A stretch of DNA of 33,171 nucleotides, from positions 1 to 33,171 of the IMG/VR virus record IMGVR_UViG_3300042516_002063; one strand, 5' to 3'. Both the position numbers and the translations under genes were made by a program. Shown in pieces: positions 1-33,171 of the stretch. Below the pieces are notes generated by a model, which saw only the letters and a list, made by a program, of their open reading frames with translations, ran no database searches and was not told the DNA's origin. How positions within the stretch are numbered: position 1 is the first letter of the stretch; every line of letters begins with the position of its first letter. This DNA comes from a virus.

Positions 1-137
1 GTGGAAATGCCGCTCGAGAACAAAGCGAGATCCTCAAGCGACGGATCACGATAGCTTGTGTCCTGGTCAAGATCGGGATCGTCACCTGTTTCAAGGCCCA
101 GCGTCTTAAGCAAAGCATACTTAACACCATAGGACAT
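1..137. repeat. Terminal direct repeat, left copy (contig end overlap)
   Basis: These 137 bases are repeated at the far right end of the window. The single difference is at position 127 (C here, G at 33161). The repeat lies inside the ERF gene, and joining the two ends restores one open frame. It therefore marks a circular or circularly permuted molecule rather than a functional terminal repeat. A true short terminal repeat cannot be excluded from sequence alone. Confidence 0.9.
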
Positions 138-449
138 GGCCTTGCCCGGGCCCTTGTCCTGGTCATCGAGGCCATAGCCAAACGTCTCAACGTCGATGTG
201 ATCTGCAGGATCGTCAATGTTGACGAAGCGGATTGTCATCCGTGCCTCGGTGCGATTGCCCATCTGCTGCGTTTCGCAACGGATAGGATAATACAGGATG
301 CCAGCTTCGAGCAAAGGCGGGCGAACTTTAGCGGTCACCGCGTCATGGCTGACGATGGTGTAACGCATCCCTACCTTCTTCTCCTTCTGAATGTAGGTGA
401 CCTTGCCCATCACTTCGGCAAGGCGCTGGTGCAGGTTCTTCAAATTCAT
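1..449 (-). CDS. erf: ERF-family single-strand annealing recombinase, N-terminal part (split by window ends)
   Basis: Reading leftward from the ATG at 449, the frame stays open to base 1 and resumes in phase in the right-end copy, ending at 32896. The whole protein is 195 aa, the usual ERF size. Typical ERF features are visible: an early segment around residues 16-25 (KVTYIQKEKK), a central predicted alpha/beta region, and the hallmark SYGVKYALLKTLGLETGDDPD-like block around residues 106-126. ERF proteins anneal complementary single strands for phage DNA recombination or circularisation. The start overlaps the stop of the upstream gene as ATGA. YqaJ exonuclease and SSB genes lie in the same unit and would supply and protect the single strands. 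Residue 108 is Gly in this copy and Ala in the right-end copy. Confidence 0.9.
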   Translation of the reverse strand, partial: MNLKNLHQRLAEVMGKVTYIQKEKKVGMRYTIVSHDAVTAKVRPPLLEAGILYYPIRCETQQMGNRTEARMTIRFVNIDDPADHIDVETFGYGLDDQDKGPGKAMSYGVKYALLKTLGLETGDDPDLDQDTSYRDPSLEDLALFSSGIS

Positions 450-775
450 ACTTCCTCCCTGTAATAGTCACGATGGCACCACACGACGGCGTGACGCCCA
501 CTGGAAAGGCGCGCACGGCGACGGGTGGGGACAATCAACCCCTGTGCCGTCAACTCTGCTCTGCGTGTGCGGTAGGTGCTGCCCCGGCACTCGAACCAGT
601 TGGACAGCATCTCGTCTGTAAAGCCTTCCTCAGCCTGGTTAGCGGCGTAGAAAAGCACGATGGCCTGCAGCCTGCCGCGCTTATCGACAACGCTCTCGGC
701 TGCCTGCTTGCTGGTCTCGGGGTCATGCCGACGATGCAGCTTAATGCGCACCCTATTCGCTTCTTGGATTATCAT
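446..775 (-). CDS. Winged-helix phage protein of unknown role (109 aa)
   Basis: I chose the ATG at 775 because it overlaps the upstream stop as ATGA and has a GGGAG about 8 bases upstream. A TTG at 790 would add five residues. The protein begins with a basic stretch and HDPETSKQAA, then has a winged-helix-like part (TDEMLSNWFECRGSTYRTRRAEL, then GLI, then GRHAVVW). This DPxTSxxAA...RRxELxxxGLI...GRxxxVW pattern is common in small phage proteins next to recombination genes. DNA binding is inferred from the fold pattern. The exact role is unknown. Confidence 0.8.
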   Translation of the reverse strand: MIIQEANRVRIKLHRRHDPETSKQAAESVVDKRGRLQAIVLFYAANQAEEGFTDEMLSNWFECRGSTYRTRRAELTAQGLIVPTRRRARLSSGRHAVVWCHRDYYREEV

Positions 776-1020
776 TCGTCCATCTCCCAATCTATTTCAT
801 TGCTTAGTTCGTAGATTGCATTGACAAGCTCCTTGGGCAGCGAGTCTACGCTGACCTCAACACCAAGGATTTCAAGCCATTGGATGGTGATTGAATCGCT
901 AACTGGCTCCCACCAAGTAGGCGATCCTGGAACACCATAGTCATTGCATTCCATGCGGCAGTTGAACTCAACGTCGACAGACCCGGTAAGGTGTCGACCT
1001 ACTCCTTCTCTGTTGCTCAT
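772..1020 (-). CDS. Small conserved phage protein, unknown function (82 aa)
   Basis: The ATG at 1020 has a strong upstream GGAAGAA and overlaps the stop of the exonuclease gene as ATGA. The stop overlaps the next start the same way, so it sits in a tightly coupled leftward operon. The protein is acidic. It has a DVEFNCRMECNDYGVPGSP segment, a proline/glutamate-rich middle, and a C-terminal helix ending in NEIDWEMDE. Such proteins recur in phage recombination cassettes without a known activity. Confidence 0.8.
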   Translation of the reverse strand: MSNREGVGRHLTGSVDVEFNCRMECNDYGVPGSPTWWEPVSDSITIQWLEILGVEVSVDSLPKELVNAIYELSNEIDWEMDE

Positions 1021-1838
1021 GGTTCTTCCTTCATTGCTCGAAGCGACAAACGATTGCGGCGATCACGACGAACGATAACGCCAGAGCCAAAGGCTTCGGC
1101 TGCATCCTCGGGCACAAGACTCTTGATCTCCTTGCCCAGAGCCTCGTGACGTGCAGCAGCATCGCGTGTCTCTTGCCACTCTTGTGCGAACACAACCCAC
1201 TGGTTGCTGGTCGTCATGTCTACTGTGCGTAGACCATCGATCAGTACCTCGAGCGCCTCTTTCTCGAGCGCGGCGGCTTGCCCTTTAGGCTCGATGTCTG
1301 GCGGCACCTTGTTCTGGACGTGCCACCAGAAGGCTTCCTCCATCTTGATGAGCTCATCGATGTAGGTCTGGTTGCGATCTACCAAGCAGAACTCGGGGTC
1401 GTCGTTGCCTTTGATGATCGAGAAGTAGCAGTACGGAACGTCGGCCACTTCGATGTAGTGCTGCAACTGAGGCATGTAGTAACGTGCCTTCTCGCGCAGC
1501 GTTGCCCTGGCATTGGTATGCTTGAGCTCAACGAACGTGCCGTGCTGGGCAACCCAGCCATCAAGGTTGGCATACATATACGGGATCGAGCGATGCACCA
1601 TGAAAGGCGCAGTCGTTTCAATTGCCAGCCCTGTAATCTTGGAGAACCAGCGCGCATGCAGCGGCTCGGTCGTGATGCCAAGCTGCACCTTGAACACGTT
1701 GCTCAGGTCCTCTTGCTCCGTGAGCCCAAGCTTCTCGTTGTAGAGCGCGCGCCATTCGCCTCGTGCGATACGCATTGCATCGCTACCACCGATACCTCGG
1801 CCGCGATTGATGGTGCTCATGATATTGATAGGTTCCAT
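1017..1838 (-). CDS. YqaJ-like viral recombinase / exonuclease
   Basis: Probable 5'-3' exonuclease of the lambda-exonuclease/YqaJ (PD-(D/E)XK) family, which works with an annealase such as the ERF protein encoded two genes downstream. Visible motifs are RGIGGSD near residues 14-20, TEPL with Glu58, Asp93 in YANLDGW, the ELK pair (Glu104, Lys106), and a QLQHY helix at about 124-128. This order fits the family's metal-binding and catalytic residues. I chose the ATG at 1838 (273 aa) because AAGGGGAGACGA lies directly upstream and the preceding stop is at 1849. The 3' end overlaps the next gene by 4 bases. The C-terminal 80 residues are predicted helical and less conserved. Confidence 0.9.
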   Translation of the reverse strand: MEPINIMSTINRGRGIGGSDAMRIARGEWRALYNEKLGLTEQEDLSNVFKVQLGITTEPLHARWFSKITGLAIETTAPFMVHRSIPYMYANLDGWVAQHGTFVELKHTNARATLREKARYYMPQLQHYIEVADVPYCYFSIIKGNDDPEFCLVDRNQTYIDELIKMEEAFWWHVQNKVPPDIEPKGQAAALEKEALEVLIDGLRTVDMTTSNQWVVFAQEWQETRDAAARHEALGKEIKSLVPEDAAEAFGSGVIVRRDRRNRLSLRAMKEEP

Positions 1839-1848
1839 TCGTCTCCCC

Positions 1849-2292
1849 TTACCAGCTGGATTGATAGTAAAAATCGAGAAGCTTTGCGTCCTCGTCAGAC
1901 ACAATCAACTCCAACGTATCGATGGTGTATTGCACATCTTCGAAGTAGAATTCATCGTATGCTGTGCCGCCAAAGAAGAAGCCTTCTGCAGTAGGCAGCA
2001 ACTCAGATGCCAAGTCTGGCTCGAGCATAACTTTCTTGCACACAGCAAGTAGCTTCTCGAGGTCGTGGGTGCCCACACTGTATTGGTTGCAGTCATCAGC
2101 GCCAGACTGCACGTTGAGCACAAACCAGTTGTGGATATGATTAGCCTTGCGCCAGTAGGCAGCTTCGTATTCGATCTGTTTCGGATGATAGTGCGGCTTG
2201 GCGAGGTTCAGATTCCTCACCGCCTCGAGCACTTCCTCTTCCCGATGCCGCCAGATATACCGCTTGGCGGTAAGATACATATCCAGTCCCAT
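1849..2292 (-). CDS. Conserved phage protein MGLDMYL family, unknown function (147 aa)
   Basis: The ATG at 2292 follows a CGGAGGGAAAC ribosome site, and the protein starts MGLDMYL. It contains YWRKANHIHNWFV, GADDCNQY, LLPTAEGFFFGGTAYDEFY and a late DTLELI helix. These strings recur in many phage hypothetical proteins, often near replication or recombination genes. No catalytic motif is obvious. The aromatic and acidic GFFFG...YDEFYFED part could be a binding surface. It sits 10 bases upstream of the YqaJ start, so the two are probably co-transcribed. Confidence 0.85.
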   Translation of the reverse strand: MGLDMYLTAKRYIWRHREEEVLEAVRNLNLAKPHYHPKQIEYEAAYWRKANHIHNWFVLNVQSGADDCNQYSVGTHDLEKLLAVCKKVMLEPDLASELLPTAEGFFFGGTAYDEFYFEDVQYTIDTLELIVSDEDAKLLDFYYQSSW

Positions 2293-2318
2293 GTTTCCCT
2301 CCGTGGTAGTGTGGTTGT

Positions 2319-2345
2319 TGTATACTGCGGCCATGCAGATTGCAA
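2319..2345 (-). promoter_or_regulatory. Weak candidate leftward promoter upstream of the MGLDMYL gene
   Basis: On the minus strand a TATACA box (2324-2319) is preceded by TTGCAA (2345-2340) with a 15-base spacer, shorter than the usual 17. The box sits in GCAGTATAC, a string also found in the candidate promoter upstream of 4404. The 59-bp gap here is one of the few real gaps in the leftward unit. Confidence 0.3.
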
Positions 2346-2351
2346 TAGCAT

Positions 2352-2774
2352 TTAACTGCGGCTGTGCAATTTCTGCAGGGCAAGCTTCACCCTGTGGTCA
2401 GCACGATTCAGTCGGGTGATAAACTGATCGAGGTCTTTGCGCTCGTCCTTGGCTGCCTCGATAAAGTCGGCAGGCAAGGGCAGCTTGGGCCACTTGTGCG
2501 TCTTGATAAGCTTGAACGCAGCGGCCTTGAACTTGTAGCTTGGCATGTCTTTCAGCGCACCGAAGTAGAGCTTGATGCCTAACGTGCTGGGCACACTGAC
2601 CTGGAGCATCTCGGCCATTGAACCTAGCACATCGACTATCTCTTCACGGCTAACAGGCGGGAGCGCTTGCTCCACTTGTGAGCAAGCAAGCGCGAACGCA
2701 TTGGCTGCCGTCTCCAGATTCTTCTCGCCGTAGTGCAGAATCTCCCATGACAGGGTGCTAGCCGGCATCTCCAT
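2352..2774 (-). CDS. Probable lambda P-like helicase loader (140 aa)
   Basis: This lies immediately downstream of the O-like initiator and overlaps its end by 17 bases, the same order as lambda O-P. The C-terminal half has a pattern seen in DnaB-loader-type phage proteins: an aromatic YFGALKDMPSYKFKAAAF helix, then THKWPKLPLPADFIEAA, then a charged helix. No Walker motif is present, which fits P-like rather than DnaC-like loaders. The start is uncertain: ATG at 2774 or 2768, both with weak ribosome sites. Earlier starts would overlap a well-conserved part of the initiator. The loader call rests on position and pattern. Confidence 0.6.
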   Translation of the reverse strand: MEMPASTLSWEILHYGEKNLETAANAFALACSQVEQALPPVSREEIVDVLGSMAEMLQVSVPSTLGIKLYFGALKDMPSYKFKAAAFKLIKTHKWPKLPLPADFIEAAKDERKDLDQFITRLNRADHRVKLALQKLHSRS

Positions 2775-3387
2775 CCAATGCCGCAAGGAGTCGAGCTCGA
2801 TTGTCTTGAGTTCGGCTGGCAGCGTTGTTGCTGGGTCGCTGACGTTGGTAAGTTGACGACCGCCTGATCCAGTTGCGCCAGGTTGCTCGCCAGTCGACCA
2901 TCGTTTTCCCGTTTCCGATCCAGTAATCACGGAACCTATCTGTTTCATTGATCGCCTCCACATTTGGGAACGCCTGTCGCGCCCATTCCAAATCGTCGTC
3001 GGTAGGAACCCAGTCAGGCGAGAGCCGATGCGGCGCAGCCTTCTTAGGTTTTGGTTCTTGATGGTTATATGATGGTTTGGGGGCATCTGCTGCCCCCCTC
3101 CCCGGCATCTCCTGCCCCTCCCCCCGGCACGTGGTGCCCCCCTCTAATTTATAAGAGGAACTACGTCCGATCTTGTGAGTGGTGGTAACAAGGTCCCGCT
3201 CCTCGAGCCGACGCAGTGCTATGCGAACAGCCCTCTCGGACAGCGAGGTATACAGGCAGACACGAGCAACCGATGGCCAGCAGTCACCTGTTGGATCGGC
3301 ATGATTTGCGAGTGCTATAAGGACAGCCTTGTCAGCAGGGCTATCTAATGGTAACTGGAAAGCCCAGTTCAGCATCTCTATGGACAT
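2758..3387 (-). CDS. Replication initiator-like protein with N-terminal winged helix (lambda O type, 209 aa)
   Basis: Residues 1-80 form a HTH_36-like winged helix (LIALANHADPTGDCWPSVAR, then LSERAVRIALRRLEERDLV). Phage replication initiators use this to bind origin iterons. Residues about 84-102 are a Gly/Pro/Glu linker encoded by the iterons themselves. The C-terminal domain holds LSPDWVPTDDDLEWARQAFP and DWRATWRNWIRRS, typical of phage replication proteins that contact the helicase-loading machinery. The ATG at 3387 has AATGGAGGGAGA upstream. The P-like gene follows. The iterons in the middle of its own gene make an O-like role likely. Confidence 0.85.
   Translation of the reverse strand: MSIEMLNWAFQLPLDSPADKAVLIALANHADPTGDCWPSVARVCLYTSLSERAVRIALRRLEERDLVTTTHKIGRSSSYKLEGGTTCRGEGQEMPGRGAADAPKPSYNHQEPKPKKAAPHRLSPDWVPTDDDLEWARQAFPNVEAINETDRFRDYWIGNGKTMVDWRATWRNWIRRSSTYQRQRPSNNAASRTQDNRARLLAALDGDAG
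3082..3138. repeat. Three 22-bp iterons with dyad symmetry; putative replication origin
   Basis: Three copies of GGCA-N5-TGCC start at 3082, 3104 and 3126, giving a period of exactly 22 bp. On the minus strand the cores are GGCACCACGTGCC, GGCAGGAGATGCC and GGCAGCAGATGCC. The first two are followed by G-rich 9-mers. An AT-rich stretch (CTAATTTATAAGAG, 3144-3157) follows directly. Because 22 is not a multiple of three, the copies are read in different frames, so the repetition is kept at DNA level. The arrangement matches the lambda origin, where iterons plus an AT-rich region lie inside the O gene. Confidence 0.75.
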
Positions 3388-3424
3388 TCTCCCTCCATTG
3401 CTGGACTCCTTCCTGGGTGTGACC

Positions 3425-3461
3425 TTGGGGAGCCTGTGTGGTAGCGGGCTCCCCAGTTTTT
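3425..3461 (+). terminator. Rho-independent terminator reading rightward
   Basis: TGGGGAGC (3426-3433) pairs perfectly with GCTCCCCA (3448-3455) across a 14-base loop, followed by five T on the plus strand. All genes around it are on the minus strand, where no T-run follows the stem. It therefore appears to stop rightward (antisense) transcripts. It may also act as a plain hairpin at the end of the leftward gene that stops at 3460. Confidence 0.6.
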
Positions 3462-3966
3462 ATCCGGTCTTGTCAGCCCAATTGGCTATCGAACCACCAG
3501 GTATTTCCAGAATCTCGATGTTGTGCACGGCCTGCACGAGCTTCTTCTTGATCTTATAAACGTCTGTGATCATGCCCTTCACATCTTCCCAGATGCAGCG
3601 AATGGCTGTGCCTCGATCATCGATCACAACGTAGGCAAAGTCTGCAATGTATGTGCAGATCAATCTGTTATTGACCACGCATGGCAGCTTCACCTGGCAG
3701 CGCAGGTTGTCGATCATGTTACGTTCCACCATCGACTTAAGCTGAAGGTATCGCTTACCTTCGGCGGCGCTGGCAAACCACATCCCATCGATACGCTCAC
3801 CGGCTGCATTATATTTATTCTTGCGAGGACCAGCCTTTCCAACACGGCGAACACCACCACGTTTCGCCGCTGTCTTGACTGAGGCAGGCATTACGGGTGT
3901 CTCCGCAGCAGTTGCACTGCTTGAAGATAGGTCCTCGGACGCGTTCAACTTTTGGCTTCGGCTCAT
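3460..3966 (-). CDS. DUF1064-family nuclease-like phage protein (168 aa)
   Basis: Residues 50-140 follow the DUF1064 pattern: KYNAAGERIDGMWFASAAEGKRY, a loop with IDNLRCQVKLP, YIADFAYV, and WEDVKG. Glu69, Asp109 and Glu127-x-x-Lys130 fit a PD-(D/E)XK nuclease core. In phages this family is suspected of acting on DNA junctions or branches. The N-terminal 45 residues are low-complexity, Ser/Ala-rich and then basic. The start overlaps the upstream Xre gene by ATGA. With ERF, YqaJ and SSB it could complete a recombination set, but the substrate is not shown by sequence. Confidence 0.8.
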   Translation of the reverse strand: MSRSQKLNASEDLSSSSATAAETPVMPASVKTAAKRGGVRRVGKAGPRKNKYNAAGERIDGMWFASAAEGKRYLQLKSMVERNMIDNLRCQVKLPCVVNNRLICTYIADFAYVVIDDRGTAIRCIWEDVKGMITDVYKIKKKLVQAVHNIEILEIPGGSIANWADKTG

Positions 3967-4223
3967 GCTTCTTCCTTCGCAACGAACTTAATCCCTAATG
4001 CTTTGGCCCAGCACATCAGGAAGAACGCACCTGGAAGTCGGGCCATGCTTTCCCACTTGGCAACCATTGCCTCGCTCATACCAAGACGGTCATTCAATTC
4101 AGCTTGGCTCATGCCAAGTTGCTTCCGTTTGGATACGAGCTCACCAATAAGATCAGCGTAGAACTTCTGCTCTTCCGAACTGACCTGTCGTGTGTGAACA
4201 ACCCTGATCGGTGGTAGTTGCAT
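3963..4223 (-). CDS. Xre-family helix-turn-helix regulator (86 aa)
   Basis: The ATG at 4223 follows AGGAGCGCAAACG. The HTH spans about residues 28-80: LIGELVSKRKQLGMSQAEL, then MSEAMVAKWESMARLPG, a classic Cro/C1-type fold in which Gln and Trp-Glu mark helix 2 and the helix 3 end. The C-terminus is short, with no cleavage domain, so it looks like a small Cro-like or antitoxin-like regulator. Its first 71 bases overlap the gene stopping at 4153. The two may therefore be translationally coupled. Confidence 0.85.
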   Translation of the reverse strand: MQLPPIRVVHTRQVSSEEQKFYADLIGELVSKRKQLGMSQAELNDRLGMSEAMVAKWESMARLPGAFFLMCWAKALGIKFVAKEEA

Positions 4224-4404
4224 CGTTTGCGCTCCTGATTGCGTTGGCAACTTTCAGTGCAGTATCGAAGCGCAAGTCTTGCCCATTCATCACGCGATAA
4301 TACGTGCTGTCTGGAACGCCGGCCTGAAGGAAGGCTTGCTTGAGCCTGATGTGTTGGCTATCGGCAAGCACTTCCAACTGGTCGAGATATGATATGAGTT
4401 TCAT
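4153..4404 (-). CDS. Putative small helix-turn-helix regulator (83 aa)
   Basis: The ATG at 4404 has GCGGAGGCGCAGC just upstream and a good sigma70-like promoter next to it. Residues 1-60 read as a compact helical DNA-binding domain: IRLKQAFLQAGVPDSTYYRVMNGQDLRFDTALKVANAI, where DSTYYRVMNGQ resembles a recognition helix. The last 25 residues are polar and probably disordered, and they overlap the next Xre gene. It could be a repressor or a lambda CII/Cro analogue. The family is not certain. Confidence 0.65.
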   Translation of the reverse strand: MKLISYLDQLEVLADSQHIRLKQAFLQAGVPDSTYYRVMNGQDLRFDTALKVANAIRSANDATTTDQGCSHTTGQFGRAEVLR

Positions 4405-4421
4405 GCTGCGCCTCCGCAGTG

Positions 4422-4450
4422 GGTATACTGCAAAGACGCAGGCATGACAA
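4422..4450 (-). promoter_or_regulatory. Sigma70-type leftward promoter candidate
   Basis: On the minus strand TTGTCA (4450-4445) and TATACC (4427-4422) are separated by exactly 17 bases. The predicted start is about 10 bases upstream of the ATG at 4404 and leaves room for the GGAGG site. It would drive the regulator pair and the replication genes further left. The string GCAGTATAC is shared with the gap upstream of 2292. Confidence 0.5.
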
Positions 4451-4469
4451 GCTAGTCATCCAGGAACAA

Positions 4470-4715
4470 TCACTCGTCCTCTGGTGCAACTTCTGGCTTG
4501 CTGGCTGCCCATTGGACAGACTTGATCTCAAACGAAATTTCGTTTTTCGACTTGGGATAATACACATAGCCATCGTTCTTGATGTAGTCGTAGTCGATGG
4601 CCTGAGCGTCCTCGATCATGCAACGAACCAAACTGAGGTTCATGTCATTCAAGGGCAGGGCATAACTGTCCCATCCGCACTTGACCAGGATGACATTGCG
4701 CTTCTCGTAAGTCAT
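4470..4715 (-). CDS. Small phage protein, unknown function (81 aa)
   Basis: The ATG at 4715 is preceded by TTTGGAGGAGAACACA, one of the strongest ribosome sites in the leftward unit. The protein contains VILVKCGWDSYALPLNDM, an acidic DAQAIDYDYIKNDGYVYYPKSK segment and a Pro/Glu/Asp-rich tail. I recognise no family motif. The strong ribosome site, intact frame and operon position make it a real gene. Confidence 0.75.
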   Translation of the reverse strand: MTYEKRNVILVKCGWDSYALPLNDMNLSLVRCMIEDAQAIDYDYIKNDGYVYYPKSKNEISFEIKSVQWAASKPEVAPEDE

Positions 4716-4751
4716 TGTGTTCTCCTCCAAATGTGTGAGTTGAGTAGGGGA

Positions 4752-5102
4752 TTAATCTGCAGGCAACCACATAAGTCTGCCGTTGATCTTCAACGGAGTG
4801 ACGAAGGCAATCTGCGCCTTGTGTTCGAGCAAGGTTAGCTCGGGCGTTACGCTTTCTCCGTCACCGTCAGTGCCAAGGATCAGGCCCTTGCCAGCAAGCG
4901 GCTGCGGATAATGACGATGCATGAAGAAGGCAGTCTCTTGCTTGAACAGCCCTTCGTCATCGACATAGATGGTATCGCCACTGCTGAGACCCGCAGGTGC
5001 GAACAGATCGCAGCCAATCAGCTTGCTGATCTGCCGCCAGTTGCCGTCGTATTCAATCTCCGTCACCTCTTTGGCAAACGGATCAACCAAGATAGCCTTC
5101 AT
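4752..5102 (-). CDS. DUF3846-like small phage protein (116 aa)
   Basis: I chose the ATG at 5102 because of GGGAAGGAGAGAAACAA upstream and an ATGA overlap with the gene before it. It starts MKAILVDPFAKEVTEIEYDG. It then shows GDTIYVDDEGLFK, an aromatic helix, and a GKGLILGTDGDGES loop. This order (MK-x-ILVDP, YVDDEGL, GxxLILGxDxDG) resembles DUF3846-type phage proteins, a family without assigned function. Longer upstream starts would run into the preceding gene. Confidence 0.75.
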   Translation of the reverse strand: MKAILVDPFAKEVTEIEYDGNWRQISKLIGCDLFAPAGLSSGDTIYVDDEGLFKQETAFFMHRHYPQPLAGKGLILGTDGDGESVTPELTLLEHKAQIAFVTPLKINGRLMWLPAD

Positions 5103-5293
5103 TTGTTTCTCTCCTTCCCTGTGTAAATGCGGAACTGGCCAACTACGTTGCCGTTCCAATCGTAGCATTTGCCTTGCTCGACACCTGCTTCGATACGTTC
5201 TGCTGCCTGACGCATGATGCGTGGCAACTCATGTGCGTAATCTGTGAAGGCGGCATTGCCGCACTCCACTTCGAGCTTAAACTTCTGGCTCAT
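5099..5293 (-). CDS. Small conserved phage protein (64 aa)
   Basis: Starts MSQKFKLEVECGNAAF and ends with DWNGNVVGQFRIYTG. The pattern kF-x-l-x-v-x-cxNAAF ... ELPRIMRQAAERI ... D-x-NGN-x-VG is widespread in small phage proteins of unknown function. It overlaps the stop of the upstream gene by 17 bases and the downstream start by ATGA. Its first 17 bases are nearly the same as those of the upstream gene (both encode MSQKF), which suggests a local duplication. Confidence 0.75.
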   Translation of the reverse strand: MSQKFKLEVECGNAAFTDYAHELPRIMRQAAERIEAGVEQGKCYDWNGNVVGQFRIYTGKERNK

Positions 5294-5516
5294 TGGCTGG
5301 TCGCTCTTGCAATTTGAGATACGCTTTTGCGGCTGGCATGTAGATTGCATCGACTCGATGCAGCAAACGCATGGCTTCATTTGCTTGAGGTACACCGTCG
5401 TCACCATCAACCACATCAGCGTAGAGATCGAGGTAGTCAGCAACCTCTCCAAGAACAGCAATCATGTTGGCAATCATGTCAGACATGGTTGCTTCATGTT
5501 CAAACTTCTGGCTCAT
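5277..5516 (-). CDS. Small phage protein with LDxYAD motif (79 aa)
   Basis: The ATG at 5516 follows AACTGGAGGGAACA. The middle part, GEVADYLDLYADVVDGDDG, then NEAMRLLHRVDAI, aligns by eye with the protein encoded at 30999-31190 (SECAEFLDRYADYESDGYGG, then NTAARLLYDVQCAI). The two look like paralogues of a small phage family. No catalytic motif is present. The helical, acidic character suggests a protein-protein interaction role, but this is speculation. Confidence 0.75.
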   Translation of the reverse strand: MSQKFEHEATMSDMIANMIAVLGEVADYLDLYADVVDGDDGVPQANEAMRLLHRVDAIYMPAAKAYLKLQERPANEPEV

Positions 5517-5528
5517 TGTTCCCTCCAG

Positions 5529-5801
5529 TTACAGGCAGCGGTTAACAACATCGAGGCTACGCTCAAGTTGATCCCGCAATCGGTTCGACAAGTTGTAGAT
5601 GGCGGACGGCAGCATCTGCTGAATGTTGACGTGCAACATCAAAGCATCTGCAATTTGTAGCGCCTCCTTCACTTGATCTTGGATGGCCAGGAGTTTCTCA
5701 ATCTCCTCACGCTCAATGTTCTCGTAGACATCGGCAAGCCAAGCGTCCTCTTCGGACTGGCGCTCGAATGACTCGAGCTCGAGTGCCTTCATTCTCCCCA
5801 T
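5529..5801 (-). CDS. Helical coiled-coil phage protein, unknown (90 aa)
   Basis: The ATG at 5801 follows GCAGGGAGGAACTA and overlaps the stop of the 29-aa membrane protein by one base (TAATG), so translation is likely coupled. Nearly the whole protein is predicted helical and charged (MKALELESFERQSEEDAW, then IEREEIEKLLAIQDQVKEAL). It ends in a moderately hydrophobic helix (ADALMLHVNIQQMLPSAIYNL). No family is recognised. Confidence 0.7.
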   Translation of the reverse strand: MGRMKALELESFERQSEEDAWLADVYENIEREEIEKLLAIQDQVKEALQIADALMLHVNIQQMLPSAIYNLSNRLRDQLERSLDVVNRCL

Positions 5802-5890
5802 TAGTTCCTCCCTGCGAAGATGCTGATCCAAGCATACGCAAACGCAATAACTAGAGTTCCTTCGACCAAGATGTGGTAGGCAGTGCTCAT
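5801..5890 (-). CDS. 29-aa small membrane protein
   Basis: The frame starts at the ATG at 5890 with CACGGAGACAGATC upstream and encodes 29 residues, including one hydrophobic helix (ILVEGTLVIAFAYAWISIFA) and a GRN tail. Its stop overlaps the next start as TAATG. The ribosome site, coupling and a clean single transmembrane segment argue it is real despite its size. It lies directly downstream of a strong terminator, so it depends on read-through or antitermination. Its role is unknown. Confidence 0.6.
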   Translation of the reverse strand: MSTAYHILVEGTLVIAFAYAWISIFAGRN

Positions 5891-5908
5891 GATCTGTCTC
5901 CGTGTGTG

Positions 5909-5938
5909 AAGAAAAGGGGAGAGCCGAAGCCCTCCCCT
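5909..5938 (-). terminator. Strong leftward intrinsic terminator with UUCG tetraloop
   Basis: On the minus strand AGGGGAGGGC, the loop TTCG and GCTCTCCCCT form a ten-pair stem (one G-U), followed by TTTTCTTC. It starts 7 bases after the stop of the first leftward gene. A UUCG loop with a GC-rich stem and T-run is a textbook rho-independent terminator. It should cut most transcripts after the first gene. Confidence 0.85.
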
Positions 5939-5945
5939 GTGGGTG

Positions 5946-6449
5946 TTAGGCGGCTTCCTCCGAAGCCACCTCGACACCGCCACCGCGCGTCATCTCACCG
6001 TCGATGCCATACCGCTTGGCAGCATCGAGTGCCGCGCTCTGGAACTTGCGTTCCGCCTGCGGCTTGATGGTCGGAGTGACGAAGCGTTCGTCCGTGTGCT
6101 GTTCGTAGCGATACGTTGCAGCTTCGAGCACCTGTTCCAGGTGGACGATCTGAGTCTCGATCCGCTGAGCCCAATCGATGGCACGAGCCAGCTGAACCTC
6201 GGAAAGCTCATCACCCCGGTGCGACTTGGCAGCCAGGCGAACCTTGGCGACGGCCTCATCGTGGCTGGTCTTGCTGGACTGGAGCGTCATCGCGGCGGCG
6301 TAGCAGATGCCGTTGAGGATGCGCTTCTGTGCATAACCGAGCTTGTTGCGACGGACGATCTGTCCTTCCTTCGTCTGATACTCTTCAATCTCAGTCATGA
6401 ATTCCGCGATGGTCTGGATCGCTTTGGACATAGCAGTAACTGAAGTCAT
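5946..6449 (-). CDS. First leftward gene, helical phage protein of unknown function (167 aa)
   Basis: I chose the ATG at 6449 because of ACACGGAGAACTACC upstream. The protein is mostly helical and charged: SKAIQTIAEFMTEIEEYQTK, IVRRNKLGYAQKRILNGICYAAAMTL, a long amphipathic IDWAQRIETQIVHLEQVLEAA helix, then a Gly/Glu-rich tail. No domain is recognised. It is the first gene of the leftward unit. It is followed at once by a UUCG terminator, so it is expected to make a short, abundant early transcript, as for a host-takeover or DNA-binding protein. That role is inference. Confidence 0.8.
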   Translation of the reverse strand: MTSVTAMSKAIQTIAEFMTEIEEYQTKEGQIVRRNKLGYAQKRILNGICYAAAMTLQSSKTSHDEAVAKVRLAAKSHRGDELSEVQLARAIDWAQRIETQIVHLEQVLEAATYRYEQHTDERFVTPTIKPQAERKFQSAALDAAKRYGIDGEMTRGGGVEVASEEAA

Positions 6450-6469
6450 GGTAGTTCTCCGTGTGACCA

Positions 6470-6486
6470 CCGGGGACCGCCCCCGG
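6470..6486. repeat. GC hairpin in the leader of the first leftward gene
   Basis: CCGGGG (6470-6475) and CCCCGG (6481-6486) form a six-pair stem around ACCGC. On the minus strand it lies about 20 bases upstream of the ATG at 6449, so it would be part of the mRNA leader if transcription starts further right. Confidence 0.5.
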
Positions 6487-6523
6487 CGTAGCAACAACGC
6501 AGCAGGGCGTTCGCGGTTCTGCA

Positions 6524-6589
6524 TCAAGGGTGGAGCGCAGCGACATCCCGGAGGGATGCGAAGCACCCTTGAGGCGGGTTCCGAACCCG
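6524..6589. repeat. Nested and tandem hairpin cluster
   Basis: TCAAGGGTG (6524-6532) pairs with CACCCTTGA (6564-6572). Inside that loop CATCCC and GGGATG (6544-6558) form a second stem around GGA. Immediately after, CGGGTT and AACCCG (6575-6589) form a third stem around CCG. All arms are perfect. This could be a structured RNA leader, a cruciform protein-binding site, or a terminase recognition site. Confidence 0.65.
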
Positions 6590-6735
6590 TGCAAGGAAGG
6601 TGCGGCCGGTGCGGTTCCTGTGGGCACTGGGACTGCCAGATGATGTGGAAGCAGTCCGAAGTGGTCTCGACCAGCCTGTCTGTTCTATATCTGTGTTGAT
6701 TGTCAGTGCGTTAGGATGCCTATCAGTTTCGTGCA

Positions 6736-6766
6736 TTGACAGGTGTTTTGGAAGGGGTCACATAAG
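6736..6766 (+). promoter_or_regulatory. Candidate rightward promoter for the structural unit
   Basis: A perfect TTGACA (6736-6741) is followed by CACATA at 17 bases or CATAAG at 19 bases, both poor -10 boxes. A start near 6772 would give a short leader to the small terminase ATG at 6806. A weak -10 could mean that an activator is needed. Confidence 0.4.
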
Positions 6767-6805
6767 GATCGCGCGCGCAGCAGTAACAACCACAAGAGAA
6801 CTCCC

Positions 6806-7198
6806 ATGGGTAATGTGCCTTACGTTGCTGAAACACCCAACGGTCCGCTGACAGACCTGCAAGACCGGTTTGTAGATGCGTATGTGACCAATGGTGGGCG
6901 CATAGAAGCAGCCGCAATCGAGGCAGGTTACTCGCAGGACTCTGCACGCACCCTGGGCAGTAGATTGCTCAAACAAGACAAGGTGTTGTCTGAGATATAC
7001 AGGCGCACTATGGGTCGTGTAGCAGTGGTCGCTCCAAGAGCACTGGATGTAGTTGAGCGTCTGGCAGAAAGCTCACGCAGTGACAAAGTTCGCCTTGAAG
7101 CGGCTGTAGATTTGCTGAATCGTGCGGGTCTACGGGCTCCTGACCGTGTAGACCATCGTGTATCTGGCGAGATCTCGGTGCAGATTGACCTTAGTTGA
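6806..7198 (+). CDS. terS: Terminase small subunit
   Basis: DNA-recognition subunit of the packaging motor. Residues about 12-65 carry the Terminase_2-type HTH: LTDLQDRFVDAYVTNGG, then AAAIEAGYSQDSARTLGSRLL, then VLSEIYRR. The rest is helical (RLEAAVDLLNRAGLRAPD) and may mediate oligomerisation. The length (130 aa) is normal. I chose the ATG at 6806 (MGNVPYVAE) because it directly precedes the conserved part. AGAGAAC upstream is only a weak ribosome site. Its partner, the large subunit, lies 3.8 kb downstream instead of adjacent. It is the first gene of the rightward unit. Confidence 0.85.
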   Translation: MGNVPYVAETPNGPLTDLQDRFVDAYVTNGGRIEAAAIEAGYSQDSARTLGSRLLKQDKVLSEIYRRTMGRVAVVAPRALDVVERLAESSRSDKVRLEAAVDLLNRAGLRAPDRVDHRVSGEISVQIDLS

Positions 7199-7209
7199 GG
7201 GGGGGGGGG
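7199..7209 (+). repeat. Run of eleven G directly after the terS stop
   Basis: Eleven consecutive G follow the TGA of the small terminase. The 127-bp gap up to 7325 also has a run of six T and several C runs, with a weak CAAGT/ACTTG stem (7235-7252) followed by TATTTTT. A G run this long is prone to replication slippage or assembly error. No gene is disrupted by a length change here. Confidence 0.8.
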
Positions 7210-7325
7210 TCCAAAAACGGGGCTGTGAGTATGGCAAGTGGTCCCCAACTTGTATTTTTCCCCGAAAACCCTCGAGCCCCCACTCTGAAATTTTTTCCCC
7301 CTCTGAATCTTTTGAGGACTGAGCG

Positions 7326-7511
7326 ATGAAGGACAAGAACTGGATCAAGGATGCCATCAAGAAGCCGGGTGCTTTGAGGAAGGCATTGGGCGCTAAGGCT
7401 GGCGAGAAGATTCCAGTTAAGAAGCTTGCCGCTGCCGCGAAGGCTCCTGGTAAGATGGGCCAACGGGCTCGGCTGGCTCAGACACTGAGCAAGATGAAGA
7501 AGGGAAAGTAA
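7326..7511 (+). CDS. Lysine-rich small phage protein (61 aa)
   Basis: A strongly basic protein (KDKNWIKDAIKKPGALRKALGAKAGEKIP, then VKKLAAAAKAPGKMGQRARLAQTL). The ALxxALGxxxGxKIPxxKLxxAA pattern is conserved in many phages, with no proven function. It starts with an ATG after TTTTGAGGACTGAGCG. It is the first of five consecutive lysine-rich genes that sit between the terminase small subunit and the receptor-binding protein. DNA binding or a packaged virion role is plausible from charge alone. Confidence 0.75.
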   Translation: MKDKNWIKDAIKKPGALRKALGAKAGEKIPVKKLAAAAKAPGKMGQRARLAQTLSKMKKGK

Positions 7512-7512
7512 G

Positions 7513-7650
7513 ATGCCTAAGGTTGGTGGTAAGATGTTTGGTTATGGTGCTGCTGGCATGGCCGCTGCTAAGAAGGCTGCTGTTAAGACTGGCAAGCCGA
7601 TGAAGATGACGAAGGCTGCTGGCAAGCCGATGGCTAAGGGCAAGAAGTAA
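7513..7650 (+). CDS. 45-aa lysine/glycine-rich protein
   Basis: An ATG two bases after the preceding stop opens a 45-residue frame beginning MPKVGGKMFGYG. It consists of Ala/Lys stretches and two GKPM repeats (TGKPMKMTKAAGKPMAKGKK). It resembles histone-tail-like low-complexity peptides seen in phages next to packaging genes. Codon use matches its neighbours (AAG, GCT, GGC). The ribosome site is the GGGAAAGTAAG at the end of the upstream gene. Confidence 0.65.
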   Translation: MPKVGGKMFGYGAAGMAAAKKAAVKTGKPMKMTKAAGKPMAKGKK

Positions 7651-7651
7651 G

Positions 7652-7834
7652 GTGGCCAAGGCTCCCTCTCGTGTGAACGAGGCTGGTAACTACACCAAGC
7701 CTGGTATGCGAAAGTCTTTGTTCGAAGCAATCAAGGCTGGAGGCAAGGGAGGGAAGCCGGGTCAGTGGAGTGCCCGTAAGGCACAGATGCTGGCCAAGGA
7801 CTACAAGGCCAAGGGCGGAGGCTATCGAAACTGA
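7652..7834 (+). CDS. GNYTKP/QWSARKAQ small basic phage protein (60 aa)
   Basis: GTG start at 7652, directly after the preceding stop. The sequence has VNEAGNYTKPGMRKSLFE and GKPGQWSARKAQMLAKDYKAKGGGY, a pattern highly conserved among phages and some large DNA viruses, of unknown function. It overlaps the next gene by one base (TGATG), so it is probably translated as part of a coupled string of basic proteins. Confidence 0.8.
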   Translation: MAKAPSRVNEAGNYTKPGMRKSLFEAIKAGGKGGKPGQWSARKAQMLAKDYKAKGGGYRN

Positions 7835-8079
7835 TGAAGAAGCCGCAGAAGTCACTGGCCAAGTGGACCAAGGAAGATTGGCGCACCAAGTCTGGCAAGC
7901 CTTCGACGCAAGGTAAGGACGCTACTGGCGAGCGTTACCTTCCTGCCAAGGCGATCAAGGCATTGTCTGCTAGTGAGTATGCGGCGACCACGAAGGCCAA
8001 GCGCGAGGGATCGAAGGCCGGCAAGCAGTTTGTGAAGCAGCCTGCTTCGGTAGCCAAGAAGGTAAGGAAGTTCCGGTGA
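7834..8079 (+). CDS. DUF5872-like basic protein (81 aa)
   Basis: Contains SLAKWTKEDWRTKSGKPS, TGERYLPAKAIKAL, SEYAATTKAKREG and KQFVKQPASVAKK. I associate this series with DUF5872, found in phages and in large eukaryotic viruses. It is strongly basic. It overlaps both neighbours (TGATG upstream, GTGA downstream). The function is unknown. Its tight linkage with the next gene is seen in other viruses carrying this pair. Confidence 0.8.
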   Translation: MKKPQKSLAKWTKEDWRTKSGKPSTQGKDATGERYLPAKAIKALSASEYAATTKAKREGSKAGKQFVKQPASVAKKVRKFR

Positions 8080-8393
8080 AGAAGGAGTATAAGAACCCTG
8101 CCGGTGGCTTGACGGCTGCCGGTCGTGCTTTCTTCAAGCGAACGACGGGCGCAAACCTGAAGGCTCCGGTTAAGGGTGCTGCCGATACGCCTGAGAAGAT
8201 GCGGCGCAAGGGAAGTTTCCTTGTGCGTATGGGTTCTGCTGCCGGTCCTCTCAAGGACGATAAGGGTAGGCCAACTCGATTGAAGCTATCGCTGGTAGCC
8301 TGGGGACATGGCGGCGATAAGGCAAGTGCAGTGGCTAAGGGCAGATCGCTGCTAGCCCGATACAAGGCGGCCAAGGAACGCAAGAAGGACTAG
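8076..8393 (+). CDS. DUF6321-like basic protein (105 aa)
   Basis: GTG start overlapping the upstream stop (GTGA). The sequence shows NPAGGLTAAGRAFFKRTTGANLKAPV, RRKGSFLVRMG, and RPTRLKLSLVAWGHGG, a pattern conserved in phages and giant viruses (DUF6321, as I recall). The protein is rich in Lys/Arg. It ends in TAG, which is the first three bases of the recurrent 10-mer TAGTCCATTG. The function is unknown. Confidence 0.8.
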   Translation: MKKEYKNPAGGLTAAGRAFFKRTTGANLKAPVKGAADTPEKMRRKGSFLVRMGSAAGPLKDDKGRPTRLKLSLVAWGHGGDKASAVAKGRSLLARYKAAKERKKD

Positions 8394-8400
8394 TCCATTG
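8391..8400 (+). repeat. Recurrent 10-mer TAGTCCATTG, copy 1
   Basis: The exact 10-mer starts at the TAG stop of the upstream gene and lies 45 bases before the ATG at 8446. Three other exact copies exist, all at late-gene boundaries. Confidence 0.85.
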
Positions 8401-8445
8401 AGGCTGGCTTTGTGCGAGGTGTAGCGGTGCGACAAGGAGATTATT

Positions 8446-8685
8446 ATGTCGATTAGCTATAACGAAGCTTGGGTGCCGCAGGGCGCGGTTGCAGTCACGC
8501 CGTCAGACTCGACGCTGATAAACTGCGTTGCTCTTTATGTGGGCACTACTGGCAGCGTGGTAATTGACACGATTGCCAATACCAACGTCACGTTTGCTAA
8601 CGTGCCGAGTGGCACTACCCTTTGGATCAAAGCTATCCGTGTGAAGGCTGCGACGACCGCGCTTAACATTGTGGCGCTGTTCTAA
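8446..8685 (+). CDS. Small beta-rich phage structural-like protein (79 aa)
   Basis: Good ribosome site (ACAAGGAGATTATT). The protein has VAVTPSDSTLINCVALYVGTTG, VTFANVPSGTTLWIKAIRVKA and a hydrophobic end, TTALNIVALF. The pattern psDst...a-LYVGttG...vtf-nVPaGt...rV-at-Tta-iVAl is common in phages, next to head or tail genes. It looks like a small beta-sandwich that may decorate the virion. It overlaps the receptor-binding gene by one base (TAATG). Confidence 0.75.
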   Translation: MSISYNEAWVPQGAVAVTPSDSTLINCVALYVGTTGSVVIDTIANTNVTFANVPSGTTLWIKAIRVKAATTALNIVALF

Positions 8686-10496
8686 TGAGTTTTGGAGCCG
8701 GCGTTTTTCTGCCGCAGAGGTATACTAACAATACCACTGGGCCCGGATCGCTCCATCTGGATTTTATGACCGGCGCACCGCTGGACAGCCGCATCACGTT
8801 CAGCCGCACGACGAACGCTACGCTAGTCGATAGCACCGGGCTGGTGACCTACGCGCCGAACAATCTGGTGCTGCGGTCTGAGGAGTTTGATAACGCGGCT
8901 TGGACGAAAACGCGCTCCAGCATCACGGCTAACGCTACAACCTCGCCCGATGGTACAGCGAACGCGGATAGATTTGTCATAGACACTACGGCGGCAACCA
9001 ACCATGCAGTTGGTCAGTCTGCTTCAGTAACCAGCGGGACAACTTACGCGCTCACCGTGTTTGCTAAAGCCGATCAGTTTAGCCAAATCAATTTGCGATT
9101 TTCGGCTCAATTTCCAGCCGGAAACGTTTATTACGACCTAAATAACGGAACTATTTCTTCCGCAGGGTCTGTTGTTTCGGCTTCTATGACCTCGTTTGGC
9201 AACGGCTGGTGGCGCTGCGTCCTTGTGATGACTGCCAACGCAACCGGCGCGGCGGCAGGCCAAATCTTTCTTGCTCAAAGCAATTCGATCACCATAGCGA
9301 CGGCTGACGGCACCTCTGGCCTGTTCATCTGGGGCGCGCAGCTTGAGCAAGTCACCTATCAGACGCTGCCCTCGACGTATGTGCAGACGGTCGCCTCGGC
9401 CTACTACGGCCCGCGCTTCGACTACGATCCCGTCACGCTGGCACCGCGCGGCCTGCTGATCGAGGAGCAGCGGGTCAACTTGCTGTTGTATTCGGAGCAG
9501 TTTGATAACGTATTGTGGATTAAAGGCAACACCACTGTAACCGCCAATGCCACAACCTCGCCTGACGGAACGGTAGACGCGGATAAGCTGACTGAAAACA
9601 CAGCCAATGCGGTACACGACGTTTCGCAGGTTGCCGTGGTTTTGGCTGCGTCTGGGGCGACTTATAGTCTATCTGTTTTCCTTAAAGCCGCAGAGCGTAG
9701 TTTTGCTTTTGTAGGCTTTACCGGTGCCGCGATGAACGCGCCTTTTGTTTCTGTAGACCTGACAACTGGCGTTGTGACTGCGGTAAACGGCACTGTCGCA
9801 AGTTCTTCCTCAACGGCGTTTGGCAACGGCTGGTGGCGGGTCACAATTACAGCAACCACGATCACCACAGGTAACGTCACTCCCGGTGTCCGCGTCAGCG
9901 CCGATGGCCTGTGGGCCAACCGCATCTACACGGGTGATGGCACCTCTGGCCTGTTTCTCTATGGCGCGCAGACCGAACTTGGCGCATTTGCCACCAGCTA
10001 CATCCCCACCGTAGCATCCACGGTCACACGCGCGGCTGACGTGGCGGTGATGACGGGGACGAACTTCTCAAGCTGGTACAACGCCAGCGAGGGGACGATG
10101 GTTGCGTTTTATAACACAACTACCGCTGCGGTTTCTTCAGCCTTGGGAGCTTTTGGGGTGTCAGACACAACGTCAAACGAACGGATGCAAATTAGGCGTA
10201 ACAATGTGAATACCAACGCAGGGTTTTTGGTGGTTGACGGTGGAGTTACGCAATACAGTCAAACAGTTGTTGCTGCGTCTGGGCCGTATCGTAGTGCATT
10301 GGCCTACGCAAACGGCGATATTAGGGGGGTAAACAACGGCACTCTTGCCACTGCTGGTAGCGGAACAATTCCCACCGTAACACAAGCAGAAATAGGGTTT
10401 GGTCAAGGCATTGGTTATCTTAACGGCCACCTTAGCTCCGTCACTTACTACGCCACCCGCCTTACCAACGCACAGCTACAGGCGCTCTCGGCATGA
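8685..10496 (+). CDS. Receptor-binding / tail spike-like protein with tandem carbohydrate-binding-like modules (603 aa)
   Basis: After a 50-residue N-terminal part (PGSLHLDFMTGAPLDSRITFSR), two similar modules follow at about 60-235 and 262-440. Each starts NL(V/L)L(R/Y)SE(E/Q)FDN, has TANATTSPDGT, then FGNGWWR (171-177 and 379-385) and GTSGLF(I/L)(W/Y)GAQ. These resemble beta-sandwich carbohydrate-binding modules. A C-terminal domain (about 450-603) ends TYYATRLTNAQLQALSA, as in lectin-like LamG domains of phage tail proteins. It probably binds host surface glycans. Its position between the terminase genes is unusual. It is coupled to both neighbours by 1- and 4-base overlaps. Confidence 0.8.
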   Translation: MSFGAGVFLPQRYTNNTTGPGSLHLDFMTGAPLDSRITFSRTTNATLVDSTGLVTYAPNNLVLRSEEFDNAAWTKTRSSITANATTSPDGTANADRFVIDTTAATNHAVGQSASVTSGTTYALTVFAKADQFSQINLRFSAQFPAGNVYYDLNNGTISSAGSVVSASMTSFGNGWWRCVLVMTANATGAAAGQIFLAQSNSITIATADGTSGLFIWGAQLEQVTYQTLPSTYVQTVASAYYGPRFDYDPVTLAPRGLLIEEQRVNLLLYSEQFDNVLWIKGNTTVTANATTSPDGTVDADKLTENTANAVHDVSQVAVVLAASGATYSLSVFLKAAERSFAFVGFTGAAMNAPFVSVDLTTGVVTAVNGTVASSSSTAFGNGWWRVTITATTITTGNVTPGVRVSADGLWANRIYTGDGTSGLFLYGAQTELGAFATSYIPTVASTVTRAADVAVMTGTNFSSWYNASEGTMVAFYNTTTAAVSSALGAFGVSDTTSNERMQIRRNNVNTNAGFLVVDGGVTQYSQTVVAASGPYRSALAYANGDIRGVNNGTLATAGSGTIPTVTQAEIGFGQGIGYLNGHLSSVTYYATRLTNAQLQALSA

Positions 10497-10774
10497 TCGA
10501 CCTCTACCTTTGCGCGCCCACCGAAGCAGACATGACCGCCGCGCTGACCGCTGCGGGCGTCATCAACGACGAGGGCCTTCCGGTGGCCGGCGTTTCGCTG
10601 GATCACATCGGGCCATTTAGCCGCGTGACGGGCTACGACAAGGCCGGTGAGCCTATCGTGGTGGATTACCCAAGCTGGCACACCAATCTGCGCGGCGACT
10701 TCACCGACGAGCAGCTTGCTGCATTAGAGCCGTTGAGCGTTCAGTCAGCAGTCCCGCACCGCGTGTGGGCATAA
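10493..10774 (+). CDS. Small phage protein following receptor-binding gene (93 aa)
   Basis: Overlaps the upstream stop as ATGA. The sequence begins MIDLYLCAPTEADM and contains VSLDHIGPFSRVTGYD, HTNLRGDFTDEQLAAL and a terminal PHRVWA. Proteins of this pattern often follow phage tail fibre or spike genes, perhaps as a small accessory or assembly protein. No catalytic motif is present. The function is unknown. Confidence 0.75.
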   Translation: MIDLYLCAPTEADMTAALTAAGVINDEGLPVAGVSLDHIGPFSRVTGYDKAGEPIVVDYPSWHTNLRGDFTDEQLAALEPLSVQSAVPHRVWA

Positions 10775-10777
10775 GTT

Positions 10778-10969
10778 ATGGCATTCACGGGGGAACTTAC
10801 TATTGCGGATCGCATTCGCCTTCGAGCGATTGTCCGTAAGGTGCATCTCTCGCACTATCCGCAACACATGCTGGATAACTACGAGTGCGATAAGTTGATC
10901 GACGCCTGGGGGCCCGAGGTTGCTGGCAACATTGTCAAGGCAGCCTTGGACAAAGGGCTTGTTGCGTGA
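10778..10969 (+). CDS. Small protein directly upstream of large terminase (63 aa)
   Basis: The ATG at 10778 lies three bases after the preceding stop. The protein is helical (IADRIRLRAIVRKVHLSHYPQHM, then CDKLIDAWGPEVAGNIVKAAL) and its end overlaps the terL start as GTGA. I recognise no named domain, but similar short proteins precede terL in related podoviruses. Its coupling suggests a packaging-related or co-expressed role. Confidence 0.7.
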   Translation: MAFTGELTIADRIRLRAIVRKVHLSHYPQHMLDNYECDKLIDAWGPEVAGNIVKAALDKGLVA

Positions 10970-12474
10970 GTCTCAAATACAAGCCGGGTGGTGATACACT
11001 CAAGGCTTTTATGAAAGACGATCACTTCTTCCGTGGTTTGCGCGGCCCGGTAGGAAGTGGCAAATCTGCCTGCTGTGCCATTGAAATGTTCCGCCGCGCT
11101 CTTGCTCAAGAACCTAACGAGCAGGGTATCCGCCGCACAAGATGGGCCGTGGTGCGTAACACCAACCCACAACTGCGGACCACAACAATCAAGACCTGGC
11201 TAGACTGGTTCCCAGAGAACATCTGGGGCAAGATGCTTTGGCATCCGCCGCCTTATACCCACCACATCAAGAAGGGCGATCTTGATATGGAGGTTATCTT
11301 CTTGGCCCTCGATAGGCCGGAAGATGTGAAGAAGTTGCTTTCGCTCGAGCTTACCGGCGTCTGGATCAATGAGGCGCGTGAGGTTCCCAAGCAGATTGTT
11401 GACGCCTGCACCATGCGCGTTGGCCGCTTCCCCTCGATGAAGGACGGCGGGCCAACATGGTATGGCGTGATTGCCGATACGAACGCGCCCGATGAAGATC
11501 ACTGGTGGCCAATTATGGCGGGCGAGGCTCCCATTCCTGACCATATTGGTAGGGAGGAATCCCTCATGCTTATCAAGCCGGATACCTGGGCCTTCTTCAC
11601 TCAGCCTGGCGGCATGGTTGCCAATGTGGATCAGGAAGGCGTAGTCACTGACTACAAACTGAATCCGAAGGCAGAGAACCTCAAGAACCTTACGCCCAAC
11701 TATTACCCTTCAATCATCACCGGCAAAACCAAAAGCTGGATCGATGTCTATGTTTTGAATAAGCTGGGAAGCTTAACTGATGGCAAAGCGATCTATCAGA
11801 TGTTTGATGAAGCCGCGCACATATCCAAAGAACCAATCCTGCCTACACCGGGAGTTCCAATTATTGTCGGCCTCGACTTTGGTCTTACGCCTGCTGCCGC
11901 GTTTTGTCAGAACGTCCGTGGCAGATGGTATGTGCTACATGAGTTGGTTGCTCAAGACATGGGCATTGTCCGCTTTGCTGAGATACTTCGCATGGAGATG
12001 GCGCAGCGATTCCCCGGCTCACAGTTTGTAATCTACGGAGACCCTGCCGGTGATTACCGAGCGCAGACTGATGAGCGCACACCTTTCCAGATTCTAAGGC
12101 AGGCCGGACTCAAGGCTTACATCGCTCCAACGAATGATCCATCATTGCGAATTGAAGCGGTAAGCAATCCACTGAATCGCATGGTCGATGGCCAGCCTGG
12201 ATTTATGATCGACCAAAGATGCGTTAATCTTATCAAGGGCTTCCGTGGTGGCTACCAGTATCGACGCCTGCAAGTTTCTGGCGGTGGTCGTTACGAGGAC
12301 AAGCCCGACAAAAACAAATACAGTCACGTCCATGATGCGCTACAATATGCCCTATGTGGCGGTGGCGAATCTCGGACACTGACTGTCGGCAGAGGGGATA
12401 CCAGGCCTGTGGTGGCTCGAGCAATGTTCGATGTGTTCCGTAGGCAACCTTCAGTGCGCCGATCTGTTTTTTAG
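10966..12474 (+). CDS. terL: Terminase large subunit
   Basis: ATP-driven DNA packaging motor with nuclease, acting at the portal. The Walker A motif GPVGSGKS is at residues 27-34. The Walker B-like GVWINEARE is at 131-139. The C-terminal RNase H-like nuclease shows GLDFGLTPAA with Asp304, GDP at 358-360, and HVHDALQYAL with Asp457. Its 502-aa length is typical for podoviruses. The start codon is GTG at 10966, overlapping the previous stop. It ends with TAG, which begins the 10-mer TAGTCCATTG. It pairs with the small subunit far upstream. Confidence 0.95.
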   Translation: MSLKYKPGGDTLKAFMKDDHFFRGLRGPVGSGKSACCAIEMFRRALAQEPNEQGIRRTRWAVVRNTNPQLRTTTIKTWLDWFPENIWGKMLWHPPPYTHHIKKGDLDMEVIFLALDRPEDVKKLLSLELTGVWINEAREVPKQIVDACTMRVGRFPSMKDGGPTWYGVIADTNAPDEDHWWPIMAGEAPIPDHIGREESLMLIKPDTWAFFTQPGGMVANVDQEGVVTDYKLNPKAENLKNLTPNYYPSIITGKTKSWIDVYVLNKLGSLTDGKAIYQMFDEAAHISKEPILPTPGVPIIVGLDFGLTPAAAFCQNVRGRWYVLHELVAQDMGIVRFAEILRMEMAQRFPGSQFVIYGDPAGDYRAQTDERTPFQILRQAGLKAYIAPTNDPSLRIEAVSNPLNRMVDGQPGFMIDQRCVNLIKGFRGGYQYRRLQVSGGGRYEDKPDKNKYSHVHDALQYALCGGGESRTLTVGRGDTRPVVARAMFDVFRRQPSVRRSVF

Positions 12475-12481
12475 TCCATTG
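12472..12481 (+). repeat. Recurrent 10-mer TAGTCCATTG, copy 2
   Basis: An exact copy that starts with the TAG stop of terL and lies 47 bases before the ATG at 12529. Confidence 0.85.
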
Positions 12482-12528
12482 CTATAGCGCGACCAGTTTA
12501 CCCAATAGGCTGGCAAGGAGCTTCTGGT

Positions 12529-12762
12529 ATGTGCATGAAAACCCCCAAGCCTCCAGTTCCGACTGCCGAGGAAAGGGCAATGGAAGAGGACGCCAAGATT
12601 CAGCGTGAATCTATGGCTAATGAACGCCGTCGTGCCCTTGCTGAGGCTAAGGAAGGCCGACTCGAATCTGAGCTTTCTCGCATTCGCGGTTCTGGTATGC
12701 GCTCACTTATTTCTGGTCGCCGTGGTGGTCAGGGCTTCCTTCGCTCTATGCTAGGCTCTTAA
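12529..12762 (+). CDS. Small protein preceding portal (77 aa)
   Basis: A weakly spaced GGCAAGGAGCTTCTGGT precedes the ATG. The sequence starts MCMKTPKPPVPTAEERAMEEDAK, is highly charged and helical, and ends GSGMRSLISGRRGGQGFLRSML. The MC-x-K-P-x-x-P start and GSGxRSL...GGxGF end recur in small proteins encoded just upstream of podoviral portals. It may be a head-assembly or internal component. The function is unproven. Confidence 0.75.
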   Translation: MCMKTPKPPVPTAEERAMEEDAKIQRESMANERRRALAEAKEGRLESELSRIRGSGMRSLISGRRGGQGFLRSMLGS

Positions 12763-12765
12763 ACT

Positions 12766-14337
12766 ATGCCGGTGATTCCGACTCCAGTTGTTCCAGTCAC
12801 AGCCAGTGCTGGACTGCTTGGCAAGTTGCAGGCTCGATATGCTCGGGCCAAGCAACTGCGAGAGCCGTGGATTTCGGAGTATGAAGAGTGCTACGAATAT
12901 GCGCTGCCTAGTCGCGAAAGCTTTTATGCCCAGGCTGCCGGTCAAAGCCGCACCGATAAGATTTTTGATGAGACTGCTGTGGTGGGTGTGCAGGAGTTTG
13001 CATCCCGCCTGCAGGCCGGTTTGATCCCTAACTATGCACGGTGGGCAGAGCTTGTCTCCGGTAGCGAAGTGCCAGAAGATGATCGCTCCGAAGTGAATGA
13101 GGCACTCGAGGCCGTCACTGAGTATGTGTTCGAGGTAATCCAGAACAGCAACTTTGCCCAGGAAGCGAATGAGACGCTGCTGGACATTGCTCTTGGCACT
13201 GCGTGCATGAGGATCGATGAGGGTGATGCCCTCAATCCTGTCATGTTCACTGCCGTGCCCTTGCCGCAATTGGCGTTAGACGTTGGCCCGGATGACAAGC
13301 TCGATACAATCTTCCGTGAGCGTTCGATCCGTACCTCAAACATTAAGATTGCCTACCCCAAGGCCGTCCTGCCTGCCGAGCTCGAACGTGAGTTGGCAAC
13401 TGGCGTGGACAATTTTGAGTCTCTAGTTGAGTGCGTGTACCGTGACTGGTCTACTCCAGGTGAGGAAGTAAACATGCTTGCCGTGTTCCTTCCCCAGCGG
13501 AACCATATGCTTTTCACGGAAACCTATAAAGGCATTGGTTCCAATCCCTATGTGGCATTCCGTTGGTCCAAAGCTGCTGGTGAAGTTTGGGGTCGCGGCC
13601 CTTTGCTGTCTGCTATGCCCGCTGTAAAGACCACCAACCTGGTGGTGCAGATGATCCTCGAGAATGCTCAGATGGCAATCTCGGGAATCTACACTGCGGA
13701 AGATGATGGCGTAGTAAACCCGGCAACGATCCGACTTGTGCCAGGAACAATCATTCCCGTCGCGCCTGGTAGCTCCGGGCTACGTGCCGTTAGTAGCGCT
13801 GGTAGCTTTGATGTGGCTCAGTTGGTGCTTTCCGACATGCGCCTTAACATCAAGAAGGCTCTCTACAACGAGATGCTCGGCAATCCCAACACAACGCCGA
13901 TGTCTGCAACTGAAGTGGCACAGCGTATGGCTGACTTGTCGCGGCAGATTGGTAGCGCCTTTGGTCGTTTGCAGGCAGAGTTTGTGAACCCCGTGCTTCG
14001 CCGGGTGGTGTACATCCTCAAGAAGCAGGGTCGTATCTCTATCCCGGTCATCAATGGCCGCGAAGTGAAGGTGCGCTCAACAAGCCCGCTTGCTCAAGCC
14101 CAGGCTTTTGAGGACATCAATGCTATCAACCGATTCCTTGAAATGGTACAGGGCCGCTTCGGCCCGCAGATGGTCAACCTATATGTGAAGGGCGATGAGA
14201 CCACCAAGTATCTGGCTGCCAAATTTGGTGTGCCGGAAAGACTGATCCGCGATGAGGCGGAACGGGAACAGCTTGCTGGTCAGATAGCGCAAATGGGGCA
14301 GAATGGCATCGACACAAGCCAAATTACTGGGGCCTGA
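12766..14337 (+). CDS. Portal protein (T7-type head-tail connector)
   Basis: Residues 20-110 show the T7-like connector pattern: RYARAKQLREPWISEYEECYEYALPS, SRTDKIFDETAVVGVQEFASRLQAGLIP, and WAELVSG. Later parts (RWSKAAGEVWGRGPLLSAMPAVKTTN, and NPNTTPMSATEVAQRM near the crown) are typical as well. Its length of 523 aa matches the family. It forms the dodecameric channel at one capsid vertex that docks the terminase and tail. The ATG follows the upstream gene by three bases. The 3' end overlaps the next gene by 35 bases. Confidence 0.95.
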   Translation: MPVIPTPVVPVTASAGLLGKLQARYARAKQLREPWISEYEECYEYALPSRESFYAQAAGQSRTDKIFDETAVVGVQEFASRLQAGLIPNYARWAELVSGSEVPEDDRSEVNEALEAVTEYVFEVIQNSNFAQEANETLLDIALGTACMRIDEGDALNPVMFTAVPLPQLALDVGPDDKLDTIFRERSIRTSNIKIAYPKAVLPAELERELATGVDNFESLVECVYRDWSTPGEEVNMLAVFLPQRNHMLFTETYKGIGSNPYVAFRWSKAAGEVWGRGPLLSAMPAVKTTNLVVQMILENAQMAISGIYTAEDDGVVNPATIRLVPGTIIPVAPGSSGLRAVSSAGSFDVAQLVLSDMRLNIKKALYNEMLGNPNTTPMSATEVAQRMADLSRQIGSAFGRLQAEFVNPVLRRVVYILKKQGRISIPVINGREVKVRSTSPLAQAQAFEDINAINRFLEMVQGRFGPQMVNLYVKGDETTKYLAAKFGVPERLIRDEAEREQLAGQIAQMGQNGIDTSQITGA

Positions 14338-14563
14338 CGGCTTCGTTCGAGCTCCTACAGAGGAGCGCAAGCTAAACGAATTGGCAGCCTCGACCTTCAG
14401 TAGCAATGGAGCTCGAGAGTTCTTGGCGTATTTGCGCTCGATTACTATCGAGGCAGTCGCCGGCCCGCACATTGGATCAGATGAGTTACGGCATCGAGAG
14501 GGTATGCGCTATCTCGTAGCCATCATTGAACAGCGCATAAACAAGGGGAAGCAAAATGACTGA
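14303..14563 (+). CDS. Bbp19-like small phage protein (86 aa)
   Basis: Starts inside the portal 3' end and runs to 14563. The C-terminal portion (ELAASTFSSNGAREFLAYLRS, then GSDELRHREGMRYLVAIIEQRI) has the spacing of Bbp19-like phage proteins: a helix, a polar linker, then EGxRxLVxxIxxxI. Members lie between portal and scaffold in BPP-1-like podoviruses, just as here. It overlaps the scaffold gene by eight bases. The role is unknown. Confidence 0.75.
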   Translation: MASTQAKLLGPDGFVRAPTEERKLNELAASTFSSNGAREFLAYLRSITIEAVAGPHIGSDELRHREGMRYLVAIIEQRINKGKQND

Positions 14564-15287
14564 GATGGTGGAAGGCAATAACGGCGAGACTCCGATTGAG
14601 AGCGCAGCGCCGGTTGAAGAGTCTCGTCCTGAATGGCTGCCTGAGAAGTTTTGGGTTGAGGGCAAGCCGGCCTACGATAAGCTGGCTCAATCCTATGGTG
14701 AGCTCGAAAAGATGCGCGGCAATCTGCGCGAGAAGCTTGTCGAGGAATTGACAACCGAGCGCCTGGCTGCGCGGCCTGAAGCGCCTAATGCCTACAAACT
14801 GCCGGAACACGAGAAGCTCGATCAGGAGCAACTTGAAGCGTCGGGCGTTGTCCAGTGGTGGCGTCAGTTTGCCCACGATCAGGGCTACAATCAGGAACAG
14901 TTTGAAACTGCCATCAATACCTACGCCGATTTACAGGTGAAGGAGATTGAGGAAAGCTATCAGCGCGAGTTTCAAAAGCTTGGCGAGAGCGCAACTGCTC
15001 GCATCGAGGCCGTCCAACTGTGGGCTGGTAACTACTTCAACGAAGAAGAGCAGGCTGCAATTTCTGCTGCTTGCACCAGTGCCGCTGGCGTGGCCGCGAT
15101 GGAAAAGTTAATGTCTGCGCTTAAGGGTTCAGGCGTGGTTGACAACACCATGTTCGAAAAGAAGCCAGAACCTACTCGCGCAGACGTTGAGAAGATGATG
15201 CAGGATCGCCGCTATTGGCATCCGGCGGATCGTGATCCTGCGTTTGTGCGCCAGGTGGAAGAGTTCTTTTCTAAGACCTTCCGCTAA
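14556..15287 (+). CDS. Capsid assembly scaffolding protein
   Basis: The T7-type scaffold pattern is visible: an acidic N-terminus, RPEWLPEKFWVEGKPAYDKLAQSYGELEKM at about 24-53, PEAPNAYKLPE, a long helix with VVQWWRQFAHDQGYNQEQFETAINTYADL, and a C-terminal VEKMMQDRRYWHPADRDPAFVRQVEEFF helix expected to contact capsid protein. Its 243 aa length and location between portal and capsid fit. It directs procapsid assembly and then leaves or is degraded. The stop overlaps the acetyltransferase start (TAATG). Confidence 0.92.
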   Translation: MTEMVEGNNGETPIESAAPVEESRPEWLPEKFWVEGKPAYDKLAQSYGELEKMRGNLREKLVEELTTERLAARPEAPNAYKLPEHEKLDQEQLEASGVVQWWRQFAHDQGYNQEQFETAINTYADLQVKEIEESYQREFQKLGESATARIEAVQLWAGNYFNEEEQAAISAACTSAAGVAAMEKLMSALKGSGVVDNTMFEKKPEPTRADVEKMMQDRRYWHPADRDPAFVRQVEEFFSKTFR

Positions 15288-15766
15288 TGCGCGTTCGCTT
15301 TATGGAGGAACGGGATATTCCCGTCGTCATTACGCTTGGCAGCTTAATGCACCGTGAAGCGCCGGAGTATGCTGACTTTCAATTTGATGAGGGCAAGCTC
15401 GAGCGCCTTGCTTGGGCTTGCCTCTCTGAAAGGGACTGGTCGGCAATCGTGGCAGAGACTGAGGTGAACGGTGAGATTCGAATCGTCGGATTCCTTGTAG
15501 CCGCCGCAGTCGAAACTTTTTTTGGACCCGACCGATTTACTGAGGACTTGGCATTCTATGTAATGCCAGGATTTCGAGGTACATCGGCCGCTATTAAAAT
15601 GCTAACGCTGCTTGAGGTTTGGTCGAATGCCGTTGGCACAAAGCGTGTGCGGATTGGCATAACTACCGGCATTAATGGCGATGTAGCAGGTAGGTTTCTG
15701 CTGCGTATGGGTTACGTTGATAGCGGCGCGCTTTACTCTAAAGCAATTAGTCCATTGCCGGCTTGA
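15287..15766 (+). CDS. GNAT-family N-acetyltransferase (159 aa)
   Basis: The fold order fits GNAT: N-terminal VRFMEERDIPVVITL, a central strand IVGFLVAAA, then LAFYVMPGFRGTSAAIKMLTLLEVW containing the acetyl-CoA loop (RGTSAA, a variant of Q/R-x-x-G-x-G/A), and a C-terminal part INGDVAGRFLLRMGYVDSGALYSK. The substrate is unknown; capsid or host protein modification is possible. It is coupled to scaffold and precedes capsid, a position where other podoviruses also carry a GNAT gene. Its 3' end contains the 10-mer TAGTCCATTG. Confidence 0.88.
   Translation: MRVRFMEERDIPVVITLGSLMHREAPEYADFQFDEGKLERLAWACLSERDWSAIVAETEVNGEIRIVGFLVAAAVETFFGPDRFTEDLAFYVMPGFRGTSAAIKMLTLLEVWSNAVGTKRVRIGITTGINGDVAGRFLLRMGYVDSGALYSKAISPLPA
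15748..15757 (+). repeat. Recurrent 10-mer TAGTCCATTG, copy 3
   Basis: An exact copy within the last codons of the GNAT gene, read out of the stop-codon frame (ATT AGT CCA TTG). It lies 141 bases before the capsid start, with a 132-bp untranslated gap in between. Confidence 0.85.
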
Positions 15767-15842
15767 TCTGTTTGCAAGACATCACAAGCAGGCCCGCAAG
15801 GTCTGGCTATGGAGCCCGCCAGGACAACTCCTTTCGCATCGT

Positions 15843-15876
15843 TTGCGGATAACCGGCAAAAACCAGTTTTTCGCAA
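15843..15876 (+). promoter_or_regulatory. Stem-loop in the major capsid leader
   Basis: TTGCG (15843) pairs with CGCAA (ending 15876), and inside it AAAAAC and GTTTTT form a second stem (15858-15871). The structure ends about 22 bases before the capsid ATG, in a 132-bp gap that otherwise shows nothing recognisable. It could stabilise the abundant capsid mRNA or act as a weak terminator. No clear T-tail follows. Confidence 0.45.
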
Positions 15877-15898
15877 GCCTGAATGAAAGGATTGAACA

Positions 15899-16723
15899 AT
15901 GGCAATTGATATTAATGACGCCTTTGTGAAGCAGTTCGAGAGCGAAGTGCACATGGCGTATCAGCGTATGGGCTCCAAGCTCCGCAACACCGTTCGCTAC
16001 AAGGGCAACGTCCGTGGTTCCAGCACCACCTTCCAGAAGGTTGGCAAGGGCACCGCTGGCACGAAGTCGCGTCACGGCAACGTGCCGGTGATGACCATCG
16101 ACCACACCCCGGTTGAGTGCACCCTGTCTGACTTCTACGCTGCTGATTACGTGGACAAGCTGGACGAACTGAAGATCAACCATGACGAGCGTATGGTTGT
16201 TACCCAGTCCGCTGCTGCCGCGATTGGCCGCAAGACCGACGACCTGATCATTACTGCGCTCGACACGACTAGCAATGCTATCACTGAGTCCGGCACGACT
16301 GGCCTGAACCAGACGAAGGTCAACACCGTGTTCGAATTCTTTGGCAACAATGATGTGCCGGATGATGGCGAACGCTACTTTGTGATCTCACCTGGTGCAT
16401 GGACCGATCTGCTCGGCCTGAACGCCTTCTCGAGCGCTGACTTTGTTGGTCCCGATGAACTGCCTTACAAGGGCGGCATGGTGGCCAAGCGTTGGATGGG
16501 CTTCATGTGGATGACGTTCTCCGGCCTGTCGGTTGCTTCTAGCATCCGTAAGAACTTTGCTTATCACCGTAGCGCCCTGGGCGTGGCGGCTGGTTCGGAA
16601 GTGCAGACCGAAATGAACTACGTGCCGGAGAAGGCCGCTCACCTCGCAACCTCGATGATGTCGCAGGGTGCCGTGTTGATCGACAGCAACGGTGTGTACG
16701 AAGTTCAGACCTACGACGCTTAA
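15899..16723 (+). CDS. Major capsid protein
   Basis: 274 aa. It starts MAIDINDAFVKQFESEVHMAYQRMGSKLRNTVRYKG, a pattern of the phage capsid family found in BPP-1-like podoviruses. Also visible are VEGTLSD-like VECTLSDFYAADYVD, a long central beta-rich part with GERYFVISPGAW, and SEVQTEMNYVPEKAAHLATSMMSQGA near the end. HK97-like shell protein by family. The ATG has GAAAGGATTGAACA upstream. It is placed after scaffold and GNAT, and a double hairpin follows the next small gene, as expected for a highly expressed unit. Confidence 0.92.
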   Translation: MAIDINDAFVKQFESEVHMAYQRMGSKLRNTVRYKGNVRGSSTTFQKVGKGTAGTKSRHGNVPVMTIDHTPVECTLSDFYAADYVDKLDELKINHDERMVVTQSAAAAIGRKTDDLIITALDTTSNAITESGTTGLNQTKVNTVFEFFGNNDVPDDGERYFVISPGAWTDLLGLNAFSSADFVGPDELPYKGGMVAKRWMGFMWMTFSGLSVASSIRKNFAYHRSALGVAAGSEVQTEMNYVPEKAAHLATSMMSQGAVLIDSNGVYEVQTYDA

Positions 16724-16735
16724 GGAGCAAAGAAC

Positions 16736-16996
16736 ATGGCTTTCACTCCCGCAACTTTGATTAAGCTGGCTGGTGCTGAACCGGCTCTGCATATCTACTC
16801 GAACTCCGATGCAATCGCTACGATTGTTGCCTCGGGCTACTTCAACACGGTGACGGACAACCTCAAGCAGAATGATGTCATTCTGTGCGTTGGTTCGACT
16901 GGCGGCACCCGTACCATTGACGTGATCTGTGTTACGAGTGCGACTGGCGCGGCGACCGTTACGACGACCGCTTTGGAAGGCGTCACCGCCTCGTAA
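16736..16996 (+). CDS. Small head decoration-like protein (86 aa)
   Basis: Follows capsid by 12 bases with AAGGAGCAAAGAAC as ribosome site. The sequence has LIKLAGAEPALHIYSNSDAIATIVASGYFNTVTDNLKQNDVILCV, a beta-rich middle and VTSATGAATVTTT. Similar small proteins follow major capsid genes in several podoviruses and are suspected head fibres or decoration proteins. Direct evidence here is position, high-expression context and beta character. Two hairpins lie right after it. Confidence 0.75.
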   Translation: MAFTPATLIKLAGAEPALHIYSNSDAIATIVASGYFNTVTDNLKQNDVILCVGSTGGTRTIDVICVTSATGAATVTTTALEGVTAS

Positions 16997-17002
16997 GCAA
17001 CA

Positions 17003-17031
17003 GGGAGAGGTTCTCCCCCCTGACCTCTCCC
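17003..17031 (+). promoter_or_regulatory. Hairpin immediately after the head block
   Basis: GGGAGAGG (17003-17010) and CCTCTCCC (17024-17031) form a perfect eight-pair stem with a C-rich 13-base loop. It has no T-run of its own and sits just before a true terminator, so it may protect the capsid transcript 3' end. Confidence 0.6.
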
Positions 17032-17032
17032 G

Positions 17033-17065
17033 GGCCAGCCTTGTCTTGTGCAGGGCTGGCCTTTT
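17033..17065 (+). terminator. Rho-independent terminator after the head genes
   Basis: GGCCAGCC (17033-17040) pairs with GGCTGGCC (17054-17061), followed by TTTTCT. It separates the head block from tail tubular protein A, as the T7 terminator after gene 10 does. Since no promoter is evident downstream, it is likely to be partial and to lower tail gene expression relative to capsid. Confidence 0.8.
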
Positions 17066-17080
17066 CTCTAGGAGCGCACC

Positions 17081-17662
17081 GTGGCAGTTACTGACATTGA
17101 TATTTGCTCTCGCGCCCTGGTCTTGATCGGTGCCACACCCATCACATCGTTTGCAGATGGCACGACTGAGAGCACGGTTGCTGCTAATCTCTATGAAGAT
17201 ACGGTGCGCGACCTGATGTCTCGCTTCCGCTGGCGCTTTGCTTCTGGCCAGGCTCAACTGTCTCGCCGCGTGGAAGAACCGGATTCTAAATGGGATGCCG
17301 CGTATAACTTGCCGGCCGATCTGCTGCTGCTTCATGACGTAACCGTCAATGACAACATGATTGAGTATGACCGCTACCAGAACCTGGTCTATTGCAATGC
17401 GACCACTGAAGAGGTTGTGGCTGCTGATTATACGTTCCGAGCAGAGGAGGACCTTTGGCCTCCTTACTTTGTAACGCTGGTCGAACTGCAACTTGCCTCG
17501 ATCTTCGCCTACTCGGTGGCCAACCAGATTAATACGGCTGACTTCATGGAGAAGAAGGCCTTGCGTCAGATGGCATTGGCGCGCAACATTGACAGCACGG
17601 CACAGACTTCGCGCCGTTTCGATCTCAGCCGATTCGACAAAGCGCGTAGGACGATCCGCTAA
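17081..17662 (+). CDS. Tail tubular protein A-like (head completion adaptor)
   Basis: 193 aa, GTG start with CTAGGAGCGCACC upstream. T7 gp11-like pattern: DIDICSRALVLIGATPITSFADGTTESTVAANLYEDTVRDLMSRFRWRFA, then LPADLLLLHDVTVNDNMIEYD, and a helical ASIFAYSVANQINTADFMEKK region. It forms the ring between the portal and the nozzle. Its end overlaps the nozzle gene as TAATG. Confidence 0.92.
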   Translation: MAVTDIDICSRALVLIGATPITSFADGTTESTVAANLYEDTVRDLMSRFRWRFASGQAQLSRRVEEPDSKWDAAYNLPADLLLLHDVTVNDNMIEYDRYQNLVYCNATTEEVVAADYTFRAEEDLWPPYFVTLVELQLASIFAYSVANQINTADFMEKKALRQMALARNIDSTAQTSRRFDLSRFDKARRTIR

Positions 17663-19839
17663 TGCCGACCATCAAGCAGGTCCAAACCAACTTCTCATCA
17701 GGGGAAGTTGATCCGCTGCTGCGTATGCGTGTGGATACTGGCGCATACCAGAATGGCGCGGCCACTCTGCGTAACTGCTCATTGCTGAATACTGGCGGCG
17801 TAAGCAGGCGGGCGGGCACCCGTTATCTTGCCACCCTTACTACTGATAGCAGGCTTTTGCCGTTCGAGTTTTCGTCCTCGGAGCGTTATGTCTTTGCTTT
17901 GAGCAATGGTCGCCTCGATGTGTTCAGCACGTCGGGGACACTGCTAACTACGATCACAAGCACCGTTCCGTGGACAGGCGCACAGCTTCGACAGATTAGC
18001 TACACTCAGGCAGCGGATGTGATGATCCTGTGCCACCCATCCTGGGCACCCCGCGTGGTGCGTCGGACGGGCGCATCTAGTTTTACGATTAGCACCTTTG
18101 CGTTTGACACGAGCCTAGACGGCAACAAGATTTATCAGCCTTACTATAAGTTTGCCGATGACACGGTGACGATCAGCGTTAGTGCCGTATCAGGCACGGG
18201 CGTAACCATTACCGCTTCGAGTGCCGTATTCACGTCTGCCTATGTGGGCACGATTGTGCGCTGGAAAGACGTTGAGATTCTTATCACTGCATACACAAAT
18301 GCCACGACCTTGGTAGGCAACATTAAGGGACGGCTTGAAGGCTCTCTCGATATTAATCCGCTTCGCACCTCGCATAGTAGCGATGTTATTGAAGTGACTC
18401 ATGCTTTGCATGGATTTGCCACTGGGCAGAGTGTGACGATTAGCGGTGCCAATGGCTTTGCTGGTGTTACTTTTGCTCAGATCAACGGCACTTTTTCGAT
18501 CACCGTGATTGATGACAATCGCTATAGTTACGCGACTGGACATAACGCAAACGCATCAGAAGATGGCGGCGGCCCTACGGTCAAATTTACAAGCAGCACA
18601 ACTTCCACTCGAGACTGGTCCGAGCAGACTTACTCTGCGGTCAATGGCTATCCTGGAGCGGTTGCTTTCCACGAAAGTCGCCTTTGGTTTGGCGGTAGCA
18701 GTGCCGTGCCTGATGGCTTGTGGGCTTCTAAAATTGGCCTGTTCTTCAACTTCGATGTGGGCGAAGGCCTCGATGATGAGAGCATTCAGATCACTATCGG
18801 CAGTGAGGATATCTCGAACGTAAAGCACATCGTATCAAACCGAGACTTGCAGATTTTTACAGCAAGCGGCGAGTTCTTTGTGCCGCGTTCAAGCACCCAG
18901 GCAATGACGCCCACTACCATTCGAATCTCAAGGCAAACGCCATTCGGCTCGAGTGATGTCACTCCGCTTCCGTTTGATGGCGCTACTCTGTTTGTGCAGG
19001 GCTCGGGCAAATCTGTGCGCGAGTTTGTCTATAATGACAGCGCGAATGGTTATGCCTCGACTGACATTACCTTGCTATCTAGCCACCTTATCAACAGCCC
19101 CGTTGATATGGCGGTGCTGTTTGGTTCGACCGTGCGCGGTGAGCAGTATGCTCTGGTGGTGAACAACGATGGCACGATGGCAGTGTTCAACTCGGCACGG
19201 TCTGAAAACGTGGCAGGGTGGACAACGTGGGAATTTGGAACTAAGGCCATCAACCTGTTCCGCTCGGTATGCGCCTTGGGCGAACTGGTATTTGTCGCAG
19301 TGCAGCGCAACCTGACATATACGCTCGAGTTGCTCTCGGACGCCGAGGCCCTGACAGTTGATAGCGCGATAAGTCTGACCGGATCGGCAAGCACGACCTG
19401 GACGCTAGGTGCTTACTATGCCAACAAGGTAGTCGATGTTGTTTCGAGCAACATGTATCTTGGCACTTTCACCGCAAATGGCTCCGGCGTCATCACGCTT
19501 ACTGAGCCAGTGACGAAGGTAATTGCAGGCTTCACCTATCCGGTGGAGATTACCACTCTGCCCGTACACTTGCAGCTTCCCACTGGCTCACTCTTGGGTA
19601 TGCCTAAACGAATCAACCGTGTTCTTGTTGGGCTGAATAGCACCCTGTCTTGCGTGGTCTCGAACAACCGATTGCTGCTTCGCCAGGTGACGGACGACTT
19701 GTCCGTTGCGCCTGCCCTATTTACAGGGATTAAGGAGTTTTTCTTGCTTGGCTACAATCGAGAGGCGAAGGTCACGATTACGCAGGATGAGCCTCTGCCA
19801 TTGAGGGTGCTAGGGATGAACATGGAGGTGTCTTTCTAA
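17662..19839 (+). CDS. Tail tubular protein B-like nozzle protein (725 aa)
   Basis: Starts MPTIKQVQTNFSSGEVDPLLRMRVDTGAYQNGAATLRNCSLLNTGGVSRRAGTRYL, a hallmark of podoviral nozzle proteins related to T7 gp12. A segment at about residues 242-312 (VTHALHGFATGQSVTISGANG, then FSITVIDDNRYSY) matches the FCCH-like beta domain often inserted in these proteins. Later repeated beta-propeller-like strands include FHESRLWFGGS and FEFS-type blades. It forms the distal tail tube. Coupled to its neighbours by one-base overlaps on both sides. Confidence 0.9.
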   Translation: MPTIKQVQTNFSSGEVDPLLRMRVDTGAYQNGAATLRNCSLLNTGGVSRRAGTRYLATLTTDSRLLPFEFSSSERYVFALSNGRLDVFSTSGTLLTTITSTVPWTGAQLRQISYTQAADVMILCHPSWAPRVVRRTGASSFTISTFAFDTSLDGNKIYQPYYKFADDTVTISVSAVSGTGVTITASSAVFTSAYVGTIVRWKDVEILITAYTNATTLVGNIKGRLEGSLDINPLRTSHSSDVIEVTHALHGFATGQSVTISGANGFAGVTFAQINGTFSITVIDDNRYSYATGHNANASEDGGGPTVKFTSSTTSTRDWSEQTYSAVNGYPGAVAFHESRLWFGGSSAVPDGLWASKIGLFFNFDVGEGLDDESIQITIGSEDISNVKHIVSNRDLQIFTASGEFFVPRSSTQAMTPTTIRISRQTPFGSSDVTPLPFDGATLFVQGSGKSVREFVYNDSANGYASTDITLLSSHLINSPVDMAVLFGSTVRGEQYALVVNNDGTMAVFNSARSENVAGWTTWEFGTKAINLFRSVCALGELVFVAVQRNLTYTLELLSDAEALTVDSAISLTGSASTTWTLGAYYANKVVDVVSSNMYLGTFTANGSGVITLTEPVTKVIAGFTYPVEITTLPVHLQLPTGSLLGMPKRINRVLVGLNSTLSCVVSNNRLLLRQVTDDLSVAPALFTGIKEFFLLGYNREAKVTITQDEPLPLRVLGMNMEVSF

Positions 19840-20351
19840 TGTGCGTCTCAGCAACCGTTCTTGCTGCTGCATCCCTTGTCGCGGCAAGTGCCGGCACCGC
19901 CGTTTCCATTTCCGCTGCTCAGGCAAACAAACGCGCTCAACAGAGTATGCTCGATGAGCAACGCAAGCAACTGAATGAAGAGCGTGAGATTGCCCGTCTG
20001 CAGGCCCAGGAGGCCGAGGTGGAGCGTCTTAATGACTTCCGTAGGCAGAGGGCTAGCAACGCTGCTTCACTGGCAGCATCAGGTGTGCGCGAGAACATTA
20101 GCTTCCTCCAGGGCGTTATGCCAGCGGAGGAGCGCGCCTTGCGTTTAGACATTGGCGCTATTCGCATGGGCGACATTACTGGCCAGAATCGCATTGCTTC
20201 GCAGATTCGCGTTAATCGCCTTTCGCGTGATGTGGCTGGGTTTAATGCCCGAGCGCAGACTATTGGTGCAGTGGCTAGCCTTGTTGGCACAGCTGCTAGT
20301 GTTGGCTCTTCATATAATCAAACTAAAATACCAAAACCAGCTGGAGGCTAA
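19839..20351 (+). CDS. Internal virion protein, T7 gp14-like (170 aa)
   Basis: A small Ala-rich protein: an N-terminal hydrophobic segment (ATVLAAASLVAASAGTAVSIS), a long charged coiled-coil (NKRAQQSMLDEQRKQLNEEREIARLQAQEAEVERL), then ASNAASLAASGVRENISFLQGV and a hydrophobic end. This layout and location after the nozzle fits gp14-like ejection proteins that form an outer membrane pore. The start overlaps the upstream stop as TAATG. Confidence 0.8.
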   Translation: MCVSATVLAAASLVAASAGTAVSISAAQANKRAQQSMLDEQRKQLNEEREIARLQAQEAEVERLNDFRRQRASNAASLAASGVRENISFLQGVMPAEERALRLDIGAIRMGDITGQNRIASQIRVNRLSRDVAGFNARAQTIGAVASLVGTAASVGSSYNQTKIPKPAGG

Positions 20352-20354
20352 TTC

Positions 20355-22502
20355 GTGGCCATTCAACCTTTTCGCCGTCGCATTGGTATCTCCAGTCCTG
20401 GCAGCCTGCTGTCTGGCAATGCTCCGCAGATTGCTGACGTTGGCCCGTCAATCTCTCGTGCAGCTGGCCAGGTGTTCGAGGCTGCACAGCCTGCCATGCG
20501 GGCGAAGGCTGTTCGAGAAGGTCAGCTTGCTGCATCTAAGGCAGAGATTGTGCGCGACGAACAGGGCCGTGCGCTTTCGATTGATACGCCTGAAGGCGCT
20601 GGCTTGCTGTATCAGCAGGCGTTTGAGGAAGTGGCGCAGGCACGTTACGTTAGCCAAGTATCTCTTGATTTTCAAACTCGTGCAGATGCCGAACTCGAAG
20701 CAATGCGTAGCGGCACGGGTGGCAAGAAGTTGGATGCCGAAGCCTATCGCGCATACATTTTGGGAACCGCTCAAGGCATACTCGAGGTCGCTGATCCGCG
20801 TGTGCGTCCCGTTATTGAATCAACTCTGGCGCGCGAAGGGCTCGAGCGGACTCGTGCTGTCTACAATGAAGTAGGGCAGCGCACACGGCAGGATCAGATT
20901 GCCGGACTGAATACTGACTTGACGCGCTACAACCAAGAAATTGCTAAAGCCGCTGCCGCTGGTGCTCCTCCTGAGAGGATTGCTCAGTTGCAGGCCGACG
21001 CTAAAACGCTAATTGATTCGGTTGTAAAGGTTGGCGCTATTGGTCCACGTGTTGCCCAGGCACTGGGGGCAAACGTAGATGCTGAAGTTCAGGAAGCAGT
21101 TACATTTGCCAGCAGCATGACGATTGCTAATCAGGTAACGCCCCCGATCCTTGGGCTTTCTTTTGATGCTTTGCAGACGGTCGAGCGTTGGATGACGGGC
21201 GTCAATGTGGGTGACGTTGGCGTTAAAGCTCCCGGCTTGAACTTTGGCGATATTTCGACCTTGCATCCTAAGGCCAAGCAGGCGTTGCAAACTAGCATCA
21301 CTGATCGCAAACAAAAACTTGGGGAAGAAGCTCGGGCTGCAGCGACTGCGCTGGCAGAAGAAAGAAGTAACAACAAGCTCCTTGCAGCTCTTACCCGAAC
21401 ACGCAACGCAATTACTGGCGCGCTATCAAATGGACTTGGGGGGAACTGGTCAGCTGAAGAGCGCGGCGTTCTTGACCAAGACTTTGAGGGCAGTGTTAAT
21501 CTTGCTGCGTTGGGTAGGCCTGAAGAGCGCGCAAAGGCCATGCAATTTATTGGCACTCGCCAGTATATTCCTGGCGCACTTGTCAACTTTATGGCCAATG
21601 GTATTCGTTCAGGCGATCCTTTTCCCGCCATCGAGTTTTATCGCAACGTCAAGAACGTCAGCGTAGGCGGCGCGATGGTAGGCGATATGCTGCTTGAAAA
21701 GGTAGATGCGCGAAGTCGTGCCCTTCTTACATCTGCTAACGAACTGATTGCCTCAGGTCAGAGTAGCAACATTGTGGCCGCTCGTGTTGAACAGTTGCGC
21801 TCGAACAATGGCTTTAGCCGCGATCAGGCCGTAGGTGAATACAACAACATCCTTGGAGATGGTAAGCCTGGAACCTATCGCACAGACAGGGACAAGGTAA
21901 TCCGTCAGACTTACGGGATTCCAGAAGGGCAGGCAGTGCCTCCTGTCTTGGCTCGTCGCATTGACGAAAGCTATGCTGCCAGCCTCGATGTCTACAACCG
22001 CAATCCGAAGGTTGCGCTTCTCAAAGCCGTTGAGCAAAACAAGGCAGTGTATACCGCATCGCCGGTTTTCTTTGAGGGCGCAGGGCCTAGCGCACTTACT
22101 CGTAGCTACACCATTCCCGATCTTGGCAGATTCTTTGGTGGCATCAAAGAGAATGGAAAGGCGCTCGTGCCTCCCGTAAAGGGCGTTGATGGCAAGGTGC
22201 GTAACCATGTTATTGGTCGCAATGGAACGATCAAACTTATTCCGCTCGATGAGGGTGTTACTGACATTGGTCGTTATGAGGTTCGCTTGTTTAACCCTTC
22301 GAACCCCAGCCAATTGATGGATAGGTTCGAGCTTGATCTAGGCCTCGAGCTTAACAAGTGGTCGCAAGGACGGCCAACCGTACAGCCTCCTAATCTTGTT
22401 GAGCAGGCAAGGCAACGTAGGACGAGCATTGAACGCGGGCAGGGTGCGGCCATGACAAACCCAGCCATTGCAGCCAGCATGACCGGAAGCGGCGCACCGT
22501 AA
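20355..22502 (+). CDS. Internal virion protein, T7 gp15-like (715 aa)
   Basis: GTG start at 20355, three bases after the previous stop. The protein is long, mostly helical, and Ala/Gln/Arg-rich: FEAAQPAMRAKAVREGQLAASKAE, IEFYRNVKNVSVGGAMVGDM. A C-terminal beta-containing part has TYRTDRDKVIRQTYGIPEG, GRNGTIKLIPLDEG, then DIGRYEVRLFNPSNPSQL. Size and position between the gp14-like and large internal proteins fit the gp15 role in the ejection conduit. No lytic transglycosylase motif was seen. Confidence 0.8.
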   Translation: MAIQPFRRRIGISSPGSLLSGNAPQIADVGPSISRAAGQVFEAAQPAMRAKAVREGQLAASKAEIVRDEQGRALSIDTPEGAGLLYQQAFEEVAQARYVSQVSLDFQTRADAELEAMRSGTGGKKLDAEAYRAYILGTAQGILEVADPRVRPVIESTLAREGLERTRAVYNEVGQRTRQDQIAGLNTDLTRYNQEIAKAAAAGAPPERIAQLQADAKTLIDSVVKVGAIGPRVAQALGANVDAEVQEAVTFASSMTIANQVTPPILGLSFDALQTVERWMTGVNVGDVGVKAPGLNFGDISTLHPKAKQALQTSITDRKQKLGEEARAAATALAEERSNNKLLAALTRTRNAITGALSNGLGGNWSAEERGVLDQDFEGSVNLAALGRPEERAKAMQFIGTRQYIPGALVNFMANGIRSGDPFPAIEFYRNVKNVSVGGAMVGDMLLEKVDARSRALLTSANELIASGQSSNIVAARVEQLRSNNGFSRDQAVGEYNNILGDGKPGTYRTDRDKVIRQTYGIPEGQAVPPVLARRIDESYAASLDVYNRNPKVALLKAVEQNKAVYTASPVFFEGAGPSALTRSYTIPDLGRFFGGIKENGKALVPPVKGVDGKVRNHVIGRNGTIKLIPLDEGVTDIGRYEVRLFNPSNPSQLMDRFELDLGLELNKWSQGRPTVQPPNLVEQARQRRTSIERGQGAAMTNPAIAASMTGSGAP

Positions 22503-22511
22503 GGAACCAAG

Positions 22512-25500
22512 ATGGAAGTTAGCACCAAACGCACGAGTCGGTATCGCCTTCTTGGAGAGACGCCTGATGTGCAGCCTGTTGGTGAGCAGAGCTTCTTCTC
22601 TCGCCTTGCAGATGGATACGCCATTGGCGCATACGGCCAGGCAGTAGATGCAGCCGAGCGATTCATGGCGGCTGGCGAACGCACCCCCGGTTATGATCCA
22701 CTCGATCATGTGCCAAAAGGTTATGAGCAGTTTGCCGATAGCTTCATGTTCGCGCGCAATCAGGATGAAGTTGACGTAATCACTGGTAATATTCAGGACA
22801 ACCTGGACATTCGCCAGCGTCAAAGCGAACTGAGTTTGTCGCAGAATCTGGTAACTGGCTTGATTGCCGGCATCGTTGATCCGGTCAACCTTATCCCCGT
22901 GCCGGGTCTTGGCGGCCTTGGCTTTGTGAAGGGTGCGCTGAAGGGCGGCGCTGCCATTGGTTCGATCAATGCCGCTCAGGAAATTGTGCGTGATAGGCTT
23001 GATCCTACATCGACCGCAACGGAAACGTCGATTAACATTGGGATGGGCTATCTTGCCGCTGGCCTTATCTCTGGCGGAATTGGTGCGTTCACCAAGGCAC
23101 CGGCTGGCACAACTCGCTTGCCTCCTGAGACAAGGCAGAGGGCAGATGACGTTGGTGGCCGACTCGATGAAACCTTTAATCTGGTCGAAGGTATCCCCGG
23201 TGGCAAAACTACCGTTACCATCAACGGCCAGACGGTGCGTATTATTGATGGCAACACCGGCAAGGTGGATGCTGATGGCAACTACATTCCGATAGATTAT
23301 CGAAGCAAGGCGGATGCTGAATCTGCCAATGCTCGATCCGGCCTGGATGAAGTTGGAGCGCCGACAAAGACGGCAGATGAACTGCTACAAGACGAACTGG
23401 CCAAGCCCAATCCGTTTGAATACGACATCGATGCGCCGATTGGGCCGACCGTGTTCCACGGAAGCCGGGTGTCGACTGAAAACGTGGGCTCTTTTATTGA
23501 TGCTAATGGCAATCTGGTTCTGCAACCTGGTGAAAACTTTGGCCTGTCTGGTGTTTCCTTTGGCGTAGAGCGTCAGGTCGCCGCTGACTATGCAACGCGC
23601 GCAGCGGGCGGTAGCCGCTCAACTCGCAACTCGGTTGTATTCGAGGTTGATGCTGACTCCGTGCCAAACTTGCAGCGTGAAACGATGGGCGAGGCTGCGA
23701 TCTACACGGACGCACCTGTCGTTATCCCAGCTGGCAAGTGGCGCTTGACGGATGCTATGACCGGAGAGCCCGTCAATCTTCGCCCTGGCGCTGATGATGC
23801 AGACGGCGTTCGCGTCGGTGATGAAGCTGAAGCGCCGCTGCTCGATGCAGAAGATACCATTACAATCGATAGCTCTGCAATCCTGGCTGGCTTTGAATCG
23901 AAGCCCTGGACGCGTCCGGCTTTGGATGGCGTAGAGCCGCTTGCGGATGACGCCTTCAAGACTAAGGAAGCTTGGCTTAACTTCTCAATCCTGAAGGAGC
24001 TAAACCAAAAGACCACTCCGCGCCTTGAAGGCGAGACTGCGGCTGCATACGAGAACCGCATCAACCAATTGGCAATGGATGAGTTCAACGCTGGTCGTCT
24101 GCCGCTGTCTCCGACAACGGATAATGTGCTGCAGAGTCTAGCAATTTTACCCACGCCTAGCGGCACCTTGCAGCGCCTTGCTCCCGATCATGTAGAAACG
24201 CATGATCTAGCACAGGGGATTGCCGGCGATCACTCAACTCAAACCGTAGGCAATAGGAAAAATCGTCCTACTACGCCGGGCGGTTCTGTGTTCCAACGAG
24301 CGCAGCGCTGGATGATGTCGATGTACATTACTCGCATCACAAACAACGCTGCTTACACGCAGTACATTACCGGCAAGGCAGCGGCTAGCGTGGCTGGCAA
24401 TGCTTTTGAGGCAACCCGTGTTGGGCTTCCGTTGATTGGCCGCGCTGCTCGAGAGGGTAAGCTTACTCGTGCTGAGTTTAACGCCTATGTGGGTCGGGCT
24501 ATCAACAGCGATCAACCCTTTCAGATGTTTGGCAAGGCCTTGCCCGAGGCCGACATGGCCATTGTTAGGCAGGCAGCTGAACAACAACGTGCACTCTATG
24601 CCCAGTTTGAGGCGAAGGCGCGTGACCTTGGCATTTTTGACACGCAGGCCCGTGTGACTCAGGAAGCTGAGTGGCGTAGGGCTGCAAACGAGCGCGATCT
24701 TAGCAGGCTGGAAAGCATTAAATCACCCAAGGTACGTGACATTATCCGCCAAGAAATTGCAGATCGAGAGGCTAAGATTGCCGAGCTCGAGAAGCAACTT
24801 GAGGAGATGCAGGCAGAGCCCATCGTTCCTGCCGGTGAGCAAAACTACTTCCCTCGTATCTTTGACGTTGGCAAGATTCGCGCTGACTACGATAACTTTG
24901 TGAAGCGCATTGCTGACTCTTATGGCGGCGATGACGCGCTTGCACGGGCCAAGGTTACGGTGGATCGCATCCTGGGCGAAGGTGGTGAGGAGTTTGTTCC
25001 TGGTATGGGAACGCCGAAGCACCTTAAGGGCCGCCAGATTCCACTGACCAACGAAGAGTTGGCTGACTTTATCGTGTGGGATTCTGAGCTTGTAATGGGC
25101 CTGTATGCCCGTCGCATGGGCGCTACCATTGAGATGTTTGATCGGTATGGCAGTCGCTTTCTCGACAAGCAGTTTGATGATCTTAAAGCTGCGCTTCGTC
25201 GTGACGGTTACGATGAGAAGCGGATTAGCAAGATTATTCAGCAGGAAGAGGACTTGCGCGACCGAGTGCTTGGCCGCTTTCATGGAAAAGATCCGATGAG
25301 TTGGGACAACCGTGTTGTTCGAGCCCTAAAGAACTACGGCAGCCTAACCTTGATGGGCCGCAGCATCTACTCGCAATCAATGGACGTTGCTCGCACTGTC
25401 GCTACCGAGGGCTACAAGCCCGTGTGGCAGGCTATGCACACAATGCTTCGCGGCGAGCTTAAAAACTTCCAGCGCGGCTCCTATGCCAAGGAGGCTGGCG

Positions 25501-26630
25501 AGGCGATGGAGCTCATCAACGCGCGGTGGATGGCGCAGTTGATCGACAACGATAGCGCCCTGACTGTTACCAATCAGACGGCGCTCGAGCGCGGCCTGGC
25601 TGGCGCACAGTCTGCCTTCTTCCAGTTGAACCTGATGAATCCTTTCACTGTGGTTTGGAAGGAGTTCACAAGCACAATCCAGACCCATGTGCTTCTCACT
25701 GAGGCAAGGCAAGTGGCTGCTGCAGTACGTAGCGGCAAGACCTTGCAGACCATGACCAAGAAGGAGCAGGCGACTGTTGCCCGATTGAATAGCTGGGGCA
25801 TCGATCTTCGCACGGCACAGACGATTGCGGATATGCCAGTTGAAAAACTTGAGGGTGGTAATCTGCTGCTGGCCAACATGGAAAACTGGACGGGCAGGGA
25901 CGGGGAGCGCGCCCGTGACATTCTCCTGGGCGCTATCTCTGGCACGGCACGAGCATCGACCATTACGCCTGGTCCACTGCAGCGCGCGGCCATTATGGAT
26001 GGCGTGTTTCGCGTAGGCGGCAAGCGCGTGGAGGCTCCCATCCTTTCGCTGCCATTCCAGTTGATGAGCTTCACGATGGCAAGTTCTGCCAAGCTGACGC
26101 ACTCAATGCTGTCGGGACGTGATCGCAGCGTTGCCACATCCTTGACGGCATTGATGTTGGGCGGTGCTTTTGCAACGTGGCTTAAGTCGCCTACCGGCTT
26201 TGACTACATGGAGCCGGAAGAGTTTGCGCTCAACACGCTCGAGAACAGTTCCGTTCTGGGCTATCTATCCGACGTCTACAAACGCATTGAAGATGTGTCT
26301 GGTTACGGGCCTCGCTCTGCCCTTGGGATTGAAGGGCCGGGTGATGGCACCATTACCGAGAAGGTGGGTGCAATTGCGGGCCCAGCGCCTAGCGTGATTG
26401 CTGGAATGATCGAGGCGTTTGTCAGCGACAGCCCCGACTTGAGTGAGCGCGAACGCGCGGGCATGGTGCGCCGCGCTATCCCAATGTCTGGCCTCGTTTG
26501 GTGGGACAGTTACATGAAGGAGCTTTCAACTTTGGCGGCCGATGCGGGCATGTTCGAGGGTGCTGGACAGCCATCTGCAGAGGTTGATGAAAGCGACTTT
26601 GAGTCAGTGGAGATTGCACCTGTCGAGTAG
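22512..26630 (+). CDS. Large internal virion protein, T7 gp16-like, with ADP-ribosyltransferase-like segment (1372 aa)
   Basis: Ribosome site GTAAGGAACCAAG. Residues 105-195 are hydrophobic and glycine-rich (VTGLIAGIVDPVNLIPVPGLGGLGFVKGAL), possibly membrane-inserting. Residues about 310-412 look like an ADP-ribosyltransferase: VFHGS with His316, LSGVSFGVERQVAADYA at 345-361, and GEAAIYTDAPVVIPAGKW with Glu394. Residues 590-1372 are helical and follow the gp16-like ejection protein pattern, including YITRITNNAAYTQYITGKA and LPFQLMSFTMASSAKLTHSM. It is expected to be ejected into the host. No lytic transglycosylase motif is visible. The gene ends with the recurrent 10-mer. The ADP-ribosyltransferase assignment is tentative. 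Confidence 0.85.
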   Translation: MEVSTKRTSRYRLLGETPDVQPVGEQSFFSRLADGYAIGAYGQAVDAAERFMAAGERTPGYDPLDHVPKGYEQFADSFMFARNQDEVDVITGNIQDNLDIRQRQSELSLSQNLVTGLIAGIVDPVNLIPVPGLGGLGFVKGALKGGAAIGSINAAQEIVRDRLDPTSTATETSINIGMGYLAAGLISGGIGAFTKAPAGTTRLPPETRQRADDVGGRLDETFNLVEGIPGGKTTVTINGQTVRIIDGNTGKVDADGNYIPIDYRSKADAESANARSGLDEVGAPTKTADELLQDELAKPNPFEYDIDAPIGPTVFHGSRVSTENVGSFIDANGNLVLQPGENFGLSGVSFGVERQVAADYATRAAGGSRSTRNSVVFEVDADSVPNLQRETMGEAAIYTDAPVVIPAGKWRLTDAMTGEPVNLRPGADDADGVRVGDEAEAPLLDAEDTITIDSSAILAGFESKPWTRPALDGVEPLADDAFKTKEAWLNFSILKELNQKTTPRLEGETAAAYENRINQLAMDEFNAGRLPLSPTTDNVLQSLAILPTPSGTLQRLAPDHVETHDLAQGIAGDHSTQTVGNRKNRPTTPGGSVFQRAQRWMMSMYITRITNNAAYTQYITGKAAASVAGNAFEATRVGLPLIGRAAREGKLTRAEFNAYVGRAINSDQPFQMFGKALPEADMAIVRQAAEQQRALYAQFEAKARDLGIFDTQARVTQEAEWRRAANERDLSRLESIKSPKVRDIIRQEIADREAKIAELEKQLEEMQAEPIVPAGEQNYFPRIFDVGKIRADYDNFVKRIADSYGGDDALARAKVTVDRILGEGGEEFVPGMGTPKHLKGRQIPLTNEELADFIVWDSELVMGLYARRMGATIEMFDRYGSRFLDKQFDDLKAALRRDGYDEKRISKIIQQEEDLRDRVLGRFHGKDPMSWDNRVVRALKNYGSLTLMGRSIYSQSMDVARTVATEGYKPVWQAMHTMLRGELKNFQRGSYAKEAGEAMELINARWMAQLIDNDSALTVTNQTALERGLAGAQSAFFQLNLMNPFTVVWKEFTSTIQTHVLLTEARQVAAAVRSGKTLQTMTKKEQATVARLNSWGIDLRTAQTIADMPVEKLEGGNLLLANMENWTGRDGERARDILLGAISGTARASTITPGPLQRAAIMDGVFRVGGKRVEAPILSLPFQLMSFTMASSAKLTHSMLSGRDRSVATSLTALMLGGAFATWLKSPTGFDYMEPEEFALNTLENSSVLGYLSDVYKRIEDVSGYGPRSALGIEGPGDGTITEKVGAIAGPAPSVIAGMIEAFVSDSPDLSERERAGMVRRAIPMSGLVWWDSYMKELSTLAADAGMFEGAGQPSAEVDESDFESVEIAPVE

Positions 26631-26637
26631 TCCATTG
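26628..26637 (+). repeat. Recurrent 10-mer TAGTCCATTG, copy 4
   Basis: An exact copy starting at the TAG stop of the large internal virion protein, 42 bases before the tail fibre ATG. The flanking bases CATTGCTGGCAATG form a perfect six-pair dyad in this copy only. Confidence 0.85.
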
Positions 26638-26679
26638 CTGGCAATGTTCTTTGCAGTGATGACGCAATAGGAGATTCAA

Positions 26680-28482
26680 ATGGCCATTCTTATCAACGAC
26701 AACACCGCTCGTGTCCAATACACCGCTACCAGCGGACAAACTACGTTTGCCGTGCCGTTTGAGTTCTTCGAAAATAGCGACCTCAAGGTTTATCGCAACA
26801 GCACGTTGCAGACCATTGCGACCCACTACACCCTGACTGGTGCAGGCGTGACTGGTGGTGGTAACCTGACGTTTGTTAGCGGCGTAACGCTTAATGACGT
26901 CATCACCATTGTGCGTGACATTCCGATCAAGCGCGTGACAGACTTTCCGCTGTCTGGCCCGTTCAACATCACCGCCTTGAACCTCCAACTTGATCAGCTG
27001 ACGGCTATGATCCAAGAGGTGAACACGCTTGTAACGACACGCGTTCCTTTGCTTGCAGAATTTGACCAACCTTCTACGTTTTCAACAATTCCTACGCGAG
27101 CTAGTCGTGCTAATAAATATTTTGTTTTTGATTCAAATGGTAATCCGGCAGTAGCCTTAGGCACGAGCGCATTTGCTGTTGGCCCAATTACCGATGCTTA
27201 CGCCTCGCAAGGCTCTGGATACATTAATTTTGGTTATGGCCAAGAGGGCGTGGCTGCAATTCGAATTGGTGCGAATGATGCGTTTAACGCTACCGGCGTG
27301 CTTCAGGTCGGCGGCGCGGGTCAGTTTGATGGCGGCAACGGGTCGTATATATCAAACGACGGGCATCCTAACTGGAACGTTGTGCAATCTTCGATTCCGT
27401 TTAACCCTACCGAATGGAATATCTACGGTAACGGTGTCGGCGGCGCGGCTATCTCTAACGGCACCACCACCATAACGCGGTCTACAGGTATTGCCTGGGG
27501 ATCGTTTATGAACGGCCTCTTTCTGTGGTTTGATGGCGTTGCTTACACAGTCGTTAGTGCTACCGCAAACTCTGCCGTTTTGACTAGCGCCCCGCCGGCA
27601 AAAACTGCTTGCTGGCAGTTTGTTTACACAACTGGGTCTGGCACTTGCACAGTGTCTGGGTCAACCGTAACCCGCGTATCAGGCGACCCATTTATCCCTA
27701 GCAGTTTTGGGTCTGGGTTTACTTTTTTCCTTAACAACAACCCATACACTGTTACCGCCAGCACAAACTCAAATACATGCAGTATTTCGTCTCCTCCGGG
27801 GAACGGAACATACTCGTACAGGTACATAACGAACATAAATAACCAAGTTGCAACTTTACGTTTGCAACTTACCGCTGGCGCGGATGAGGAAAATCTTTCG
27901 TTCTACGCTACGCCCTTTGCGTATGAAATCGGCGCACAGCAAAGCGGCGTTGGTACGCTCAGGAATTTTAGGTTTAACTCTGAATACCAAGCCGTTGTAG
28001 AAATGGCTGCATACGGAAAGTTTGTTTCGCTTGGCGGCATCCAAAACAGCGAAGCAGCACGTTTCTTGTGGCTCAACAACGCAGTCAATAGATTTGATTT
28101 TCAAGGCGCGACAACCGGCGTAAGCCCGGCTGTGCGCGCGCGCGGGTCAGACACCAACGTAGGTTTGGGCTACGACACAAAAGGCACAGGCAGCCATGTT
28201 TTTACATCTAACGCCTTTAGCGCGGTAAATTTCAAGGTGTTTGGTTCAAATCAGCCAGACTACCTGACCGTTGACGCCGGAAACGGTGTTGTTCCGCTTG
28301 CCGCAGAAGGTGGTTCGACGAATGTTGATATTCGTCTTATCCCTAAAGGCACAGGCGCAGTTAGGCTTGGAACAGTGGTTCGGTTTGGCGCGTTTACAAG
28401 CAACGCAGACGCACCTATCAACGGGTACGTTACGATTGTCGATGATGCCGGAAACACGCGAAAATTAGCAACTATCGCTTAG
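26680..28482 (+). CDS. Tail fibre protein with T7-type N-terminal anchor (600 aa)
   Basis: Residues 1-125 match the T7 tail-fibre anchor: NDNTARVQYTATSGQTTFAVPFEFFENSDLKVYRN, VTLNDVITIVRDIPIKRVTDFP, then FNITALNLQLDQLTAMIQEVN, which attaches to the tail tube. The rest is a beta-rich, Gly/Asn/Ser/Thr-rich shaft and tip, with repeat-like GTGSHVF, RLIPKGTGAVRLG and a C-terminal DDAGNTRKLATIA. Base composition after about 27060 is clearly more AT-rich than upstream genes, suggesting an exchanged receptor-binding part. Ribosome site AATAGGAGATTCAA. Confidence 0.88.
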   Translation: MAILINDNTARVQYTATSGQTTFAVPFEFFENSDLKVYRNSTLQTIATHYTLTGAGVTGGGNLTFVSGVTLNDVITIVRDIPIKRVTDFPLSGPFNITALNLQLDQLTAMIQEVNTLVTTRVPLLAEFDQPSTFSTIPTRASRANKYFVFDSNGNPAVALGTSAFAVGPITDAYASQGSGYINFGYGQEGVAAIRIGANDAFNATGVLQVGGAGQFDGGNGSYISNDGHPNWNVVQSSIPFNPTEWNIYGNGVGGAAISNGTTTITRSTGIAWGSFMNGLFLWFDGVAYTVVSATANSAVLTSAPPAKTACWQFVYTTGSGTCTVSGSTVTRVSGDPFIPSSFGSGFTFFLNNNPYTVTASTNSNTCSISSPPGNGTYSYRYITNINNQVATLRLQLTAGADEENLSFYATPFAYEIGAQQSGVGTLRNFRFNSEYQAVVEMAAYGKFVSLGGIQNSEAARFLWLNNAVNRFDFQGATTGVSPAVRARGSDTNVGLGYDTKGTGSHVFTSNAFSAVNFKVFGSNQPDYLTVDAGNGVVPLAAEGGSTNVDIRLIPKGTGAVRLGTVVRFGAFTSNADAPINGYVTIVDDAGNTRKLATIA

Positions 28483-28491
28483 GGGTGATTT

Positions 28492-28671
28492 ATGACGTTA
28501 GACAGCGAAGAACAGCGCGATCTTTTGATCCAGCTAATCGACGGCGTCCCCGTTCAAGGGAACGTCGGGCAGATTTTGCCTTTCGCGCATAAAGTGCAAG
28601 AGCTTAAATTTTGCATTGCACAAGCGCGTGTAGAATTAAACAGTTCGCAAGAGATGCTGTTGAGTCGGTAG
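28492..28671 (+). CDS. 59-aa protein after the tail fibre
   Basis: A complete frame from ATG to TAG, with TTAGGGGTGATTT upstream. The protein is helical and acidic (MTLDSEEQRDLLIQLIDGVPV, then AHKVQELKFCIAQARVEL). Short proteins beginning MxLDxEEQRxxLL often lie between fibre and lysis genes in phages. The function is unknown; a chaperone or lysis accessory is possible. Its AT-richer composition matches the end of the fibre gene. Confidence 0.7.
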   Translation: MTLDSEEQRDLLIQLIDGVPVQGNVGQILPFAHKVQELKFCIAQARVELNSSQEMLLSR

Positions 28672-28676
28672 CTAAT

Positions 28677-28748
28677 ATGAAGTTGCCCATCCTCGGCTCA
28701 AGCTATGTTGTCTGCAGCATTAACGCTGCAAACAAAGGTGGATTATGA
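28677..28748 (+). pseudogene. 23-codon remnant resembling the start of a tail stabilisation-type protein
   Basis: The ATG at 28677 encodes MKLPILGSSYVVCSINAAN and stops after 23 codons, overlapping the holin start as ATGA. The first residues match the MKLPILGxSYVxRSxNAA start of P22 gp10-like or related phage tail proteins, which are normally hundreds of residues long. It looks like a truncated relic kept as a translational leader for the holin. Chance similarity is possible. Confidence 0.45.
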
Positions 28749-28939
28749 ACGAAGGTCATGATTTTAACGCCATAGCTAAGACGGTTATGGACGCCACTGC
28801 CGCTGGCGTTGGCCTTGTGTCATGGGTAAGCGTGGAGATATTCCCGGCAATTCTGCAAATCCTGTCGGTAGTATGGCTAGTGTTACGTATCTACGAGATG
28901 GATACGATCCAGCGATTGCTAGGACGAAAGCCTGACTAA
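28745..28939 (+). CDS. Holin-like membrane protein (64 aa)
   Basis: One long hydrophobic stretch, WVSVEIFPAILQILSVVWLVL, is followed by RIYEMDTIQRLLGRK, a pattern of small phage holins with a single or hairpin membrane segment. An N-terminal HDFNAIAKTVMDATAAGVG helix may form a second weak segment. It overlaps the preceding 23-codon frame and the next gene (TAATG). It is the first gene of the lysis cassette, which has a second holin-like gene at 30502. Confidence 0.75.
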   Translation: MNEGHDFNAIAKTVMDATAAGVGLVSWVSVEIFPAILQILSVVWLVLRIYEMDTIQRLLGRKPD

Positions 28940-29991
28940 TGGCGACAAACGCGTATGATGTAGATCCGGCGCGTGACGCCGAGATATTTGTTGCGCTGCA
29001 ACAGGCGGGGAGCGCCAGGGCATTAGCGCGTACTGGTAACTATGGTGGCAGGTGGGCTATTATTTCTGCGGCCAAGCGGCACCAGGAACGCATCTCGCAA
29101 GTAACTACCGTGTCTCTGCCAAGTGCACCCGATTTGCCTGACGATGATGTGCCAATCGAGGACATCATTGCGCTGCAATCGCGGCGCTTTGAGAAAGCTC
29201 TGGAACATCAGAAGGCAAAGCGGTGGCGGCAGTTTGATGTGCCGATTGAGGGCCCGTATGCGCTCATGTTCTTTGGCGATCCGCACGTTGACGACAACGG
29301 TTGCCATTGGCCATTGCTGCAGAAGCATTGCGAGTTGGCTCGAGATACCGAAGGCCTCTACGCTATCAATATTGGCGACACTACGAACAACTGGGTAGGC
29401 CGACTTGCCAAACTTTGGGCTAACCAGGACACGTCGGCCAGCACTGCCCGCAAGATGGCCAAGTGGCTGCTTCATGACAGCGGTGTGCCGTGGTTTATCT
29501 GGCTGCACGGCAACCACGATATGTGGGACGGGCCGGTAAGCACGACCTGGTTCAATGCCATCAAGCCGCATCATGTGCACATGGATGACTGGCAATCGAA
29601 GTTTACGCTGCGCTCTCCGAATGGCTTCGACTTCCGGGTGTGGGCAGCACACAACTTTAAAGGCACCTCCGTGTGGAACAACCTGCATGGCCTGGAGAAG
29701 GCGGCTCAGATGCAGGATTGGGCACACCTGTATGTTGCTGGCCACCATCACGATACTGGCTTGAGGCAGGGTGAGAATCCTCATCGGCAGTTCTGCTACT
29801 GGCTGATGCGAGTGCGCGGCTACAAGTTCATGGATGAATACGCTGAGTTGCACGGCTTTGGTGAGCACCAGTTTGGCGCGTCTGGTCTGGTCGTTGTTGA
29901 TCCAGACGCAAGTAAACCCAACGCTGTACAGTGTTTCCTCGATCCCTTTGAGGGCGTGGAATATCTGAAGTGGAAACGGAGCAAGCTGTAA
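28939..29991 (+). CDS. HTH + calcineurin-like metallophosphoesterase fusion (350 aa)
   Basis: Residues 10-50 look like an HTH (ARDAEIFVALQQAGSARALARTGNYGGRWAI). From about 107 the metallophosphoesterase motifs appear in order: GDPHVDD (Asp114, His116), GDTTNN (146-151), GNHD (191-194), and GHHH (268-271). All metal ligands expected for the family are present, so it should be an active phosphodiesterase or phosphatase, perhaps on nucleic acid given the HTH. The substrate is unknown. It is coupled to holin and endolysin by one-base overlaps. Similar proteins occur in related podoviruses. Confidence 0.88.
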   Translation: MATNAYDVDPARDAEIFVALQQAGSARALARTGNYGGRWAIISAAKRHQERISQVTTVSLPSAPDLPDDDVPIEDIIALQSRRFEKALEHQKAKRWRQFDVPIEGPYALMFFGDPHVDDNGCHWPLLQKHCELARDTEGLYAINIGDTTNNWVGRLAKLWANQDTSASTARKMAKWLLHDSGVPWFIWLHGNHDMWDGPVSTTWFNAIKPHHVHMDDWQSKFTLRSPNGFDFRVWAAHNFKGTSVWNNLHGLEKAAQMQDWAHLYVAGHHHDTGLRQGENPHRQFCYWLMRVRGYKFMDEYAELHGFGEHQFGASGLVVVDPDASKPNAVQCFLDPFEGVEYLKWKRSKL

Positions 29992-30491
29992 TGCGGTGGT
30001 TAACAGAGGCGCGCCGTCACATCGGTATGCGTGAAGTGCCAGGCGTAGCCAACAATCCGGTCATTATGGGCTGGGCGGATAGGCTTGGTGCGCGTGTGCT
30101 GGGCATCAAGTATAATGCAGACAGTGTGCCCTGGTGCGGTTTGTTTGCGGCCTGGTGTGTGCATCAAGCTGGCCTGCGTCCACCTGGTACCTCGATCCGC
30201 GCAAAAGCCTGGGCAGACTGGGGCGACGCTGTCTCGATGGTGGCTACACGTCCACCGCTTGGTGCCATTGCCGTGTTTGGCCGTGATGGCGGCGGGCATG
30301 TTGGCTTTGTCGAGAGCGTCAACACCGATGCCAGTCTCAACATTATCGGTGGCAACCAGAGCGATGAGGTCAACGTGCGCCGATTTGCACGGAACAGGCT
30401 AATTGCGTTAAGGTGGCCAAAGGGTGTGGCAAGGTCAGACCCTGCACCATGGGCGAGGTCGGTAGTGATTGACACTAGCGGCGAAGCGTAA
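29991..30491 (+). CDS. CHAP-domain endolysin / peptidoglycan amidase (166 aa)
   Basis: I chose the ATG at 29991, which overlaps the preceding stop as TAATG. The sequence follows the TIGR02594-like cell-wall amidase pattern: WLTEARRHIGMREVPGVANNP, VPWCGLFAAWCV (nucleophile Cys49), AKAWADWG, GAIAVFGRDGGGHVGFVESV (His103), and GGNQSDEVNVRRF. It cleaves peptidoglycan at the end of infection. No signal peptide is visible, so it needs a holin to reach the wall. The holin and spanin genes flank it. Confidence 0.9.
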   Translation: MRWLTEARRHIGMREVPGVANNPVIMGWADRLGARVLGIKYNADSVPWCGLFAAWCVHQAGLRPPGTSIRAKAWADWGDAVSMVATRPPLGAIAVFGRDGGGHVGFVESVNTDASLNIIGGNQSDEVNVRRFARNRLIALRWPKGVARSDPAPWARSVVIDTSGEA

Positions 30492-30501
30492 GGAGAGCGA
30501 C

Positions 30502-30678
30502 ATGAAGTTTGTTTCTTGGATTGTGAATCGACTGAAAGAGCCGAGCACCTATGCGGGCGTTGCCAGCCTCGCGTTGGCACTGGGCCTGTCGGACGTGCAG
30601 TGGGAAGCGATCTCGGCTGCAGTTGCTGGTTTGGCTGGGCTTGCCGCTGTGTTCCTGATGGAAAAGCCTGAGGCGTGA
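30502..30678 (+). CDS. Second holin-like protein (58 aa)
   Basis: The ATG follows AAGGAGAGCGAC. The sequence starts FVSWIVNRLKEPSTYAGVASLALALGLS, then WEAISAAVAGLAGLAAVFLMEKPEA, giving two hydrophobic helices. The RLxEPSTxAGxAxLxLALGLS pattern is typical of a small phage holin family that usually follows the endolysin. The stop overlaps the next start as GTGA. Confidence 0.85.
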   Translation: MKFVSWIVNRLKEPSTYAGVASLALALGLSDVQWEAISAAVAGLAGLAAVFLMEKPEA

Positions 30679-30878
30679 TTAAACTCCTGACGCTCTTGCT
30701 GTCGTTACTTGATCGCGTATTCACCGAATGGGGAAACGCCAAGCTGCGAACACAAGGGCGTCAGGATGCACAGGAGCAGCTTGATGCAAATGTTGCCAAG
30801 GCTGAGGTCGCTGTTGATGCTGACGACCTTGCTCGTGTTGACCGGCTGCGTAACAGGTTCGACCGCGCTCGTAAGTGA
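30675..30878 (+). CDS. i-spanin-like protein (Rz type, 67 aa)
   Basis: GTG start overlapping the holin stop. An N-terminal hydrophobic stretch (IKLLTLLLSLLDRVF) could anchor it in the inner membrane. A charged helical tail follows (KLRTQGRQDAQEQLDANVAKAEVAVDADDLARVDRL). This is shorter than lambda Rz, but it overlaps a lipoprotein gene in another frame, the classic Rz/Rz1 layout. Confidence 0.65.
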   Translation: MIKLLTLLLSLLDRVFTEWGNAKLRTQGRQDAQEQLDANVAKAEVAVDADDLARVDRLRNRFDRARK

Positions 30879-31002
30879 CTACTGCCGCATTGCCAAACCA
30901 ATTAGCTATGACAGCAAAGCGGATAGCACAGAGACAGTAAAGGCAATCGAGACGCATAACAGCCAGTGGGCTTGCGTCTGCGACAACGACTGCCCGCGTT
31001 AG
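30790..31002 (+). CDS. o-spanin-like lipoprotein (Rz1 type, 70 aa)
   Basis: Nested with the i-spanin gene, in another frame, and extending beyond it. The ATG at 30790 gives a signal peptide with a basic start, a hydrophobic core and the lipobox LVLTGC, with lipidation expected at Cys20. The mature part has DYCRIAKPISYDSKADSTETVKAIETHN and ends in CVCDNDCPR, a pattern common in phage o-spanin-like proteins (C-x-I-x-KPI...D...TxxxIxxHN). The stop overlaps the stop of the leftward gene by three bases. Confidence 0.8.
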   Translation: MLPRLRSLLMLTTLLVLTGCVTGSTALVSDYCRIAKPISYDSKADSTETVKAIETHNSQWACVCDNDCPR

Positions 31003-31190
31003 GGCTTTTTCACCTGTCGTGGCAAGGTCGCGCCACCACCCTCCGCTTCGTTGATCGCGCATTGAACGTCATACAGCAGCCGCGCTGCCGTATTGGGCTC
31101 CATGCCGCCGTAGCCATCGGACTCATAATCGGCATACCGATCCAAGAATTCCGCGCACTCGCTCAGCAAATCCAATAATTCATTAATCAT
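30999..31190 (-). CDS. Small phage protein with LDRYAD motif (63 aa), paralogue of 5277-5516
   Basis: The ATG at 31190 follows ATAAGGAGCGCAGGAA. The part ECAEFLDRYADYESDGYGG, then NTAARLLYDVQCAI, aligns by eye with the protein of 5277-5516. It is the last gene of the leftward unit and its stop overlaps the o-spanin stop, where the two units converge. Its function is unknown. Confidence 0.75.
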   Translation of the reverse strand: MINELLDLLSECAEFLDRYADYESDGYGGMEPNTAARLLYDVQCAINEAEGGGATLPRQVKKP

Positions 31191-31231
31191 TTCCTGCGCT
31201 CCTTATCTACCTGCGCCCACCGCTACCGCTC

Positions 31232-31534
31232 CTACCTAAGATTGATAGAGTCCTTCTTCTTGTATGGATGGAGGTCTATGTTATTCTTCTTTGCCCATGT
31301 GGAGTAGGCTTCCAGGAACATCTTATTGCTATCGCATGTCTGGTTGACCAAGTTGAACTGCCCGCCTTGACTCGGCGCATCTTTCAACCTGGGCAATTCG
31401 AGAGACATGGCTCGATGATAAATTTGCTTCTTGGTTACCTGTAGTCTCATTGCAATCTCGTTACCGTTGATCTTGCCCCACAGGTTCTTGAGCATTTCAT
31501 CCTGTTCTTTCGTCCACAGGTGCCGTGTGTTCAT
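31232..31534 (-). CDS. Myb/GcrA-like DNA-binding protein (100 aa)
   Basis: The N-terminus reads WTKEQDEMLKNLWGKINGNEIAMRLQVTKKQIYHRAMSLEL, the Trp-rich three-helix pattern of Myb/SANT or GcrA-type DNA-binding domains (WTxEQ...L...EIAxxLxxTxxxIxxRAxxLxL). The rest (NLVNQTCDSNKMFLEAYSTWAKKNN, then basic) is not recognised. It overlaps the DnaA-like gene by 38 bases. It may regulate transcription. The target is unknown. Confidence 0.75.
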   Translation of the reverse strand: MNTRHLWTKEQDEMLKNLWGKINGNEIAMRLQVTKKQIYHRAMSLELPRLKDAPSQGGQFNLVNQTCDSNKMFLEAYSTWAKKNNIDLHPYKKKDSINLR

Positions 31535-31817
31535 CTGCTTCTTTCTCCATCAAGGCGCACAATGCATCAAAGCCAGGATAGGCCAGCCTAAGCTGGGCCG
31601 CCTTAGCTATGCCGTGAAGCACTGTTGAGTGATCCCGATTGCCAAGCAGCCTGCCAATCTCTGGAGATGATAGGCCTGCCCGTCGAAGCCCGAGCATGAT
31701 TGACCATCGAGCGTGAACAATGTGGCTCTCCCTCGATGCACCAATCAACTCGGACTTCGTAACTTCCGCTTCTTTACAGGCAATGGCTACTAACTTTGGG
31801 AAGAGTCCAATCTTCAT
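31497..31817 (-). CDS. Stand-alone DnaA domain IV-like protein (106 aa)
   Basis: Residues 31-72 carry the DnaA C-terminal DNA-binding domain: SHIVHARWSIMLGLRRAGLSSPEIGRLLGNRDHSTVLHGI. The GxRDHSTVLHG signature contacts DnaA boxes in the host initiator. No ATPase domain is present, so it may bind host DnaA boxes or compete with DnaA rather than initiate by itself. I chose the ATG at 31817, though no good ribosome site is visible. Longer starts overlap the gene stopping at 31834. Confidence 0.85.
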   Translation of the reverse strand: MKIGLFPKLVAIACKEAEVTKSELIGASRESHIVHARWSIMLGLRRAGLSSPEIGRLLGNRDHSTVLHGIAKAAQLRLAYPGFDALCALMEKEADEHTAPVDERTG

Positions 31818-31833
31818 CCGTGGGTATACCGGC

Positions 31834-32100
31834 TCACGTCTGAAATGCGCGGACGCGGTCGGCAACCAGCTTGGCATAGCCAGCAATGTCATCCCAGCTG
31901 TCTGCGTAGTTGGGGTCGCCATTGATAATCCTCCCAATCTTGTTAGCAATCATCTCGAGGGCTTCCTTGTGGTCGTACTCAAGATTGTCCAGGTCGGCAT
32001 GAAGAAAGATCGCGCCCTTGATCCCTTGTGCAATGCGGGCTTGATCGAGGAAAGCGCCGTAGCGCCTTCCCCTTTCTGTTAGAACATCATCAATGTTCAC
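31834..32100 (-). CDS. DUF6378-like phage protein (88 aa)
   Basis: GTG start at 32100, overlapping the upstream stop as GTGA. The sequence shows VLTERGRRYGAFLDQARIAQGIK and EALEMIANKIGRIINGDPNYADSWDDIAGYAKLV. The ERxxRYGxF...KIxRIxxGDPxYxDSWxDIAGYAxLV pattern is widespread in phages, as I recall under DUF6378. Histidine and acidic positions resemble helical nucleotide-binding MazG-like folds, but this is weak. Confidence 0.8.
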   Translation of the reverse strand: MNIDDVLTERGRRYGAFLDQARIAQGIKGAIFLHADLDNLEYDHKEALEMIANKIGRIINGDPNYADSWDDIAGYAKLVADRVRAFQT

Positions 32101-32321
32101 TGAAGGTCCTCGGGCATGGGGAACGGTTCGATTACCAAGCGGGCATCGAGCGCCTTGAGCATGAGCAGCAGCGTCTCCAAAGTGGGGCTGGTCTTACCAT
32201 GTTCCACATTGAATACCGTAAGGCGCGACACGCCTGCGTTCATGGCGGTTTGATCGAGGGTGAGGCCGCGCTTTTTGCGCAGCCCCCTCAACTCTTGAGC
32301 GACAGAATTAGAAAGGAACAT
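32097..32321 (-). CDS. HipB-like Xre regulator (74 aa)
   Basis: HTH_3 pattern: AQELRGLRKKRGLTLDQTAMNAGVSRLTVFNVEHGKTSPTLETLLLMLKAL, a full Cro/C1-type domain of HipB-antitoxin flavour. No toxin partner gene is adjacent, so a plain transcription regulator is more likely. It overlaps SSB by 14 bases and the next gene by GTGA. Confidence 0.85.
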   Translation of the reverse strand: MFLSNSVAQELRGLRKKRGLTLDQTAMNAGVSRLTVFNVEHGKTSPTLETLLLMLKALDARLVIEPFPMPEDLQ

Positions 32322-32712
32322 CGTCGTTCATTTCGTCAGCAAAAGAGGATGACGCGCTGGGTCGGCTCGGCTGTGTGTTGCCATCCGCCCCAGCTTTATC
32401 GAGCACAATGCAAGTGCCGCCATAGGCACCAACCGTAACTTCGCACACGGTCTTTTCCATGCCGTCCTTGCCCTGGTAGTTACGCATGAAGAGCTCGCCT
32501 TCGACGTAGACCTTGCTGCCTTTGCGGGCATCTTTGGCCACCCACTCAGCCTGCTTGCCGAACACGGTGACGTTTACCCAGGCGGTTTGCTTCTCGCCCT
32601 TGACCTTCTTGTTGATAGCCACGGAGAAGCTGGTCAACTGGCTGCCTTCTCCGTATGCCTTGGACTCAGGATCGCGCCCGAGGTTGCCGATGATAACTGC
32701 TTTAGAGAGCAT
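32308..32712 (-). CDS. ssb: Single-stranded DNA-binding protein
   Basis: 134 aa with an OB-fold: MLSKAVIIGNLGRDPESKAYGEG, TSFSVAINKKVKGEKQTAWVNVTVFGKQAEWV, KGSKVYVEGELFMRNYQGKDG, and a C-terminal acidic tip EMNDDVPF that docks host SSB-interacting proteins. Length and motifs match bacterial-type SSB. It protects single strands for the ERF annealase and replication. It overlaps both neighbours. Confidence 0.95.
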   Translation of the reverse strand: MLSKAVIIGNLGRDPESKAYGEGSQLTSFSVAINKKVKGEKQTAWVNVTVFGKQAEWVAKDARKGSKVYVEGELFMRNYQGKDGMEKTVCEVTVGAYGGTCIVLDKAGADGNTQPSRPSASSSFADEMNDDVPF

Positions 32713-32899
32713 TGATCTTATCCTTCAGATAGTTGAGGTATGCTTGAACTTCGGGTGCATCAGCACTGACAGTGTGACGCGGCAGCCACTCCTCGAGCAA
32801 CTCGATCACCTTACGCTTAACAGCGAATGGCGGATCGAACTCGACAGAGGGTTGAGGGGTGGGCGTCCCCTCCTTCTTCGCCCGTGGCTTTGTTGTCAT
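32702..32899 (-). CDS. Small phage protein between ERF and SSB (65 aa)
   Basis: The ATG at 32899 overlaps the ERF stop (ATGA), and its 3' end overlaps SSB by 11 bases. A basic, Pro-rich N-terminus (TTKPRAKKEGTPTPQPS) is followed by helical AVKRKVIELLEEWLPRH and VQAYLNYLKDKI. No known motif. Its tight coupling between annealase and SSB suggests a recombination accessory. Confidence 0.7.
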   Translation of the reverse strand: MTTKPRAKKEGTPTPQPSVEFDPPFAVKRKVIELLEEWLPRHTVSADAPEVQAYLNYLKDKINAL

Positions 32900-33171
32900 G
32901 CGGTAAGCTCCTTCTTCCTCTTGGCGTAGGCCTGCCGCACCATCGCAACCTTGGCTGCGTCGATGGTCGAGGCCTTGTCGATGCTAGCGCGATACTGCTC
33001 AAGCAGCGTGGCCAACTCTTCAACGCTTGCTGCAGTGGAAATGCCGCTCGAGAACAAAGCGAGATCCTCAAGCGACGGATCACGATAGCTTGTGTCCTGG
33101 TCAAGATCGGGATCGTCACCTGTTTCAAGGCCCAGCGTCTTAAGCAAAGCATACTTAACAGCATAGGACAT
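32896..33171 (-). CDS. erf: ERF-family annealase, C-terminal part (continues at 1-449)
   Basis: The frame here is open to the window's right edge and continues at base 137 of the left end. This part holds SYAVKYALLKTLGLETGDDPD, the ERF signature, then an acidic linker and a C-terminal helical tail (ELATLLEQYRASIDKASTIDAAKVAMVRQAY). The methionine at the right edge is internal and is not the start. Residue 108 is Ala here and Gly in the left copy. Confidence 0.9.
   Translation of the reverse strand: MSYAVKYALLKTLGLETGDDPDLDQDTSYRDPSLEDLALFSSGISTAASVEELATLLEQYRASIDKASTIDAAKVAMVRQAYAKRKKELTA
33035..33171. repeat. Terminal direct repeat, right copy
   Basis: Repeats bases 1-137 with one mismatch (33161 G versus 127 C), which changes one ERF residue. 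Confidence 0.9.

Follow-up and report, generated by a model that had tools for sequence, protein, structure and literature searches.

An array of three dyads and a tandem repeat, AACCRTCA, that follows it very probably serve a podovirus-type phage as its replication origin, located in the part of the initiator gene that codes for the linker; the initiator would bind the dyads and the duplex would open at the AACCRTCA repeats. The stretch analyzed (the window) covers an IMG/VR virus record over its full length, 33171 bp. Three GGCA-N5-TGCC dyads with a 22-bp period had been described in the first-pass annotation, and both positions and spacing were reproduced (22 and 22 bp exactly, from start to start; Table 1). 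Allowing up to three mismatches, the triple at this exact spacing appears once in the window and in none of 100 dinucleotide shuffles, and the GGCA-N5-TGCC dyad, counted singly, appears seven times against 1.1 expected. The copies are read in three different reading frames, which rules out a protein repeat as their cause, and synonymous-codon shuffles that kept the protein reached the array score of the window in none of 100 trials and in one of 300. As had been proposed, the repetition thus serves the DNA and not the protein.

Table 1. Features of the putative origin and neighbouring genes in the window.
Feature	Position	Strand	Sequence	Remarks
Dyad iteron, last in gene sense	3082-3094	none (listed on +)	GGCATCTGCTGCC	
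Dyad iteron, middle	3104-3116	none (listed on +)	GGCATCTCCTGCC	
Dyad iteron, first in gene sense	3126-3138	none (listed on +)	GGCACGTGGTGCC	
Dyad CCTCT-N8-AGAGG	3141-3158	none	CCTCTAATTTATAAGAGG	AT-rich patch of the first-pass annotation; gene-5′ side of the array
Second element, repeat 1	3070-3077	-	AACCATCA	Starts at 3077; the middle base of the last dyad is 11 nt away
Second element, repeat 2	3059-3066	-	AACCATCA	Starts at 3066, 11 bp after repeat 1
Second element, repeat 3	3049-3056	-	AACCAAAA	Degenerate; starts at 3056, 10 bp after repeat 2
60-bp 3′ flank with AACC repeats	3022-3081	-		Candidate unwinding element; AT 0.52
O-like initiator gene	2758-3387	-		209 aa; winged helix at residues 16-66, linker (disordered) at 85-114, weak likeness to DnaT in the C-terminal domain
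Downstream gene	2352-2948	-		198 aa; position alone makes it a candidate helicase loader; 191 bp shared with the initiator gene, in a different frame

The gene that carries the array codes for a protein with an HTH_36 winged helix at the N-terminus (9.8e-12, 44.9 bits over a Pfam cut-off of 25), and its best PHROG was phrog_1032, replication initiation (5.1e-25). The same N-terminal domain is found in the phage genes annotated as HTH_36, ‘primosomal protein I’ or ‘replication initiation protein’ (phrog_1032). The C-terminus gave a weak match to the DnaT DNA-binding domain PF17948 (15.7 bits for a cut-off of 25, E 0.013), and the best PDB folds were winged-helix regulators, also weak matches. 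In the AF2 model (mean pLDDT 74.9) both domains are confident and residues 85–114 are below 50; this disordered stretch is largely the one encoded by the dyads, so that the array falls mainly in the linker-coding part of a replication-initiator gene, where it had been placed before.

Relatives were gathered through the neighbouring gene and a profile, giving 60 non-redundant genes; a search of genome contigs with the protein gave no further relative. The synonymous-shuffle test detected a significant dyad array in 38 of the 60 and the scan found none in the remaining 22, against 1 of 140 neighbouring ORFs, and this sole positive was a protein repeat. In a set of 156 loci examined later, 111 had significant arrays, and lambda O and P22 gene 18, our positive controls, passed the scan. 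In the homologous genes the arrays are located at nt ~245–355, with dyad spacings that cluster at 22 and, in the 5′ part of the array, at 17. The alignment of homologues suggested as a check therefore came out in favor of the dyads, which are kept at the equivalent place while the residues drift. The half-sites differ between clades: GGCA-N5-TGCC in the window and in relatives L021 and L022, GGAAC-N3-GTTCC in L023 (three copies at 22 bp), L065 and L067, TGTCA-N3-TGACA in L024 and L026, and TGCCA-N3-TGGCA in L071 and L072. L021 and L022, with proteins 57–59% identical, have four dyads, and the spacers on the gene strand are C-rich in them and G-rich in the window (3082–3147), so that the array looks inverted with the frame still open. 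Over the whole set the gene-strand spacers are G-rich in 10 genes and C-rich in 45. Arrays are also present in the named phages PotUPM1, Bcep176, Microcystis phage Mvi-Yong1342-1, mEp010 and Pam5, and in the stretches of their records examined no origin was marked at the array site. In Pseudanabaena phage Pam5 (L100, 5001–5603) an initiator-like ORF with a significant array is found where the public record annotates no CDS.

We have compared the recognition helix of the initiators with the half-sites after a cull at 65% identity, which corrects for the tree only in part. The similarity of the dyads followed that of the recognition helix over and above the other parts of the domain (partial Mantel 0.37, reached by none of 500 permutations), and the strongest covarying residues were mostly at helix positions 50–56. 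In 46 genes below 65% identity, residue 55 goes with the sixth base from the dyad centre (R with G, Q with C and I with T; Fisher p 3e-7 for R/G), and R52 was accompanied by G at the fifth base in 34 of 37 cases. The window agrees with this code, having R52 and R55 together with GG. In a small held-out set (n = 14), R52–G was found in 11 of 11, Q55–C in 5 of 6 and R55–G in 3 of 6, and a trend linking residue 56 to base 3 was not repeated there. This covariation points to an initiator that binds the dyads inside its own gene.

Directly 3′ of the array there is a second element, absent from the first-pass annotation, made of AACCRTCA copies that follow one another in tandem on the gene strand every ~11 bp. 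Over the 60 genes AACCRTCA appears 66 times against 8.1 in synonymous shuffles, and GAACCRTCA words in the 3′ flanks of the relatives are far above the synonymous expectation. The exact word is missing in 24 of the 60, and many carry variants such as AACCACCA or AACCATTA. Neighbouring copies (near variants counted) are 10–12 bp apart in 43 of 48 cases, and the first one is located 10.5–11.5 bp from the centre of the last dyad in 18 of 33 genes and in 29 of 36; outside this register it is found mostly about one turn later. We have also searched viral and genome loci for a pattern of three AACCRTCA copies, with no protein input. Among the matches listed, 90 of the 120 from viruses fell within the ORF of an initiator wHTH and shared its strand, as did 36 of the 117 from genomes; none of those listed had the pattern on the strand opposite to the initiator ORF. 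The ~30 listed viral matches (of 120) outside the wHTH model include initiator fragments at contig ends, and others are simple CCGTAA-type or protein repeats. The genome loci, which are prophage-like, include Bifidobacterium, Mycetocola, Alistipes, Campylobacter and many Proteobacteria. Among open-access papers, the scope of our literature search (subscription journals lie outside it), the letters AACCRTCA appeared as a word only in primers and unrelated texts. Separately, two loci (L133 and L202) have tandem AACCATCAAGCAACCATCA in ORFs that the wHTH model does not match and that may code for other replication proteins.

The AT-rich patch reported beside the iterons does exist, but it is located 5′ of the array, and in the relatives the AT-rich side is 3′. 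Over 38 genes the AT content of the 3′ flank was 0.527 against 0.432 gene-wide (Wilcoxon p 3e-10), an excess that is modest in the window itself, with 60-bp flanks of 52% AT at each side of the array. Judged by the relatives the patch is on the wrong side, and we have rejected it as the unwinding element; the AACCRTCA tract is a better candidate for strand opening.

AACCRTCA is common to phages with unrelated iterons, and this constancy, over initiators with differing C-termini, suggests that the variable domains of the initiator may play no part in reading it. It could then be the site of a host factor, or an effect of composition, outside the initiator complex, only the dyads being iterons of the initiator. 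We consider this unlikely, though deserving of attention, given that the register to the last dyad is near base-exact in most genes, that the hosts range over Proteobacteria, Actinobacteria, Bacteroidota and Campylobacter, and that composition is controlled by the synonymous shuffle.

In the origin that we favor, winged-helix initiator dimers would bind the 22-bp-spaced dyads through the recognition helix, forming a nucleoprotein complex that would then spread, with the register fixed, over the AACCRTCA repeats, of which there is one for each helical turn. The passage from dimers on 22-bp dyads to 11-bp repeats in register suggests one continuing complex, from the duplex sites to the strand-opening tract. 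The duplex would open at the AACCRTCA tract, with one strand probably held, and the host helicase would then be loaded, perhaps by the product of the downstream gene, as its position hints. The dyads could double as autoregulation sites. A wider proposal, for which we find the case evenly balanced, is that many phages and prophages of several bacterial phyla share this two-part origin: clade-specific dyads with a partly legible code and then, at a constant half-repeat distance, a near-universal 11-bp-phased AACCRTCA by which one opened strand is captured, with one protomer per helical turn from the duplex iterons onto the melted tract.

Two readings would dispense with an origin or with a DNA function. 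The dyads sit inside an operon and the winged-helix fold of the initiator resembles transcription regulators, so they might be operators by which the initiator represses or tunes its own operon, with no origin; we hold this to be very improbable, as in all the relatives they are ~250 nt into the coding sequence, away from promoters, the array is register-locked to an AT-rich 11-bp repeat, the family is annotated as replication initiation, and the layout is that of ori-lambda, for which the binding of O and the function as an origin are both established (PMC7466680). That selection should act on the peptide of the linker or on hairpins in the mRNA is hardly credible at all, in spite of linkers rich in Pro/Gly/Ser, of dyads that could every one fold as an RNA hairpin and of an AACCRTCA that is in the EPS frame in 48 of 66 copies, since the dyad copies are in different frames, AACCRTCA itself is read in all three, arrays and AACCRTCA exceed the protein-preserving synonymous shuffles, and the half-sites covary with the recognition helix.

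An origin inside the initiator gene is a known arrangement; the specificity code and AACCRTCA in register are what is added here. In lambda and in P22 gene 18, imperfect inverted-repeat iterons 20–24 bp apart are found in the middle of the initiator gene with an AT-rich tract 3′ (PMC7466680), and the putative origin described here is of this lambda-type kind, with iterons mid-gene and, in 38 relatives, the AT-rich tract 3′. There are differences as well. Lambda has four iterons plus an AT-rich region inside gene O and the window has three dyads, with a different half-site. The initiator belongs to HTH_36/phrog_1032, with its weakly DnaT-like C-terminus, and not to PF04492, the lambda O family, which gave no match to it at E ≤ 1 (lambda O itself, as a control, was matched at 5.7e-36). 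The 11-bp AACCRTCA repeats present here are absent from lambda and from P22, and also from some of the relatives; PF06992 does not match the next gene. Membership of the lambda O/P families was rejected, since both PF04492 and PF06992 were absent by Pfam. What remains of the lambdoid replication module proposed earlier is therefore a probable origin inside the initiator gene, with its dyads and their covariation, but not the lambda O and P families; the functional reading was probably right and the family label wrong.

Lambda O binds the iterons without the AT tract, which is still needed for unwinding (PMC7466680), and there is no solved structure of lambda O on iterons according to PMC10797057. 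The unwinding elements of ori2 of V. cholerae (RctB) and of the RK2 origin (TrfA) contain short direct repeats, six ATCA and four GGTT respectively, which the cognate initiator is believed to prefer (PMC10316083). AACCRTCA contains RTCA, and its complementary strand GGTT, a likeness of short words only, and those origins are not described in PMC10316083 as being inside the initiator gene. At oriC a double-stranded DnaA box is closely followed by DnaA-trio repeats bound as single strand (PMC10797057); the protein family is a different one, and the repeats are of 3 nt there and 11 bp here. The iterons diverge and AACCRTCA does not, a difference that sets the sites recognised by the phage initiator apart from the needs of strand opening. 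Origins in uncultured phages could be located, and the specificity of their initiators partly predicted, by sequence alone, and AACCRTCA offers a concrete candidate, amenable to mutation, for the way in which DNA is opened by lambda-like initiators.

The downstream gene had been called P-like. A candidate loader gene does adjoin the iterons, with a GGAGG-like site before its ATG and homologues (34–59% identity) that adjoin O-like genes, but PF06992 is absent and nothing in Pfam, PHROG or the PDB, by sequence or by fold, was matched by the protein. Its AF2 model being weak (pLDDT 62), a distant kinship may have escaped the comparison of folds. PHROG, PDB profile and AF2/Foldseek thus gave no identification as loader, a role for which its position makes it a candidate. 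Third-position changes were fewer in the overlap of both genes (18 of 59) than upstream (43 of 78). In addition, a block of 29 nt at 2920–2948 (minus strand), ATGAAACAGATMGGTTCCGTGATYACTGG, is coding in two frames (MKQIGSVITG and ETDRFRDYW) and is nearly identical in relatives of 34–59% protein identity; no more than 11 contigs of IMG/VR carry it.

At the level of the genome, a T7-type portal (PF12236, 1.2e-95) and nozzle (PF25675, 2.8e-14) were matched in two genes. The T7-like virion module is supported by these two genes, and the idea of a mosaic stands. The GC skew, at coarse scale, has no sharp turn at the locus and was uninformative on the origin. The window contains one DnaA box, at 6336, and none near the array. 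Another O-like initiator, that of locus L050 (1314–2276), has a C-terminal part that resembles the DnaA N-terminal domain (PF11638, 3e-4, below the cut-off). Besides, the window codes for a 150-aa protein (31497–31949, minus strand) with the C-terminal, DnaA-box-binding domain of DnaA (PF08299, 2.7e-14), which a circular genome would place fairly near the origin.
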